Positions 1-64,000 of a DNA stretch of 64,000 nt are shown here, in pieces. Position 1 is the first letter of the stretch; each line of letters opens with the position of its first letter. Below the pieces are notes generated by a model, which was not told the DNA's origin, did not search any database, and saw only the letters and a program-made list of their open reading frames with translations. The stretch comes from Serratia fonticola. GTDB lineage: Bacteria > Pseudomonadota > Gammaproteobacteria > Enterobacterales > Enterobacteriaceae. The translations under genes and the position numbers were made by a program. The DNA lies in NCBI RefSeq assembly GCF_001006005.1, contig NZ_CP011254.1:5084001-5148000 (forward strand), in the 5' to 3' direction.

Positions 1-207
1 CAACTCGTTTTGCAGGTAGGCGGCAAACGCTCGGCTGCGCTCTTCCAGCTTGCGGAAGGTCATCACCTCACCCATGTTGATAAAAGCGGGTTGATCCGCG
101 TAACGGGCAACCGCATTCTCAAACATTTCGATCAGGGATGAGTATTGATCGGCATCGATTTCTGCCGGAACATCCGCCGGGTAACGTTTTAACCAGACCT
201 TTTCCAA
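1..207 (-). CDS. fadD: Long-chain-fatty-acid--CoA ligase, N-terminal part (cut by window edge)
   Basis: The 69 visible codons encode the start of FadD, the inner-face membrane acyl-CoA synthetase that activates imported long-chain fatty acids for beta-oxidation. The reading begins [17 protein letters not shown] and continues through [18 protein letters not shown], which closely follows E. coli FadD as I remember it. The start is a TTG, as in E. coli, with AGGAG upstream at suitable spacing. Only the N-terminus is present; the ATP/AMP-binding motifs lie beyond the left edge. The next gene on the same strand (yeaY) has its own terminator between them, so fadD is transcribed separately. I did not find a clear FadR operator. 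Confidence 0.93.
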
Positions 208-357
208 GCTATTACTCCTGAAATCATTACTAATTATCATCGCAGCCCCCAAAATTGCAGCCAAACTTTAACAATATTTTAACTCAGCGTACCAGTTTGG
301 GTTTTAAACAATATTCAGGTTGCGATGTGCGTCACTAATTGCCGACGCAACCGCACA

Positions 358-390
358 ACAAAAAAAGTTAAGGCGGCCATTAAGCCGCCC
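358..390 (-). terminator. Rho-independent terminator after yeaY
   Basis: A perfect 6-bp GC stem (GGCGGC 372-377, GCCGCC 384-389) with a 6-nt loop is followed on the minus strand by TTAACTTTTTT. It lies about 50 nt past the yeaY stop and insulates fadD. Confidence 0.8.
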
Positions 391-437
391 TAAAGTATAA
401 AAACTATCCTACTTGCCGAAGCCTCAGATCTGCGTCC

Positions 438-1031
438 TTACTCCGTAACGAAAGTTTGCACCTGCGCCGGACCTGGATTATACCAGCCATAACCCCCGCC
501 CCAACCTGGGCCCCATGGGCCATTATGCCAGCCCCACGGCCCCATCGGCTGTGGTGGCATCACAATCTGCTGAGCGATGCGCCAACGCTTGAAACCGGTC
601 GCATCCATGGTGACAAAGCGGTAAGGCGTCATGCCAATCTTACCGTCCCGTAGGCCGGTGATCGGCCCAACTACGGTGACCAGTTGCCCTCTGAAGTCGA
701 CCGGGTCGAGGAAGCCGTTAACCGAAGCCAGCAAACGGCCTTGCGAAGGTTCCCCCAATATCGGGCGAGCGCCAGAATCCAGCGGCACCGCCGCAATCTC
801 CAGAATGGTACGCCCACGTTCATTAGCCACCGCAACCACGGTACCGCCGAAGCGTGCCTCCGCGCCGGTAAACTGTTTCGGCGCGTTTTGCACCACCGAC
901 AGTCGATCGACCGGCGTGGGGCTGGTGCCTTGGATGGCATCAGGAATGGTCACACAGCCAGAGAGTGCCAATACGCTGCTTGCGATTGCCAGCGTTAACA
1001 GCTTTTTACTCACAGTACGGGTTAAGATCAT
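438..1031 (-). CDS. yeaY: Slp-family outer membrane lipoprotein YeaY
   Basis: A 197-aa protein of the Slp/YeaY family, lipoproteins anchored to the outer membrane and of uncertain function (Slp is starvation-induced). The signal peptide ends in the lipobox ALSGC. The body ([47 protein letters not shown]) is typical of the family. The C-terminal 35 residues are rich in Gly, Trp and Pro. I chose the internal ATG because AGGAG sits 7 nt upstream; an 11-codon extension is open but has no ribosome site. Same strand and order as E. coli (tsaB-yeaY-fadD). Confidence 0.88.
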
Positions 1032-1133
1032 CGCAATCTCCTGAATTAGCTGTAACTTCGACAACGTTCATCAGTGCAAGTTGCAGGCGGAGCTGTTTTC
1101 TATCGGCGGCAACTTTAGATTAACTATAGGAAA

Positions 1134-1835
1134 CTATTCGCGTCCCGGTAGCTTCTTCCAGGTGACTTCGTTACGCAAATAGGTCGGCTCGGCATTTTCC
1201 ACGCTAACCGCCAGGCCTTGTTGCCAGGCCTGTAGTGCCAGAGGCAGCATATCCTCAGCCTGTGGCAACAGCATTTGCCCGTCGGTAACGTTCAGTGAGG
1301 AACCAGCAACCAAATCTGGGTAGGTTTGCCAACCGGTCCCCACATGGGCCCAATCACCTTGCAAGTGTTGCGCACGCTCCAGAGCCTGCTGTGGAGACAG
1401 CACCGCTTCCCCTGCACTTTCCAGCCACTGGCCATCAAGCTGGCGTTCAAACTGGCCCCAATAGACCTCACCCATGCGGGCATCGATCGCTGCCAACACT
1501 CGCTGCGCGCCGGTCATGCGCCAGGCACCTTGCGCCATGGTTTGCAGCGTGGAGATCCCAAGCATCGGCAGTTCGGCGCCGAGCGCCAGCCCTTGGGCAA
1601 TACCAATGCCGATACGCACGCCGGTAAAGCTCCCTGGGCCACGGCCAAAGGCCAAGGCATCGAGTTGTGAAAGGGATAATCCGGATTCGGCCAGCACCTG
1701 CTGCACCAGCGGTAAAATGCGCTGTGTGTGCTCGCGCGGGCACAGCTCAAACAGGGCGTGAACTTCGCCTTGATTCCAGATAGCGACAGAACATGCTTCC
1801 GTCGCCGTATCGATCGCTAAAATTCGCGTGGACAT
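1134..1835 (-). CDS. tsaB: tRNA threonylcarbamoyladenosine biosynthesis protein TsaB
   Basis: TsaB (YeaZ), 233 aa, is the ASKHA-fold partner of TsaD in the TsaBDE complex. That complex transfers threonylcarbamoyl to A37 of ANN-decoding tRNAs in the cytoplasm. Seen: [15 protein letters not shown] at the N-terminus, [18 protein letters not shown], and a C-terminus ending [18 protein letters not shown], all close to E. coli TsaB. The start MSTRILAID has GAGG upstream; a 16-codon extension is open but not typical of the family. It lies between yoaA and yeaY on the same strand, the E. coli order. Confidence 0.95.
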
Positions 1836-1907
1836 GCCAAACCTCAGGCGGGAAATATCAGTGGTTTCATACAGGGCGCGCATTGTAGCACACCCCAGAA
1901 GTCGCGC

Positions 1908-3809
1908 CTATTCACCCTTGAGGAAGGCAATAGCCTGTGCCAGATCGCGGGTACGTGGCGTTGGCGGCAAGCTGTTAAGGAATACTTCACCGTAAGGGCG
2001 CATCACCAGGCGGTTATCACAAATCACCAGCACACCCCGATCGTCGGTATCGCGGATCAGACGGCCAACGCCCTGCTTGAGCGTAATCACTGCATCAGGC
2101 AGTTGCACATCGTTGAACGGGTCACCACCGCGTAAACGGCAATCTTCAATGCGCGCCTTCAGCAACGGATCGTCCGGCGAGGTAAACGGCAGCTTATCGA
2201 TAATCACGCAAGAGAGCGCATCACCGCGCACGTCAACCCCTTCCCAGAAGCTGCTGGTTGCCACCAGTAACGCATTGCCCGCTTCGACAAACTGCGCCAA
2301 CAGTTGACCCTTGCTGGTTTCCCCTTGCAGCAGCACCGGCAGCGTCAAGGTGGCGCGGAACTCTTCGGCCAGTTCACGCATCATCTGATGCGAGGTGCAG
2401 AGGAAGAAACAGCGGCCCTGGTTGGCCTCAATCATTGGCCGCAGCATTCGGGCCAGCTGTCGTGCCCCACCGGGTTGATTCGGCGAAGGCAGGAAACGTG
2501 GCACGCATAGGAGCGCCTGATTGGCATAGTCAAACGGGCTGGGTAGCAGTAGAGTTTTGGCCTTATTCAGCCCCAAGCGGTCGGTAAAGTGACCCATTTG
2601 CTCATTCACCGACAGCGTTGCCGAGGTGAAAATCCAGCTACCCGGTTTTTCATCCAGCATTTCGCGGAAGCGGTCTGATACCGTCAATGGCGTTAGCGCC
2701 AACACAAAACTGCGTGAGTTGCATTCATACCAATAGCTGAAGCCAGGTTCGTTGACCTCTTTAAGCCGTTTCAGGCGAGCGCGGAACTGCGTAGCACGTT
2801 CAAAGGCAGCATCCAGCAACGCCGAACGGCCCAGGGAAAGCTTGACCACGTCGTAACACAGTTCCAAAGCATCATCGAGCAACAGCAAGGCGCGCTGGAC
2901 GTTAGGCTGAGTTAGCACCTCACGAAGGTTACCGCGAAAACCCGGTTCCCCCAGCGCTAAACGGAAATCCTGCGTGCTCTGGCTGAGGCGATCGGCACTC
3001 TTTTGCAACTGTGCGCTATCGCGCACCTCGGTACGGTAGGCAATGGTGATGTCTTTAGCCAGATCCATCAGTTGGCGGCTGGTGAGCTGCTTGCCGAAAT
3101 ATTGGCTGGCGATATCAGGGATCTGATGCGCTTCGTCGAAGATCATCACGTCCGCTTCCGGGATCAGTTCGGCAAAGCCGCCCTCCTTGACCACCATATC
3201 CGCCAGAAACAGATGATGGTTAACCACCACCACGTCGGCATCCATTGCCCGGCGCCGTGCCTTGACCACGAAGCACTCTTTATACAGCGGGCAATCGCTT
3301 CCCAGACAGTTATCGTTGGTGCTGGTCACCAATGGCCAGACAAAGCTGTCTTCCGCCACATCGCTGCAGGAGCTGATATCCCCTTCTTCCGTCAGGGTTG
3401 ACCAGCTGCGCAGCCGCACCAGATCGATCAGCGTCTGGCCAGCCAGATCGCCACCGGCCATGGATTGCTGCTCCAGACGTTCCAGGCACAGATAGTTGGA
3501 ACGCCCCTTCAGCAGCGCCAGCTTGCCTTTATATTTTAATGCCTTGGCCACGGTGGGCAGATCGCGGGCGTAAAGCTGATCCTGCAAGGCCTTGGAGCCG
3601 GTGGAAATAATTACCTTGCGCTTTGAACGCAGCGCCGGTGCCAGATAGGCGTAGGTTTTACCGGTGCCGGTTCCTGCCTCGACGACCAGTTCCTGTTTGA
3701 AATTGATGGCTTCCGTTACCGCCTCTGCCATCAATCTTTGCGGTTCACGGGGTTTGAACCCTTTAATTGCCTGCGCCAATGCGCCTTCTGGTGCGAAATC
3801 GTCTGCCAC
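1908..3809 (-). CDS. yoaA: DinG-family iron-sulfur DNA helicase YoaA
   Basis: A 633-aa XPD/DinG-type superfamily 2 helicase. In E. coli, YoaA acts with the HolC subunit of DNA polymerase III in repair of stalled forks. Seen: Walker A GTGTGKT at 46-52, DEAH at 225-228, and four cysteines at 108, 168, 173 and 179 in the spacing of a 4Fe-4S domain. The C-terminal helicase motif QGVGRLIRD is also present. Length and both termini match E. coli YoaA. The gene is 72 nt upstream of tsaB on the same strand and divergent from yoaB. Confidence 0.95.
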   Translation of the reverse strand: MADDFAPEGALAQAIKGFKPREPQRLMAEAVTEAINFKQELVVEAGTGTGKTYAYLAPALRSKRKVIISTGSKALQDQLYARDLPTVAKALKYKGKLALLKGRSNYLCLERLEQQSMAGGDLAGQTLIDLVRLRSWSTLTEEGDISSCSDVAEDSFVWPLVTSTNDNCLGSDCPLYKECFVVKARRRAMDADVVVVNHHLFLADMVVKEGGFAELIPEADVMIFDEAHQIPDIASQYFGKQLTSRQLMDLAKDITIAYRTEVRDSAQLQKSADRLSQSTQDFRLALGEPGFRGNLREVLTQPNVQRALLLLDDALELCYDVVKLSLGRSALLDAAFERATQFRARLKRLKEVNEPGFSYWYECNSRSFVLALTPLTVSDRFREMLDEKPGSWIFTSATLSVNEQMGHFTDRLGLNKAKTLLLPSPFDYANQALLCVPRFLPSPNQPGGARQLARMLRPMIEANQGRCFFLCTSHQMMRELAEEFRATLTLPVLLQGETSKGQLLAQFVEAGNALLVATSSFWEGVDVRGDALSCVIIDKLPFTSPDDPLLKARIEDCRLRGGDPFNDVQLPDAVITLKQGVGRLIRDTDDRGVLVICDNRLVMRPYGEVFLNSLPPTPRTRDLAQAIAFLKGE

Positions 3810-3942
3810 GCTATCTCTCTGCCGGTATCATTCAGCGGTGATTATGCCAAGCCTGCCACGCCGCTACCACCGACTTTATCCGCACACACTTCCGTTCCCG
3901 GCTGTGATACGCTTATGACGTTGATGATAAGGAGATAATTGC

Positions 3943-4287
3943 ATGAATATCGAACGTATTGATCCGGCACAGCGCTGGTCAGAAGCGGTGATCCACAATG
4001 ACACCGTTTATTACACCAGCGTCCCGGAAAATCTGGACGATGACGCTACGGCGCAAACCGCCAACACCTTGGCCGCTATCGATGTGCTGTTGGAGCGAGT
4101 GGGTTCGGACAAGAGCCGGATTTTAGACGCCACCATTTTCCTGGCCAACGGCGATGATTTTGCCGCCATGAATGCCGCCTGGGATGCCTGGGTTGTTGCA
4201 GGCAGCGCGCCGGTACGTTGTACCGTAGAAGCACGTCTGATGAATCCTAAATACAAAGTTGAAATCAAGATCATCGCGGCACTGTAA
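3943..4287 (+). CDS. yoaB: RidA/YjgF-family protein YoaB
   Basis: A 114-aa member of the RidA/YER057c/UK114 superfamily, trimeric proteins that often hydrolyse reactive enamine/imine intermediates. The C-terminal block GSAPVRCTVEARLMNPKYKVEIKI holds the conserved Arg and Glu of the family. The start is well supported by AAGGAG eight nt upstream of ATG. The gene is divergent from yoaA, as in E. coli, and ends at a strong bidirectional hairpin. The specific substrate is unknown. Confidence 0.9.
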   Translation: MNIERIDPAQRWSEAVIHNDTVYYTSVPENLDDDATAQTANTLAAIDVLLERVGSDKSRILDATIFLANGDDFAAMNAAWDAWVVAGSAPVRCTVEARLMNPKYKVEIKIIAAL

Positions 4288-4290
4288 AAC

Positions 4291-4342
4291 AAAAAACCGC
4301 AGGTCATACCCTTAATCCAAGAGTAGAAACCTGCGGTTTTTA
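4291..4342. terminator. Bidirectional terminator between yoaB and mdtI
   Basis: A 13-bp inverted repeat (AAAAACCGCAGGT 4292-4304 and its complement 4329-4341) with a 24-nt loop has A/T tails on both sides. It can serve convergent yoaB and mdtI. Confidence 0.85.
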
Positions 4343-4350
4343 TTTGGCCG

Positions 4351-4680
4351 TTAAGCCAGTTTGATGATGACCATACCCGTCAATAACAGGGCCAGCCCCA
4401 TCCAGCCTTTGGCATTGAGCCGTTGACCGAACAGGATCCAACCGGCAGCGATAGTGGCAGCAATACCGAAACCGCCCCACAACGCATAAGCGACTGAAAG
4501 ATCGATCCCCTTCACCGCCTGCGCCAGCGCGCTGAACGCCCCTAATACCGACACCAGAGACAACAGCCCCAGCCAAACTCGGCTAAAACCGTTCGACATC
4601 TTCAGAAAGATGTTGGCCACAATCTCCAGTACAATGGCCAAGGCCAGAAACCCAATGTGGTACAACTCAAGCTGTTGCAT
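4351..4680 (-). CDS. mdtI: Spermidine export protein MdtI
   Basis: A 109-aa SMR-family membrane protein with four predicted helices. With MdtJ it forms the heteromeric spermidine exporter of the inner membrane. Visible landmarks are the N-terminal helix containing Glu ([19 protein letters not shown]) and the [11 protein letters not shown] segment typical of SMR proteins. It overlaps the end of mdtJ by 14 nt, so the two are translated from one message. It is close to E. coli MdtI (109 aa). Confidence 0.93.
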
Positions 4681-5035
4681 GGTTGTTACCTCGCGGGCTG
4701 ACCTGTTTTCGTGGCTTGCGGGTACCGGATTTCACCAGCAGGATCCCGGCAATCAACGCTACCAAGCCCAGCACTTTCAGCGCAGAGATTGGCTCATCAA
4801 ACAGCATCACGCTGAACAGGGTAATAAACAGGATGCCGATCCCTTCCCATAGGGCGTAAGCAACGCCCAAGGCCACGCGTTTTACCGCTAATGACAGCAT
4901 AATGTAAGACAGGGTGATCATCACGTACATGACGATGTGTCCGGTCATACCGCCGCTGACGCTAGCGTATTTCATGGACAGGGTGCCGATAATTTCGGCG
5001 GTAATGGCAAAGCCTAAAAAGATCCAATAAATCAT
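4667..5035 (-). CDS. mdtJ: Spermidine export protein MdtJ
   Basis: A 122-aa SMR-family subunit, partner of MdtI. The first helix carries the conserved Glu ([16 protein letters not shown]), followed by [11 protein letters not shown]. The C-terminal tail is basic (RKPRKQ). I start it at MIYWIFLG, which has GGGAG upstream; a 10-codon N-terminal extension is open but not family-like. The leader is about 200 nt long and contains a candidate short ORF (5236-5334), recalling the spermidine-responsive mdtU ORF of E. coli. Confidence 0.93.
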
Positions 5036-5235
5036 AATTTTTCTCCCAAACGGCGAATCACGCACGCTAAGGCGTATTTATCCCAATCTATCTCATCAAA
5101 CAGGCGCACGGTGGCGCTTGAGATATAGAAATCTCTGGGGATAAACCTACCCAAACGTATTAAAGAAGTTTGCCCGGCAACGCCAAACGACGGGAAGTGA
5201 ACCCAGTCATCAGCACCGGTTAAGGGAGAAAGACG

Positions 5236-5334
5236 CTATAGCTCGCTGCACCAGTGATGCTCACTGGCAAGAATGGCAGAAAGGAAAAGTTGGCAACAAG
5301 ATGTTCTGAGAGGCGTTCCATTAAGTTTCATCAT
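5236..5334 (-). CDS. Candidate upstream ORF in the mdtJI leader (mdtU-like)
   Basis: A 32-codon frame begins ATG ATG AAA CTT after AGAGAATAATT and ends SEL-stop, about 200 nt upstream of mdtJ on the same strand. In E. coli a short ORF (mdtU) in the mdtJI leader couples spermidine to mdtJ expression. The position and size fit, but I cannot confirm sequence similarity. It could be chance; conservation of the peptide C-terminus among relatives would decide. Confidence 0.35.
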   Translation of the reverse strand: MMKLNGTPLRTSCCQLFLSAILASEHHWCSEL

Positions 5335-5504
5335 AATTATTCTCTATCTTCAGCCGCACACCGTGCGATTTGCCCAATATCCTCATGAATGTAAAATTTT
5401 CAACTGCATTAGTTTTACCATAGCGAAAATCAGAAAGCAAACCGCTGTTTTCACATTTAGCGAAAAAAAATGAGTTATAAATAAGAGCCTTAATGTTTTT
5501 AAAA

Positions 5505-5540
5505 ATTAAAAAAAGGCTCGGATTTACACCTGAGCCTTGT
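5505..5540 (-). terminator. Rho-independent terminator of the dga operon
   Basis: Stem AAGGCTC (5513-5519) with GAGCCTT (5532-5538) and a 12-nt loop is followed on the minus strand by a run of U. It lies about 50 nt past dgaF. Confidence 0.85.
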
Positions 5541-5588
5541 GAGAATTTCGCTAGCCGGTAAGTGCGGCAGATTCAGGCGCCACGCGCC

Positions 5589-6335
5589 TTAGCGCAGGAT
5601 CTGTTTGATGCCTTCCAGCAGCAACGCGACCTCTTCGGCACGGGTCTCTCCGCTGTGTGGATCGATGATGGAACTGTAAACGTGCGGCATCACCTTTGCG
5701 ACTCCGGCGTCAAGGCAGGTTTCCAGTATTGGCAGGAAATTTCGCGTATCGATCCCGCCGGTGGGTTCGATCATGGTCATGCCATTGCGTACGCAACTTT
5801 CCGCCAATGCGCGCAGTTCTGCCAGCGACGACAAGCCCCCCATTGGGAAGAATTTGGCCGCATGCCCCCCCAGATCGAGGATCATACGCACCGCGCTGTC
5901 ACAACTCACCACGGCGGGCTCGCCCTGGCTACTGTGAACTCCGGTGGAAATGATCACCTTCCCTGGCGTTCCGGTGGGCGAGATCAAGGCATTAATGCAG
6001 GTATTGCTGATACCTCGGGCTGCCAATGCACCCGCGGCAAAACCACAGCCGGTGAAGGTCTGGTTAACGTGTGCGGGTGCGGTGGCTGCCGCAATCATTG
6101 CCGCCTTATAAAACTGTGCCGCCGACCCCGCCCCCAAGCCAACGGAAATTGCCGGGATTTGCTCCATCCAGCGTTTCACCTCGGCCACGCCCTGCTCAAC
6201 GTTGGTGAACTGCGCCGAGATCACCCCAATTGCGGCATGCCCTTCGGCGGCATGGTGTACCTGTAACGCATTGGGGATATCTTTGGCCAGCACGTTGATG
6301 GCCACGCGTCCCTGGTAAAAATCAAGCTGTTGCAT
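5589..6335 (-). CDS. dgaF: 2-keto-3-deoxygluconate-6-phosphate aldolase DgaF
   Basis: A 248-aa protein of the KDGP-aldolase family that closes the D-glucosaminate pathway. It cleaves 2-keto-3-deoxygluconate-6-phosphate to pyruvate and glyceraldehyde-3-phosphate. Seen: the segment GLGAGSAAQFYKAAMIAA, the glycine-rich GGHAAKFFPMGGL phosphate/lysine region, and IEPTGGID. I chose MQQLDFYQG as the start: AGGGGG lies upstream and it overlaps the dgaE end by 14 nt. It is the last gene of the operon, matching the Salmonella order dgaABCDEF, and differs in sequence from the nearby Eda. Confidence 0.88.
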   Translation of the reverse strand: MQQLDFYQGRVAINVLAKDIPNALQVHHAAEGHAAIGVISAQFTNVEQGVAEVKRWMEQIPAISVGLGAGSAAQFYKAAMIAAATAPAHVNQTFTGCGFAAGALAARGISNTCINALISPTGTPGKVIISTGVHSSQGEPAVVSCDSAVRMILDLGGHAAKFFPMGGLSSLAELRALAESCVRNGMTMIEPTGGIDTRNFLPILETCLDAGVAKVMPHVYSSIIDPHSGETRAEEVALLLEGIKQILR

Positions 6336-7446
6336 GTTGCCCCCTGGCCTGTTGCACAATTTCCGTCAACCGCGCCACGATCAACGCAAAATCGTCGTCG
6401 CGCAGCGCTCGTGGATCGAAGCTGAAGACGCCCTGATTCAGCCAGTAATGGCGGGTGTAAATCGCCACCTCGCCAGTGCGCAGTTGCTCTTCCACCTGAT
6501 AGGCGGTTAATCCTAATCGGGAGGCGTCCACGCTTACCCGCACCCGATAAATCGCTCGCCCGGCCTCATCCTGTTCGATTTCAGCCTGTAGACCAGGCAA
6601 CGCGGATATCTGCTGTGCCAGATCGCGCAACGCGGGTAATTGGCGGCTCCAGTCCGGCTGATGTTGCTGATAATGATCCAGCGCCATCACCAGCCCCACC
6701 ATGTTCTCTTTACCGATCTTCATCGCTCGCGCAATACCGTTATGCTGGGCCTTGCAGCAGGCGATCCATTGCCGATCGCCGGTGACAAAACCGGAGGTCG
6801 GTGCGTCCAGCGCTTTAGCCCCGCTATACACCACCATGTTGGCCCCGGCTGCCACATAGGCCCGCAAATCTTCCTCTGCGGCCGCATCCACAATCAGCGG
6901 CAGCCCGGCATCACGGGCCACGGCGACAAAATCGCTCAGCGCAACCATGCCCTTTTGTACGCAGTGATGCGACTTGACGTAAAACAGTGCCGCCGTCTGC
7001 GCCGTGATGGCCTTGGCTAATTGCCAGCGGGCCGCCAGATTGCTTTGCCCTACCTCAACCACTTTACCGCCACCCAGCCGGATAGCGGTGGTGATCGGCG
7101 CACCATAGTCAATATTGTGGCCACGCAGCATGACGATTTCATTCGCCAAACCTTCACTGCACGGCATCTGAGCCACCCGTTCCGGCTCCCCACGGGTAAT
7201 GGCTGCCGCGACCGCAATAGCCACCCCGGCGGAGGCGCAGGAGGTCACATAGCTGTCTTGCGCACCGGTATGCTGAGAGATGAGCTCGCCAACGCGATCC
7301 ACCAGCGCATCAATTTCCACAAAGGCTGACGCCGCCTCGGCCGTAGCCGCCATCACCTCATGCGGCACCGAAGAAACACCAAGGATGGTCATCTTGCCGC
7401 TGGCGTTGATCACCCGTTTCAATCCGAGCCGTTGATAAATATTCAT
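6322..7446 (-). CDS. dgaE: D-glucosaminate-6-phosphate ammonia-lyase DgaE
   Basis: A 374-aa PLP-dependent enzyme of the SelA/DgaE family. It eliminates ammonia from D-glucosaminate-6-phosphate to give 2-keto-3-deoxygluconate-6-phosphate. Seen: the aspartate of LIVDAAAEED (about 187) and the probable Schiff-base lysine in YSGAKALDAPTSGF (Lys211). Start ATG follows GGAG by 5 nt and is 10 nt after dgaD. Gene order and partner genes make this assignment much firmer than SelA-like or cystathionine-lyase alternatives. Confidence 0.88.
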   Translation of the reverse strand: MNIYQRLGLKRVINASGKMTILGVSSVPHEVMAATAEAASAFVEIDALVDRVGELISQHTGAQDSYVTSCASAGVAIAVAAAITRGEPERVAQMPCSEGLANEIVMLRGHNIDYGAPITTAIRLGGGKVVEVGQSNLAARWQLAKAITAQTAALFYVKSHHCVQKGMVALSDFVAVARDAGLPLIVDAAAEEDLRAYVAAGANMVVYSGAKALDAPTSGFVTGDRQWIACCKAQHNGIARAMKIGKENMVGLVMALDHYQQHQPDWSRQLPALRDLAQQISALPGLQAEIEQDEAGRAIYRVRVSVDASRLGLTAYQVEEQLRTGEVAIYTRHYWLNQGVFSFDPRALRDDDFALIVARLTEIVQQARGQHATA

Positions 7447-7456
7447 CGCTGCTCCG

Positions 7457-8314
7457 TTACAGAATACCCAACAGGGAACACACCACGCTCAGTACCACTA
7501 CCGAAAGCAGAATGGTGGTATAGCGCGGCCCTTTTTTGACCAGATAGAAGTAGATCGAGAACACCGCAGCCAGCGGCAACAGGCCGGGGGCGATGGAGTC
7601 CAGGATCTGTTGCACCACCACCTCGGAACCTTCCAACGCGCTGATTTTCAGCGGTGAGGTGATCTTGACGTAGCTGGCAGACAACGCCCCCATCATGATC
7701 AGCCCGAGCACGTTGGCCCCGTAGATCAGCTCTTTTATCTTGCCCCCTTGCAGCAGACCGATGATCGATTCCCGTCCCAGCGTGTACCCTTTGTGGGCTA
7801 AACCGTAGCTGATCGCCATGGTGATCACGGTATACAACACCACCGGCATGATGCCACCCATGGCGCTGCCGTTGGCCGCAAAGGGAATGAAGATGGCGAT
7901 CAACAGCGGCATGATTGCCGCCCAAACCACCGAGTCACCAATCCCGGCCAGCGGTCCCATCAGGCCGGTTTTGATCCCGGTGATGGACGAATCGGAAATT
8001 GGCTCGCCACGGGTCTTCTGCTCTTCCATGGCAATGGCAACGCCCTGGATCACCGCACCGAAGGTCTGTTCGCTGTTGAAGAAGTTCAGGTGGCGTTTCA
8101 GCGCCTCAACCTGCTCTTCTTTCTGCGGATAGAGCTTTTTAATAATCGGCGTCATTGAGGCGCAGAAAATCAGGCTCTGTAAACGTTCATAAGAGTTGGA
8201 AACTTCGGCTCCCAGCCAGTAAATAAACCAGGCCTTGGTGATGTCCCGCTTGGTCAGCACGTTGGTTTGCCGTGCTCTTTCCACCAGTTCGTGTTGCATG
8301 ATGTCGCTGCTCAT
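7457..8314 (-). CDS. dgaD: Mannose-family PTS permease component IID (glucosaminate)
   Basis: A 285-aa IID subunit. With IIC it forms the inner-membrane channel that brings in D-glucosaminate with phosphorylation. Typical IID features are an N-terminal cytoplasmic helix region (LTKRDITKAWFIYWLGAE...SYERLQSLIFCASM) followed by GIKTGLMGPLAGIGDSVVW and hydrophobic segments to the C-terminus. GGGAG lies before the ATG, 2 nt after dgaC ends. Substrate is inferred from the linked dgaE and dgaF. Confidence 0.88.
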   Translation of the reverse strand: MSSDIMQHELVERARQTNVLTKRDITKAWFIYWLGAEVSNSYERLQSLIFCASMTPIIKKLYPQKEEQVEALKRHLNFFNSEQTFGAVIQGVAIAMEEQKTRGEPISDSSITGIKTGLMGPLAGIGDSVVWAAIMPLLIAIFIPFAANGSAMGGIMPVVLYTVITMAISYGLAHKGYTLGRESIIGLLQGGKIKELIYGANVLGLIMMGALSASYVKITSPLKISALEGSEVVVQQILDSIAPGLLPLAAVFSIYFYLVKKGPRYTTILLSVVVLSVVCSLLGIL

Positions 8315-8316
8315 GA

Positions 8317-9063
8317 TCAGGCTCCCTCACCTTTGGCCATGTTTTTAACCAGGAATGCCGCGCAGGTACCGAAGATGGCCATCGCCATGATGTCGACCTT
8401 GAGGTATAGCACCGCGAAGAACCCGGCAATGAAGTAAGGCAGCAGGCTTTTCTTGCCGATAACCATGATGGTGATCGCAAAGCCCAGCGCAGGCAGGATG
8501 CCGCCCATGATTTCGAACGAGTGGGTCAGCCAATGTGGCATCAGCGCCAGGAATTTCTCGACCACGCCCTGGCCGAAATAGTTGGCGGCAAACACCACCG
8601 GGAAGCGGATCACCAGGCCAAGCAGTGCCGGATACAGGAAGGCACAGCGCATGATCCCGCTGATATTAGCCTCTTCCGCATGCTTATCGGCCATATGCAC
8701 CCAAACGGCATTCACGGTACGGCGTAACTGGTCAACGAACACGCCAATCACCCCAAACGGGATTGCCAACGCGATCGCCAGGTTAGGATCCATCCCCGCT
8801 TTCACGGCGATCGGCAGCGCGATACAGGCCGCCAGCGCCGGATCTGAAGGGACGTTCCCACCCGGCGTAGAGGTGACGCCCAGATACACCAACTGCATCC
8901 CGGCGCCGATAATCATCGCCGTCTTCATATCCCCCAGCAGGAAGCCGACAAATACCGCGATGGCGATGGGTTGCACCAACATCCCCGAGAGGGTGTAGCC
9001 CAAGCGCAGGCGGGCAAACCAGTAATACAGCCCCATACAAATGGCAACGGTCAAGTTATCCAT
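8317..9063 (-). CDS. dgaC: Mannose-family PTS permease component IIC (glucosaminate)
   Basis: A 248-aa polytopic IIC subunit with about six to eight hydrophobic segments. Seen: VGFLLGDMKTAMIIGAGMQLVYLG, the family signature TPGGNVPSDPALAACIALP, and GIMRCAFLYPALLGLVIRFPV. It follows dgaB by 32 nt with TAGGAG before its ATG. It forms the substrate translocation unit with dgaD. Confidence 0.9.
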   Translation of the reverse strand: MDNLTVAICMGLYYWFARLRLGYTLSGMLVQPIAIAVFVGFLLGDMKTAMIIGAGMQLVYLGVTSTPGGNVPSDPALAACIALPIAVKAGMDPNLAIALAIPFGVIGVFVDQLRRTVNAVWVHMADKHAEEANISGIMRCAFLYPALLGLVIRFPVVFAANYFGQGVVEKFLALMPHWLTHSFEIMGGILPALGFAITIMVIGKKSLLPYFIAGFFAVLYLKVDIMAMAIFGTCAAFLVKNMAKGEGA

Positions 9064-9095
9064 GGTATTGCTCCTAATCGATCAGATGCCGAATA

Positions 9096-9581
9096 TCAGA
9101 ACTTCTTCAAAATATCTGCCAGTGCCTGCGGCTTGTCTTCCGGGATGGTCTGGAAGAACACCGTCACACCGCGTTGCTGTAGGTCTCGCAGGATCGCCAC
9201 ATCAGCCTCATCCAGCGTGATGTTCTGGAATACCGCTTTACGGTTCGGCCCTCCGCCTAGGCCACCTACCTGGATATTTTTGACGTCAAACCCGTCGACT
9301 ACCGCCTGTTGCACCGTAACCAGGTTCGGGAACAGAACCAATACGTTGCCCTCCCCTAGTTGATTCTCCCGCCAAGCCGCCGCAAAGCTCTGGTTGCCAT
9401 AGCAATCCACTTTCACATTCGGCGGAGCAGCCATCAGATAGATGCTTTTCATAAACGGATCGGCTTCCAGCTCATCACTCACTACCGCGATACGGTTAGC
9501 CTGCGACTGCCCAACCCACTTGGTAACGACCTGGCCGTGGATCAAACGGCTGTCAATGCGACATAAAACGATATTGGCCAT
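9096..9581 (-). CDS. dgaB: Mannose-family PTS component IIB (glucosaminate)
   Basis: A 161-aa cytoplasmic IIB protein of the mannose/sorbose superfamily. It passes phosphate from IIA to the incoming sugar acid. The phospho-acceptor histidine is His15 in RIDSRLIHGQVVTKW, the invariant IIB signature. AGGGGA precedes the ATG; the gap after dgaA is 5 nt. Confidence 0.92.
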   Translation of the reverse strand: MANIVLCRIDSRLIHGQVVTKWVGQSQANRIAVVSDELEADPFMKSIYLMAAPPNVKVDCYGNQSFAAAWRENQLGEGNVLVLFPNLVTVQQAVVDGFDVKNIQVGGLGGGPNRKAVFQNITLDEADVAILRDLQQRGVTVFFQTIPEDKPQALADILKKF

Positions 9582-9586
9582 AATGA

Positions 9587-10003
9587 TTATTCCCCTGATG
9601 TTATTGATTTGATTTGTTTAACTACGTCGAGGCAGCTGTTGCGCCCCAGTTCAACCAACTCATCGAGATGGTTGAGAAGATTGCCCTGTTCGCGTAAATC
9701 GATGGCGGCCAGCAGCAAGGTGGCGTTCAGGCCGGAAATCACGCCAATGGCGTAGTCGCGGCTCAAGCGTGCCGCCACGTTGGAGGTGGTGCCGCCGATA
9801 AAGTCGGTGAGGATCAATGAGCCCTCCGGCATGGTTTTCACCTGTTGTTCAACACGCTCATGGAACTCCGCCAGCGTGTCGACCGGCATCAGCGCGATAT
9901 CGAACACCCCGCTGGTTTCGCCAATCACCATGCGGACGCTTTCACGCAGTTGTTGGCCCCAGCCGCCGTGGGTCAGTAGTAAAATCTGTGGTAATGCAGC
10001 CAA
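9587..10003 (-). CDS. dgaA: Mannose-family PTS component IIA (glucosaminate)
   Basis: A 138-aa cytoplasmic IIA protein that takes phosphate from HPr on His12 (LLLTHGGWGQQL), with the family segment LTDFIGGTTSNVAARLS. It starts at TTG, supported by AGGAGG five nt upstream; no ATG fits the family N-terminus. It is the first gene of the operon, about 45 nt downstream of the expected start of a sigma-54 promoter. Confidence 0.9.
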   Translation of the reverse strand: MAALPQILLLTHGGWGQQLRESVRMVIGETSGVFDIALMPVDTLAEFHERVEQQVKTMPEGSLILTDFIGGTTSNVAARLSRDYAIGVISGLNATLLLAAIDLREQGNLLNHLDELVELGRNSCLDVVKQIKSITSGE

Positions 10004-10060
10004 AATGGCCTCCTGGCAATCTATTGAAAGTCATCGAAAATTTCCGTTCCCTAGAGATAT

Positions 10061-10077
10061 AGCAATGCCTGTGCCAA
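10061..10077 (-). promoter_or_regulatory. Sigma-54 promoter of dgaABCDEF
   Basis: On the minus strand the sequence reads TTGGCACAGGCATTGCT, a near-perfect match to the -24/-12 consensus (TGGCAC, 5 nt, TTGC). It sits about 60 nt upstream of dgaA and directly downstream of dgaR, whose product carries the GAFTGA loop needed to activate sigma-54 polymerase. The position and match make this one of the most secure regulatory sites in the window. Confidence 0.9.
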
Positions 10078-10110
10078 CTTTGTGGCACGCCGGGAGGAGG
10101 TCTGTGGAGA

Positions 10111-10129
10111 GCGGGCCTTCAAGGCCCGC
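10111..10129. repeat. Perfect 9-bp inverted repeat between dgaR and dgaA
   Basis: GCGGGCCTT (10111-10119), one base, then AAGGCCCGC (10121-10129). It lies just past the dgaR stop and 34 nt upstream of the sigma-54 promoter. It lacks a U-run on the minus strand. It may be a weak terminator for dgaR, an activator site for DgaR, or both. Confidence 0.6.
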
Positions 10130-10140
10130 CAGGGAGGGGT

Positions 10141-12951
10141 TTAGCGGTAGAGTAGCTCGTAGATATAAAAATATTCCGCATCGGACAGGCGGATAGAATA
10201 GGCACGTTCAATCGGCGAAAACGCGTCTTTGATGACAGAAAACGCCTGTTGGTCGATATCCTGCTGGGCATCCAGGGCAATCTGTAACGGTTTGTGGCTT
10301 AAAACGATACGCTCCACCATGCAACAGCAGTGGATCAGGAAGCGAAGTGTCACCTGCCTTGAGGGCTGCAGATCCAGCGTGCGGCAAATCTGATGCAACA
10401 CCGCTTGGATCTCTTGCAGGATACGTTGGGGATTGAGTACGGAAATATGGTTGATGATGCTCTCCAGCGTCAGCGCGCTGATAAAGCGCATTGAACAGCG
10501 CTCCACCTGCAACTGCCGTTCTGCGCTGCCAAGGTCCGGGTTCAACAGGCTGAGCACCAGTTCCGGCCCCTGTTCGGAGAACAGCTCTTCCAACGCGATA
10601 AACGGAATATCCGGCAAGCCAGGCTGGAAGGTGCCCACGATCCCCACCAGCCGCTCGTTACCGCCTATCGCCTGACGCAACCGCTCCAGGCTGCGCACTT
10701 CGTTGTAATCCACCAATACCATACGGGTGTCTTCCGCCATCAGCTCACCGAAGCTTTCCTCCAGCACTTTCTTGATCTTCACCGCCGTGCCCATCCCGGT
10801 GATACAGGAGATTGCCAACACCTTGCCGGTCTCATCTTCACGCTGGTCGTAAAGCTGATGGGCTATCCCTTTGCTGGCCATCAGTTGCATCAAGGGGGCG
10901 AAATCACTGGTTTCATAGGTCAAATCCAGCCCAATCTCCAGCAACGCCCCCATGGTGATGTTCTGGATCAGCAGCACATCGATGTGGAACAGTTTGCTGA
11001 CGGTGCTGGCAAAGTGCACCAACGAGCCGATATCCACAATCAGGATCAAGCGCTGATAGCGCTTTTCCCGCAGTGTGGCGATCAGTAATTCCAATGTGTC
11101 ATGCACCGACTGCTCAAACGGCATATCGATGGCGGTAAACAGCTCACATTCCAGCACACGATTGACATAGTGCGCCATGCTGCTGGCCGTGGTGGTGCCA
11201 TGGCCGATCAACATGGCACCGCAGTCAGGATTAACCTCCTTGCGCTGGCGGAAGCTACGGCACTCCTTCAAAAACAGACACAGGTAGACGATTTCCGTCG
11301 ATGGGCATTGGATGTGGAAGATTTCATTGATTTTGCGGCATAGCTGGTTGGCGTTATCGTACTCATCCTTACAGTAATCCAGGATCAGGCTGGAGGAGTA
11401 CAGGTTAGGGATCAGCCCTTTCTGCACGTAGGAAAGCAGCGCCAGTAGGTGTTTACGCAGATGGCCTGCCATATTCTGCGGCAGCGGGAATCCCAACACC
11501 TGTTCGATACAGCCGATCAACAGGGTGATGCGTTGCTCAACCTGGCCGCCATAATAGCGTTCCTCACTTTCCCCACCGTTGCGGCTGTACAGCCCATATT
11601 CAAAAATGGTGCGTAGCTTGTTCTTCAGGATCGACAGGGTTTCCTGCGGCGGCACGTTGCTGTTGCGCAGGTTGACGTATTCGCGCGTCAGATAGGTATA
11701 AAACAGATCGCTGTCCTGCTCGCTGCTTAAGGCGCTCAGATGCTGCTTGAGTTGCTCCAGCGGCTGTGAACTGATGTCCAGATACTCCTGCTGACCAAAT
11801 AGCGCATCCACCAGCAGGCGGCTGCTTGCGCTGGCAGAGTGCGGGACATCCATCAGCCGCTTATCCAGCAACAGCCTTGGGCTACTGTGTCCCATCCCGC
11901 TGGCCCAAGCCTGGGCACAGAGGAATTGGATATCGCTTTTGAGTTGGCCGATGTTGCCGCTCAGCGGTTTCTCCAACAGATAGAGCAGTAATCCCTTATC
12001 CAGGCGGATAATACGGCCAATTTTGCGGCTCTCGAGCTGTAAGAAACCGGTAATGATTTCTACCTGTTCCTCCAGCGATCGTTCCCGCAGTGCCGGTATG
12101 GCAATCGACACCTGAATACGTCGCAGGAAAGTGCGTAGCAGCGTTGAGTCTGGGCTTTCGGTGGTGGCGCAAATCAGCCGTACGCTGATGGGTCGGGCTT
12201 TATCGCTTGAACCCAGTGGCCGATATTCACCTTTATCGAGGATCGAAAACAGTTTCTCCTGCCCTTCGTAGGGCAAGCGGTGAACTTCATCGAGCAACAG
12301 AAAGCCGCCGTCCGCCTGTTCGATCAGACCACGTTTGCTTTCAATCGCACCGGTAAACGCGCCCTGTTTGTGACCAAACAGATGGGATGAAAGCAGCTCC
12401 GGGTTATGGGCATACTCGGCGCAGTTGAAATACACTAACGGGATTTGGCGCTGTGGCTGTTGCACCGTGGCGAATTGGTGCATCACCTCGGCAAAGAAGG
12501 TTTTCCCCACCCCGGAAGGCCCGGTAAGCAACACATGCAATCCACCGGGATAAAGCACCGCCGCCTTGCCCTTCTCTACTGACAACCGCAGACTGCGGTC
12601 ATAACCAATTACCGTATGAAAAGGGTCATCACTGGCTGGCTGCGGCAAGGATTTGGCGGGTAATAGATCCAGCAAATCTTTGGCTTCCAGCCTGTCATCT
12701 GGCAGCGACTGCTCAATCAACTGCTCGCAGACTGCCCGGTGCAAAAACAGCACGGGACGGGATTTAATCTTGATGACCAACCGCTCACCGTGCAGCTCGT
12801 TGAGATCTTTACTGACGGAGTTACGTGCCAATCCCAGGTTGAAAGCGATGGTTTCCGCGGCGAAACCGCCAGCGCTTTGTTCAAGCGTTTCCCGGCTAAG
12901 CGTAAGGGTAAGACGTTCCAGCTCCTGGCGAACTGCATCTTTACGTTTCAT
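10141..12951 (-). CDS. dgaR: LevR-type sigma-54-dependent PTS-regulated activator DgaR
   Basis: A 936-aa transcriptional activator. Order of domains: N-terminal HTH (about 1-70), AAA+ sigma-54 interaction domain with Walker A GPSGVGKT at 144-151, GAFTGA at 197-202 and LLLDEVHR, then a first PRD-like region. A mannose-type IIA-like domain (AMLIGHGTTTASSM) and a C-terminal PRD follow. This is the LevR layout, in which PTS phosphorylation of histidines controls activity. It lies upstream of and on the same strand as dgaA, as in Salmonella. It should switch on the sigma-54 promoter when glucosaminate is transported. Confidence 0.9.
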   Translation of the reverse strand: MKRKDAVRQELERLTLTLSRETLEQSAGGFAAETIAFNLGLARNSVSKDLNELHGERLVIKIKSRPVLFLHRAVCEQLIEQSLPDDRLEAKDLLDLLPAKSLPQPASDDPFHTVIGYDRSLRLSVEKGKAAVLYPGGLHVLLTGPSGVGKTFFAEVMHQFATVQQPQRQIPLVYFNCAEYAHNPELLSSHLFGHKQGAFTGAIESKRGLIEQADGGFLLLDEVHRLPYEGQEKLFSILDKGEYRPLGSSDKARPISVRLICATTESPDSTLLRTFLRRIQVSIAIPALRERSLEEQVEIITGFLQLESRKIGRIIRLDKGLLLYLLEKPLSGNIGQLKSDIQFLCAQAWASGMGHSSPRLLLDKRLMDVPHSASASSRLLVDALFGQQEYLDISSQPLEQLKQHLSALSSEQDSDLFYTYLTREYVNLRNSNVPPQETLSILKNKLRTIFEYGLYSRNGGESEERYYGGQVEQRITLLIGCIEQVLGFPLPQNMAGHLRKHLLALLSYVQKGLIPNLYSSSLILDYCKDEYDNANQLCRKINEIFHIQCPSTEIVYLCLFLKECRSFRQRKEVNPDCGAMLIGHGTTTASSMAHYVNRVLECELFTAIDMPFEQSVHDTLELLIATLREKRYQRLILIVDIGSLVHFASTVSKLFHIDVLLIQNITMGALLEIGLDLTYETSDFAPLMQLMASKGIAHQLYDQREDETGKVLAISCITGMGTAVKIKKVLEESFGELMAEDTRMVLVDYNEVRSLERLRQAIGGNERLVGIVGTFQPGLPDIPFIALEELFSEQGPELVLSLLNPDLGSAERQLQVERCSMRFISALTLESIINHISVLNPQRILQEIQAVLHQICRTLDLQPSRQVTLRFLIHCCCMVERIVLSHKPLQIALDAQQDIDQQAFSVIKDAFSPIERAYSIRLSDAEYFYIYELLYR

Positions 12952-13092
12952 TTTAACCTGTTGTTATTATTGATTATAAAGAAGAAAAAGAGGGTGATTG
13001 GCAAGCGGGCAACCAATCTAAACAAAAGTCATCCTAATACAGGGTTAGGGAAAACAACCACCGCAAAATGTGAAGCTGTGGTATTTACAGGC

Positions 13093-13123
13093 AAAAAAAA
13101 TGCCAATCACAGAGGATTGGCAT
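13093..13123 (-). terminator. Rho-independent terminator after eda
   Basis: Stem ATGCCAATC (13100-13108) and GATTGGCAT (13115-13123) with a 6-nt loop is followed on the minus strand by eight U. It ends eda transcription 20 nt past the stop. Confidence 0.9.
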
Positions 13124-13143
13124 CAGCAGGAGCGAACGCGGGT

Positions 13144-13785
13144 TTAGGCGGTAGCACCCTTGACGGCTTCACGCGCCAATTCGGTGATACGAGCATAGTC
13201 GCCGCTTTCCAACGCATCCGCAGGCACTAACCAGGAACCGCCGATGCACAGCACGCTTTTCAGTGCCAGATAGTCACGGTAGTTGTTCGGCGTGATGCCA
13301 CCGGTTGGGCAGAAGCGCACCTGTGAGAACGGCCCAGCAATGGCTTGCAGCGCCTTGACGCCGCCGTTGGCTTCCGCAGGGAAGAATTTAAACTCGCGCA
13401 GGCCATAATCCATCCCCAACATCAGCTCGGAAACGGTGCTGATACCCGGGATCAACGGAATGCTGCCTGCGGTGGCGGCTTTCAGCAAATCGGCGGTCAG
13501 GCCAGGGCTGATGGCAAACTGAGCGCCAGCCTCGGTCACTTCCTGCAGCTGTTGTGGATTGATCACCGTGCCAGCACCAATGATGGCATCAGGAACTTCT
13601 TTGGCGATCGCACGAATCGCGTCCATCGCACAGGCGGTACGCAGCGTCACTTCCAGCACGCGCACGCCACCCGCAACCAGTGCTTTCGCCAACGGCACGG
13701 CGTGTTCCAGTTTGTTAATCACAATCACCGGAACTACGGGGCCTGCCGTCAGGATCTGCTCTGCACTGGTTTTCCAGTTTTTCAT
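13144..13785 (-). CDS. eda: KHG/KDPG aldolase Eda
   Basis: A 213-aa class I aldolase that splits 2-keto-3-deoxy-6-phosphogluconate into pyruvate and glyceraldehyde-3-phosphate, the last step of the Entner-Doudoroff path. Seen: Glu45 in VLEVTLRT, the Schiff-base Lys133 in [13 protein letters not shown], and the phosphate loop [13 protein letters not shown]. Nearly identical in plan to E. coli Eda. Start MKNWKTSAE has GGAG nine nt upstream; three in-frame ATGs occur close together. Unlike E. coli there is no edd upstream, so 6-phosphogluconate dehydratase is not encoded here. Confidence 0.96.
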
Positions 13786-13931
13786 CGTCATTCTCTCCAT
13801 TACTTTCGGTTGGTGTATGGCACGCCCCTGCCACAGGGCTCCGCATCGCTGCAGATTCCGATCGCACCGCTAAAAGCCAGCAGACAGGCTGACGCCGGTC
13901 ACCTAGGCTAATTCTGTTGACTGGTTACCAG

Positions 13932-13966
13932 CCCCTCACCCAGCCCTCTCTCAAAGGGAGAGGGAG
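13932..13966. repeat. REP-like palindrome, copy A
   Basis: CCCCTCACCC precedes a small hairpin CCCTCTC...GGGAGAGGG. The reverse complement of this unit matches copy B at 14069-14104 with few differences. The head motif (GGTGAGGG on the other strand) resembles REP elements of Enterobacterales. Confidence 0.65.
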
Positions 13967-14068
13967 CTAAACGGTGATCTCAATAAGCCTCTACCGCTCC
14001 GATGATAAATCGGTCTCAATCGACCTCTGGCCCCAGAAAAACACCAGGGTAGCGGCGAACTCGATCGG

Positions 14069-14104
14069 TTCCCTCTCCTTTTAGGAGAGGGTTAGGGTGA
14101 GGGA
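14069..14104. repeat. REP-like palindrome, copy B (inverted)
   Basis: CCCTCTCC...GGAGAGGG hairpin followed by TTAGGGTGAGGG, inverted relative to copy A about 100 nt away. Two REP units in opposite orientation form a REP doublet or REPIN-like structure. It lies 15 nt beyond the zwf stop. Confidence 0.65.
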
Positions 14105-14119
14105 ACAGGTTAATACTGC

Positions 14120-15595
14120 TTATTCGAATTCGTTCCACGAACGGCCATCGCGTGTGATCATCGCGACGGAAGCCACCGGCCCCCAAGTCCCAGACTGGTA
14201 AGGCTTAGGTGCTTCGTTGTCCGCTTTCCAGGCATCCATGATTGAGTCAACCCACTTCCAGGCTTCCTCAACTTCGTCACGGCGCACGAACAACGCCTGG
14301 ATGCCACGCATGGTTTCCAGCAGCAGGCGCTCATAGGCGTCGGCCACGTGCTCCTGATTGAAGGTTTCCGAGAAGCTCAGGTCCAGCTTGGTGGTTTGCA
14401 AACGATGCTTGTGATCCAGACCCGGCACCTTGTTCAGTACCTGGATTTCGATCCCTTCGTCCGGCTGCAGGCGAATGGTCAGTTTGTTCTGCGGCAGCTG
14501 TTGATAGGAGTCACGGAACAGGTTCAGCGGTGGGTTTTTAAAGTACACCACCACTTCTGAACATTTGGTCGGCAAACGCTTACCGGTGCGCAGATAGAAC
14601 GGCACCCCGGCCCATTGCCAGTTGTCGATATCGACGCGGATGGACACAAAAGTCTCGGTGTTGCTGCTCTTGTTTGCCCCTTCCTCTTCCAGGTAGCCCG
14701 GCACTTTTTTACCCTGCACGAAGCCTGCGGTGTACTGGCCGCGCACGGTGGTTTCCCGGACATTGGTCTGATCGATACGGCGCAGCGAGCGCAGCACTTT
14801 CACTTTCTCATCACGGATACGGTCAGTGGTCAAATCCGCCGGAGGTGACATGGCGATCATGGTCAGGATCTGCAACAGGTGGTTCTGGATCATGTCGCGC
14901 ATCTGCCCGGCCTGATCGAAGTAACCCCAACGCCCTTCAATACCCACTTCTTCCGCCACGGTGATCTGCACGTGATCGATGGTGCGGTTATCCCAGTTGG
15001 AAGCAAACAGGGAGTTGGCAAAGCGCAGTGCCAGCAGGTTCAGTACCGTCTCTTTGCCCAGATAGTGGTCGATGCGGTAAACCTGGGATTCGTTAAAGTA
15101 CTCAGCAACCTGATCGTTGATCACCCGTGAGGATGCCAGGTCAGTACCAAGTGGCTTTTCCATCACCACGCGCGCCGGATCTTTATTCAGCTTGGCCTCG
15201 CCCAGACCCTTGCAGATGGCGCCAAAGGTGCTTGGCGGCATGGCGAAATAGTTGATGGTGGTACGATGTTTCTGGTCCAGCATCTTGCCTAACTCGGCGA
15301 AGTGCTTGCTGTCGTTGACGTCCAGATTGCAGAAGTCCAGGCGTGCGCTCAGCGTGGCCCAAAGCTCATCGTCCAGCTTTTCTTTCATAAAGGTGCCCAA
15401 GGCTTCCTTGACCACCTTGGTATAAGCTTCTTTATCCCACTCGGCACGGCCTACCCCGATGATACGGGTATCCGGGTGGATGTGACCGGCTTTCTCTAAC
15501 TGGTACAGGGAAGGCAGCAGTTTACGACGCGCCAGATCGCCTTTTGCGCCGAAAATAACCAGGTCACAGGCCTGGGCTGTAGAGGTTACCGCCAT
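14120..15595 (-). CDS. zwf: Glucose-6-phosphate 1-dehydrogenase
   Basis: A 491-aa NADP-linked dehydrogenase, first step of the oxidative pentose-phosphate path. Seen: the nucleotide-binding FGAKGDLA near the N-terminus (Gly16 on), EKPLG at 146-150, and the substrate/catalytic RIDHYLGKE at 174-182. I start it at the second ATG (MAVTSTAQ): GAGGAG is six nt upstream of it but abuts the first ATG. Divergent from hexR, with a HexR-type palindrome between its start and promoter. Confidence 0.96.
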   Translation of the reverse strand: MAVTSTAQACDLVIFGAKGDLARRKLLPSLYQLEKAGHIHPDTRIIGVGRAEWDKEAYTKVVKEALGTFMKEKLDDELWATLSARLDFCNLDVNDSKHFAELGKMLDQKHRTTINYFAMPPSTFGAICKGLGEAKLNKDPARVVMEKPLGTDLASSRVINDQVAEYFNESQVYRIDHYLGKETVLNLLALRFANSLFASNWDNRTIDHVQITVAEEVGIEGRWGYFDQAGQMRDMIQNHLLQILTMIAMSPPADLTTDRIRDEKVKVLRSLRRIDQTNVRETTVRGQYTAGFVQGKKVPGYLEEEGANKSSNTETFVSIRVDIDNWQWAGVPFYLRTGKRLPTKCSEVVVYFKNPPLNLFRDSYQQLPQNKLTIRLQPDEGIEIQVLNKVPGLDHKHRLQTTKLDLSFSETFNQEHVADAYERLLLETMRGIQALFVRRDEVEEAWKWVDSIMDAWKADNEAPKPYQSGTWGPVASVAMITRDGRSWNEFE

Positions 15596-15969
15596 GTTCA
15601 TCTCCTCGATGCAGGATATTTGTAATTTTCTTACATTACTAATGTACTCTCTTTCGCTACAGCCAGTAAACCCGGATCAAAAGCAGAAAAAAAGCCCCAG
15701 AAACTACAGCGTTATCCCTGGCGCGGCGCTAACGCTGCTGGCAACGGGGGAAACTGTAATTTTCTGTCTTTTTTGACACTCTTTTACCATTATGAAAGTT
15801 AGACACAGGTCATGTTCTGGTGAAAAAAGCCAGCTTATCCCTTGTCGACACTGCCAACGCTTACCAGCACGTAGTATATTTTCATTAAACCGGATTGATT
15901 TCTCCTTTGATTGAAATCGACATACCCTATGGATCGCCAGTGACAGCCGGTGTCCGGCAGGTATAAACC
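15596..15969. other. Divergent zwf-hexR control region
   Basis: This 374-nt region must hold the promoters for zwf (minus) and hexR (plus). It contains a good HexR-type palindrome near zwf and a weaker second half-match (TGTAATTTTCTGTCT) at 15755-15769. No gene was seen in it. Confidence 0.65.
15621..15635. promoter_or_regulatory. Candidate HexR operator before zwf
   Basis: TGTAATTTTCTTACA matches the HexR consensus TGTAAT-N4-TTACA of gamma-proteobacteria as I recall it. It lies 26 nt upstream of the zwf start, with hexR itself divergent. HexR is released by 2-keto-3-deoxy-6-phosphogluconate, so this would link zwf to Entner-Doudoroff flux. Confidence 0.65.
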
Positions 15970-16854
15970 ATGAGTGACTCTCGTTATATGAATACGCTGG
16001 AAAAAATCCAGAGCCATCTGGAGCTCCTGAGCAAATCGGAAAGGAAAGTCGCCGAGGTGATCCTGGCCTCCCCACAAACCGCTATTCACTCCAGCATCGC
16101 CCGGCTGGCCAAACTGGCCGATGTCAGTGAGCCGACCGTTAACCGCTTTTGCCGCCGCCTGGAAACCAAAGGGTTCCCCGACTTCAAACTGCATCTGGCA
16201 CAAAGCCTGGCCAACGGTACACCCTATGTAAACCGCAATGTCGAAGAAAACGACACCGTTGCCGCTTACACCAGTAAGATCTTTGAGTCGGTGATGGCCA
16301 ACCTGGATACAGTAAAGGCAAATCTCGACATTACCGCAATCAATCGTGCGGTTGATCTGCTTACCCAGGCAAAAAAAATCTCGTTCTTCGGGCTCGGGGC
16401 CTCTGCCGCCGTAGCGCACGATGCCATGAACAAATTTTTCCGCTTCAATATTCCTGTGGTCTATTTTGACGATATCGTCATGCAACGCATGAGCTGCATG
16501 AATTCTGTCGAGGGGGATGTCGTAGTGCTGATCTCCCATACCGGGCGCACCAAGAATCTGGTCGAGATGGCGCATCTGGCACGAGAGAATGACGCCACGG
16601 TCATCGCCATCACCTCGAAAGATACACCACTGGCCCAGGCTGCGACCCTCCCCCTACTGCTGGACGTGCCGGAAGATACCGATGTTTACATGCCCATGGT
16701 GTCCCGAATTGCACAGTTAACCCTGATTGACGTACTGGCTACCGGATTTACCTTGCGTCGAGGGGCTAAATTCAGAGATAACTTGAAGCGGGTCAAGGAA
16801 GCGTTGAAAGAATCGCGCTTTGATAAAGGGATCGTCCCCAATAGTTTCGACTGA
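15970..16854 (+). CDS. hexR: RpiR-family regulator HexR
   Basis: A 294-aa repressor of central carbon genes, with an N-terminal RpiR-type HTH (LSKSERKVAEVILASP...SEPTVNRFCRRL) and a C-terminal SIS sugar-phosphate domain (ISFFGLGASAAVAHDA, VVVLISHTGRTKNLVE). E. coli HexR starts at the residue equivalent to Met7 (MNTLEK). Here the first ATG has AGG nine nt upstream whereas the inner ATG has no ribosome site, so the start is slightly uncertain. Divergent from zwf. Confidence 0.95.
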   Translation: MSDSRYMNTLEKIQSHLELLSKSERKVAEVILASPQTAIHSSIARLAKLADVSEPTVNRFCRRLETKGFPDFKLHLAQSLANGTPYVNRNVEENDTVAAYTSKIFESVMANLDTVKANLDITAINRAVDLLTQAKKISFFGLGASAAVAHDAMNKFFRFNIPVVYFDDIVMQRMSCMNSVEGDVVVLISHTGRTKNLVEMAHLARENDATVIAITSKDTPLAQAATLPLLLDVPEDTDVYMPMVSRIAQLTLIDVLATGFTLRRGAKFRDNLKRVKEALKESRFDKGIVPNSFD

Positions 16855-17043
16855 AAACGGATTTAAAAACCGCCGGTCAGATCACAAGTGACCCACGGGA
16901 TTATAGTTGTACCCTGATAGCTCGTTCATACAGATAACCCAGATGAAAATTGGGTAGGCGAAAAGCGTCGGCCCCCTCATCCGGTTTCGTTATCTGACGT
17001 TCAGCAACACCAATACTTGCGTCACAAGTCAACGGAGTAATAC

Positions 17044-18486
17044 ATGACCAGACGGCTCAGAAGAACCAAAATCGTTACCACACTGGGTCCGGCTACCGAC
17101 CGCGACAATAATCTGGAAAAGATTATTGCTGCTGGTGCGAACGTAGTTCGGCTTAACTTTTCCCACGGCAATGCAGAAGACCATCAGGCACGGGCAGATA
17201 AAGTGCGTGAGATTGCGGCCAAGCTGGGGCGTCATGTCGCTATCCTGGGCGATCTTCAAGGGCCAAAAATCCGCGTTTCCACCTTTAAGGAAGGCAAGAT
17301 TTTCCTTAACATCGGCGATAAATTCCTGCTGGATGCCAACCTGACCAAGGGTGAAGGCGATAAAGAAAAAGTCGGTATCGACTATAAAGGCCTGCCTGCT
17401 GACGTGGTTCCTGGCGATGTACTGCTGCTGGACGATGGCCGCGTACAGCTGAAAGTGCTGGAAGTTCAGGGCATGAAAGTGTTCACCGAAGTCACCGTAG
17501 GTGGCCCGCTGTCGAACAATAAAGGCATCAACAAACTGGGCGGTGGCCTCTCTGCCGAAGCCCTGACCGAGAAAGACAAAGCCGATATCCTGATCGCCGC
17601 CAAAATTGGCGTCGACTACCTGGCCGTCTCCTTCCCGCGAACCGGCGAAGACCTGAACTATGCTCGCCGCTTGGCACGTGACGCAGGCTGCAACGCCAAA
17701 ATCGTATCAAAAGTAGAACGTGCCGAAGCCGTATGCAGCGACGAAGCGATGGATGACATCATCCTGGCCTCCGACGTGGTCATGGTTGCCCGTGGCGATC
17801 TGGGCGTCGAAATCGGCGATCCGGAGCTGGTGGGCATCCAGAAGAAACTGATCCGTCGCGCCCGTACGCTGAACCGTGCGGTGATCACCGCCACGCAGAT
17901 GATGGAATCGATGATCACCAACCCAATGCCGACTCGCGCCGAAGTGATGGACGTGGCGAACGCCGTGCTGGATGGTACCGATGCGGTCATGCTGTCTGCC
18001 GAAACCGCTGCGGGCCAGTACCCTGCCGAAACGGTAGCCGCCATGGCGCGTGTTTGCCTGGGCGCAGAGAAAATCCCAAGCATCAACGTGTCCAAGCACC
18101 GTCTGGACGTGCAGTTCGACAATATCGAAGAAGCCATCGCCATGTCGACCATGTATGCCGCTAACCACCTTAAAGGGGTTACCGCCATCATCGCCATGAC
18201 CGAATCTGGCCGCACCGCGCTAATGATGTCACGTATCAGCTCCGGTTTGCCGATCTTCGCTATGTCACGCCATGAACACACGCTGAACCTGACAGCGCTG
18301 TATCGTGGTGTCACCCCGGTCTACTTCGGTAGCCACAGTGATGGCGTAGTCGCCGCTAATGATGCAATAGCCCGTCTACGTGATAAAGGCTATCTGGTGT
18401 CTGGCGATCTGGTGCTGGTTACCCAAGGTGACGTTATGGGCACCGTGGGCACTACCAATACCAACCGTATCCTGCGTGTAGACTGA
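17044..18486 (+). CDS. pykA: Pyruvate kinase II
   Basis: A 480-aa glycolytic enzyme, exactly the length of E. coli PykA, converting phosphoenolpyruvate and ADP to pyruvate and ATP. Seen: [26 protein letters not shown], the metal-binding [12 protein letters not shown] and the TATQMMESM loop. CGGAG sits 7 nt before the ATG. It follows hexR on the same strand after 189 nt and ends at its own terminator. In E. coli lpxM comes next; here an accessory block intervenes. Confidence 0.97.
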
Positions 18487-18513
18487 TTTAGTCATTTCGA
18501 CACGCTGTTATAG

Positions 18514-18545
18514 GCCAGCCGGTTACTCTATCGGCTGGCTTTTTT
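18514..18545 (+). terminator. Rho-independent terminator after pykA
   Basis: Stem GCCAGCCG (18514-18521) and CGGCTGGC (18532-18539) with a 10-nt loop is followed by six T. Confidence 0.9.
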
Positions 18546-18744
18546 AATGCCTGGATAACGCTTTCCGCCTCCTTGTAACTGACCTTTCAGCTTTTCTTCC
18601 CTTCCTTTCCCTAGACTAAAAAACGGTTAATCAAGCCATCTGTGCGCTAGCTATCATAATTAGTAGCAACAGACAGCCTAAAGAGGTGATAAACTCCAAT
18701 AAGTATTGGATTAGACAAAGGTTAATCAAAGGACAATCAGATAA

Positions 18745-19596
18745 ATGATACACGCATTTTTTGAATTCCCCTTACTGCCAGCCAAGGTGACCGACGTCAG
18801 CAAACTGAAGGAAGTCATCAACAGTGATAGCTCGACAAGTTTTGTCATGGCCCCTGAAGTCGCCAAATTTGTCAAAGACGCACTGGTCATTAACACCACT
18901 ATCGGCAGCTTTAAAAACACCCGTTTTCAGTTTGCCGATGGCACCTATATCGCCTTTGACAGCAAAGGTAAATCCACGCTGTTCCACTCAGATAACCCGC
19001 CAGATTGGGCGCGGACCAAAAGAGAATATTCACGCACACAATGGCTCACCAACCATGGTCTGCTCGATGCCCCCGCTAAGGCACTGATAGCCAAAATGCT
19101 GGAAATACCGCTAAAAGAGCGGCGCGAGATTGCCGACAATCTGTTTAATCTTGATCTAGACAAGCTGATACCCTCAGTAGGTACAAGATCAACTGCAGGC
19201 AACCGCAATGGTAAATCAACCAAACCCAAGATTTCGGACTTGGGTTCGGTGGAGTATTTCCTTAACTTCTTCGCCAGACTACGCGAATGCGTAACCACAG
19301 ACACCTTCCCCACGCTGCAAAAACTGATGGATCTTGGCGAGCAGGTGTCGGTTAATCAGGCCCCAGCCAGCGTCAAGCAGGCCGTTAGAACCTACTATAA
19401 AGCGGTGTGTGGCGAGCAGATCCCTAACAACAAGGTGGTTGAAAAGGGTTACCCTGAGCTCTACTGCATGCGGATCAAACCCGCGATTGAAGCGGTTGAA
19501 GCCGTTGGGCTTGATAGCTACTATGCCAAATTATCAGCCGCGATCGGCCTGGCCGGTGACTGCACCATCGCAGACTTTGATTTTCACTATCAGTAA
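18745..19596 (+). CDS. Hypothetical protein, 283 aa
   Basis: I do not recognise this protein. It has no signal peptide, no membrane segment and no motif I can name. It is a soluble, lysine-rich protein with a helical look, a basic central linker (GNRNGKSTKPK, about 152-162) and an acidic end (DCTIADFDFHYQ). The start is the only reasonable one, with AAAGGACA about 10 nt upstream. It opens the accessory block between pykA and lpxM, on the same strand as the adhesin-like gene, and is separated from it by 438 nt. Confidence 0.75.
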   Translation: MIHAFFEFPLLPAKVTDVSKLKEVINSDSSTSFVMAPEVAKFVKDALVINTTIGSFKNTRFQFADGTYIAFDSKGKSTLFHSDNPPDWARTKREYSRTQWLTNHGLLDAPAKALIAKMLEIPLKERREIADNLFNLDLDKLIPSVGTRSTAGNRNGKSTKPKISDLGSVEYFLNFFARLRECVTTDTFPTLQKLMDLGEQVSVNQAPASVKQAVRTYYKAVCGEQIPNNKVVEKGYPELYCMRIKPAIEAVEAVGLDSYYAKLSAAIGLAGDCTIADFDFHYQ

Positions 19597-20034
19597 GTCA
19601 TAACATAGTCAGTTGCGCTGCCCGAGGTTTTGAAAACGGTCCGGCGCAACTTAACCTACTAGTCTCCACCCTACCTCTCTCATCTCGCACTGCTTCCGTC
19701 CCTAATACACCTAATCTGCCAGACCTTCACAAAATTCATTGCTCATGGATACACTCCACACCTGCTAGCAATCACCATCCCAGCGTGATCCACCTCACTT
19801 GAAACACCTTAAGTCTTCGATTGAAAGTCATCAAAACAACACTACTTGATAAGTCATTTAAAATTGACAATAGTCAATAAAAAGACTGAACAAAAACATA
19901 GAATGGCTAAAAACAAAGACTGCAAACACAACACAAAGACTGTGATTGTTTATGCGAAGTCTATAGAAGCAAGAAAGACTATGGATGGTCATATCAAGCT
20001 CCCAACCTTAATGACTTAATGATAGGTAGTAAAA
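19597..20034. other. AT-rich upstream region of the adhesin-like gene
   Basis: No gene was seen in these 438 nt. The right half is AT-rich and carries the heptamer AAAGACT four times on the plus strand (19881, 19915, 19935, 19974), which may be regulator sites. Confidence 0.5.
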
Positions 20035-22017
20035 ATGACCATCCAGAAAACCCTGCTTGCTTCTTTAATCACGCTGGCCGCGATTAGCGGTATCGCCCAT
20101 GCGGATAGTTTAGCGGGTGCGCTGACCGAGCTGCAAACCATCCAATCTGGCATGAGTCAGCAAGAAATAAACCAGAAAATTCAACGCTTCATCGAGCGTG
20201 CTCCTGATGGCACAAATATCAAAGGAGTGTTAGCAGACTTCGGCTTAACCTACACCGGCCCGACGGTAGATACCTCACCCCATCAGGCTATGATCACGCT
20301 CCCTCTTGATGCGCCAGTAATTGATCGCTCCTCACATCTGGACAGCAACGTGACGCAGGAACAGCGCGATACCGCCAAAGCTGCCGCACAGGAGCTCGCT
20401 GCCTATCACCACAACAATCCCGAAGGCAACCCGACTCACCAGACCGGTCCGGCTACCCATCTGGATGGTACTCATCAGGACACGGTAACCCCCCATCTCG
20501 ATGCACCAGTGATTGATCGCTCCTCACATCTGGACAGCAACGTGACGCAGGAACAACGCGATTCCGCCAAAGCTGCCGCACAGGAGCTCGCTGCCTATCA
20601 CCACAACAATCCCGAAGGCAACCCGACTCACCAGACCGGTCCGGCTACCCATCTGGATGGTACTCATCAGGACACGGTACCCCCCCATCTCGATGCACCG
20701 GTGATTGATCGCTCCTCACATCTGGACAGCAACGTGACGCAGGAACAGCGCGATACCGCCAAAGCTGCCGCAGAGGAGCTCGCTGCCTATCACCACAACA
20801 ATCCCGAAGGCAACCCGACACATCAGACTGGGCCTGCCACGCATCTGGATGGCACCCACCCGGCGCTGGTTACCCCCCATCTGGACGCGCCAGTGATTGA
20901 TCGCTCCTCACATCTGGACAGCAACGTGACGCAGGAACAGCGCGATACCGCCAAAGCTGCCGCACAGGAGCTCGCTGCCTATCACCATAACAATCCCGAA
21001 GGCAACCCGACACATCAGACTGGGCCTGCCACGCATCTGGATGGCACCCATCAGCCGCTAGTTACCCCCCATCTCGATGCGCCGGTGATTGATCGCTCCT
21101 CACATCTGGACAGCAACGTGACGCAGGAACAACGCGATTCCGCCAAAGCTGCCGCACAGGAGCTCGCTGCCTATCACCATAACAATCCCGAAGGCAACCC
21201 GACACATCAGACTGGGCCTGCCACGCATCTGGATGGCACCCATCAGCCACTGGTTACCCCCCATCTCGATGCGCCGGTGATTGATCGCTCTGCCCATCTC
21301 GACAGTAACGTCACCGACGCCGAGCGTAATGCCGTACGCGATGCCGCTTACCAGCACAACAATCCAGAAGGGAACCCGACTCACCAGACTGCCCCTGCCC
21401 CCCATCTGGATGGAGAGCACAATGTCGCTCAAACGTTAACTCCGACCGGTCCCCGCCAAAGCGAGCAGCGCGTATTGACCGCAGAGAAATATGCCGACGC
21501 TAATGCCGCCCCCCATAACGGTATTGACGGCAAGAACGGTGTCGATGGTAAAGACGGACAATCCATCACCGGTAAAACAGGTGCCAAAGGCAAAGATGCG
21601 GATATGACGCTGGTGAATGCCAATGTTTTTGCTCTGCGCAGCGTACGTAACGAACAGGCCGTACAGGGTGCTTACGTCCAACAAAACAGCGCCAACGTTG
21701 CCCTTAACCGCGCACGTATTGCCAGCAACAGCGCCGCAATCAATCAGAACTCACATGATATTGCCGCCAACCGCAAAGATATTGATGAGAACAGCAAAGA
21801 TATCAAGCGCGTAGGCGCCATGGCTCAAGCGGTAAGTTCGCTGCATTACAACCGCAATGAATCAGGCTACGCCGTTGCCGCCGGAGAATATGATAGTGAA
21901 GCCTCCATCGCTGGCGGTATGCAATTCCGTACGTCACAAGACAGTGCCGTCACCGTTCAGGTCAGCTGGGATGGCAATGCCACGGGCGCCGGAGTTGGTT
22001 TCCATTCAAACTTTTAA
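20035..22017 (+). CDS. YadA-like trimeric autotransporter/adhesin with five 64-aa repeats
   Basis: A 660-aa surface protein. A signal peptide (1-23, ending AHA) precedes a short helical region. Then come five near-identical 64-aa repeats starting LDAPVIDRSSHLDSNVTQEQ at residues 91, 155, 219, 283 and 347, and a shorter diverged sixth at 411-463. A collagen-like Gly-X-Y stretch (496-523) follows, then a polar Asn/Asp-rich coiled-coil stalk (about 545-600). The last 60 residues alternate like a YadA beta-barrel anchor and end in Phe. The layout fits a trimeric autotransporter. Repeats are rich in His, Asn and Pro, which is unusual for a passenger. Confidence 0.8.
   Translation: MTIQKTLLASLITLAAISGIAHADSLAGALTELQTIQSGMSQQEINQKIQRFIERAPDGTNIKGVLADFGLTYTGPTVDTSPHQAMITLPLDAPVIDRSSHLDSNVTQEQRDTAKAAAQELAAYHHNNPEGNPTHQTGPATHLDGTHQDTVTPHLDAPVIDRSSHLDSNVTQEQRDSAKAAAQELAAYHHNNPEGNPTHQTGPATHLDGTHQDTVPPHLDAPVIDRSSHLDSNVTQEQRDTAKAAAEELAAYHHNNPEGNPTHQTGPATHLDGTHPALVTPHLDAPVIDRSSHLDSNVTQEQRDTAKAAAQELAAYHHNNPEGNPTHQTGPATHLDGTHQPLVTPHLDAPVIDRSSHLDSNVTQEQRDSAKAAAQELAAYHHNNPEGNPTHQTGPATHLDGTHQPLVTPHLDAPVIDRSAHLDSNVTDAERNAVRDAAYQHNNPEGNPTHQTAPAPHLDGEHNVAQTLTPTGPRQSEQRVLTAEKYADANAAPHNGIDGKNGVDGKDGQSITGKTGAKGKDADMTLVNANVFALRSVRNEQAVQGAYVQQNSANVALNRARIASNSAAINQNSHDIAANRKDIDENSKDIKRVGAMAQAVSSLHYNRNESGYAVAAGEYDSEASIAGGMQFRTSQDSAVTVQVSWDGNATGAGVGFHSNF
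20305..21264 (+). repeat. Five tandem 192-bp coding repeats
   Basis: Units begin at 20305, 20497, 20689, 20881 and 21073, exactly 192 bp apart, with a shorter sixth from 21265. Sequence variants are shared in blocks: units 1-2 use ACTCACCAGACCGG where units 3-5 use ACACATCAGACTGG. That pattern points to recent duplication or recombination. Confidence 0.95.
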
Positions 22018-22144
22018 GCCATAGCCTTTACCAAAACCTCGGGAGCATTTAGCTCTCGGGGTCAGCTCCGCCAGATTTGTATTCCCCTACCTTCCCCGCT
22101 TGCGTACCATCGGCCGATATCCCCCATTTTTTGGAGCACCATGC

Positions 22145-23026
22145 ATGCTACACCAGCATCATCGGCAACATACTCAGGATTCGCTGGACCTAGATAACCA
22201 GCAACTGGACAGCCTGAACGAAGCAAGCTTGAGCGGCACCTCCCTGCAAAAAATCAGCCTGTACAATAATTGCCTGCCCCGCTTCCCCGAGAAGATTTTT
22301 CACCATCGTAAGCTGAAAGTACTCAATATCTCCTGCAACCAGATCGCCGAACTGCCAAGGGAAATCGGCTTGCTAAGCCAGTTGCAGATGTTCGATTTTG
22401 GCCACAACCAAGCAGCATCAATTCCTGCCGAAATCGGGGAATTGCGTGAATTAAAGTATCTGTATTTAAGTGATAACGGCTTCAGCCAGCTACCCGATTC
22501 ACTTCGTCAGTTGCAGGCGTTGTGTTATCTGAATCTGACGGATAATCAGCTAGTAGAACTCCCCTCAGCGCTTTGCGCCATGGCGGCGCTACAAGAGTTG
22601 CGTCTCTACAATAACGCCATCACCGCATTACCCTCCGAGATCGGTTTGTTAGGCCAGTTGCGTGAATTACACCTGATGAAAAACCGTCTCACAACCCTGC
22701 CCAATGAGATCGTTCAACTGTCAGAGTTACAGGTGATGGATTTGGAAAACAACGCCATTGCGTACTTACCCGATCAATTCTGCCAATTGCCCAAGCTGAG
22801 CACCCTCAATCTACGTTTCAACCAGTTATCCCGGCTGCCTGATGACTTTGGGGCATTGAGTTCACTGGTTTCATTGGACTTACGTGCAAACCGATTAAGT
22901 GAATTACCGACAAGCATGGCGCAAATGAAAAACCTACGGCGACTGGACCTGCGTTGGAATGACTTCGACCATTATCCAGCGGTGCTTGAAACGCTAATCC
23001 AGCAGGGCTGTATGGTTCATTGCTAA
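22145..23026 (+). CDS. Leucine-rich-repeat protein
   Basis: A 293-aa protein made almost wholly of about eleven 23-residue leucine-rich repeats of the bacterial LxxLxLxxNxLxxLPxxI type (for example LKYLYLSDNGFSQLP and LVSLDLRANRLSELP). It forms a predicted solenoid for protein-protein contacts. There is no signal peptide, and no E3-ligase or kinase domain is attached. I start at MLHQHHRQH, which has GGAG 8 nt upstream; a 15-codon extension is open. It lies 127 nt after the adhesin-like gene. Function is unknown; secreted effectors and cytoplasmic scaffolds share this fold. Confidence 0.85.
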   Translation: MLHQHHRQHTQDSLDLDNQQLDSLNEASLSGTSLQKISLYNNCLPRFPEKIFHHRKLKVLNISCNQIAELPREIGLLSQLQMFDFGHNQAASIPAEIGELRELKYLYLSDNGFSQLPDSLRQLQALCYLNLTDNQLVELPSALCAMAALQELRLYNNAITALPSEIGLLGQLRELHLMKNRLTTLPNEIVQLSELQVMDLENNAIAYLPDQFCQLPKLSTLNLRFNQLSRLPDDFGALSSLVSLDLRANRLSELPTSMAQMKNLRRLDLRWNDFDHYPAVLETLIQQGCMVHC

Positions 23027-23213
23027 TTGCCTGACTAAAATCTGCAATGGTGAACAGTTGGTTTTTCAAGCCGTTGCAGAGCATTGCGTAACGCTGCGCA
23101 GAGTTGGTATTTGGGAATAAAACAGACACGAGGCAGACGGGTGTGATGAATATACTACGCGTGGGTGCTCTGGATCTTTGTATCTGGAGCCAAAAGCCAA
23201 GGTGATGGATACA

Positions 23214-23264
23214 AAGAGAAAAGCCCCGAGTCGATAACATCAACCCGAGGCCAACTCTAACGCC
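23214..23264 (-). ncRNA. Candidate Sok-type antisense RNA, copy 1
   Basis: By analogy with plasmid R1 hok/sok, the antisense RNA should be read opposite the segment AGCCCCGAG...CCCGAGG. The minus strand has a small stem GTTGAT/ATCGAC. Ends are approximate; the promoter was not verified. Confidence 0.35.
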
Positions 23265-23318
23265 ACACAACGTTAGGTTAGCTTCTTACCTGCCGAGAGG
23301 CAAGGAGAAGGAAACGCA

Positions 23319-23470
23319 ATGTTGAATAAAGGAAACATCGCAAACTGGTCGTTATCTGTACCACCGTTATTTTGCTGGTATGGCTAACGCGCAGCAAACT
23401 TTGTGAGCTGCGTATTCGATCGGGCAACACGGAGGTTGCGGCCATTTTGGCCTACGAATCCGAACGGTAA
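23319..23470 (+). pseudogene. hok toxin pseudogene (1-nt deletion)
   Basis: Relative to the intact copy at 23890, the sequence after AAAGGAAACA has lost one base (ATCGCAAACTGG against ACCGTCAAACTGG). The frame shifts after residue 6-8 and stops early. The rest of the toxin coding sequence, including the last codons CGG TAA, is preserved base for base, so the loss looks recent. Confidence 0.85.
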
Positions 23471-23559
23471 GGCAACCCAACGGCGGGGGCCTGCTCCCGC
23501 CCGTTGGTTGTTGGCGTGTAGATCTACGAGCACCCTTCTCCTACCAATAAAAAACGACG

Positions 23560-23589
23560 GGTTATAGCCCGTCGTTTTTACTTTATTAG
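23560..23589 (+). terminator. Terminator at the end of hok copy 1
   Basis: A perfect 12-bp stem AAAAACGACGGG/CCCGTCGTTTTT with a 6-nt loop ends in T-rich sequence. A shorter version (AACGACGGG/CCCGTCGTT, 24125-24148) ends copy 2. Confidence 0.85.
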
Positions 23590-23784
23590 CCACGCCTGGC
23601 TTGCTATTTCTTAGCCAAATCCGTCATAGCTGCTTTTCAGGCTGTTGCAGAGCATTGCGTAACGCTGCGCAAAGTCGATAGTTGGGGTTAAAACAGACAC
23701 GAGCCAGATGGGTGTGAAGAATATACTACGCGTGGGTGCTCTGGATCTTTGTATCTGGAGCCAAAAGCCAAGGTGATGGATACA

Positions 23785-23835
23785 AAGAGAAAAGCCCCGA
23801 GTCGATAACATCAACCCGAGGCCAACTCTAACGCC
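23785..23835 (-). ncRNA. Candidate Sok-type antisense RNA, copy 2
   Basis: Opposite the hok leader. The minus strand carries CCTCGGG, a short stem GTTGAT-GTT-ATCGAC, then CTCGGGGCTTTTCT, which parallels R1 Sok around its terminator hairpin. Boundaries are approximate. Confidence 0.4.
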
Positions 23836-23889
23836 AGACAACGTTAGGTTAGCTTCTTACCTGCCGAGAGGCAAGGAGAAGGAAACGCA

Positions 23890-24042
23890 ATGTTGAATAA
23901 AGGAAACACCGTCAAACTGGTCGTTATCTGTACCACCGTTATCTTGCTGGTATGGCTAACGCGCAGCAAACTTTGTGAGCTGCGTATTCGATCGGGCAAC
24001 ACGGAGGTTGCGGCCATTTTGGCCTACGAATCCGAACGGTAA
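23890..24042 (+). CDS. Hok-family type I toxin (50 aa)
   Basis: A 50-aa membrane toxin of the Hok/Gef family, which depolarises the inner membrane when its mRNA escapes antisense control. Seen: an N-terminal hydrophobic helix (about 8-23), the conserved Cys in SKLCELRIRSGNTEV, and the family ending AILAYESER, close to R1 Hok (LCEIRYRDG...AYESG). A ribosome site AAGGAGAAGG precedes the ATG. The long structured leader and the opposite-strand RNA candidate fit a hok/sok locus. Too short for standard ORF cut-offs, so easily missed. Confidence 0.88.
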   Translation: MLNKGNTVKLVVICTTVILLVWLTRSKLCELRIRSGNTEVAAILAYESER

Positions 24043-24264
24043 GGCAACCCAACGGCGGGGGCCTGCTCCCGCCCGTTGGTTGTTGGCGTGTAGATCTACG
24101 AGCACCCTTCTCCTACCAATAAAAAACGACGGGTTATAGCCCGTCGTTACAGTTTGTTAAAAGCTGCTGAAATTTTAGGAAAAGAACAGGTTAGAGAATA
24201 GTGGTGCTGCATGCTGCGCCCATTTAGCAGCGTGTAACGCCCGGTAGAGAGTTGATAAGCGACC

Positions 24265-25233
24265 TTAACGATATAAATCGTCCCGCGAGTAAGGTTCAAT
24301 CTCACCTTCTTTGCGTGTTTTCAGCAGCTTCAAAATCCAGGTATATTGTTCCGGATTAGGACCCACCAGGTTTTCCACCTCTTCGTTCATGCGGCGCGCA
24401 ATGCGAAGGTCGTCGGCTTCGGCCAGATCATCCATCGGCTCACGGATATAAATGTCCAGCATGCTGGTTTTACCGTCATAAACCGGGAATAGCGGCACGA
24501 TCGCCGCTTTGCAGACTTTCATCAAGCGGCCGACCGCAGGCAATGTGGCTTTATAGGTCGCAAAGAAATCCACGAATTCACTGTGCTCGGCACCGTGATC
24601 CTGGTCAGGCAGATAATAGCCCCAATAACCATGGCGCACCGAACTGATAAAAGGCTTGATGCCATCGTTGCGGGCGTGCATACGGCCACCAAACTTGCGG
24701 CGCACGCTATTCCACAGATAGTCGACCAGTGGGTTGCTCTGGTTATGGAACATCGCTGCCATGGGTTGCCCGCGCGCAGCCATCAGCATCGCTGGCACAT
24801 CGACGGCCCAGCCGTGCGGCACCAGGAAAATCACGTTGCGGCCTTCCTCACGGATTTTATCCAGCACGTCTTCACCGTGCCAACGTACGCGCTTGAGTAC
24901 TTTCTCCGGTTTGGTACAGGCCAGTTCCGCCATCAGGATCATCGATTGCGGTGCGGTGGCAAACATCTCATCGATAATTTGTTCGCGTTGCTGTTCCGGC
25001 AGTTCCGGCATGCAATAGAGCAGATTGATACGGGCGCGGCGTCGTGCCCCTTTCGCAACCTTGCCAGCCAGTTTACCAATCGCACCCAGTAATGGATCTC
25101 GCATTCGAGCAGGGACCAGAGAAATACCGGCCATCAGCCCGGTTCCCAACCAAACGCCCCAGTAGCGCGGATGATAGAAGGCTTTATCAAATTGTGGAAT
25201 GAACTCTACGTTCGATTTCTTCTCGTTTTGCAT
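24265..25233 (-). CDS. lpxM: Lipid A biosynthesis (late) acyltransferase LpxM
   Basis: A 322-aa inner-membrane acyltransferase that adds the last secondary acyl chain (myristoyl in E. coli) to lipid A from acyl-ACP. Seen: one N-terminal membrane segment (GVWLGTGLMAGISLVPARM), the catalytic HX4D motif HGWAVD and DQDHGAEHSEFVDFF. LpxM rather than LpxL is favoured by position (pykA-lpxM-mepM in E. coli) and by the long C-terminus RKEGEIEPYSRDDLY. Short Shine-Dalgarno GAGAGC before the ATG. Confidence 0.9.
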   Translation of the reverse strand: MQNEKKSNVEFIPQFDKAFYHPRYWGVWLGTGLMAGISLVPARMRDPLLGAIGKLAGKVAKGARRRARINLLYCMPELPEQQREQIIDEMFATAPQSMILMAELACTKPEKVLKRVRWHGEDVLDKIREEGRNVIFLVPHGWAVDVPAMLMAARGQPMAAMFHNQSNPLVDYLWNSVRRKFGGRMHARNDGIKPFISSVRHGYWGYYLPDQDHGAEHSEFVDFFATYKATLPAVGRLMKVCKAAIVPLFPVYDGKTSMLDIYIREPMDDLAEADDLRIARRMNEEVENLVGPNPEQYTWILKLLKTRKEGEIEPYSRDDLYR

Positions 25234-25269
25234 GAGCTGCTCTCATTCAACGCATCTGCTCGCAAAATA

Positions 25270-25396
25270 TATACCCGTCGTCTTTCAAGCTGCAGCGTTG
25301 TTACCTGCGCTTGTTCACCCCAGTCACTTACTAAAAGTAAGCTCCTGGGATGAACAAGCTTGTCGCCTAGCTGCAACTTGAAATCCATAGGGTATA
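25270..25396. repeat. 127-bp imperfect palindromic repeat (MITE-like)
   Basis: The ends TATACCC and GGGTATA enclose long imperfect inverted arms (TTTCAAGCTGCAG...TTGTTCACCCCAG and the complementary CTGGGATGAACAA...CTGCAACTTGAAA) around a short centre. It lies between lpxM and mepM. A 19-bp end of the same element recurs at 35327-35345, so this is a dispersed family. Confidence 0.8.
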
Positions 25397-25493
25397 AAAC
25401 TATACACCTAATTACTGTCAAGCAACGTGCCAGGTTAGAACCGCAACCGTACGCTGACAACATAAGGTATTTGTTGCCTCGAGCAGACACTAA

Positions 25494-25523
25494 TAAAAAC
25501 ATCGGCCCGAAATCAGGCCGATG
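25494..25523 (-). terminator. Rho-independent terminator after mepM
   Basis: Stem CATCGGCC (25500-25507) and GGCCGATG (25516-25523) with an 8-nt loop is followed on the minus strand by TTTTTATT. Confidence 0.88.
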
Positions 25524-25547
25524 GGAAGTCATAAGGGATAGCGATGG

Positions 25548-26870
25548 TTAATCCAGCTGCAGCTGTGGCACCACTTCCTTCACCTGTGCCAGGTAATCGC
25601 TACGATCTTTCCCCATCAGCCCTTCAGAGCGAGGCAACTTAGCCGTCAATGGGTTTACCGCTTGCTGGTTAGTCCACATTTCATAATGCAAATGTGGGCC
25701 GGTAGAGCGGCCGGTGTTACCGGAAAGCGCAATGCGATCGCCACGTTTCACCTTCTGCCCTGGCTTGACCAACAGCTTTTTCAAGTGCATATAGCGCGTG
25801 GTGTATTGGCGGCCATGGCGGATCGCCACATAGTTACCTGCCGCGCCACTGCGCTTGGCGATCACCACTTCACCGTCACCCACCGCCAACACTGGCGTGC
25901 CGACCGGCATGGCAAAGTCGACGCCTTTATGCGGTGCAATGCGCCCGGTCACCGGATTTACGCGGCGTGGATTAAAGTTGGAAGAAATACGGAACTGCTT
26001 CATGGTCGGGAAACGCATAAAGCCACGTGCCAGCCCGGAACCCTGACGATCGTAGAACTTGCCGTCATCGGCGCGGATGGCGAAGTAGTCTTTGCCGCTG
26101 CTGCGCATACGTACGCCCAACAGTTGGCTTTGCTCGCTCTTGCCGTCAAACTCTTCGCGCGACATCAACACCGCGAACTGATCGCCTTTGCGCAGCTTGC
26201 GAAAATCAAGCTGCCATTGCAGGGCTTTGATCACCGCATTGATCTCGGCACGGCTCAGGCCAGCCGCCGAGGCGCTGCTGACAAAGCTGCCATTCAGCTT
26301 GCCGGTCAGTACACTGTTGCGCCATTCACCCTTCTGGGTTTCCTTGGTTTCTTTAAAGGAGTTGCCCACACGATCATAGGTGCGGGTTTCACGGCGTGAA
26401 ACCTCCCAGGTCAGGCGCTTAAGATCGCCATCTTCGGTAAGTGTCCAGGAGAGTTGCTGGCCAATTTTCAGGTTACGCAAATCGCGGTTCTGCGAAGCCA
26501 GCAGCGAAACATCCGACATTTCGATGCCGTACTGGGTCAGAATACTGCCGAGCGTGTCACCGGTAGAAACCACATATTCATGCACACCTTCCTCTCCGGC
26601 GACCTTCTGGTCCAGCTCATCCTCAGGGATGTCATCATCGGGGGTAGGTTGGTCGGCATCAATAGGTTCACTGGCTTCGGGCTGCAATGCCCTTAACTGG
26701 TTGGCTTCCAACTCGACGCTTTTAACAATAGGGTTATGTTCTGGGTGATAAACGGAAGGCCGCCAAACAGCGACGGCCAACGTAACGACTGTCAACGACC
26801 CTAGCATTACGCGATGGGGCCGAGGCAGGTTGTTATACGCCAGAGTGATAGTTCGGACTATCTTCTGCAC
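25548..26870 (-). CDS. mepM: Murein DD-endopeptidase MepM
   Basis: A 440-aa cell-wall enzyme that cuts meso-DAP-D-Ala cross-links so the sacculus can grow. Seen: one membrane anchor (20-36), an acidic linker (65-95), a LysM-type domain (97-141), and an M23 zinc peptidase domain with HKGVD (His314, Asp318) and HLHY (His393, His395). The length equals that of E. coli MepM (YebA). It lies 21 nt after znuA on the same strand, so it may be co-transcribed under Zur, and it has its own terminator. Confidence 0.95.
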   Translation of the reverse strand: MQKIVRTITLAYNNLPRPHRVMLGSLTVVTLAVAVWRPSVYHPEHNPIVKSVELEANQLRALQPEASEPIDADQPTPDDDIPEDELDQKVAGEEGVHEYVVSTGDTLGSILTQYGIEMSDVSLLASQNRDLRNLKIGQQLSWTLTEDGDLKRLTWEVSRRETRTYDRVGNSFKETKETQKGEWRNSVLTGKLNGSFVSSASAAGLSRAEINAVIKALQWQLDFRKLRKGDQFAVLMSREEFDGKSEQSQLLGVRMRSSGKDYFAIRADDGKFYDRQGSGLARGFMRFPTMKQFRISSNFNPRRVNPVTGRIAPHKGVDFAMPVGTPVLAVGDGEVVIAKRSGAAGNYVAIRHGRQYTTRYMHLKKLLVKPGQKVKRGDRIALSGNTGRSTGPHLHYEMWTNQQAVNPLTAKLPRSEGLMGKDRSDYLAQVKEVVPQLQLD

Positions 26871-26891
26871 TCAATAATATCCTCATAATCT

Positions 26892-27836
26892 TTACTTCAG
26901 GCAGCTCACGTACTGGTTGGACAGCGCTGTCAGGAAGTTCCCGTAGCTGTCTTTCCCCAGTTCGATGCCGGTGCCCAGCGGGTCCAACGTTCCAGAACGC
27001 ACATTGGTACCCTTGGCAACGGCATTAATTACGGCCGGTCTGAATTGTGGCTCAGCAAAAACGCAGACTGCTTTCTGCTCAACCAACTGTGTTCGAATTT
27101 GGTGTAAACGCTGTGCGCCAGGTTGAATTTCGGGATTAACGGTAAAATGACCCAGTGGGCTCAAGCCGAAGTGTTTTTCAAAGTAGCCATAAGCGTCATG
27201 AAAAACAAAATATCCCTTACCTTGCACAGGCGTTAGCATCTTAACAAGATTTTTATCAGTTTGCGCTAGCTGATCCTCGAACTGGCGCAGGTTTGCGTCT
27301 AATTTGTCCTTCTTTTGCGGCATAAGTTCCAATAATCTGTCGTGAATCGCGATCGCGGTCACTTTTGCCACCTCTGGCGACAGCCAAACGTGCATATTAT
27401 AGTCACCGTGATGATGGTCATGTCCATCGTCACCATCCGCATGACTATGCGCTTCGGCTGCATGATCATGGTCATGATCGTCATCGCCTTTCATCAATAA
27501 CGGCTGTACCGCAGGCAGTTCACTAATCGCAAGCTGCTTATTGGCGGGCAACTGCGTCAGGGATTTGGTCAGAAAAGCCTCCATATCTGGCCCTACCCAC
27601 AGTACCAGGTCGGCGCTACGCAGCCGCTGAATGTCCGACGGGCGCAAGGCGAAGTCGTGAGGTGAAGCACCGTCCGGCAGTAATATCTCGGTAGGCGTTA
27701 CCCCATCAGCAATTGCGGAGGCGATAAATCCCAGCGGGCGTATAGAGGTCACTACGGCGGCCGTCGCATTGCCAGCCATTACCAAAGCCGCCGCCAGCAG
27801 AGTGCGTTGCAGCCATTTATTTTTCTGTACCATCAT
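26892..27836 (-). CDS. znuA: High-affinity zinc-binding periplasmic protein ZnuA
   Basis: A 314-aa solute-binding protein that delivers zinc to ZnuBC. Seen: a signal peptide ending near NATA, the His/Asp-rich loop ([18 protein letters not shown]...HDHHHGD), and conserved [14 protein letters not shown] and [21 protein letters not shown] prefer the ATG at 27836 to one eight codons upstream. The earlier one would abut the Zur box and leave no leader. Divergent from znuCB. Confidence 0.95.
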
Positions 27837-27861
27837 CAGTAATCCCGTCGTTTTCAGCAAA

Positions 27862-27885
27862 GAAGCGTGATATTATAACATTCGG
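27862..27885. promoter_or_regulatory. Zur operator in the znuA/znuCB promoter
   Basis: The minus strand carries GTTATAATATCAC flanked by AAT and GCTTC, matching the E. coli Zur box between znuA and znuC almost base for base. One site between divergent genes can repress both when zinc is sufficient. Confidence 0.9.
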
Positions 27886-27911
27886 TTAGTTCTGCAAAAT
27901 GTAATCACGAT

Positions 27912-28670
27912 ATGTCTACACTGGCAACGCTAAAAAATATCTCTGTTTCTTTTGGTACCCGGCGGGTACTGACAAATATCTCTCTCAACCTGCAACCGGG
28001 TCGTATTCTGACGCTCCTCGGGCCTAACGGGGCTGGCAAGTCAACGCTGGTTCGTGTGGTGCTAGGCCTGATTGCCCCTACTGAAGGTACGCTGGAACGC
28101 CTGCCAGGGTTGCGCATTGGCTATGTGCCGCAAAAGCTGCATCTCGATGCCACCCTGCCCTTGACCGTCAACCGCTTTATGCGGCTCAAGCCTGGGGTGA
28201 AAAAGGCAGACATCCTGCCCGCGCTCAAACGCGTACATGCTGCGCACCTGTTGGATCAGCCCATGCAAAAGCTGTCCGGCGGCGAAAACCAACGGGTGTT
28301 ACTGGCGCGAGCGCTGTTGAATCAACCGCAGTTGCTGGTACTGGATGAGCCCACGCAAGGGGTAGACGTTAATGGCCAGTTGGCGTTATACGACTTGATC
28401 GACCAATTACGCAAAGAGCTGGGCTGCGCGGTACTGATGGTTTCCCATGACCTGCATCTGGTGATGGCCAAAACCGACGACGTCCTGTGCCTGAATCAAC
28501 ATATCTGCTGTTCCGGCACGCCAGAAGTGGTGTCAATGCACCCGGAGTTTATCGCCATGTTCGGTAACCGGGGCGCTGAGCAGTTGGCGATCTATCGCCA
28601 TCACCATAATCACCGTCACGACCTGCAAGGCAGAATTGTGCTGAAAAAAACCGGGGGCCGTGAGGCATGA
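27912..28670 (+). CDS. znuC: Zinc ABC transporter ATP-binding protein ZnuC
   Basis: A 252-aa ATPase that powers zinc import. Seen: Walker [10 protein letters not shown] at 37-45, signature LSGGE at 121-125, Walker B LVLDEPT at 142-148, the H-loop in MVSHDLHLV, and a His-rich tail (HHHNHRH) typical of ZnuC. The last four bases overlap the znuB start (ATGA). Confidence 0.96.
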
Positions 28671-29452
28671 TTGAACTGTTATTGCCCGGCTGGCTGGCCG
28701 GTGTGCTGTTGGCTGCGGCGGCGGGCCCGCTGGGTTCATTTGTGGTCTGGCGCCGGATGTCTTACTTTGGCGATACGCTGGCACATGCTTCGTTGCTTGG
28801 CGTGGCCTTCGGCTTATTGCTGGACGTGAATCCGTTTTATGCAGTGATTGCCGTTACGCTGCTGTTGGCCTTGGTGCTGGTTTGGCTGGAGCGCCGTCCA
28901 CAGTTGTCGATCGATACGCTGCTCGGCATTATGGCGCATAGTGCGCTATCACTGGGTCTGGTGGTGGTCGCACTGATGTCCAACGTGCGCGTAGATCTGA
29001 TGGCTTATCTGTTTGGGGATTTGCTGTCGGTGACGATCAGCGATATCTGGATGATCGGTGCTGGCGTGGTGATTGTGCTGTTGGTGCTCTGGTGGCAATG
29101 GCGCGATCTGCTGTCGATGACCATCAGCCCGGAGATGGCGCATGTCGATGGCGTTAACCTGCCCCGCGCACGTACCATTTTGATGCTGGTGACCGCCTTG
29201 ACCATCGGGCTGTCCATGAAGTTTGTTGGCGCGCTGATTATTACGTCGCTACTGATTATCCCGGCGGCAACCGCACGGCGTTTTGCCCGCACTCCTGAAC
29301 AAATGGCCGGTTATGCGGTATTGATAGGGATAATTGCGGTCACCGGCGGGCTAACCTTCTCAGCGTTCTACGATACGCCAGCTGGGCCTTCGGTAGTGTT
29401 AAGCGCTGCGGTGCTGTTTGTACTGAGCCTGTCGAAAAAGCAGCAGGCTTGA
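28667..29452 (+). CDS. znuB: Zinc ABC transporter permease ZnuB
   Basis: A 261-aa membrane permease of the ABC-3 family with about eight hydrophobic segments, forming the zinc channel with ZnuC. Seen: [43 protein letters not shown], and a short cytoplasmic tail SLSKKQQA. Coupled to znuC through ATGA. Confidence 0.96.
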
Positions 29453-29457
29453 TCTCA

Positions 29458-29483
29458 TTACGCCAGGGTCTCCCCTGGCGTAA
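29458..29483. terminator. Hairpin between convergent znuB and ruvB
   Basis: A perfect 11-bp stem TTACGCCAGGG/CCCTGGCGTAA with a 4-nt loop lies five nt past the znuB stop. There is no strong U-run, so termination may be partial in both directions. Confidence 0.65.
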
Positions 29484-29494
29484 CTCCTGGATTG

Positions 29495-30502
29495 CTACTT
29501 CTCTTCCCGCTCGATACCAAAGTGCTTATAGGCATGATTGGTCGCCATTCGCCCACGCGGAGTTCGCTGAATAAACCCTTGTTGGATCAGGAAGGGTTCG
29601 ATCACGTCTTCTATCGTTTCACGCTCTTCACCGATCGCCGCCGCCAGGTTATCCAACCCCACCGGGCCACCGGTAAATTTGTCGATGATCGCCAGCAACA
29701 GCTTGCGGTCCATATAGTCGAAACCTTCCGCATCGACGTTCAGCATATCCAACGCCTGCATGGCCACTTCGCCATTGATCACCCCGTTGGCACGTACTTC
29801 GGCAAAGTCGCGCACGCGGCGCAGCAGGCGGTTGGCAATACGTGGCGTACCGCGGGCGCGACGTGCCACTTCATGCGCCCCATCGGTAGACAGATCAAGA
29901 CCCAGGCAGTTGGCACTGCGGGAAACGATATGTTCCAGATCGGCCACCTGATAGAACTCCAGACGCTGCACAATACCGAAACGATCGCGTAACGGGGAGG
30001 TCAAGGAGCCAGCACGGGTGGTTGCCCCAACCAGAGTGAACGGTGGCAAGTCGAGCTTGATCGAACGTGCCGCCGGACCTTCACCGATCATGATATCCAG
30101 CTGATAGTCTTCCATCGCTGGATACAGGATCTCTTCCACCACCGGTGAAAGACGGTGGATTTCGTCGATAAACAGGACGTCATGGGGCTCCAGGTTGGTC
30201 AGCATTGCCGCCAAATCCCCAGCCTTTTCCAGCACAGGACCAGAAGTGGTACGTAGGTTAACGCCCATCTCATTGGCCACGATGTTGGCCAAGGTGGTTT
30301 TACCCAGCCCAGGCGGCCCGAAAATCAACAGATGGTCCAGTGCATCGCCGCGCTGTTTGGCAGCCTGAATAAAGATTTCCATCTGCTCACGCACGTGCGG
30401 CTGGCCAACATACTCCGTCAGCAGCTTGGGGCGGATCGCACGATCCAGCACCTCTTCTTCATTGAACGGCTCGGCAGAGATCAGGCGGTCGGCTTCAATC
30501 AT
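29495..30502 (-). CDS. ruvB: Holliday junction branch migration ATPase RuvB
   Basis: A 335-aa AAA+ motor that, with RuvA, drives branch migration of Holliday junctions. Seen: N-terminal LLTEYVGQ, Walker A GPPGLGKT at 62-69, [10 protein letters not shown], and the winged-helix end [16 protein letters not shown]. It follows ruvA by 18 nt. Confidence 0.97.
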
Positions 30503-30520
30503 GGTCTACCCCTTTCCGGT

Positions 30521-31135
30521 CTACAGTGCGGCACGTAATGCTTCGCGGATTAATGCCTCGCAATCCGCACCCGGCTTGGCAACCTTGCTGACCATCCGGC
30601 TGGCTTCCTGCGGCTTATAGCCCAAGGCCACCAGCGCAGAGGCCGCTTCGGCTTCAATATCCATCTCCGCCGCTTTGGCCGCACTGGCCGGCAGAGGGAT
30701 TTCGCTGCTGTTGTTGAACAGATCGCCGTTCAGGCCTTTGAAGCGGTCTTTCATTTCGACGACCAGACGCTCGGCGGTTTTCTTGCCCACGCCTGGTAAT
30801 TTGATCAACGTAGTAATCTCTTCACGTTCTACCGCGCTGACAAACTGCTGGGCAGACATGCCTGAAAGGATCGCCAACGCCAGTTTTGGCCCTACGCCGT
30901 TCACTTTAATCAGCTCACGGAACAGCGCTCGCTCTTGCTTATCATTGAACCCATACAGCAGCTGTGCATCTTCACGCACCACGAATTGGGTAAACACGAT
31001 AGCCTCTTGCCCCAGCTCCGGCAGCTCGTAAAAGCAGGTCATCGGCATATGCACTTCATACCCGACGCCATTGGTTTCAAGTAACACCAGCGGTGGCTGC
31101 TTTTCCAGAATAATTCCTCTGAGACGACCTATCAT
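30521..31135 (-). CDS. ruvA: Holliday junction DNA-binding protein RuvA
   Basis: A 204-aa protein that binds four-way junctions as a tetramer and loads RuvB. Seen: the OB-fold start [28 protein letters not shown], two HhH segments ([19 protein letters not shown] and [21 protein letters not shown]), and the C-terminal RuvB-binding domain ([16 protein letters not shown]). It forms an operon with ruvB, preceded by a LexA-box palindrome. Confidence 0.97.
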
Positions 31136-31201
31136 TACCCCTCCTGAATGGATCCCTGTACGCGGCGCACTGCCACGCAGTATTGATACAGCTTATACCA
31201 T

Positions 31202-31227
31202 AAAAAAGGCTGGATGAATATCCAGCC
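31202..31227 (-). terminator. Terminator after ruvC, coincident with a LexA box
   Basis: Stem GGCTGGA (31208-31214) and TCCAGCC (31221-31227) with a 6-nt loop is followed on the minus strand by TTTTTT. The same bases contain the LexA-type palindrome CTGGATGAATATCCAG. Confidence 0.75.
31210..31225. promoter_or_regulatory. LexA (SOS) box upstream of ruvAB
   Basis: CTGGATGAATATCCAG fits the E. coli ruvA operator (CTGG-N8-CCAG) as I remember it. It lies about 75 nt upstream of ruvA, where the promoter should be, followed by a T-run and an AT-rich -10-like segment. ruvAB is SOS-induced in E. coli while ruvC is not. Confidence 0.7.
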
Positions 31228-31294
31228 TCCCATTGATAACAAAATGGCCATGCCTCGGTGGGCGCAGCATGCAGCGCCCCTACGTTACAGATCC

Positions 31295-31816
31295 CTAACG
31301 CAAACGCCCGCGCGCCAAATTCAACCGCCCTTCACTCATACGCAGCACGTTCTGGCTGAGATGGCAGTGAGTAATGGCGATAGCCAACGCATCCGCGGCA
31401 TCCGCCTGTGGATTGGCAGACAGCTTCAGCAGTGAGCGAACCATATGCTGCACCTGAGACTTTTCCGCCGCACCGGTACCGACCACCGTCTGTTTCACCT
31501 GACGCGCCGCGTACTCAAACACTTCCAGGTTTTGATTGACGGCGGCAACGATCGCCACCCCCCGCGCCTGCCCCAGCTTCAGCGCCGAGTCCGGGTTCTT
31601 GGCCATAAACACCTGTTCGATGGCGAAGAAGTCCGGTTGAAACTGGGTGATGATTTCGCTCACGCCGGCATAAATCAGCTTCAGGCGCGTTGGCATATCA
31701 TCCACCACGGTACGAATACAACCGCTGGCAACATAGGTCAGTTGGCGGCCCTGCTGGCGGATCAGGCCATAGCCGGTGACGCGCGAGCCGGGATCGATAC
31801 CCAGTATGATCGCCAT
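31295..31816 (-). CDS. ruvC: Crossover junction endodeoxyribonuclease RuvC
   Basis: A 173-aa dimeric resolvase that nicks Holliday junctions. Seen: the first catalytic Asp in [14 protein letters not shown], the Glu in [11 protein letters not shown], and the acidic pair in [14 protein letters not shown] start at MAIILGID as in E. coli; a GTG four codons earlier is also open. It lies 67 nt after yebC on the same strand. Confidence 0.96.
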
Positions 31817-31883
31817 TGCTACCACCACCCTGCATTGATTGTTGCCTGGCGTTGCCGGTTGGCAACGCCATCGTTCAGCCGCA

Positions 31884-32627
31884 TTACAGCGTTACAGCGA
31901 TCTCGTCGGAGATCTCACCGTTATGGTAAACCTCCTGCACGTCGTCACAGTCTTCCAGCATGTCGATCAAGCGCAGTAACTTAGGCGCAGTTTCCGCATC
32001 CATATCCGCTTTGGTGGACGGGATCATGGAAACCTCGGCCGAGTCTGCCTCAAAGCCTGCGGCGGTCAACGCGTCTTTCACTTCACCCAGATTTTCCCAG
32101 GCGGTGAAGACGTCAATAGCACCGTCGTCATAGGTCTGGATGTCTTCGGCACCCGCTTCCAGCGCGGCTTCCATCACCGTGTCTTCATCCAGGCCCGGTG
32201 CATAGGTGATCACGCCTTTTTTGGTGAACAGATAGGCCACGGAACCGTCGGTACCCAGGTTGCCACCACACTTGGTGAAGGCATGGCGCACTTCTGCCAC
32301 GGTACGGTTACGGTTGTCACTCAGGCACTCGATCATTACCGCAGTGCCGCCAGGGCCGTAACCTTCATAGATGATGGTTTCCATATTGGTATCATCATCG
32401 CCGCCTACACCACGGGCGATAGCACGGTTCAGGGTATCGCGCGTCATGTTGTTGGACAGCGCTTTATCGATAGCCGCACGCAGACGCGGGTTCGAACCCG
32501 GATCGCCGCCGCCCAATTTGGCGGCAGTCACCAACTCACGGATAATTTTAGTGAAAATCTTACCGCGTTTAGAATCTTGTGCAGCTTTGCGGTGTTTGGT
32601 GTTGGCCCATTTACTATGACCTGCCAT
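31884..32627 (-). CDS. yebC: YebC/PmpR-family regulatory protein
   Basis: A 247-aa member of the widely conserved YebC/TACO1 family. Members have been described as transcriptional regulators or as translation factors that relieve stalling at proline-rich stretches. Seen: [27 protein letters not shown] at the N-terminus and [22 protein letters not shown]. The start MAGHSKW has GGAG nine nt upstream. Confidence 0.95.
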
Positions 32628-32648
32628 AAAAAATATCTCCAAAAAGAA

Positions 32649-33098
32649 CTACTGGACAGAATGGATCACAAACTCTTCAATCGCCTGCTGATTACTCCAG
32701 GACTTGGTCAGTTTGACCGCCTCGGACGCCTCAAGCCATTGGTAAGCATGATGTTCGGTCAAGACCGGATCGCGCTCATCAGGTAACGCCAGACAGAACC
32801 AGTGCTCTTTATTACGCGTGGTTCCCGGCGCATAGCGGTGTCGCAAATGGACAAAGAGTTCAAATTCCACACAGCGCTGACAATCGAGCAACGGCAGACC
32901 CTCTGCTGCGATATCGATGCCAATCTCTTCCATGACTTCGCGCTGTGCGGCATGCGGCGGCGATTCAGCGTCTTCAAGGCTGCCGGTGACCGACTGCCAG
33001 AACTCCGTATCGTCACGCCGCTGTAACATCAGCACCCGGCCACTGGATTTTGCATAAATCACCACCAGAATAGACTCGGGCCGCTTGTAATTCATCAC
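32649..33098 (-). CDS. nudB: Dihydroneopterin triphosphate diphosphatase NudB
   Basis: A 149-aa Nudix hydrolase that removes pyrophosphate from dihydroneopterin triphosphate in folate synthesis. The Nudix box is complete at residues 39-61 (G-x5-E-x7-REVMEEIGI). It also has the NudB-specific end [15 protein letters not shown]. Its ATG overlaps the aspS stop by four bases, indicating coupled translation. Order aspS-nudB-yebC-ruvC as in E. coli. Confidence 0.95.
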
Positions 33099-34879
33099 TC
33101 GCTCTCTTGTTCGGCTGAGGCTTTCTTCACTACGCTGATCGCCAGTTCCTGCAACGAAGCCGGGTTGGCGAAGCTTGGTGCATCGGTCATCAGACAGGCT
33201 GCCGCGGTGGTTTTCGGGAAGGCGATAACGTCACGGATGTTCTCGGTACCGGTTACCAGCATTACCAGACGATCCAGACCGAAGGCCAAACCGGCGTGCG
33301 GAGGAGTGCCGTACTTCAGCGCATCCAGCAGGAAGCCAAACTTCTCGCGTTGTTCTTGCTCATTGATGCCAAGAATACCGAAAACGGTTTGCTGCATTTC
33401 ACTGCGGTGAATACGCACGGAACCGCCACCCACTTCATAGCCGTTCAGCACCATATCGTAGGCATTGGCGATGGCCGAGGTAGGATCCTTTTGCAGCTCT
33501 TCCGGGCTCATATCGCGCGGAGCGGTAAACGGATGGTGCATCGCCGCCAGGCCACCTTCGCCATCTTCTTCGAACATTGGGAAATCGACCACCCACAGCG
33601 GTGCCCAGCTGTCGAGTTTGGTCAGGCCCAGATCGCGGCCGATTTTCAAGCGCAGCGCGCCCATGGCGTCGGTAACGATTTTAAAGCTGTCGGCACCGAA
33701 GAACAAAATGTCACCGGTTTGCGCATTGGTGCGCGCCAGGATCGCTTCCAGCACTTCGGCACTGAGGAATTTGGCAATCGGGCTTTGCACGCCTTCCATA
33801 CCTGCAGCACGATCGTTAACCTTCAACCATGCCAAACCTTTGGCACCGTAGATATTAACGAAAGCGCCGTATTCATCGATCTGTTTACGGGTCAGCTGTG
33901 CACCACCCGGAACACAAATCGCGGCCACGCGGCCTTTGGCATCGTTCGCCGGGCCAGAGAACACTTTAAACTCAACGTCTTTAACCAGGTCGGCAACGTC
34001 CACCAGTTCCAGCGGGTTACGCAGGTCTGGCTTATCGGAACCGTAACGGCGCATCGCTTCGGCAAAGGTCATGATCGGGAATTTACCCAGATCGACGCCC
34101 TTCACGTCCAGCCACAGTTCATGCACCAGTTGCTCCATCACTTCACGCACTTGCTCGGCGCTCATGAAAGAGGTTTCCACGTCTATCTGGGTGAATTCCG
34201 GCTGACGATCCGCGCGCAGGTCTTCGTCACGGAAGCACTTGACGATCTGGTAGTAACGGTCGAAGCCAGACATCATCAGCAGCTGTTTGAACAACTGTGG
34301 GGACTGCGGCAATGCGTAGAACTTACCTTTATGTACGCGGCTTGGTACCAGATAGTCACGGGCACCTTCCGGCGTAGCTTTGGTCAGCATTGGGGTTTCG
34401 ATATCCAGGAAACCGTGGCTGTCCATAAAGCGGCGCACAAAGCTGGTGATCTTGGCACGGGTTTTCAGGCGGTCGGCCATTTCCGGGCGACGCAAATCCA
34501 GGTAGCGATATTTCAGACGCGCTTCTTCGCTGTTGGTCTGGTTAGAGTCCAACGGCAGCGGTTCGGAGCGGTTGATGATCTCAAGCTGATGAGCAAACAC
34601 CTCAACTTCGCCAGTCGCCATATCCTTGTTGGTCTGGCTTTCCGGGCGCGCACGCACGGTACCGACGATCTGGATGCAGAACTCGTTACGCAGTTCGAAG
34701 GCTTTGTCGAAGGCCGCTTTCTGATCCGGATCGAAGAACACCTGCACGATGCCTTCGCGGTCACGCATATCAATAAAGATCAGGCCACCCAGATCGCGGC
34801 GGCGGTTGACCCAACCACACAAAGTGACTTCCTGGCCGACGTGGGCCAGATTCAACTGCCCGCAATATTCAGTACGCAT
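33095..34879 (-). CDS. aspS: Aspartyl-tRNA synthetase
   Basis: A 594-aa class II aminoacyl-tRNA synthetase. Seen: the N-terminal anticodon-binding OB fold ([43 protein letters not shown]), motif 2 ([18 protein letters not shown]), the bacterial insertion ([12 protein letters not shown]) and motif 3 ([13 protein letters not shown]). Essential, cytoplasmic. Confidence 0.97.
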
Positions 34880-34961
34880 ACGCTATCCTTTTGACTTAAG
34901 CCGATTCGGCCGGAGGTTGGCAGCAGTTGCTGTTTCCGCACGGCTATTATCTGACGAATTG

Positions 34962-35153
34962 TTATTTATCACCCGGTTTGAAGTCTGTTGCATACCAGCC
35001 GGTGCCCTTTAACTGGAAACCGCTGGCAGAGATCAACTTGGTCAATGCGGGCTGCCCACACGCCGGACATTGAGTCAACGGCGCGTCGGAAAATTTTTGT
35101 AGTTTCTCTAATCGATGTTGGCATGAGCCACATGCATATTCATAAATCGGCAT
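34962..35153 (-). CDS. FmdB-family zinc-ribbon protein
   Basis: A 63-aa protein with an N-terminal zinc ribbon formed by CGSC (Cys8, Cys11) and CPAC (Cys29, Cys32), beginning MPIYEYACGSC as FmdB-type regulators do. The tail FQLKGTGWYATDFK is also typical. Function is not established in enterics. I start at MPIYEY; a 13-codon extension is open but lacks family similarity. It lies upstream of aspS on the same strand. Confidence 0.85.
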   Translation of the reverse strand: MPIYEYACGSCQHRLEKLQKFSDAPLTQCPACGQPALTKLISASGFQLKGTGWYATDFKPGDK

Positions 35154-35326
35154 AGATCGCTGGATTAAAGATTGGTGAAAAAAGGCGGTCATTATAAAGG
35201 AAATTCATGCGCCAGATAAGAGCGAACACGGCATTGTTGCAATGCTAAATGGTGCCAAGCGCCAAGAAACAACACATCGGTTAACAAATTTCCCATTAAC
35301 CAGCAGCAGTTTTATCACGTAGCCTG

Positions 35327-35345
35327 TATACCCGTCGTCTTTCAA
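35327..35345. repeat. End fragment of the 127-bp palindromic repeat
   Basis: TATACCCGTCGTCTTTCAA is identical to the left end of the element at 25270. No other arm is visible, so this is a solo remnant. It lies just upstream of yecD. Confidence 0.7.
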
Positions 35346-35391
35346 ATGCTAGTGACGCAACCTAATCCACTTTAACCCAGAGACGCTCCCA

Positions 35392-35964
35392 ATGCTGAAA
35401 CTTGATGCCCAAACTACCGCCCTGGTCCTGATCGATCTGCAACACGGCATTTTACCTTACGCCGCTGGCCCGCATAGTGCTAGCCAAGTCGTCACCCATG
35501 CAGCCCATCTGGCAGGGCGCTTTCGCGCGCTGAATGCCCCCGTGTTTCTGGTTCGCGTCGGTTGGTCTGATTCCTTTGCCGAAGCGCTCAAGCAGCCGGT
35601 AGATAAACCTTCACCGTCTCCGGTCGGCGGGCTGCCAGAGTCCTGGTGGGAATTCCCCGAAGAACTGGCGGTACAAGACAGCGATGTGTTGATCACCAAA
35701 CGTCAATGGGGCGCATTCTATGGCACCGATCTGGACCTGCAACTGCGCCGTCGGGGTATCAAATCGGTGGTATTGGGCGGTATCGCCACCAATATAGGCG
35801 TGGAGTCTACCGCTCGTGCGGCCTGGGAACATGGCTACGAGTTGGTGATCGCCGAAGACATGTGCAGCACTTACAGCGCCGAGGCGCACCAATTCGCCTT
35901 CGACAATATCTTCCCGCGTATTGCCCGTGTGCGCAGCACCAGTGAGATCCTTGCTGCGCTGTAA
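35392..35964 (+). CDS. yecD: Isochorismatase-family protein YecD
   Basis: A 190-aa member of the isochorismatase-like hydrolase fold, close to E. coli YecD. Seen: [14 protein letters not shown] with the family Asp, [20 protein letters not shown], and [21 protein letters not shown]. The catalytic cysteine expected in the last motif is replaced by glycine (TNIGV), as I recall for E. coli YecD too. It may therefore not be a hydrolase of the usual kind. Substrate unknown. Confidence 0.9.
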
Positions 35965-36210
35965 AATCTCATCTAGCTGTTGATAAAGAGTAACAGGTGG
36001 AAGTCATGCAGAACGCCGACACGCCGTAAATCCGTCCATGGAGGCTCGTATCGCGCATCCCTACGCTCAACGGTCGGCTAACCTGCATTGACCTCCCCCC
36101 GCCTCAAGCTCAGGTGTTGCGGCGGTAAACGCAGTTTTAGGCACTTGAAAGCAAGGCAGTATGACGCTACCGTTGTTGCCAAAATGTAAAACAGGGAAGA
36201 TGAGCGTTTG

Positions 36211-37026
36211 ATGTATATCGGACTACCGCAATGGCAACATCCGGCCTGGAACCGCATCGGCCTGCGCGATCTGGCGGACTACAGCCGCTATTTCAACTGT
36301 GTGGAAGGTAACACCACCTTCTACGCTTTGCCGAAGGCGGAAATTGTGCATCGCTGGCGCGACATGACCGGAGATGATTTCCGTTTTTGCTTTAAATTCC
36401 CCTCAGCGATCAGCCATAAAGCAGCACTGCGCGGCTGTGAAGTCGATATCAAGGCGTTTTATGACTGCCTGCGCCCCCTTGAAGGGCGTATCGGGCAGCT
36501 GTGGTTGCAGTTGCCCGCCGCCTTTGCACCCGAGCATCTGGGCATTCTGTGGGCATTTCTTGATGCGTTACCACCGGAGTTCACCTACGGAGTCGAGGTC
36601 CGTCATCTGGAATTTTTCGCCAAGGGTGAGGCAGAACGTCAACTGAATCAGGGTTTGCACCAACGCGGCATTAACCGGACCATCCTCGATAGCCGCCCGC
36701 TGCACCATGCCAAACCGCACAGCCCAGCGATCCGCGATGCACAACAGAAAAAGCCCAAACTGCCGGTGCATGCAGTGGTAACGGCTAACAACCCGCTGAT
36801 CCGCTTTATCGGCGGTGACGTGCTGGCGGACAATCAGCGCTGGTTTGAGTCATGGCAACAGAGGTTGCCTGACTGGTCGCAGCAACATCAGCCTTATCTG
36901 TTTATTCACACGCCAGATAACAGCGATTCACCGCAGCAGGCACAGAAAATCTGGCAAGGGCTACACGGCATAATTCCGAATTTAGCGATGCCTCCAGACT
37001 GGCCAGAGCAAGAAACCTTGTTTTAA
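36211..37026 (+). CDS. yecE: DUF72 family protein YecE
   Basis: A 271-aa protein of the DUF72/YecE family, a TIM-barrel-like fold of unknown function. Seen: YIGLPQWQHPAW, FNCVEGNTTFYALP, FRFCFKFPSAISH and YGVEVRHLEFF, all matching E. coli YecE. A TTG codon directly before the ATG is an alternative start. It follows yecD after 246 nt in which I see no gene. Confidence 0.9.
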   Translation: MYIGLPQWQHPAWNRIGLRDLADYSRYFNCVEGNTTFYALPKAEIVHRWRDMTGDDFRFCFKFPSAISHKAALRGCEVDIKAFYDCLRPLEGRIGQLWLQLPAAFAPEHLGILWAFLDALPPEFTYGVEVRHLEFFAKGEAERQLNQGLHQRGINRTILDSRPLHHAKPHSPAIRDAQQKKPKLPVHAVVTANNPLIRFIGGDVLADNQRWFESWQQRLPDWSQQHQPYLFIHTPDNSDSPQQAQKIWQGLHGIIPNLAMPPDWPEQETLF

Positions 37027-37038
37027 CCTATTAATCTG

Positions 37039-37125
37039 ATGGGTCCTATCGGATATTTCCTCGCGACAGTCGCGATGATGGCAGTTATGATGCTCGTTGC
37101 CAGATTTGGTTACGAATGGAGTTAA
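37039..37125 (+). CDS. Candidate 28-aa single-helix membrane peptide
   Basis: A short frame between yecE and yecN encodes a peptide with a central hydrophobic helix (YFLATVAMMAVMMLVARFGY) ending EWS-stop. Its stop lies two nt before the yecN ATG, inside its ribosome site, so it could be coupled to yecN. It has no clear Shine-Dalgarno of its own. It could be chance; conservation of the peptide in relatives would decide. Confidence 0.35.
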   Translation: MGPIGYFLATVAMMAVMMLVARFGYEWS

Positions 37126-37127
37126 AA

Positions 37128-37523
37128 ATGGTAAGCGCGCTCTATGTGGTGCTTGGCGCATTGTTGTTGATCAAACTCTCTTATGACGTGGTCAGGTTGA
37201 GGATGCAGTACCGGGTCGCCTACGGTGACGGCGGGTTCTACGAGCTGCAAACCGCGATCCGCGTACATGGTAACGCCGTGGAATACATCCCGATCGCCGC
37301 CATCCTGTTGGTGATCATGGAGATGAACGGTGCCGAAGTCTGGATGGTGCATCTGTGTGGTTTGCTGCTGATGGCAGGCCGGCTGGTTCACTACTACGGT
37401 TTACGTAACCGTGAAGTCCGCTGGCGCCGTTCGGGTATGGCGGCTACCTATCTTTCTTTGATACTGATGGTGATAGCTAATATCGTTTATCTGCCGTGGG
37501 ACATTATCTTCAGTTTGCACTGA
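37128..37523 (+). CDS. yecN: MAPEG-family membrane protein YecN
   Basis: A 131-aa inner-membrane protein of the MAPEG superfamily (relatives of microsomal glutathione transferases) with four predicted helices. Seen: VRLRMQYRVAYGDGGF, AIRVHGNAVEYIPIAAILL and MAGRLVHYYGL, matching E. coli YecN. The ATG at 37128 has GGAG six nt upstream; a 4-codon extension is open. Enzymatic role unproven. Confidence 0.9.
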   Translation: MVSALYVVLGALLLIKLSYDVVRLRMQYRVAYGDGGFYELQTAIRVHGNAVEYIPIAAILLVIMEMNGAEVWMVHLCGLLLMAGRLVHYYGLRNREVRWRRSGMAATYLSLILMVIANIVYLPWDIIFSLH

Positions 37524-37609
37524 TATCCCCTCTGTTCAGGCGGCCACGCCGCCTGCTTCTGCCTGCGTCGCTTTTCTGTTAGTATACGCCCCTTCGAATT
37601 CTGACCTGA

Positions 37610-39330
<1,721 letters not shown>

Positions 39331-39351
39331 GCCTTAACCGACTTATTATGT

Positions 39352-39378
39352 AAGGGCGTAGCAATTCTACGCCCTTTT
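39352..39378 (+). terminator. Terminator after cmoB
   Basis: Stem AAGGGCGTAG (39352-39361) and CTACGCCCTT (39367-39376) with a 5-nt loop is followed by TT. It also lies at the end of the convergent lipoprotein operon and may work weakly on that strand. Confidence 0.75.
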
Positions 39379-39388
39379 AGTTGCCTTG

Positions 39389-39886
39389 TTATTTTCTCAA
39401 AGCCTCTAGCAGATCCTTTTCAAACACCCCGCTGGATGAACACTCGAAAGGCTTGACCTTATCGTTGCCATCCCCCGCGACTAGCCCCGCAACGCCATTG
39501 ACTTGCACCATCACGTTAGTCCCTTCTCCGGCGCTAAAAATCTGCACCAGGATCCGGTAGGTAACATTCAGATTAGACGGCCCAGGCTGGTCTGAACAAG
39601 TCAGATACAGACTGGCCAGTTCAGTATCATTGCCCGTCGTGCCAACAATCCCAAGATGTGGGTCGACAACCGTGGCCTTTAACCCTTTCTGCGCAAAAAT
39701 TGCCTCGGCACGGGTTAACAGCTCATCCGGCTTACGGTTGCCTATCAAGGTGGGCTTCTCAGCAGCCGTCGGTTCACCAGTGGCAGTTTCAGCCGCACTG
39801 CCGGGCTGGTTACCGGTTTTGGTTGGCCCATACACCGAGACGCAACCACTCAATGCCAATGCCAGCAAAATAATAAAATGTCTCAT
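39389..39886 (-). CDS. Putative lipoprotein, 165 aa
   Basis: A hypothetical lipoprotein. A very short signal peptide ends in lipobox ALSGC (Cys15). A low-complexity Thr/Ala/Pro/Glu linker follows to about residue 45, then a compact domain (LLTRAEAIFAQKGLKATVVDPHLGIVGTTG...). I recognise no family. AGGTGA lies before the ATG. Its start is only 3 nt after the stop of a 22-codon lipoprotein gene, so the three lipoprotein genes here form a tight operon that must be translated together. Confidence 0.8.
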   Translation of the reverse strand: MRHFIILLALALSGCVSVYGPTKTGNQPGSAAETATGEPTAAEKPTLIGNRKPDELLTRAEAIFAQKGLKATVVDPHLGIVGTTGNDTELASLYLTCSDQPGPSNLNVTYRILVQIFSAGEGTNVMVQVNGVAGLVAGDGNDKVKPFECSSSGVFEKDLLEALRK

Positions 39887-39889
39887 CGC

Positions 39890-39958
39890 TCACCTGTAAT
39901 ACAGCGTGGCACAGGCCGTTAACGACATAACAAGGCCGACAATCAGTAAATAACGCAT
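39890..39958 (-). CDS. Micro-lipoprotein 2 (22 aa)
   Basis: A 22-codon gene starting MRYLLIV with a complete lipoprotein signal and lipobox LTAC (Cys16). After predicted cleavage only CATLYYR remains, a seven-residue lipopeptide. GGAGGAGG lies before the ATG. Its stop is 3 nt from the downstream lipoprotein start, and it follows micro-lipoprotein 1 by 13 nt. The parallel with the neighbouring CVAAYYR peptide argues against chance. Function unknown. Confidence 0.65.
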   Translation of the reverse strand: MRYLLIVGLVMSLTACATLYYR

Positions 39959-39971
39959 CGCCCCTCCTCCG

Positions 39972-40046
39972 TTAACGATAATAGGCTGCAACACAGCCCG
40001 ATAATGAACAACAAACCAACATTAACCACACAACATAAACTCTCAT
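39972..40046 (-). CDS. Micro-lipoprotein 1 (24 aa)
   Basis: A 24-codon gene starting MRVYVVW with lipobox LSGC (Cys18). The predicted mature product is CVAAYYR, seven residues. A textbook ribosome site AGGAGG lies four nt before the ATG, which favours this start over a 60-codon frame that reads through from further upstream. First of three lipoprotein genes on the minus strand. Both micro-products share the pattern Cys-x-x-x-Tyr-Tyr-Arg. Confidence 0.65.
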   Translation of the reverse strand: MRVYVVWLMLVCCSLSGCVAAYYR

Positions 40047-40245
40047 GTATCCTCCTGACCAAAAGCGGTTGAACTTGTTTAGTAACAGCACCATCAAACG
40101 GTATCTTCTCCACATCAAGATGTCGCTTCCTGTCAGGTGTGTCAGCGCTGGCAATACAATCGTGGGGAACCCAATCGGGGCTCAGCACTGAGGATTGAAC
40201 ACTTTCTCTGACGTGGTAGATTGGATAAATTCATAAGGGTGGTTA

Positions 40246-40380
40246 ATGCGAGGTATGGACAGGCTGTTGATGACCTTGCTTACCATCATGACCGGCATAG
40301 GGATTGCCGTCATATTCAATATCGGCGGCACCGTGCAAATGCTCTCGGCCATTTTTCACTGGGTGGAGGGTCTGCGATAA
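40246..40380 (+). CDS. Putative 44-aa small membrane protein
   Basis: A short frame starting MRGMDRLLMTLLTIMTGIG with one strong hydrophobic segment (about 7-27) and a short tail ending HWVEGLR. AAGGGTGG lies five nt upstream. It is divergent from the lipoprotein operon and followed by a plausible terminator at 40494-40529. No family recognised. Confidence 0.5.
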   Translation: MRGMDRLLMTLLTIMTGIGIAVIFNIGGTVQMLSAIFHWVEGLR

Positions 40381-40493
40381 GCCACGGCTGCCGGTTACAT
40401 TTTATCAATATTTAAATTTAAGGCAGTGGCTCATCGTTAACTAAAGTTAAAGTGTTGGTATCGCGCCAACACCAGAGAAGTATGAACCTGTTT

Positions 40494-40529
40494 GCCCTGA
40501 GCACCTCTACCCTGTTCAGGGCTTTTTTT
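40494..40529 (+). terminator. Rho-independent terminator (plus strand)
   Basis: GCCCTGA (40494-40500) pairs with TCAGGGC (40516-40522) and is followed by seven T. It could end the small membrane protein transcript or a small RNA. Confidence 0.7.
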
Positions 40530-40540
40530 GCGCACAGATG

Positions 40541-40566
40541 AAAAAAGCCCCGAAGATTCGGGGCTT
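40541..40566 (-). terminator. Rho-independent terminator after cutC
   Basis: Inverted repeat AAGCCCCGAA/TTCGGGGCTT (40545-40554, 40557-40566) is followed on the minus strand by TTTT. Confidence 0.88.
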
Positions 40567-40610
40567 CAGACTGGTCTCGCAACCGGGCGCAGCATGCGGC
40601 CCCTACGAAC

Positions 40611-41357
40611 TCACTCGGCAGGAGTCAGCATGGCCAACGCGTTCTTCATCGCCTCGACCGTTTCACCATCCACGCAGTAGTGGCTGAATTCGTCAAACTC
40701 ATTATCGGCACACATGGTGACACCCGCCTTACGGTAACGCATGGTGGAAGGCACCGTATGCCCGGCCGAGCTATGCAATTCCTGAATACCGATATCCACA
40801 AACTTATGCATATTGCTCAAACGGACACCTGCACCGGCCATAATCACCGGCCCCTTGCTGGCATGTACCAAGTCGCGCAACAGCGGTAAGCCCAACTCGG
40901 CATTTTGCTGCTGCCCAGAGGTCAGAATGCGCGCCACGCCGAGTTGGGTCAGTTGTTCCAGCGCCACCATCGGGTTTTGACACATATCGAACGCACGATG
41001 GAAGGTCACCGCCATATTACCGCTTAATTTCATCACCTCGCGCATCCGCGCAAGATCGATATGCCCTTCGTCGTCCAGCATGCCGATGACTACACCGGCA
41101 AAACCCATCTCGCGGATTTGCGCCACGTCGTTCTTCATAATCTCAAAATCGACGGAGCTGTAACAGAAATCGCCCCCGCGTGGTCGTACTATTGGATGAA
41201 CGGGTATCGTTACCCGCTCCCGAGCCAGCCGCAACGATCCAAAGCTCGGCGTCAACCCGCCCTCACTCTGGCTGGCACACAATTCTATGCGGTCAGCGCC
41301 CGCATGCTCTGCTGTCATGGCACAGTCGACGCTATAGCAACAAACTTCCAGCTTCAT
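40611..41357 (-). CDS. cutC: CutC family protein
   Basis: A 248-aa TIM-barrel protein of the CutC family, once proposed in copper homeostasis, a role that is now doubtful. Seen: the N-terminus [44 protein letters not shown]-like [12 protein letters not shown], and [12 protein letters not shown]. Length equals E. coli CutC (248 aa). It lies between yecM and the lipoprotein operon. Confidence 0.93.
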
Positions 41358-41591
41358 TATTGTTACCCCCAGATAACGGTCAAAAATGCTACAGCAAACG
41401 TTTACCCGTCGCCCTTAGGCCACAGGATGACAATCTGATAAAAGTCTTAACGGCACAAGGTGCTAACTATGGCACTCAATTTTGATTAATGGATCGATCG
41501 CAGTCACAGTGGCGGCGTTAAGTCGGATAAATAACGCAAACGCATCATTTTTTCCCCTAACCCCCATTCGAAACAGGCAACGAAAGACACG

Positions 41592-42161
41592 CTACTGTTT
41601 CACCCGTTCACTGGCCACGATGTCACGAATATGATGCGGATGGAATTTGATGGTGACATTGCCATCGGTGATCGCCAAGGTCGGATTGGCCAGGCGTTCG
41701 CCCTCACCTTTAGGTGAGCTCTGCTTAAGTTTGATGCCCGGCAGCAGCAAGGCTTCGTCCGCCAGATGTTCCAGGGCGCGAGCATACAGGGTAGCGGGAT
41801 CGCCGCTTAGCACCAGCTCTACATGTTCCCATCCTTCATGCGGGTAGCGCTTCTCGCCGGGGTACGGCAGTTCAATACAATCAATCTGCCAAGGACCAAC
41901 CTGTAGTGGCTCATGGAGATCAAACAGGCAAATCGGCCTGCCATTAATCATCGTCTCCGAAAGCAGCGATCCGCATTGCAACAACCCCTGCCGCCAACGA
42001 TCGGCGGTGCTGTTCTGATGGCAACGCAGCGAGATATGGTCTGCGCTGAATTTTACCAGCTCAAGATGGAGCCGTTGTGCAAACTGCTCCAGCGCCAGTT
42101 CAAAGCGAGGCAAATCCAGCGTCAGGTCGTTAAGTTCAGCGATCGATGACAAGGTAGTCAT
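41592..42161 (-). CDS. yecM: VOC-like protein YecM
   Basis: A 189-aa protein of the YecM family with a glyoxalase/VOC-type fold. Seen: DHISLRCHQNSTADRW, INGRPICLFDLHEPL, and CIELPYPGEKRYPHEGWEHVELV with a His/Glu pair suited to metal binding. Substrate is not known. Same strand as cutC, with 234 nt between them in which I see no gene. Confidence 0.9.
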   Translation of the reverse strand: MTTLSSIAELNDLTLDLPRFELALEQFAQRLHLELVKFSADHISLRCHQNSTADRWRQGLLQCGSLLSETMINGRPICLFDLHEPLQVGPWQIDCIELPYPGEKRYPHEGWEHVELVLSGDPATLYARALEHLADEALLLPGIKLKQSSPKGEGERLANPTLAITDGNVTIKFHPHHIRDIVASERVKQ

Positions 42162-42595
42162 AAGTTTCTCAGGCTCTCCAGGATCTTTGGCAGGCCAATA
42201 ATCTACACGTCGAATCGCCTTGAGGCTATGGATCAGAGAATAAAAACCTAACGGATGAACATAATGTTGTCTATTTTGCGCCCAAGCCTATTTTGGACCG
42301 AATTATCCTTCATGAAAGATGAAGCAATCAAGAATCGTCTCATATCATAATTAATTAAACCATTATTAATAATCTTAAGAACGCCTAATGTTTAATCGTT
42401 CTTTACCCCCTCAAGGACAACATATATAAATCACTTGAAATGGAATCTAAACACAACCCCACAACAAATGTAATGCCATGTTTTTAATGGTAAAAAACAG
42501 AAATCATGCGAACAGTCCTAAACAGTGCCATTACAATTGATTCAATGACGTTAATAAGTTAGGTTAGGAGAGCATTTGATTTTGGATAAATAAAC
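42162..42595. other. AT-rich gap upstream of yecM
   Basis: These 434 nt are AT-rich and hold no ORF I would call. They must include the yecM promoter and, at the right end, the promoter of the small ORF at 42596. Confidence 0.5.
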
Positions 42596-42715
42596 ATGAT
42601 CCTGTTAGGTATATCCCTTGTTTTAATAGCCATCGCTGGCTACGCGATTTATCGCCATTTCAAAACTCGTCAGAATAGTGTGTTACGCTCTGGCCGAGGC
42701 AATAAAAAGCGCTAA
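42596..42715 (+). CDS. Putative 39-aa small membrane protein
   Basis: A short frame starting MILLGISLVLIAIAGYAIYRHF, a clear single transmembrane helix, followed by a very basic tail (RSGRGNKKR). The topology suggests an N-out, C-in small membrane protein. The ribosome site GGATAAA is weak. Its hydrophobic-then-basic design is non-random. No family recognised. The next 305 nt to argS hold a GC hairpin (42819-42839) and no gene. Confidence 0.5.
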   Translation: MILLGISLVLIAIAGYAIYRHFKTRQNSVLRSGRGNKKR

Positions 42716-43020
42716 AGCGTCCATTAATCCGCACCCATCAAACCTATGACAGCGGACGGTTTGATTCACCGACTTACCTTTTTGGCCTTCACTTTTCCCC
42801 ATCTTTCACCATGCCAGCCCGCGTCAACTACTGACGCGGTGCCGTCAATCGGTTACAATTGCAGGCTGTTTTGTGGTTGAGCGTCGCCTGCGATGTGCGG
42901 CGTCGTCCCTGCTGGACTGCAAGTTGTGCGCCAAGGCGTTTTGCAGGCCAACAGAGTAAAACCACCTTTTGATCCGGAGGGCGTACTGCACGGCCCTCGT
43001 TTGTCATTTAAGGTAACCCG

Positions 43021-44751
43021 GTGAATATTCAGGCTCTTCTATCAGATAAGGTCAGCCAGGCGCTGATTGCCGCAGGTGCACCTGCCGATTGCGAAGCTCA
43101 GGTTCGTCAGTCCGCGAAAGCACAGTTTGGTGACTATCAGGCCAACGGCGTGATGTCCGTTGCCAAAAATCTTGGTATGCCGCCACGACAACTGGCAGAG
43201 AAAGTCGTGCAACTGCTGGACCTGGGTGACATCAGCAGCAAAGTGGAAATTGCCGGCCCTGGCTTTATCAATATCTTCCTGAACAGCGAATGGGTTGCCC
43301 GCCAGGCCGATGCCACCCTGGGCGCAGCTAAGCTGGGCATTGCCCCCGTTAAGCAGCAAACCATCGTGATCGACTATTCTGCGCCCAATGTGGCGAAAGA
43401 AATGCACGTGGGTCACCTGCGCTCCACCATTATTGGCGATGCCGCTGCCCGTACTCAGGAATTCCTGGGCCATAAAGTCATACGCGCCAACCATGTGGGC
43501 GACTGGGGTACCCAGTTCGGCATGCTGATCGCCTACCTGGAAAAGATGCAAAACGAGCACGCCAGCGATATGGGGCTGTCGGATCTGGAGCAATTTTACC
43601 GCGAAGCCAAGAAAAACTACGACGAAGACGAAGATTTCGCTCTGCGCGCCCGTGGTTACGTGGTCAAACTGCAAGGCGGCGACGAATACTGTCTGAAGAT
43701 GTGGCGCAAGCTGGTGGACATCACCATGGCGCAGAACCAACTGACCTATAACCGTCTGAATGTCACCCTGACCGAAGATGACGTCATGGGCGAAAGCCTG
43801 TACAACGCCATGCTGCCGGGCATCGTTGCCGATCTCAAGGCGAAAGGGCTGGCGGTAGAAAGCGAAGGCGCTACCGTGGTGTTCCTTGACGAGTACAAAA
43901 ATAAAGACGGCGATCCGATGGGGGTCATCATCCAGAAGAAAGATGGCGGTTATCTGTATACCACTACCGATATTGCCTGCGCCAAATACCGTTTCGAGAC
44001 CCTGGGTGCCGATCGTGTTCTGTATTACATCGACTCGCGCCAGCATCAGCACCTGATGCAAGCCTGGACTATCGTGCGCAAAGCAGGTTACGTGCCAGAC
44101 TCCGTCTCGCTGGAACACCACATGTTCGGCATGATGCTGGGTAAAGACGGCAAGCCGTTCAAGACCCGTTCAGGCGGCACCATCAAACTCTCCGATCTGC
44201 TGGATGAAGCCGTTGAACGCGCCAGCAAACTGATTGCCGAGAAGAACCCGGACATGCCTGCCGACGAAATGCAGAACGTGGCGAACGCGGTCGGCATCGG
44301 TGCGGTGAAATATGCCGATCTGTCGAAAAGCCGTACCACGGACTACATCTTCGATTGGGATAACATGCTGACCTTCGAGGGCAACACCGCGCCGTATATG
44401 CAGTATGCCTATACCCGCGTCGCCTCGGTGTTCAAGCGTGCTGGCGTGGATGAAAGCAACCTGACGCTGCCGTTGGTGATGACCGAAGAACGTGAAGTCG
44501 CGCTGGCAACTCGCCTGCTACAGTTCGAAGAAACCCTCACCGTGGTCGCCCGTGAAGGTACGCCGCACGTGATGTGTACCTACCTGTACGACCTGGCGGG
44601 GCTGTTCTCTGGCTTCTACGAGCATTGCCAGATCCTCAATGCCGAAAGCGAAGAAGCTCGTCAGAGCCGCCTGAAGTTGGCTCTGCTGACCGCTAAAACA
44701 TTGAAAACCGGTCTGGATACGCTCGGGATCGAAACTGTCGAACGCATGTAA
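43021..44751 (+). CDS. argS: Arginyl-tRNA synthetase
   Basis: A 576-aa class I synthetase, one residue shorter than E. coli ArgRS. It starts at GTG (GTGAATATTCAG), as in E. coli, after AAGGTAA. Seen: the Add-1 domain, the HIGH-type signature [35 protein letters not shown] in place of KMSKS, and the DALR anticodon domain ending GIETVERM. Confidence 0.97.
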
Positions 44752-44769
44752 TCCCATTCGATAGCCGTA

Positions 44770-44795
44770 AAAAAGGTCGCGTTAGCGACCTTTTT
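44770..44795. terminator. Terminator between argS and murJ
   Basis: An 11-bp stem AAAAAGGTCGC/GCGACCTTTTT with a GTTA loop is symmetrical enough to work on both strands. Confidence 0.88.
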
Positions 44796-44821
44796 GTTAT
44801 CTGGTGATTAGCGGTGGGAAA

Positions 44822-46357
44822 TCAGTCTACCCGCCGAGCAAAGTCTCTAGGGCGGAAACCAAGGATCCCCAACACCGCGAAGTAGGCAACAATCCCCGCA
44901 GCCACCACGACCGACAGACGCAGTAAGCGAGCCAGCATATTGCCCTGATCCCATTCCGGCATCAGCCACATCACGCCAAGCAATACCGCTGCCATCACCA
45001 GCACGGCGACTACCAGCTTGAACAGGAACATCGCCCAGCCGGGTTGCGGTTGGAAAATATCCTGCTTGCGCAGTTGCCAATACAGCAGCGAAGCATTCAG
45101 ACAGGCCCCCAAACCAATCGACAGCGAAAGCCCGGCATGCTTCAGTGGACCAATAAATATCAGGTTCATCACCTGGGTCAGGATCAGCGTAATGATGGCA
45201 ATTTTGACCGGCGTTTTGATGTCCTGGCGCGAGTAGAAACCCGGTGCCAGCACTTTCACTACGATCAGGCCCATCAAACCAACCGAATAGGCCACCAGCG
45301 CGCGCTGGGTCATCGCCGCATCAAAGGCGGAGAACTTGCCGTACTGAAACAACGAAACGGTTAGCGGCTTGGCCAGGATGCCTAACGCAATGGCACTCGG
45401 CAAAGCCAGCACAAAACACAGACGAAGGCCCCAGTCCATCAGGCGGTTATATTGGTCATGGTTACCGCTGGAGAAGCTCTTCGCCAAGGACGGGAGCAGA
45501 ATGGTTCCCAATGCCACGCCCAATACCCCAGACGGGAACTCCATCAGGCGGTCGGCGTAATACATCCACGAAACTGAGCCGGAGACCAGGAACGAGGCGA
45601 AGATGGTATTGATGATCAGCGAGATCTGGCTGACCGAAACCCCCAGGATCGCTGGCCCCATCTGGCGCATCACACGCCATACGCCAGCGTCATTCAGCTT
45701 CAGGCGCGGCAATACCAGCATGCCGATTTTCTTGAGGTGCGGTAATTGATAACCCAGTTGCAGTACGCCCCCCACTACCACCGCCCAGGCCAAAGCCAGC
45801 ACCGGCGGATTGAAGTACGGCGCGGCAAATAGCGCAAAGCCGATCATGCTGACGTTCAACAGTGTTGGCGCAAAGGCCGGGATGGAGAAACGGTTCCAGG
45901 TGTTGAGGATCGCCCCCACCAGCGAGGCCAGTGAAATCAGCAGAATATAAGGGAAGGTGATACGTAACAGCGACGAGGTCAGGGCAAACTTATCCGGCGT
46001 ATCGGTAAAACCAGGAGCCGTAATAAAGATCACCCAGGGCGCAGCCAGCATACCAAGCACGGTCACTACCGCCAGTACCAGCGTCAGCAGGCCAGAAACG
46101 TAGGCAACAAAGGTGCGCGTCGCCTCTTCCCCCTGCTGGCTTTTGTATTCCGCCAGGATCGGCACAAACGCCTGGGAGAAAGCCCCTTCCGCAAAGATGC
46201 GGCGTAAAAGGTTTGGCAGCTTGAACGCCACAAAGAAAGCATCCGTAGCCATCCCTGCCCCGAAAACGCGTGCCACGATGGCATCACGCGCAAAGCCCAG
46301 CACCCGTGAAAACATGGTCATCGAGCTAACGGCTGCCAGTGATTTAAGTAGATTCAT
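44822..46357 (-). CDS. murJ: Lipid II flippase MurJ
   Basis: A 511-aa MOP-superfamily membrane protein with about 14 helices that flips lipid II across the inner membrane. Seen: [64 protein letters not shown] and [14 protein letters not shown]. Start MNLLKS as in E. coli; a 15-codon extension is open. Downstream of mviM on the same strand. Essential. Confidence 0.96.
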
Positions 46358-46476
46358 GTGGTTTTTCTGATGAGTACGACGGGTAAATATCAACGCCTGC
46401 ATTGGCAGGCGTCAGTTGAGTGGCGTTAGTCTACGGCTCCACGCCGTTAATAGCTACCGCCATATGTTACATGGGG

Positions 46477-47394
46477 TTAACTGGCATCACGCAGCATTTT
46501 CTCGATCAATCGCTGGGCGTAAATGGCCTGTTCTCCGGCGGTTTCTGGCACGGTCTGGTTGCTGATGGACTGAATAAAATGGTGTACCGCACCGGCAAAA
46601 CCGCGTTGTTCCAGCGTGGTTTGCCAGCCTGGGGCTGGTTTTTCGAGCACGCCTTGCGGGTCTTCCCGCAGCCATTGGCGCATATCGTTCAGTTGATAGA
46701 CCGCGCCGTTGGTGACTGCCTGCACGCTCTCCCGTTGGCTGCCAGCACGCCGGTGCATGCTGGTCGTAACGATGGTGTCACCGCAGGCAAAGTGGTGTTC
46801 CGCGTAAAGCATCTCGCCCGCTTCGTTTGCGCGCAACTGGCCACTCTGCAAGCTGGCGTTCCCGCCTCCCAACCACAGCGCGGTATCCACCACGTGCAGA
46901 TAGTCATCCAGCAAGGTAAAACGCAGATCCTTGGGTCCTACGCTATTGGCGCGGTGTTTATCCATACGGATCGAAGCCGGTAGCTGCATTTGCTGTTTCA
47001 ACTGGCGATACAGCGGCGCAAAACGGCGGTTGAAGCCCACCATCAGTGCCACGCCCTGCTTTGCGGCCAGTTCGATCAGTTGCTCACCCTGATCCAACGT
47101 TTCCGCCAGCGGTTTATCCACATAGACGTGTACGCCCTGCGCCAACAGTTCCCCAACTACCTGAAAATGGCTAGCAGTGCTGCTGTGTACGAACACTGCA
47201 TCACACTGTTGTGCCAAGCTATCAAGGCGAGAGAAATAGGGCATACGATAGCTATCGCATACCGGCTGGGCTTTCTGCTGATTCGGTGAAAAGCCGCCGA
47301 CAAGCTGCCAGTCCACCGCTTGAGAAAGAATGGGCAGGTAAGCCTTTTGCGCGATACCGCCTAAACCCACGACCCCGATACGCAGTTTACTCAT
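46477..47394 (-). CDS. mviM: Gfo/Idh/MocA-family oxidoreductase MviM
   Basis: A 305-aa putative NAD(P)-dependent oxidoreductase. Seen: Rossmann start [20 protein letters not shown], the EKP-type motif as VYVDKPLAE (Asp for Glu), [12 protein letters not shown], and [14 protein letters not shown] in the C-terminal domain. Substrate unknown. Its start overlaps the yceH end by 8 nt; murJ follows, as in E. coli. Confidence 0.9.
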
Positions 47395-48031
47395 GTGAAC
47401 CCCGCGCCAGTAGTTGCTGCACCTGCTGTTTCAATTCGGCGACTTCGGCCTCCAGACGCACTACGCGTTCAGTCAATTCACCAGCATTGGCCTCCTCAGC
47501 TTCAGCCGGAGCCGCATCAATCTGGCCGCTGAACAGGTGCATAAAGCGGCTCTCACGCTTGCCTGGCTCACGCGGCAAACGCACCACGAACGGCCCATCT
47601 TCACGGGTCGTCAACTGTTGCAACACCTCTTCCACTTCGCTGACGTCGTTGAATTCGTGCATCCGGTTGGTGCGAGTACGCAGTTCACCCGGCGTCTGTG
47701 CGCCACGTAATAACAGGGTCGCAATTACCGCCACTTCGGCTGGCGACAGTTTCAGTTGGCCGAACTCGGAGTTGCAAAAACGCTGCTCATACTTCACTAC
47801 TCGATTGCCAAAACCACTTAAGGTGCGCAAAAAGTGTCTTCTCAGCAGCAAATCGAGCTGCTGCTGGACTTCGCTTTCCGACAGGTCCATCACCGGCTCG
47901 CGGTTGGTTTTTTGATTACAGGCCAGCGTAATGGCATTCAGGGAAAGGGGATATTGGTCAGGGGTGGTCACCTGCTTTTCCATCATGCAGCCGATCACTC
48001 GGGCTTCTTTGGCATTTAATTCATATTTCAT
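47387..48031 (-). CDS. yceH: DUF480 family protein YceH
   Basis: A 214-aa protein with two winged-helix-like DUF480 domains ([29 protein letters not shown]... and [30 protein letters not shown]). It ends in a C-terminal coiled coil ([19 protein letters not shown]). Function unknown. Overlaps mviM and follows rimJ by 10 nt. Confidence 0.93.
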
Positions 48032-48041
48032 TGTTACGGCC

Positions 48042-48626
48042 TCAGCGTGGTGGTTGCCACTCTTTATTGGTCAATGCGGTCAGCACATGATCCTGCCACT
48101 GTCCGTCGATCAGCAGGTAATCCTTGGCATAGCCTTCGCGTTCAAAACCGAGCCGGGTCAGCAACGCTCCGCTGCGTTGGTTGTGTGGCATATAGTTGGC
48201 CATAATGCGATGCATCCGTTGTTGGCGCTGCATATAACGGATGGCCGTTTGCAACGCTTCGTACATCAGCCCCTGCCCCTGCCACTTTTCACCCAGGGAG
48301 TATCCCAGGAAGCAGGCATGGAACGAACCGCGCAACACATTGCTGAAGTTGGCCACGCCGCACACATGAAGTTCTTCCGGATCGAGCAGGATAAAATAGT
48401 AGGCACTGCCCTGCTTTTGCATTTCCGTGATCATAGCCAGGCGGGCTTGCCAGCCAGAGGGGTAACAGTGGCTATCATCGCGCACCGGCTCCCAGGGCTT
48501 CAGGAACGCCCGGTTTTCGGCATAGTATTCGGCCAGGCGGTAGGCATCACGTTCGTGAACTAAACGGACAACCAGCCGGTCTGTGGTAAGGCGTATTTTC
48601 GGTGATGCAGAGCGATAGCCAAACAT
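48042..48626 (-). CDS. rimJ: Ribosomal protein S5 alanine N-acetyltransferase RimJ
   Basis: A 194-aa GNAT acetyltransferase that acetylates the N-terminus of ribosomal protein S5. Seen: [54 protein letters not shown] (acetyl-CoA loop) and [26 protein letters not shown]. The second of two adjacent ATGs is better spaced from GGGGG. First of the rimJ-yceH-mviM run. Confidence 0.95.
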
Positions 48627-48629
48627 CAT

Positions 48630-50167
<1,538 letters not shown>

Positions 50168-50336
50168 TTTTTGCCCGGGCGCATCCCTTGCGCGCAGTCT
50201 CTGGCGACCAACTCTGCCAAAGTTGCTATCCTGATAGTACAAAAAACGGCGCAGAAAGGCTTATGATGGAGCATCATCCCACAACAACCTGCGCAACGGC
50301 CCAGACTGGCTGCTAAACCCGACAACAGGAGCATGC

Positions 50337-50984
50337 ATGAAACTGTTTATTTACGACCACTGCCCATTCTGCGTAAAGGCTCGCATGATATTCGGCCTCA
50401 AGGATTTGCCGGTGCGTTTGGTGACCCTGCTAAGCGATGACGAAATCACCCCCACCAGCATGATCGGCAAGAAGATGGCGCCAATCCTGCAAAAAGACGA
50501 CGGTAGCTATCTGCCCGAAAGCATGGATATCGTGCATTACGTCGATAATCTGGACGGCAAACCGCTACTGACGGGAAAAACCAATCCGGCCATCGCCGCA
50601 TGGTTGCAACACACTGCCACCTACGTCAACAAACTGCTGTTACCGCGCTTTGCCAATGCCGATTTCGAAGAGTTCGCCACTGACAACGCGCGCCGCTATT
50701 TCAGCGACAAAAAACAGGCCGCCAGCGGTGATTTTGCCGTATTACTGGCCGACAGCGCTGACCTGATCGCCCAATTGGAAGAGGATCTGGCCACGCTCTC
50801 CCCGCTGATCCAGTCATCGGAAGCGGTCAACGGCACGCTCAGTGAAGATGATATCCATCTGTTCCCGCTGTTACGCTCGCTGTCGATCGTGGCCGGTGTC
50901 GCCCTGCCGGACAACGTGGAGGCTTACCGCAACCACATGGCGCAGCGCGTTGATATTCCGTTGCTGTTCGATATGGAGCAATGA
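50337..50984 (+). CDS. grxB: Glutaredoxin 2
   Basis: A 215-aa GST-fold glutaredoxin that reduces disulfides with glutathione. The active site CPFC is at Cys9-Cys12 (MKLFIYDHCPFCVKA). The tail ends VDIPLLFDMEQ. AGGAG lies 6 nt before the ATG. Followed after 31 nt by an ABC1-type kinase gene not found here in E. coli. Confidence 0.95.
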   Translation: MKLFIYDHCPFCVKARMIFGLKDLPVRLVTLLSDDEITPTSMIGKKMAPILQKDDGSYLPESMDIVHYVDNLDGKPLLTGKTNPAIAAWLQHTATYVNKLLLPRFANADFEEFATDNARRYFSDKKQAASGDFAVLLADSADLIAQLEEDLATLSPLIQSSEAVNGTLSEDDIHLFPLLRSLSIVAGVALPDNVEAYRNHMAQRVDIPLLFDMEQ

Positions 50985-51015
50985 TCCACATCGGCGATAA
51001 GGGAGTCACGCGCAG

Positions 51016-52656
51016 ATGCTAAAAATGTTTTTTGTCACCGCTCGTGACCGCGCCAGGCTGCAAGAAATCTCTTCCGTACTAATCCGTTACGGTTTGCAGG
51101 ATGTCATCAGGCTGCTAGGGTTAGGCAAGATGCTTGGCGGCCTGAGAAGCGGCGGCGTGGAGGTCGATAATCAGACATTGCCAGAACGTCTGCGCGCGGC
51201 CCTGGAAGCTTTAGGGCCAACCTTCGTTAAATTCGGCCAGATCCTGGCCACCCGCACCGACCTGCTGGAACAGCGCTGGACAGACGAGCTGGAGCGCCTG
51301 CATAGCCAGGCGACAACCCTACCCTGGGATAAGCTGGCCGCGCAGATCACCGCCGATCTGGGCGGTGATCCTCAGCAGGTATTTGCCCAATTCGATCCCA
51401 TCCCGCTAGCCGCCGCCTCTATGGCGCAAATCTACCGCGCCCGCCTGCACAGTGGCGAGTCGGTGGTGGTGAAAGTGTTGCGTCCAGGGTTAGCCAAAAC
51501 CATTCATGCCGATCTGCGCCTATTGGCCTATCTGGCAGAAACCGTGGAGCAACAAAGCCCGGCACTGGCGCGTTATCGCCCGCACCAGATGGTGCAAACG
51601 CTGGCCACCGCGCTCAATCACGAGCTGGATCTGACGCATGAAGGTAATAATTGCGATCGGGTTGCGGAACACTTTGCCAAACAGCCCGAAGTGGTGATCC
51701 CGAAAATTTATTGGCAGCACTCGTCAAAACGCCTGCTGGTACAACAATATCTGCCCGGCATCGCCCCCGAAAATCCGCAGCAATTAGCCGCCGCCGGGTT
51801 CGATGGCCCGTTGCTGGCACAGCGTGGCGCGCAGGCATTTATGACCATGGTGCTGGAACATCGGCTTTATCACGCCGATCCTCATCCCGGTAACGTAATG
51901 GCCCTGGGCGACAACCACGTAGGGTTTATCGATTTTGGCATGGTTGGCCAGCTGTCGGAACGGCGGCGTAACCAACTTCTGCTGTTGCTGCAGGCCATTG
52001 CGGAGCGCCAGAGCGACGGCATCGTCAATACGCTGATCGCCTGGTCTGACAGCCAGGAACTGGATCTGACCGATCTGGAACAGGCTGCGCAAAACTTTCT
52101 CGATAAGCAAGCCTCAAGCACCCTGACGCTGGGCAAGGCACTTACCGACCTGTTGGTGATGGCCCGTGAGCATCAGCTACCGTTACCTCCCGATCTGGTG
52201 CTGTTATTCAAGGCGCTGATCACCGCGGATGGCGTTTTACACCGCTTGGATCCCGCCTTTGATATCGTAGCCACCCTTAAACCGATGTTGCGCCAGGTGA
52301 TGCTCCAGCGCTATACACCCGAAGCGCTGCGCCGTCGTGCTCTATTGCTGGGTGGCGAAGCGCTGGATGCCGGAGAGGAACTGCCACAGGCCATTCGTTT
52401 GCTGATGCGCCGTTTAAAGCAGGGCAAGATCGACGCCGAAATCAACGTCAAGAACCTCGGCCAGCTCAGCAAAGCTTTGGAACGTGCGGCGGTCACGCTG
52501 GCCATTGCGATCGTCACGGCGGCATTCGCACTGGGGCTGGCTCCTTATCTGATGCGTTCCACCAGCCAGCTGTGGGGCATTCCTCTGTTCCCCGCGCTTG
52601 GCGGGTTAACCTGTCTGGGAGGCGTGGTGCTGTTGGTATGGCGGCTGCGGCGATAG
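51016..52656 (+). CDS. UbiB/ABC1-family atypical kinase-like protein
   Basis: A 546-aa UbiB-like protein. Seen: the extension motif KFGQ (72-75) in GPTFVKFGQILATRTDLL, the Ala-rich loop AAAS (132-135), the ATP lysine in VVVKVLRPG (Lys153), DPHPGN (288-293), DFG (306-308), and two C-terminal membrane helices (about 496-515 and 522-540). UbiB supports ubiquinone synthesis. The true ubiB normally sits in ubiE-ubiJ-ubiB, so this is probably a paralogue. It lies between grxB and yceB, which are neighbours in E. coli. Confidence 0.85.
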   Translation: MLKMFFVTARDRARLQEISSVLIRYGLQDVIRLLGLGKMLGGLRSGGVEVDNQTLPERLRAALEALGPTFVKFGQILATRTDLLEQRWTDELERLHSQATTLPWDKLAAQITADLGGDPQQVFAQFDPIPLAAASMAQIYRARLHSGESVVVKVLRPGLAKTIHADLRLLAYLAETVEQQSPALARYRPHQMVQTLATALNHELDLTHEGNNCDRVAEHFAKQPEVVIPKIYWQHSSKRLLVQQYLPGIAPENPQQLAAAGFDGPLLAQRGAQAFMTMVLEHRLYHADPHPGNVMALGDNHVGFIDFGMVGQLSERRRNQLLLLLQAIAERQSDGIVNTLIAWSDSQELDLTDLEQAAQNFLDKQASSTLTLGKALTDLLVMAREHQLPLPPDLVLLFKALITADGVLHRLDPAFDIVATLKPMLRQVMLQRYTPEALRRRALLLGGEALDAGEELPQAIRLLMRRLKQGKIDAEINVKNLGQLSKALERAAVTLAIAIVTAAFALGLAPYLMRSTSQLWGIPLFPALGGLTCLGGVVLLVWRLRR

Positions 52657-52800
52657 GTAATTTCAGCCTTATCCGACTAGGTAAAAACCCCTTTGCGCCG
52701 CGTCATCTGTTATCCTGCGAGCTGAAATTTTTCTTTGCTGGCAGTCACCTTTGGTTTGCAACAGTCAAAGTCTGCCGCATTTTCGTTTTACGAGGTTTGA

Positions 52801-53364
52801 ATGAAGAAGATCCTGATGGGCATGGCTGCCCTGGTCGTTGCCGGTACGCTTGTCGGCTGTAACCAGCTTACCCAATACAGCGTCAGCGAGCAGGAAGTGA
52901 ATAATTACCTGCAAAAACACAACGACTACCAAAAGCAGATCGGCGTACCGGGGTTGGTTGATGCCAATATCGTGTTAACCCAGTTGCAGAGCCAGATTGG
53001 CCGCACTGAACCTAACAAGGTGACATTGTCTGGTAATGCCAAGGTCAATATTACTTCGATCCTCGGGCCACAGGCCGCCGATTTGCAGCTAACGTTGAAG
53101 GCGCAACCGGTCTACGACCGCGAAAAGGGTGCGATCTTCCTCAAAGACATGGAATTGGTCGATTACCAGGTGCAGCCGGAGAAGATGGATACGGTGATGA
53201 AGGCTCTGTCGCCTTACCTGAATCAGTCGTTGAAATCGTATTTCGATCAGAAACCGGTGTATGTTCTCAATGCGGATAAGAGCAAAACGGAAGCCATGGC
53301 ACTCAAACTGGCTAAAGGGTTGGAAGTGAAGCCCGGTCAGTTGGTGATCCCGTTCACCGATTAA
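52801..53364 (+). CDS. yceB: DUF1439 lipoprotein YceB
   Basis: A 187-aa lipoprotein with lipobox LVGC (Cys20) and the DUF1439 domain (SVSEQEVNNYLQKHNDYQKQIGVPGLVDANIVLTQL). Close to E. coli YceB; probably anchored in the outer membrane. Function unknown. It follows the UbiB-like gene by 144 nt. Confidence 0.92.
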   Translation: MKKILMGMAALVVAGTLVGCNQLTQYSVSEQEVNNYLQKHNDYQKQIGVPGLVDANIVLTQLQSQIGRTEPNKVTLSGNAKVNITSILGPQAADLQLTLKAQPVYDREKGAIFLKDMELVDYQVQPEKMDTVMKALSPYLNQSLKSYFDQKPVYVLNADKSKTEAMALKLAKGLEVKPGQLVIPFTD

Positions 53365-53371
53365 TTCTTTT

Positions 53372-53393
53372 GGGCGCAGTGCTTGCTGCGCCC
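53372..53393. terminator. Hairpin between convergent yceB and ycdY
   Basis: GGGCGCAG (53372-53379) pairs with CTGCGCCC (53386-53393) across a 6-nt loop. No U-run on either strand, so terminator function is only likely from position. Confidence 0.45.
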
Positions 53394-53401
53394 TCGTTCA
53401 T

Positions 53402-53980
53402 TTACTCTTGTTCGTCCTTCCCTTCTTCATCCTGTTCATACTCTGCTAGCTCATCACACATAGCTGCGATGGCATGGCGAGCGATCTCTGACAAAGTACG
53501 GTAAAAACCGCTGGTGGCGTGTGCTTCAACCTTACCCAGGAAGCGGCCACACCAAGGCAGCAAGAACTCGTTAAACAGCGTGATTTGCGCCTGGACTTCA
53601 TCTTCCTGCGACTGATCTTCCAGCCAGGAGGCGGCCAACAACAGCGAACCGAAATGATCGGCTGGCGCTTCACCTAATGGCATCCCACGCTGCTGGAGAA
53701 ATACCCGCACGTCCGCTTCGCTGGCACCTTCAACGTAGGACGAACGCAGTGGTGAGACGCTGCACTCACTGCCGACAAACAGAGCGTTAAAATCGGCGGC
53801 CAACTGCGGATCGGTACAATGCTGTTGCAAACGAGTCAGCAGTTCGTCCTGCTCAAGCGGCCAGTGCTGTTGCAGTTTGCCCTCTTTGATCAAGGTAAAC
53901 AGCGGCTCCAACAACGGATCCTGCGGCTGGCGGTAAAACAGCGTGCCTAACACCCGGCAGACAACGGAAAACTCATTCAT
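53402..53980 (-). CDS. ycdY: TorD/DmsD-family chaperone YcdY
   Basis: A 192-aa all-helical protein of the NarJ/TorD/DmsD chaperone family. In E. coli, YcdY is reported to help activate the phosphatase YcdX by zinc insertion. Seen: MNEFSVVCRVLGTLFYRQPQDPLL, DFNALFVGSECSVSPLRSSYVEG and LLPWCGRFLGKVEAHATSGFY. The C-terminus is strongly acidic. It follows ycdX by 38 nt. Confidence 0.92.
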   Translation of the reverse strand: MNEFSVVCRVLGTLFYRQPQDPLLEPLFTLIKEGKLQQHWPLEQDELLTRLQQHCTDPQLAADFNALFVGSECSVSPLRSSYVEGASEADVRVFLQQRGMPLGEAPADHFGSLLLAASWLEDQSQEDEVQAQITLFNEFLLPWCGRFLGKVEAHATSGFYRTLSEIARHAIAAMCDELAEYEQDEEGKDEQE

Positions 53981-54018
53981 GATAACACCCTATAAAACTA
54001 AAATTTGCCGTGACGATG

Positions 54019-54756
54019 TCACAGATCGGCTAATTCCGCAATTGCCGGTCTGCCACGCTGCTCAAGAAAGTTCAGGATCCGGCGCGGTGACACGTTTAAA
54101 ACGCGCTCCTGCGGGAAATCCACTTCCTCAAGGATACGCTCGCAGTGTTCAAAACCACCGAGAGCAAAAGCCACATGCGAGTCAGAGCCTAATGCCAGCC
54201 AGCCGCCAGCGTCACGCACTGCGGCAGCTATCGCACGGCAATTTGATTCACTGCCCTTGCGGGAATGAATAAACGAAGAGTTATTCAGCTCCAACGCTAC
54301 TTGATATTTGGCTGCCGCTGCGGCTATCGCCGGGATATCGACCGGATATTTTGGGTTGCCCGGATGGCTGATGATATGGACATCGCCCTGCGCCATGGCG
54401 GCAATCATCGCCTCGGTGTTGGCGGCCCGATCCTGCGGAGCAAATACCGGCTCATGGAACCCGGCAATAATCAGATCGATTTCGTTGAGCATGGGTCCGG
54501 TGCAGTCGATATCGCCGGCCAGGTTTTTGATATTGGCCTCAATGCCACGCAGAATGCCAATGCCATCCACCAGGCGTGGCCACACACGCATGTTCATAAA
54601 GTGCCAGTAGTGTGGCGCATCGGCCATATCCGGCCCGTGGTCGGTGATGGCGAACAGTTTGATGCCTTTGTGTTTCGCTTCGGCGATATAGTCGTGCAGG
54701 GTGCTATAGGCATGGGTACTGGCTACGGTATGCATATGTAAATCAACGGGGTACAT
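54019..54756 (-). CDS. ycdX: PHP-domain phosphatase YcdX
   Basis: A 245-aa zinc-dependent phosphatase of the PHP superfamily, with roles in swarming reported in E. coli. Seen: the metal motif [38 protein letters not shown] and [10 protein letters not shown]. Part of the ghrA-ycdX-ycdY run in E. coli order. Confidence 0.94.
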
Positions 54757-54861
54757 TCTTTCTCCTTCTTAGGCGCTCGCCAGGGTCAGCGGATGGCGGC
54801 CGATCCTTGTTCATGATAGCAGTTAACGCCGCTAGCGACATGTTAACGGATTGGGAAAGCA

Positions 54862-55803
54862 TCAATAGCCACGCTGAATATCAACCAGTCCAGCAGGCTG
54901 TTCACCCGCCTCAAGCCGCAGGAGGTTGGCACTAACCTGATCCATCGCCTGTTCCGGCAGAGTAACAGCAGCAATATGCGGGGTAATCGTGACACGGGGA
55001 TGACGCCAGAAGGCATGAGCGGACGGCAAAGGTTCGTTGACGAAGACGTCAAGCATGGCGGCCGCCAGTTGCCCTTGTGCCAACATCGCCAGCAGATCGT
55101 CTTCCACCAGATGAGCACCGCGTGCAATGTTGATCAGGTAAGCGCCTGGCACCAAACGGCTAAACAGCTGGCGATTAAGGATACCCGCAGTTTCAGGCGT
55201 ATTGGGCAACAGGTTGATCAGCAACCGCGTGCCATCAAGAAACGCCGCTAACTGAGGTTGCCCGGCAAAACTCTGTACGTGCTCAATCTGCTTGGGGCTG
55301 CGGCTCCAGCAGCGGACGTTAAAACCGAACGCCACCAGCTTTTGCGCCACACTTTTCCCCAATACCCCGGCGCCCAGAATGCCGATGGTGAAATCACTTT
55401 GCTGATGAGGCTCAAGCGGCAACCAGTTCTGCTGCTGTTGCTGCAACTGATACTCATCAAAACGACGAAAATAGCGCAATACGCCAGCCAACGCGTATTC
55501 ATCCATCTGCTGCGCCATGCCGGTATCCTCCAGCCGGATTAGCGGTACTCCCGCAGGTAGGACACCGGGATGCTGACGTTCCTGCTCAAGGATGGCGTCT
55601 ACGCCAGCTCCCAGAGCAAAGATCCCTTTCAGATCGCGGCGGTTGGTCAGCATCTCATAAGGTGGCCGCCATACCAGCGCGTAGTCCGCCGGACGATTAT
55701 CCCCCGGTTGCCATGCCCGGATATTCGCCTGTGGTAAGCGCTTCGCCATTCCTGCCAGCCAATCTTGCGCATCAAAAAACGGGTGATAGAAAATAATATT
55801 CAC
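54862..55803 (-). CDS. ghrA: Glyoxylate/hydroxypyruvate reductase A
   Basis: A 313-aa D-2-hydroxyacid dehydrogenase that reduces glyoxylate and hydroxypyruvate with NADPH. Seen: the Rossmann motif TIGILGAGVLGKSVAQKL, LINIARGAHLVEDDL with the catalytic Arg region, and the catalytic His in VTITPHIAAVT. Length fits E. coli GhrA (312 aa). It lies beside tRNA-Ser, as in E. coli. Confidence 0.95.
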   Translation of the reverse strand: MNIIFYHPFFDAQDWLAGMAKRLPQANIRAWQPGDNRPADYALVWRPPYEMLTNRRDLKGIFALGAGVDAILEQERQHPGVLPAGVPLIRLEDTGMAQQMDEYALAGVLRYFRRFDEYQLQQQQQNWLPLEPHQQSDFTIGILGAGVLGKSVAQKLVAFGFNVRCWSRSPKQIEHVQSFAGQPQLAAFLDGTRLLINLLPNTPETAGILNRQLFSRLVPGAYLINIARGAHLVEDDLLAMLAQGQLAAAMLDVFVNEPLPSAHAFWRHPRVTITPHIAAVTLPEQAMDQVSANLLRLEAGEQPAGLVDIQRGY

Positions 55804-55896
55804 TGCCGGTTCCCTTCTTGGGTGGATTTTTAGCTATCCTTTCGCGCTTTGCCGCACTATGCAAGAATAAACTGGCAGAGAGAAGGAGGAATTATC

Positions 55897-56022
55897 GTGC
55901 GACAAATCAGCAGATTGCTGGAAGTTTGGCTAAACGCACACGGTTATGGCACAAGGCTATTGACGCTGGGATCAGATTCTCCTACATTAGCGCCCGTCGA
56001 CAGCGTAAACCGTTGCCGATGA
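55897..56022 (+). CDS. Hypothetical 41-aa ORF before tRNA-Ser
   Basis: A short frame starting GTG CGA CAA ATC after an excellent ribosome site AAGGAGG (7 nt upstream) and ending NRCR-stop, seven nt before the tRNA. No membrane segment or known family. The strong Shine-Dalgarno is the only positive sign. It may be a leader gene co-transcribed with the tRNA or a chance frame. Confidence 0.35.
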
Positions 56023-56028
56023 CAAAAC

Positions 56029-56118
56029 GGTGAGGTGTCTGAGTGGCTGAAGGAGCACGCCTGGAAAGTGTGTATACGCGTAAGTGTATCGAGGGTTCGA
56101 ACCCCTCCCTCACCGCCA
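56029..56118 (+). tRNA. tRNA-Ser (anticodon GGA)
   Basis: A 90-nt class II tRNA with encoded CCA. Acceptor GGTGAGG pairs with CCTCACC. The anticodon GGA is at 56063-56065, followed by a long variable arm and the T-loop GGTTCGAACC. It follows E. coli serX/serW closely, apart from a variable arm two nt longer. Same locus as serX next to ghrA. Confidence 0.95.
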
Positions 56119-56130
56119 TATTTAAAGAAG

Positions 56131-56160
56131 AAGTCTGAGCTAACGTTCAGACTTTTTTTT
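56131..56160 (+). terminator. Terminator after tRNA-Ser
   Basis: AAGTCTGA (56131-56138) pairs with TCAGACTT (56147-56154), followed by a T-run. A counterpart (AAGCCTGAA...TTCAGGCTTTTTT) occurs at about 56309-56335 in the second repeat. Confidence 0.85.
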
Positions 56161-56172
56161 GCATATCCCCCA

Positions 56173-56275
56173 ATCTGGGAGGGGTGAGAATCCTCGACAG
56201 GGTTCGACAAAATGGCTCGCAGCGCAGAGACATTTTGGACGGCCGACCGGCCGCCCGCAGGGTGAGCTTGCGAAT
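56173..56275 (+). ncRNA. RtT-like RNA element, copy 1
   Basis: The block starts TCTGGGAGGGGTGAGAATCC and includes CTCGACAGGGTTCGAC and the palindrome GGCCGACCGGCC. By position downstream of a tRNA, repeat length and tRNA-end duplication it resembles RtT RNA of E. coli tyrT. Family membership needs a covariance-model search. Confidence 0.5.
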
Positions 56276-56350
56276 CAAGCCCTCCCTCACCGCCATCTTA
56301 AATGAGAAAGCCTGAATTCACATTCAGGCTTTTTTATTGCATGTACCACA

Positions 56351-56452
56351 CTCTGGGAGGGGTGAGAATCCTCGACAGGGTTCGACAAAATGGCTCGCAT
56401 CGCAGAGACATTTTGGACGGCCGACCGGCCGCCCGCAGGGTGAGCTTGCGAA
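56351..56452 (+). ncRNA. RtT-like RNA element, copy 2
   Basis: Nearly identical to copy 1 over 100 nt (one clear difference, GCATCGCAG for GCAGCGCAG). It ends at GCGAAT, where the similarity stops and the variable segment begins. Confidence 0.5.
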
Positions 56453-56474
56453 TAGGATCCATCGTCGGCTATAA

Positions 56475-56490
56475 GCGAAAAGCGGACGTT
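56475..56490 (+). repeat. Inverted repeat flanking the STAND gene, left
   Basis: GCGAAAAGCGGACGTT lies 3 nt outside the 3' end of the STAND gene and matches the reverse complement of 60453-60468 at 14 of 16 positions. Confidence 0.45.
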
Positions 56491-56493
56491 TCG

Positions 56494-59400
56494 CTACTCA
56501 AACCGCTGTTCCCCTTCACGTTCTTTCCGCTGTTCCCGAATCCTTTGACGTTCAATCAAAAGCATCGATTTCCCATGAATCTCTTTCGCAGCGTTTGCAA
56601 TGTCGTCCCGATCGTGTTCAATGAGTTCACCAATAGCGTCAGTCCGGCACTGTAATATATTCGCAAGACTCCCACTCCAACTTGATGGGTTCGTTAATTC
56701 AGCAAAAGACTCAAGAACTACTGAAGGTTCAGGTGCAGCTTCCAAGAATTTGATAGCGTTCTCGCACAAAGTAACGCTGCTTGTGTCACTACTACTTGAC
56801 CAGAGTTCTAACCCTTGTGGCACATATGCCCATACCTTGGGATCGTCACTCCTGGAGCACCAGTCAATCAAGGTTTCGATGGCAACACATGAAAGCAGCG
56901 GAGTATCCGAAATGCCGCTACGCATGAAGAACAGCCGCATGCATCGTTGATCTTCAGAATCCGCAAAGAGACGGGAGAGAAACGCTTCAGGTATGAGTGA
57001 CACCGTTGTCTGAATGGTTTTACGGTAACCATTCATGTAACCATAGTGTTTATCAATCGCTGAGAAGATTGCATCCAGCCAGTGTTCTTTTCTCCCTTCA
57101 TAGCTGCCAAATTGCAATGCTGCCGCTACGACAGATTCCATAAAGTCATCAAAGAGACCGCCCCGATCGTCAGCATCTTTCTGTAAAGCCTGAATGGCTG
57201 CCCTGAGACCGATTTGAAGGAGTTCCGGATCAGGCATGTCCTCTGTCGCTTTTTTGCCATGTAGCCTCATCCCTAGCCCATTCAGAATCACCTCAGCGCC
57301 ATTTTCTTTGGCTAACAGTTGTTCGGCCAGTTCGAGCACTCGAGGTACTGGGAGATGCAGGCATTTTTTTTGCCAAAAAATGGCGTCAAACATAACTGGA
57401 CGAGTATCAAGTTTATCCAGAAGCGACATGCATCGATTGAGGTCCGTTTCTGTAAAATCTCGATGGGGATGCAAATTAACCAGAACTCGACAGAGTGAAG
57501 GATGCACAGCGCAGTGATCCAGAAATTCATGGGCTAGCGCTTCATTAATACGATCCACGCCTTCGATAAAGCCTAGAAATACCGAAAAATCTTTATTTTC
57601 AGTAGAGTCCTGTTCCAGTTCTTTTATAAGCAATTGCCAAACTTCACGAGGACTCGCGGTTCCCTGAGCAAGCCCCTGTCCGAATACGCTCCGGTAAGGC
57701 ATCCACTCAGAAGAGAACAGATTGGGTCTCAGGTCAGAAAGACAAAGTGTTGAAGCGGCAAACTCACGCCCCAGTTGCTCTGCTCTGGCCATCAGTCGCT
57801 CTTCTGCTTCAGCGTATCGGTCCTGGTCATTTCGGTTAAAGTCGTCATCAAGCACCCAGTTGTGGTGGCCTTTGCTCAGGACATAAAACCGGATACCGGA
57901 AAGCAAATCATTCGGTCTGAGCTTCCTTTCCAGAGCATCAAGAGTTTTAAGCAGCACGGGCGATATCTGAGGATCCTTCCGCACAAAGTACAGTTTTGTC
58001 CGAATCGCCTTCCAGCCCTCCCCCCAGGGAAGACAGGCATGCAATGTACGTGCGGCATCAATGAGGACGGAGCCCATCCTCTTGTCACTCCACAGGTCAC
58101 TGAGTGCATTTGCCAGAACTGTCCGCGCACCGTTGGCAAGATGCATATCATCGGCGTTCCCGACGCGAACGGTAATTGCGATGAACGCATGTCGCCACGC
58201 CATCAACGCGTCATAGTCTGGCTCTGCCCCGTAATCCCTCGGGCGGGCACCAAACTCATATATACCCGAACTTGTCCACGTAGAACCGCTAAGTCCGGCA
58301 GAAAGCATTTTCAGCCCCAGCGTGCGACGCTGTAATAAACCTGAAGTAAGACAAGCCTCCAGAAGCGCAATCCGCTGCTCCAGAGAAGCGTGTGTACCTG
58401 ACAGATAGGGCTGACAGAACAATGTGAGTCTGTCCCGTGTATTCTCCTGACGATACTTATCCGTTTCATGATCCGCTATTTGCAGCAGAAGGCTGGCGCA
58501 ACGGTCAAAGTATGAAGGTTCCCAGGCCAGTGCCTGCAAAAGGTTGAGGATGGTACTCCAGCGTGGGTCGTAATGTCTTTCCCGGCCTTTAAAGTCTGCG
58601 GCCCTGAGGACCTCGTCAATCCGGTTAAGTAGAACGTCAGGCACCACCGGCGCAATGAATTCCAGCATACGAACCGGAAAGTCCTCTAACGCCAGCAGGT
58701 TACCCAGTATGGCTTCCGGCTGAAGCCATGTAGCAGCTATCTCCTTTGCCACCGGATGATCGTGTAAAAGGCCCAGCCGGTGAGCAAACGACATAAGAAG
58801 GCGATCCCGTCCTGGCGCTTCAAAGGTGGACCTCAGAAACGCAACCGGGAAGCTATCCAGAGCGGAGGCGGCCAGTTTGTTCGCGATAGCATGGGGTAAG
58901 ATGGCTCGCCAGTGCGATCTGGCCTGAAGCATGTGGCGATCGGTCAGCTTCTTGAGCGTACGGTACAACTGGTTATGTGAATAGCCCGCGAGCGTGCCAA
59001 GGATCTCCAATTCACTGTCGCCGGTTTCAGAAAAGTCACTCGAAAACGAGTACACCAGCGAAAGTATCTCGGCCTGCTCCCGTAATCCTTCGTCTCGTTC
59101 ATGACGTTGTTCAAAAAGTCTGTCGAAGAGTTGTGCATCGGACAGAACGGCCAACGACTCCCCCTCATCCACTCTCTCAGCGATAGCCAGCGAGACTCTG
59201 GCATTTCCGTCAGCGAATTCAGCGATCCGCCGGGCGTTCAACTGTCCAATACTGGGGAAACGGCGCAACAGAAGTTTTTCTGCGACTTCCGGTCCTACCG
59301 CCTCGATGTGGATCACCTCCGTGGTCTGAGGTTTGTCCTCCCGAATATCATACTCAACGGTGATAAGTTTTATCCTGCTCCCCTGAGAGGTAACTCTCGC

Positions 59401-60336
59401 CGCGAGGGAAGCATGGAGCTCAGAGGGACAATTATCGAGAACCATAATTGCGCTGTGCTGGTCGGCGATGAGTCGTTCCAGCATGGCTGCTGCTGAAGGG
59501 GCCGGATCGTCACCGGTATCGGCATAGACCGCCAGGGTGCGCTCCAGAGCATCGGACCCAACGGTTTCATCAAACAATGCCTGAACGATCCTCGTTTTAC
59601 CGACACCCGATAGACCGGTAATTCGAACAGCTTTCCTGGTGGCCCGGATAAGCTGGCGTATCGGTACGATGGCTTCCTCAATACTCAGGGGATGACCTTT
59701 TTCAGACGGGAGCGAGATCGTGATACCGGATGCAGTAATCAGAATATCTGCCACCCCCTCTGGTGGACAACTCCATGCTCCGTAAGGCTGCCAGCCGGAA
59801 TATCCCCTCCCCAGTTTTCTGTTGACCCACAGCATCACTGACGGATGCTGTTGTATCCACTGAGCTAACTTAGAGCGATCATAGAAGGCTAGATGAAGGT
59901 TCTGATGACAGGGATCATGTCTGACAGACTCCCGCATTGCAGCAACGCGTTCGGCAAGCATGGGGGGAGTGCAATCCTCGCCCAGACTGACAATGATATA
60001 GCTTCCCCCATTTCTGGCCTGGCCGGATATCATGGGAGAAAGGACGCCTGAAGGAGCCATCTCTCGCAGAATATCGGCCCTGCGCATCTTGTGTTTCTTG
60101 GCCTGGAAAACGGTATCTGGTCGCTCAATAAACCCGCTGTTGAGTTGTTCGACCGGCACCTGCACGTGGACATCAATTCCACCATCTGGTGCATTGATCG
60201 ATCCCGACCAGCGCACCCAGGCCGGACTGTAACCTCTGGCAGCTACTTCGGCTTCAGCAAGGCGAGCAATTAACTCTTCCAAAAGAGTATCTGAGAGTCC
60301 AAGTAATTCATCTTTATCAATATCAAAGATTGCCAC
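56494..60336 (-). CDS. Mrr-like nuclease/STAND NTPase, probable Avs-type antiphage protein
   Basis: A 1280-aa protein. The N-terminus has a PD-(D/E)XK pattern of the Mrr type: DGGIDVHV (catalytic Asp55) and FQAKKHK (Gln78-x-Lys80). Then a P-loop NTPase with Walker A GLSGVGKT (241-248) and Walker B IMVLDN (Asp301), followed by about 900 residues of helical repeat-like sequence. This nuclease-STAND-helical sensor order is that of Avs antiphage proteins, nearest to the Mrr-bearing type. The start is GTG at 60336 with AGGA upstream; a TTG 12 codons earlier is open. A singleton gene in the variable segment after tRNA-Ser. Confidence 0.72.
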   Translation of the reverse strand: MAIFDIDKDELLGLSDTLLEELIARLAEAEVAARGYSPAWVRWSGSINAPDGGIDVHVQVPVEQLNSGFIERPDTVFQAKKHKMRRADILREMAPSGVLSPMISGQARNGGSYIIVSLGEDCTPPMLAERVAAMRESVRHDPCHQNLHLAFYDRSKLAQWIQQHPSVMLWVNRKLGRGYSGWQPYGAWSCPPEGVADILITASGITISLPSEKGHPLSIEEAIVPIRQLIRATRKAVRITGLSGVGKTRIVQALFDETVGSDALERTLAVYADTGDDPAPSAAAMLERLIADQHSAIMVLDNCPSELHASLAARVTSQGSRIKLITVEYDIREDKPQTTEVIHIEAVGPEVAEKLLLRRFPSIGQLNARRIAEFADGNARVSLAIAERVDEGESLAVLSDAQLFDRLFEQRHERDEGLREQAEILSLVYSFSSDFSETGDSELEILGTLAGYSHNQLYRTLKKLTDRHMLQARSHWRAILPHAIANKLAASALDSFPVAFLRSTFEAPGRDRLLMSFAHRLGLLHDHPVAKEIAATWLQPEAILGNLLALEDFPVRMLEFIAPVVPDVLLNRIDEVLRAADFKGRERHYDPRWSTILNLLQALAWEPSYFDRCASLLLQIADHETDKYRQENTRDRLTLFCQPYLSGTHASLEQRIALLEACLTSGLLQRRTLGLKMLSAGLSGSTWTSSGIYEFGARPRDYGAEPDYDALMAWRHAFIAITVRVGNADDMHLANGARTVLANALSDLWSDKRMGSVLIDAARTLHACLPWGEGWKAIRTKLYFVRKDPQISPVLLKTLDALERKLRPNDLLSGIRFYVLSKGHHNWVLDDDFNRNDQDRYAEAEERLMARAEQLGREFAASTLCLSDLRPNLFSSEWMPYRSVFGQGLAQGTASPREVWQLLIKELEQDSTENKDFSVFLGFIEGVDRINEALAHEFLDHCAVHPSLCRVLVNLHPHRDFTETDLNRCMSLLDKLDTRPVMFDAIFWQKKCLHLPVPRVLELAEQLLAKENGAEVILNGLGMRLHGKKATEDMPDPELLQIGLRAAIQALQKDADDRGGLFDDFMESVVAAALQFGSYEGRKEHWLDAIFSAIDKHYGYMNGYRKTIQTTVSLIPEAFLSRLFADSEDQRCMRLFFMRSGISDTPLLSCVAIETLIDWCSRSDDPKVWAYVPQGLELWSSSSDTSSVTLCENAIKFLEAAPEPSVVLESFAELTNPSSWSGSLANILQCRTDAIGELIEHDRDDIANAAKEIHGKSMLLIERQRIREQRKEREGEQRFE

Positions 60337-60452
60337 GGCATAGTCCTGACAGGAAAATGAAATTTTTAACAACCGATGACCAGAATATTAAGCAATTTGA
60401 AGTAGATTGTCCTGTGACCAGCTCCTAATACTTCATACACTGGCAAATTAGC

Positions 60453-60468
60453 AATGTCCGCTTTTGGC
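60453..60468 (-). repeat. Inverted repeat flanking the STAND gene, right
   Basis: AATGTCCGCTTTTGGC, the inverted partner of 56475-56490, about 115 nt upstream of the STAND start. A weaker relative (ATCCGCTTCTGGCAC) lies near 61898. Confidence 0.45.
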
Positions 60469-60489
60469 ACAAAGTTACCCATCAATTTG

Positions 60490-61012
60490 TCAATTTACGA
60501 GCAACGATTCAACCTGCAACCAGCGCTCAAAATCTTTCAATGCAGTTTCATTGATTCCTGTTTCAGCGGGTTTTACCAAACAGAATTTTTTGCTCAGTTG
60601 TTCTGATTGCGGCCAGGGTGCCATAAGGGGATCCTCTGTTTAGTTCATTTTCGACGTAGATGCGCGGCACCATCGCCACACCTTGTCCCATCAGTACGGC
60701 AGCTATCGCCATTTCATGAAGGTCATACCGGACACCTTGAGCCGGGTTATCAAGGGCTATCCCGCTTTGCTCAGCATAATGCAACCAGGCTTCCGGATTC
60801 TGCCGCCGGTGAATGCGGGGGAGCGTCTTTAGCTGTCCAAAGATATTCTTATCGGTTAACCGATCGGGATGGCACACTGGCACCAGTCTCTCCTCAAAGA
60901 GTACCTGCCTACGCATGCCTGCCCATGCTGGGTGCTCGAAATGAATCGCCGCGTCAAATCCGCTCCCGGAGAAAAGCAAGGGATCGGTTTTGGCCGCGAT
61001 ATTTAACGTGAT
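60490..61012 (-). pseudogene. LysR-type regulator remnant (5'-truncated, frameshifted)
   Basis: The minus strand encodes the C-terminal effector-binding half of a GcvA-like LysR regulator: LNIAAKTDPLLFSGSGFDAAIHFEHPAWAGM, then RYDLHEMAIAAVLMGQGVAMVPRIYVENELNRGS. At about 60630 one extra base (TCCCCTT) breaks the frame. In the next frame the expected ending resumes as MAPWPQSEQLSKKFCLVKP through DFERWLQVES to a stop at 60490. The DNA-binding half is missing: the sequence is cut at about 61012 by the end of the kinase-like gene. A double-damaged remnant. Confidence 0.82.
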
Positions 61013-61659
61013 GTCCGTGTATAAGGATTGGAAGCCGCTGAGGCGGTAGATCCGAGCATACTGTAAATCTCAGAAATGACCTGCATTGTTGCGTCTTCGA
61101 TTCTTCCTTCATTACGGCATAAAACCCAGCCGTGATTTGCAATTTCTCGCTCGAATGCCCTGGTACAAGCGACATGCTCCTCCACCTTAGAAATCACTGT
61201 ACTGCCTAGCCCACGCGATCGAGCCGCGGCCCTTGCCCATGAAATATCAGGCGCAGTAATCACCCCGACATGCAGGTCTGGCGCTCGCACGTTTCGTTCA
61301 ATATTAAGCTGTAAAATCTCTGCGAATGGAACCATTCGCCGAAACGCGGCGTCCGAAGGGTACCAGCGATCCATCAAGATAATGCTGTCCGGTGGCTGCT
61401 TAGTCAGCACATGCTGGGAAATCCAAGCACGGCTATCAGCAAAGCGCTCACAAACCTCCAATTCCAAATCCAGGGTGGGATTTCTGGCGTGCTTGTTAAC
61501 GAGGGCCATTGTTTCCGCCCTGTATGGATCGCTTTTTTTCTCGCAGAGTCGGATCACCTTCTTGTTGTCAGCCCTTAATACTTTCGTAATGGCCTCTAAT
61601 AGTGTGGTTTTACCGGCTCCCTTGGGCCCATCCAGAGAAACAAACAACTGACGACTCAT
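61003..61659 (-). CDS. Thymidylate-kinase-like P-loop kinase
   Basis: A 218-aa protein with Walker A GPKGAGKTT near the N-terminus, an Asp-Arg motif in ILMDRWYPSDAAF, and a lid-like Arg segment (ARAAARSRGLG). This is the layout of dTMP/deoxynucleoside kinases. It is not the housekeeping tmk by context. The C-terminal residues (SNPYTRTSR) run into LysR remnant sequence, so the original end may have been replaced. Role unknown; nucleotide salvage or a defence accessory are both possible. Confidence 0.7.
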   Translation of the reverse strand: MSRQLFVSLDGPKGAGKTTLLEAITKVLRADNKKVIRLCEKKSDPYRAETMALVNKHARNPTLDLELEVCERFADSRAWISQHVLTKQPPDSIILMDRWYPSDAAFRRMVPFAEILQLNIERNVRAPDLHVGVITAPDISWARAAARSRGLGSTVISKVEEHVACTRAFEREIANHGWVLCRNEGRIEDATMQVISEIYSMLGSTASAASNPYTRTSR

Positions 61660-62006
61660 TCTTTAAATGACGATGGATATACGGTTTTTGTAAAGCCTAC
61701 ATCTTGCAAAAGCATCTTCCTTCTTTCGTATGAGCTGTATGTCGGCCTGACTAGACCTGTTAAAAGTGTTGCGATTGTCTTTAATGGTGGCGCTGCTTTT
61801 AACTTTAATGGGATTAAAATTTACACTTCAGGGTAAGACCATGAGGGTCTCACAGTCTTACTCTGCTTCTTGTTATCATTGAGTTATGTTGATGCATCCG
61901 CTTCTGGCACATCACGGACATTTCAACTTTGCCCTACCGTACATCTGAACTCATTACCTACTTTGCAAAAACATAGTTGGTTCGCAAAATGGCCCCTCCC
62001 CGCCCC
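61660..62006. other. Intergenic stretch at the right end of the variable segment
   Basis: These 347 nt hold no ORF I would call. A short imperfect hairpin (AGACC/GGGTCT near 61837) and an ATCCGCTTCTGGCAC motif related to the flanking inverted repeats are visible. The boundary between variable and conserved sequence probably lies here. Confidence 0.5.
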
Positions 62007-63017
62007 TCAAATCAGCTTAGCTTCCCTAAGCTCACTCTTCAGATAGGCATAATAGATAGGAGCGGCAACCACGCCAGCCAGGCCAAATGCTGCCTCAAAG
62101 ACCAACATTGCCAGCAAGATCTCCCAGGAGTTAGCCCTGATTTTAGTGCCGACAATACGGGCATTAAGGAAATACTCAAACTTGTGGATCACGATCAGGT
62201 AGAGCAGCGCAATCAGTGCCACTCCGAGTGAAACCGACAGGCCAGAGATGAAAACAATGGTATTGGAGATCAGATTGCCGATCACCGGCAGCAGGCCAAA
62301 GATAAAGGTAAACACCACCAGCGTTTTCGCCAACGGGATATGGATCCCACACAGCGGCAGCACACCAAGGATAAAGATAGCCGAGAAGAAGGTATTGATT
62401 GCCGATATTTTAACCTGAGCAAACACAATATTGCGGAACGCCTGCGATAACAGCGAAATCCTTTTCATCAGCTCACTTTTCAGTAATGGCCGCTCCTCGC
62501 TGCTATCAATGTTATACAGTGAGACTATGGCACCGAGCACCATCCCGATCAGCATGGTCACCAGGCCATGCAGTACGCTCTTACCCATCGTCTGCAGCAG
62601 CGCTATGTGCTGTTGCATCCGGCTCAGGATCTCGTTCTTCAGTTCTTCCACACTCAACGGCAGGTAGCCCGGCATATATTTTGCCACCTCTTGCTGGACA
62701 TCCTGCAGGATGAACGCAATACGGGTGTTAATGGCAGAGATATTCTTCATATCCTGCATCAGATAGCCGACGATACTCCCCACAATGGTGATCAACAGGC
62801 CGACCACCAAAGTACTGATCACCGCCACAACCAGCCATCTGGCCCGATGGCCACCGATGACCTTCTGAAAATGTGGCGTCAGGATATTCACGATCTCGTA
62901 AACCAGAAAACCAGCCATAAAGCAGGTAAAAAGATGCAACGGCAGCAGCAGCAGGATCCCCCCCATCACAAAGATGAAACTGATTATCCTGGCCTGTTTG
63001 ACATTCATTATCTGCAT
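62007..63017 (-). CDS. AI-2E family transporter-like membrane protein
   Basis: A 336-aa polytopic protein of the AI-2E (TqsA/YdgG-like, PF01594) family with about seven helices. Seen: an N-terminal pair of helices, a long amphipathic middle (about 90-150), and the C-terminal LLPVIGNLISNTIVFISGL and NARIVGTKIRANSWEILLAMLVFEAAFGLAGVVAAPI typical of the family. Members export diverse solutes; TqsA affects autoinducer-2. Near lsrK here, so an AI-2 link is plausible but unproven. Confidence 0.82.
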   Translation of the reverse strand: MQIMNVKQARIISFIFVMGGILLLLPLHLFTCFMAGFLVYEIVNILTPHFQKVIGGHRARWLVVAVISTLVVGLLITIVGSIVGYLMQDMKNISAINTRIAFILQDVQQEVAKYMPGYLPLSVEELKNEILSRMQQHIALLQTMGKSVLHGLVTMLIGMVLGAIVSLYNIDSSEERPLLKSELMKRISLLSQAFRNIVFAQVKISAINTFFSAIFILGVLPLCGIHIPLAKTLVVFTFIFGLLPVIGNLISNTIVFISGLSVSLGVALIALLYLIVIHKFEYFLNARIVGTKIRANSWEILLAMLVFEAAFGLAGVVAAPIYYAYLKSELREAKLI

Positions 63018-63148
63018 TGTTACTCGCTTGTCCCTGAGGGGATAGAATTTTTAAGCACCTGTTTAGTATTATATTTCATTTATCATGTCCACCAGAACAC
63101 GACAAGCTAAATTCATCCAACCTCAAGCCGGAAGCTTGGGCTTTTTCC

Positions 63149-63499
63149 CTAATAGCTCTCAGGCTCTGCGGGATGGCTGTCCCCTAGCACATGTGGCGAT
63201 TTCACGAATACCCCTTTCCACGGCACCGAGCCAGTATTGACCAGAAAATGCGCCTCACCAGGATCACACTGCAACACATCCCCTTCACGCAGCATTTGCA
63301 TCGCCCCTTCCAGATACAGGCACACCTCTCCACTGAGGGTATAAAAAACTTCGCAAACCTCCTTGTGGCGGTGATTTCTGAATGACTGCCCAGGTTGCAA
63401 CACCACTACGCCCATATCGCACATCGGGCCGCGGATCAGGTATTTCGGGCCATTGTCACCGAAGCGATAGTCGTGAGCCATTTCATTGGTCTTGATCAT
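63149..63499 (-). CDS. Small cupin-domain protein
   Basis: A 116-aa single-domain cupin. Seen: cupin motif 1 as FRNHRHKEVCEVFYTLSGEV (two His and Glu for metal) and motif 2 as LREGDVLQCDPGEAHFLVN. I start at MIKTNEMAHDYRF, where GGAGGG lies 6 nt upstream; longer frames run back into lsrK. It lies 11 nt after the lsrK stop, so it is co-transcribed with it. Substrate unknown; a sugar- or autoinducer-related role is inferred. Confidence 0.82.
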   Translation of the reverse strand: MIKTNEMAHDYRFGDNGPKYLIRGPMCDMGVVVLQPGQSFRNHRHKEVCEVFYTLSGEVCLYLEGAMQMLREGDVLQCDPGEAHFLVNTGSVPWKGVFVKSPHVLGDSHPAEPESY

Positions 63500-63510
63500 G
63501 ATACCCTCCA

Positions 63511-64000
63511 TTAAAGGCCAGGAGCCTTCCACATTGACGTCGTCAACCCGTGATCGACCAAACCAAGTTGATCCAGATACACCTCCAGCCATTTTTGACG
63601 TGCCTGTTGATAAACCTCACTGTTTTCTGGATTCGGGATATGTTCCCTATCCCAACGCACCAGGCTCTCCCCCGCATCCGCCAACGACGAATAGACTCCT
63701 ACCCCCACTCCAGCGGCAATGGCACATCCCAGCGCGGTCGCTTCCTTAACCACCGGGACTCGTACGGTCAGCCCGGTGACATCGGCCAGGATCTGGCTCC
63801 AGAGCGTCCCCTTTGAACCGCCACCGGCAAACACCAGCGAATCGGCCTTGATACCTGAAAACTCGGCGATTTGTTGCAGATTACAGGCCGATACGATAGC
63901 CGCGTTCTCTTCCAGGGCGCGGAACAGCGTGGCTTTGTTGCACTTTTCCGGATCGATTGACAGGTTGATAAATGAGGGAGCGGCGTGATACCAGTTCTTA
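63511..64000 (-). CDS. lsrK: Autoinducer-2 kinase LsrK, C-terminal part (cut by window edge)
   Basis: The visible 163 codons encode the end of LsrK, the FGGY-family kinase that phosphorylates imported AI-2 (DPD) in the cytoplasm. Seen: [41 protein letters not shown], the nucleotide-binding [19 protein letters not shown], and the ending [18 protein letters not shown], very close to E. coli LsrK. The N-terminal half lies beyond the right edge. A cupin gene follows 11 nt downstream. Confidence 0.92.

Follow-up and report, generated by a model that had tools for sequence, protein, structure and literature searches.

Paired micro-lipoprotein genes with predicted seven-residue mature peptides ahead of a PHROG 4676 lipoprotein gene in Serratia, and their single-gene counterparts in prophages

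The three-gene locus and its products

The window, i.e. the whole stretch of 64,000 nucleotides that was analysed, belongs to a Serratia-type genome of 6.0 Mb. Between two genes that we take, from their proteins, to be cutC and cmoB, its minus strand carries three co-oriented genes in the order uL-A, uL-B and C. The micro-lipoprotein genes uL-A (39972..40046, 24 codons, translation MRVYVVWLMLVCCSLSGCVAAYYR) and uL-B (39890..39958, 22 codons, translation MRYLLIVGLVMSLTACATLYYR) are separated by 13 nt, and 3 nt lie between uL-B and C (39389..39886), which encodes a lipoprotein of 165 aa. Each micro-gene possesses a strong ribosome site, tcaggaggatac-ATG in uL-A and ggaggaggggcg-ATG in uL-B; by direct reading of the sequence, the Shine-Dalgarno AGGAGG of uL-A is located at 40051..40056 (-) and the Shine-Dalgarno region of uL-B, GGAGGAGGGG, at 39961..39970 (-). 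The AGGTGA at 39890..39895 (-) comprises the final Arg codon and the stop of uL-B and possibly doubles as the ribosome site of C. Micro-genes of this architecture consist of a signal of 15-17 residues and a mature part of seven, here CVAAYYR (uL-A) and CATLYYR (uL-B). Their lipoboxes, LSGC and LTAC in the window and LAGC, LSGC, LSAC, LTAC or LAAC in relatives, follow a hydrophobic segment and agree with the consensus [LVI][ASTVI][GAS]C as given in PMC6139136. Asp at +2 is absent from both products. The translations, codon counts, lipoboxes and ribosome sites of a first-pass annotation were reproduced exactly on re-reading, as were its two gaps; the strand, minus for all three genes, had not been given there.

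Upstream of uL-A lies an imperfect palindrome, TGCCAGCGCTGACACA (40138..40153, -), which is partly kept among seven aligned loci and may be a regulatory site or operator. Sigma-70 sites upstream of uL-A in the window do not rise above chance, and the same scan in 27 loci gives p below 0.05 only in L011 and L072. A divergent hydrophobic ORF of 44 aa (MRGMDRLLMTLLTIMTGIGIAVIFNIGG...) occupies 40246-40380 (+), opposite to the cassette; by eye it seems to persist, with changes, 5' of the cassette in L010 and L003, and it may encode a small membrane protein that is conserved.

C belongs to PHROG 4676, a family that carries no function annotation: its residues 18-165 align with all 149 positions of the profile (1-149; E 1.5e-44), and other homologues reach 1.8e-103 (P0026) and 1.5e-54 (P0039). 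None of three micro-proteins scanned against PHROG gives a match better than E 0.01. Pfam and NCBIfam contain nothing above cut-off for C, uL-A or uL-B, in a search that has little power for queries of 22-24 residues. The predicted model of C consists of one domain (residues ~41-165) with a putative helix-grip fold, preceded by a linker of low confidence. It weakly suggests that C is a helix-grip lipoprotein resembling a BamC domain, and other folds tie in Z (4e6f 9.0, 1vjh 8.9, 6pny 8.8). BamC is described with two helix-grip domains (PMC13067283); in BamC (NlpB, PF06804) they stand behind an N-terminal lasso, whereas the C model has one. At E up to 1, PF06804 does not match the window's C, and it matches two of 22 C homologues (best E 0.01). 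A comparison of profiles, itself weak as only 7 of 25 BamC loci passed the motif filter, returns a match probability of 1%. Searching PDB by sequence with C yields just two unrelated matches (best E 0.44), BamC not among them. BFVD gives no fold at E<=0.001, and among the anti-phage defence profiles of PADLOC no family matches C, P0026 or either micro-protein, even with E allowed up to 1.

Conservation of the micro-gene/C pair and of the mature peptide

C was sought in relatives independently of the micro-genes, and the DNA 5' of it was read afterwards. All 15 distinct genomes found with intact C (G000, G001, G005, G023, G038, G040, G056, G168, G270, G331, G348, G391 and L011-L013, the last being three named Serratia contigs) possess one or two micro-genes directly 5' of it. 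Of 55 viral contigs, L124 has no DNA upstream of C, and the remaining 54 each contain one micro-gene ending in CTTLYYR, found with a pattern in which Y could also be replaced by F, W or H, and R by K. The search of relatives proposed in the first-pass annotation finds a lipobox-bearing CxxxYYR micro-gene ahead of C in 15/15 genomes and 54/54 viral contigs. The micro-gene of L070 starts with TTG, and in L123 C extends to the contig end.

Among 392 genomes of the family, the C search found 13, of which ten are full-length and preceded by a micro-gene (10/10). The other three are G197 (L064 8165-8450), with an intact micro-gene and C broken after ~40 codons, and G004 and G051, whose C is reduced to its final 32 and 18 positions, respectively, and in which no micro-gene is matched. 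A micro-protein profile (E<=0.001) detects 12 of these 392 genomes, 11 of them with a full-length match adjoining C; the twelfth, G312, has a partial match within a 235-aa frame and was judged spurious. The remnant of about 32 residues is that of Serratia silvae (L004 1501-1596 / L014 5001-5093, one genome), where a micro-gene was not found, so that the cassette can be lost by deletion. The remnant of 18 positions (L065, ~8012-8065, -) lies beside DNA that resembles, by eye, the end of an insertion-sequence transposase.

The uL-C family is narrow within the genome samples searched. C was not found in 368 other genomes of the class. The micro-protein profile, run on a further 147 genomes of the order, matches G887 alone; this match is partial, lies inside a 210-aa frame and was likewise judged spurious. 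Neither tblastn of two C proteins against deposited phages and plasmids nor a search of an E. coli collection (20,395 records, 5,426 genomes) with two uL-C DNAs, one in near and the other in distant mode, gave a match. The closest database protein to the window's C is named from Serratia fonticola (92%), and one Pseudomonas protein (P0039) occurs among the database homologues. The mature peptide is nearly unchanged in numerous prophages and in eight or more genera of enterobacteria, and conservation in relatives rules out chance ORFs. Five database C proteins (P0016, P0030, P0033, P0043, P0044) bear N-terminal extensions that look, by eye, like the micro-gene read in another frame; overlooking the micro-gene seems to have produced mis-annotated C starts.

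A scan that held C, Y, Y and R fixed and left the three middle residues free assigns 42 distinct micro-gene DNAs to three near-invariant classes of mature peptide: class T (CTTLYYR, 28 DNAs, the commonest), class A (CVAAYYR, 7) and class B (7, comprising CATLYYR in 5 and CASLYYR in 2). The T/S exchange in class B is the sole residue change within any class. Each of the seven codons of class T shows synonymous variation, Leu being encoded by both CTN and TTR and Arg by both CGN and AGG, with zero residue changes; invariant Tyr codons number one in class A and two in class B. Pooled over sequence pairs, pN/pS of residues +2 to +7 is 0 in A (7 sequences), 0.09 in B (7) and 0.03 in T (17), against 0.50-0.56 for the signal peptides. 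Since no residue differs in T, its 36 'nonsynonymous' steps are two-step paths between synonymous codons; those of class B comprise such paths and the T/S change. Constraint thus falls on the seven-residue mature peptide. Signal peptides stay hydrophobic and lipobox-bearing and are otherwise fairly free to change, the stop codon may be TAA, TGA or TAG, and the spacing from uL to C varies among loci. Synonymous codon variation together with diverging signals argues for selection on the peptide, and not on an open frame alone. The first-pass annotation had named an absence of codon-level conservation in relatives as evidence against its own claim; the mature peptide is conserved at that level.

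Prophage lysis regions and the chromosomal form

Of the viral C proteins, 53 were grouped at ~93% identity into 12 clusters, the largest having 41 members. Neighbouring genes were tested against PHROG directly in seven viral clusters (L071, L075, L082, L090, L111, L119, L122) and, for an eighth, L073, by way of L058, a close relative found in genome G391; the 41-member cluster is represented by L090 alone, though the upstream DNA of its members forms 18 groups. In all eight of the clusters tested, out of 12, lysis families occur among the neighbours of uL-C: holins (phrog_1350, 20, 198, 217), endolysins (phrog_7, 181), Rz-like spanins (phrog_312, 13, 214) and Rz1 (phrog_11621, 1275). In L058 the pair stands between a holin (phrog_1350) and endolysin/Rz (phrog_7, phrog_13), and L073 has the same gene order. 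L057 possesses a holin-like gene before uL-C and an Rz1-like candidate after it, and in L070 the genes behind C are endolysin- and Rz-like and the one preceding the pair encodes 443 aa and matches no PHROG. In most other loci uL-C follows Rz/Rz1; the distance is 22 nt from Rz in L090 and 233-392 nt in L122, L060 and L119, and another gene intervenes in L072 and L075. The contexts of L070, L072, L077 and L121 were judged mainly from resemblance of neighbours. In the viral contigs examined, the uL-C pair accordingly lies within the lysis cassette or close to it. Since lysis regions can also serve as hot spots of cargo genes, position by itself is no proof of a role in lysis.

Serratia and G038 possess two micro-genes, phages a single one for CTTLYYR. 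Counterparts of uL-A are present in all six other two-uL loci (L010, L003, L011, L012, L013, L062), and uL-B is adjacent to C, as is the single CTTLYYR gene of phages. The tandem most likely arose by local duplication of one micro-gene, whose mature peptide is CTTLYYR elsewhere. In a tree of C, the seven chromosomal copies with two uL form a group of their own (96/97) apart from 17 other rows, most of them phage; the tree contains 24 of 26 intended rows (L063 and L082 were left out), and as its root is not fixed it gives no direction of transfer between phage and chromosome. Among the 17 are two single-uL copies from chromosomes, those of G056 and G040, as well as the copy of G331. The cassette of G056 (L056 7858-8441), from another genus, groups with phage copies and is also situated between cutC and cmoB, which means that this site was used at least twice, unless its history is a more complex one. 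The window contains a chromosomal, uL-duplicated version of a phage-linked module. Probable local duplication, carriage in prophage lysis regions, membership of PHROG 4676 and the predicted helix-grip fold are additions to the first-pass annotation.

Possible function and alternative explanations

The uL-C pair may be a lipopeptide/lipoprotein module that modifies the outer membrane in the manner of T5 Llp ("lytic conversion"), a reading we prefer tentatively and with less than even confidence. We infer the expression, processing, location, joint action, target and benefit of the pair. The three genes of the window would be the chromosomal two-micro-gene form of a module whose one-micro-gene form sits in the lysis regions of temperate phages. 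Each uL would be translated from its strong ribosome site just before C, and C probably by coupling. Lipidation and cleavage of the resulting prolipoprotein are predicted to yield a lipopeptide of seven residues, which would be sorted to the outer membrane; C, likewise a predicted outer-membrane lipoprotein, would be its lipid-anchored helix-grip partner. With the chromosomal copy, the host would gain a standing version of the envelope change that the module brings about. The first-pass annotation had suggested functional lipopeptides, perhaps modulators of the third lipoprotein; real frames under strong purifying selection on the mature peptide favour the former over mere leaders, and the constant pairing of micro-gene and C fits the latter.

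T5 Llp is reported as a small phage outer-membrane lipoprotein, of 61 residues in the comparison given there, that binds FhuA from the periplasm and folds two outer loops of FhuA inward, blocking phage binding (PMC9586334). Llp and Cor of phi80, N15 and T1 are superinfection-exclusion lipoproteins, small, phage-encoded and of the outer membrane, which the phage-borne uL-C would match in these respects, and by analogy uL-C might act likewise. Llp acts as a single protein and its gene stands beside that of the receptor-binding protein pb5, whereas uL-C is a constant pair of a seven-residue lipopeptide and a helix-grip lipoprotein near lysis genes. The Llp/Cor family is not named by Pfam, NCBIfam or PHROG scans of the uL-C proteins, and the open-licence literature yielded no description of the CTTLYYR peptide, PHROG 4676 or such micro-lipoproteins. 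Against an Llp-like action, the lysis-region position fits a role in lysis or a cargo hot spot equally, and the location close behind Rz (22 nt in L090) probably implies late expression rather than expression in the lysogen. Also against it stands G197, which retains an intact uL though C is broken. In the boldest reading, which we consider improbable, the lipoheptapeptide, as the entire mature product of its gene, and a BamC-like C would together act as a decoy in two parts for the BAM complex or some other machine of the outer membrane. Temperate phages would employ it when they lyse the cell, to prevent the assembly of outer-membrane proteins or the display of receptors, and Serratia, with its two peptides diversified, as a standing envelope switch. 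A decoy directed at BAM draws on the BamC-like fold of the model, which argues for it weakly.

The main rival, in our judgement unlikely, is a lysis effector: lipopeptide and C would breach or loosen the outer membrane at phage lysis, like colicin lysis proteins (bacteriocin release proteins), and the chromosomal copy would be a regulated remnant or release device. The order in L058 and L073, between holin and endolysin/Rz, and the position after Rz/Rz1 elsewhere agree with it, but the phages tested already own endolysin and Rz-type genes, several also a holin and Rz1, and a lethal gene would hardly be expected to persist undamaged, along with two micro-genes, in the chromosomes of Serratia. 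Colicin lysis proteins belong to the small lipoproteins and have mature parts of ~30 residues, and entericidins occur as a tandem pair. Both resemble uL as very small lipoproteins, the entericidins also in being paired, yet their mature parts of ~30 residues differ from the seven of uL, far below the length of a colicin lysis protein. For Atu8019, annotated as entericidin family, a mature part of 32 aa is given (PMC7296081). Neither family occurs among the Pfam/NCBIfam matches of uL-A, uL-B and C at E up to 1, with little power for the short queries. Rz1, the o-spanin, is likewise a small phage lipoprotein near Rz; unlike it, uL has a seven-residue mature part and a second lipoprotein gene behind it. 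That uL (or C) is the outer-membrane half of an Rz/Rz1 pair would suit its proximity to Rz in many prophages and the 6 of 16 loci (L075, L070, L073, L058, L060, L055) in which a pattern scan detects no other Rz1-like small-lipoprotein candidate. Such candidates are present in the other ten, including L090 and L122 (phrog_11621) and L111 (phrog_1275), where PHROG identifies a separate Rz1. In these three loci uL is an addition to the lysis set and its identity with Rz1 is rejected; the o-spanin explanation as a whole is very improbable.

Next after the lysis effector, and a little more doubtful, is a role of the micro-genes solely as leaders that couple, pace or regulate translation of C, including as arrest peptides, their products being jobless after synthesis. 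In the loci read, C begins at the uL stop, overlapping it, or a few bases later, and several loci show by eye no ribosome site of its own, which makes coupling of C to uL plausible; conserved C-terminal residues ahead of the stop are a hallmark of arrest leaders. Bare coupling requires no invariant peptide, however, and the canonical lipobox and hydrophobic core are among the conserved features, stop codon and spacing to C vary, and Serratia and G038 retain two differentiated micro-genes. Of the alternative offered in the first-pass annotation, short leaders that couple translation, the coupling therefore stands as plausible from the spacing of C, and the mere leader is disfavoured by selection on the peptide; translational coupling is probably an added role of the micro-genes. 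Enterococcal sex pheromones derive from lipoprotein signal peptides, a precedent for the released signal peptide as the active product. Here the signal peptides change fast (pN/pS 0.50-0.56) and the mature seven residues are nearly fixed, a pattern that contradicts a signal-peptide pheromone and leaves it hardly any likelihood.

If functional, a lipoprotein with a mature part of seven residues would be, to our knowledge, among the smallest functional lipopeptides made by ribosomes. Genes of 22-24 codons are under the length that common gene callers report, so that a layer of very small lipoproteins may have been overlooked. The position in the lysis region would point to an unrecognised envelope step in the biology of temperate phages, and the copies in Serratia suggest that bacteria retain the module for their own use.
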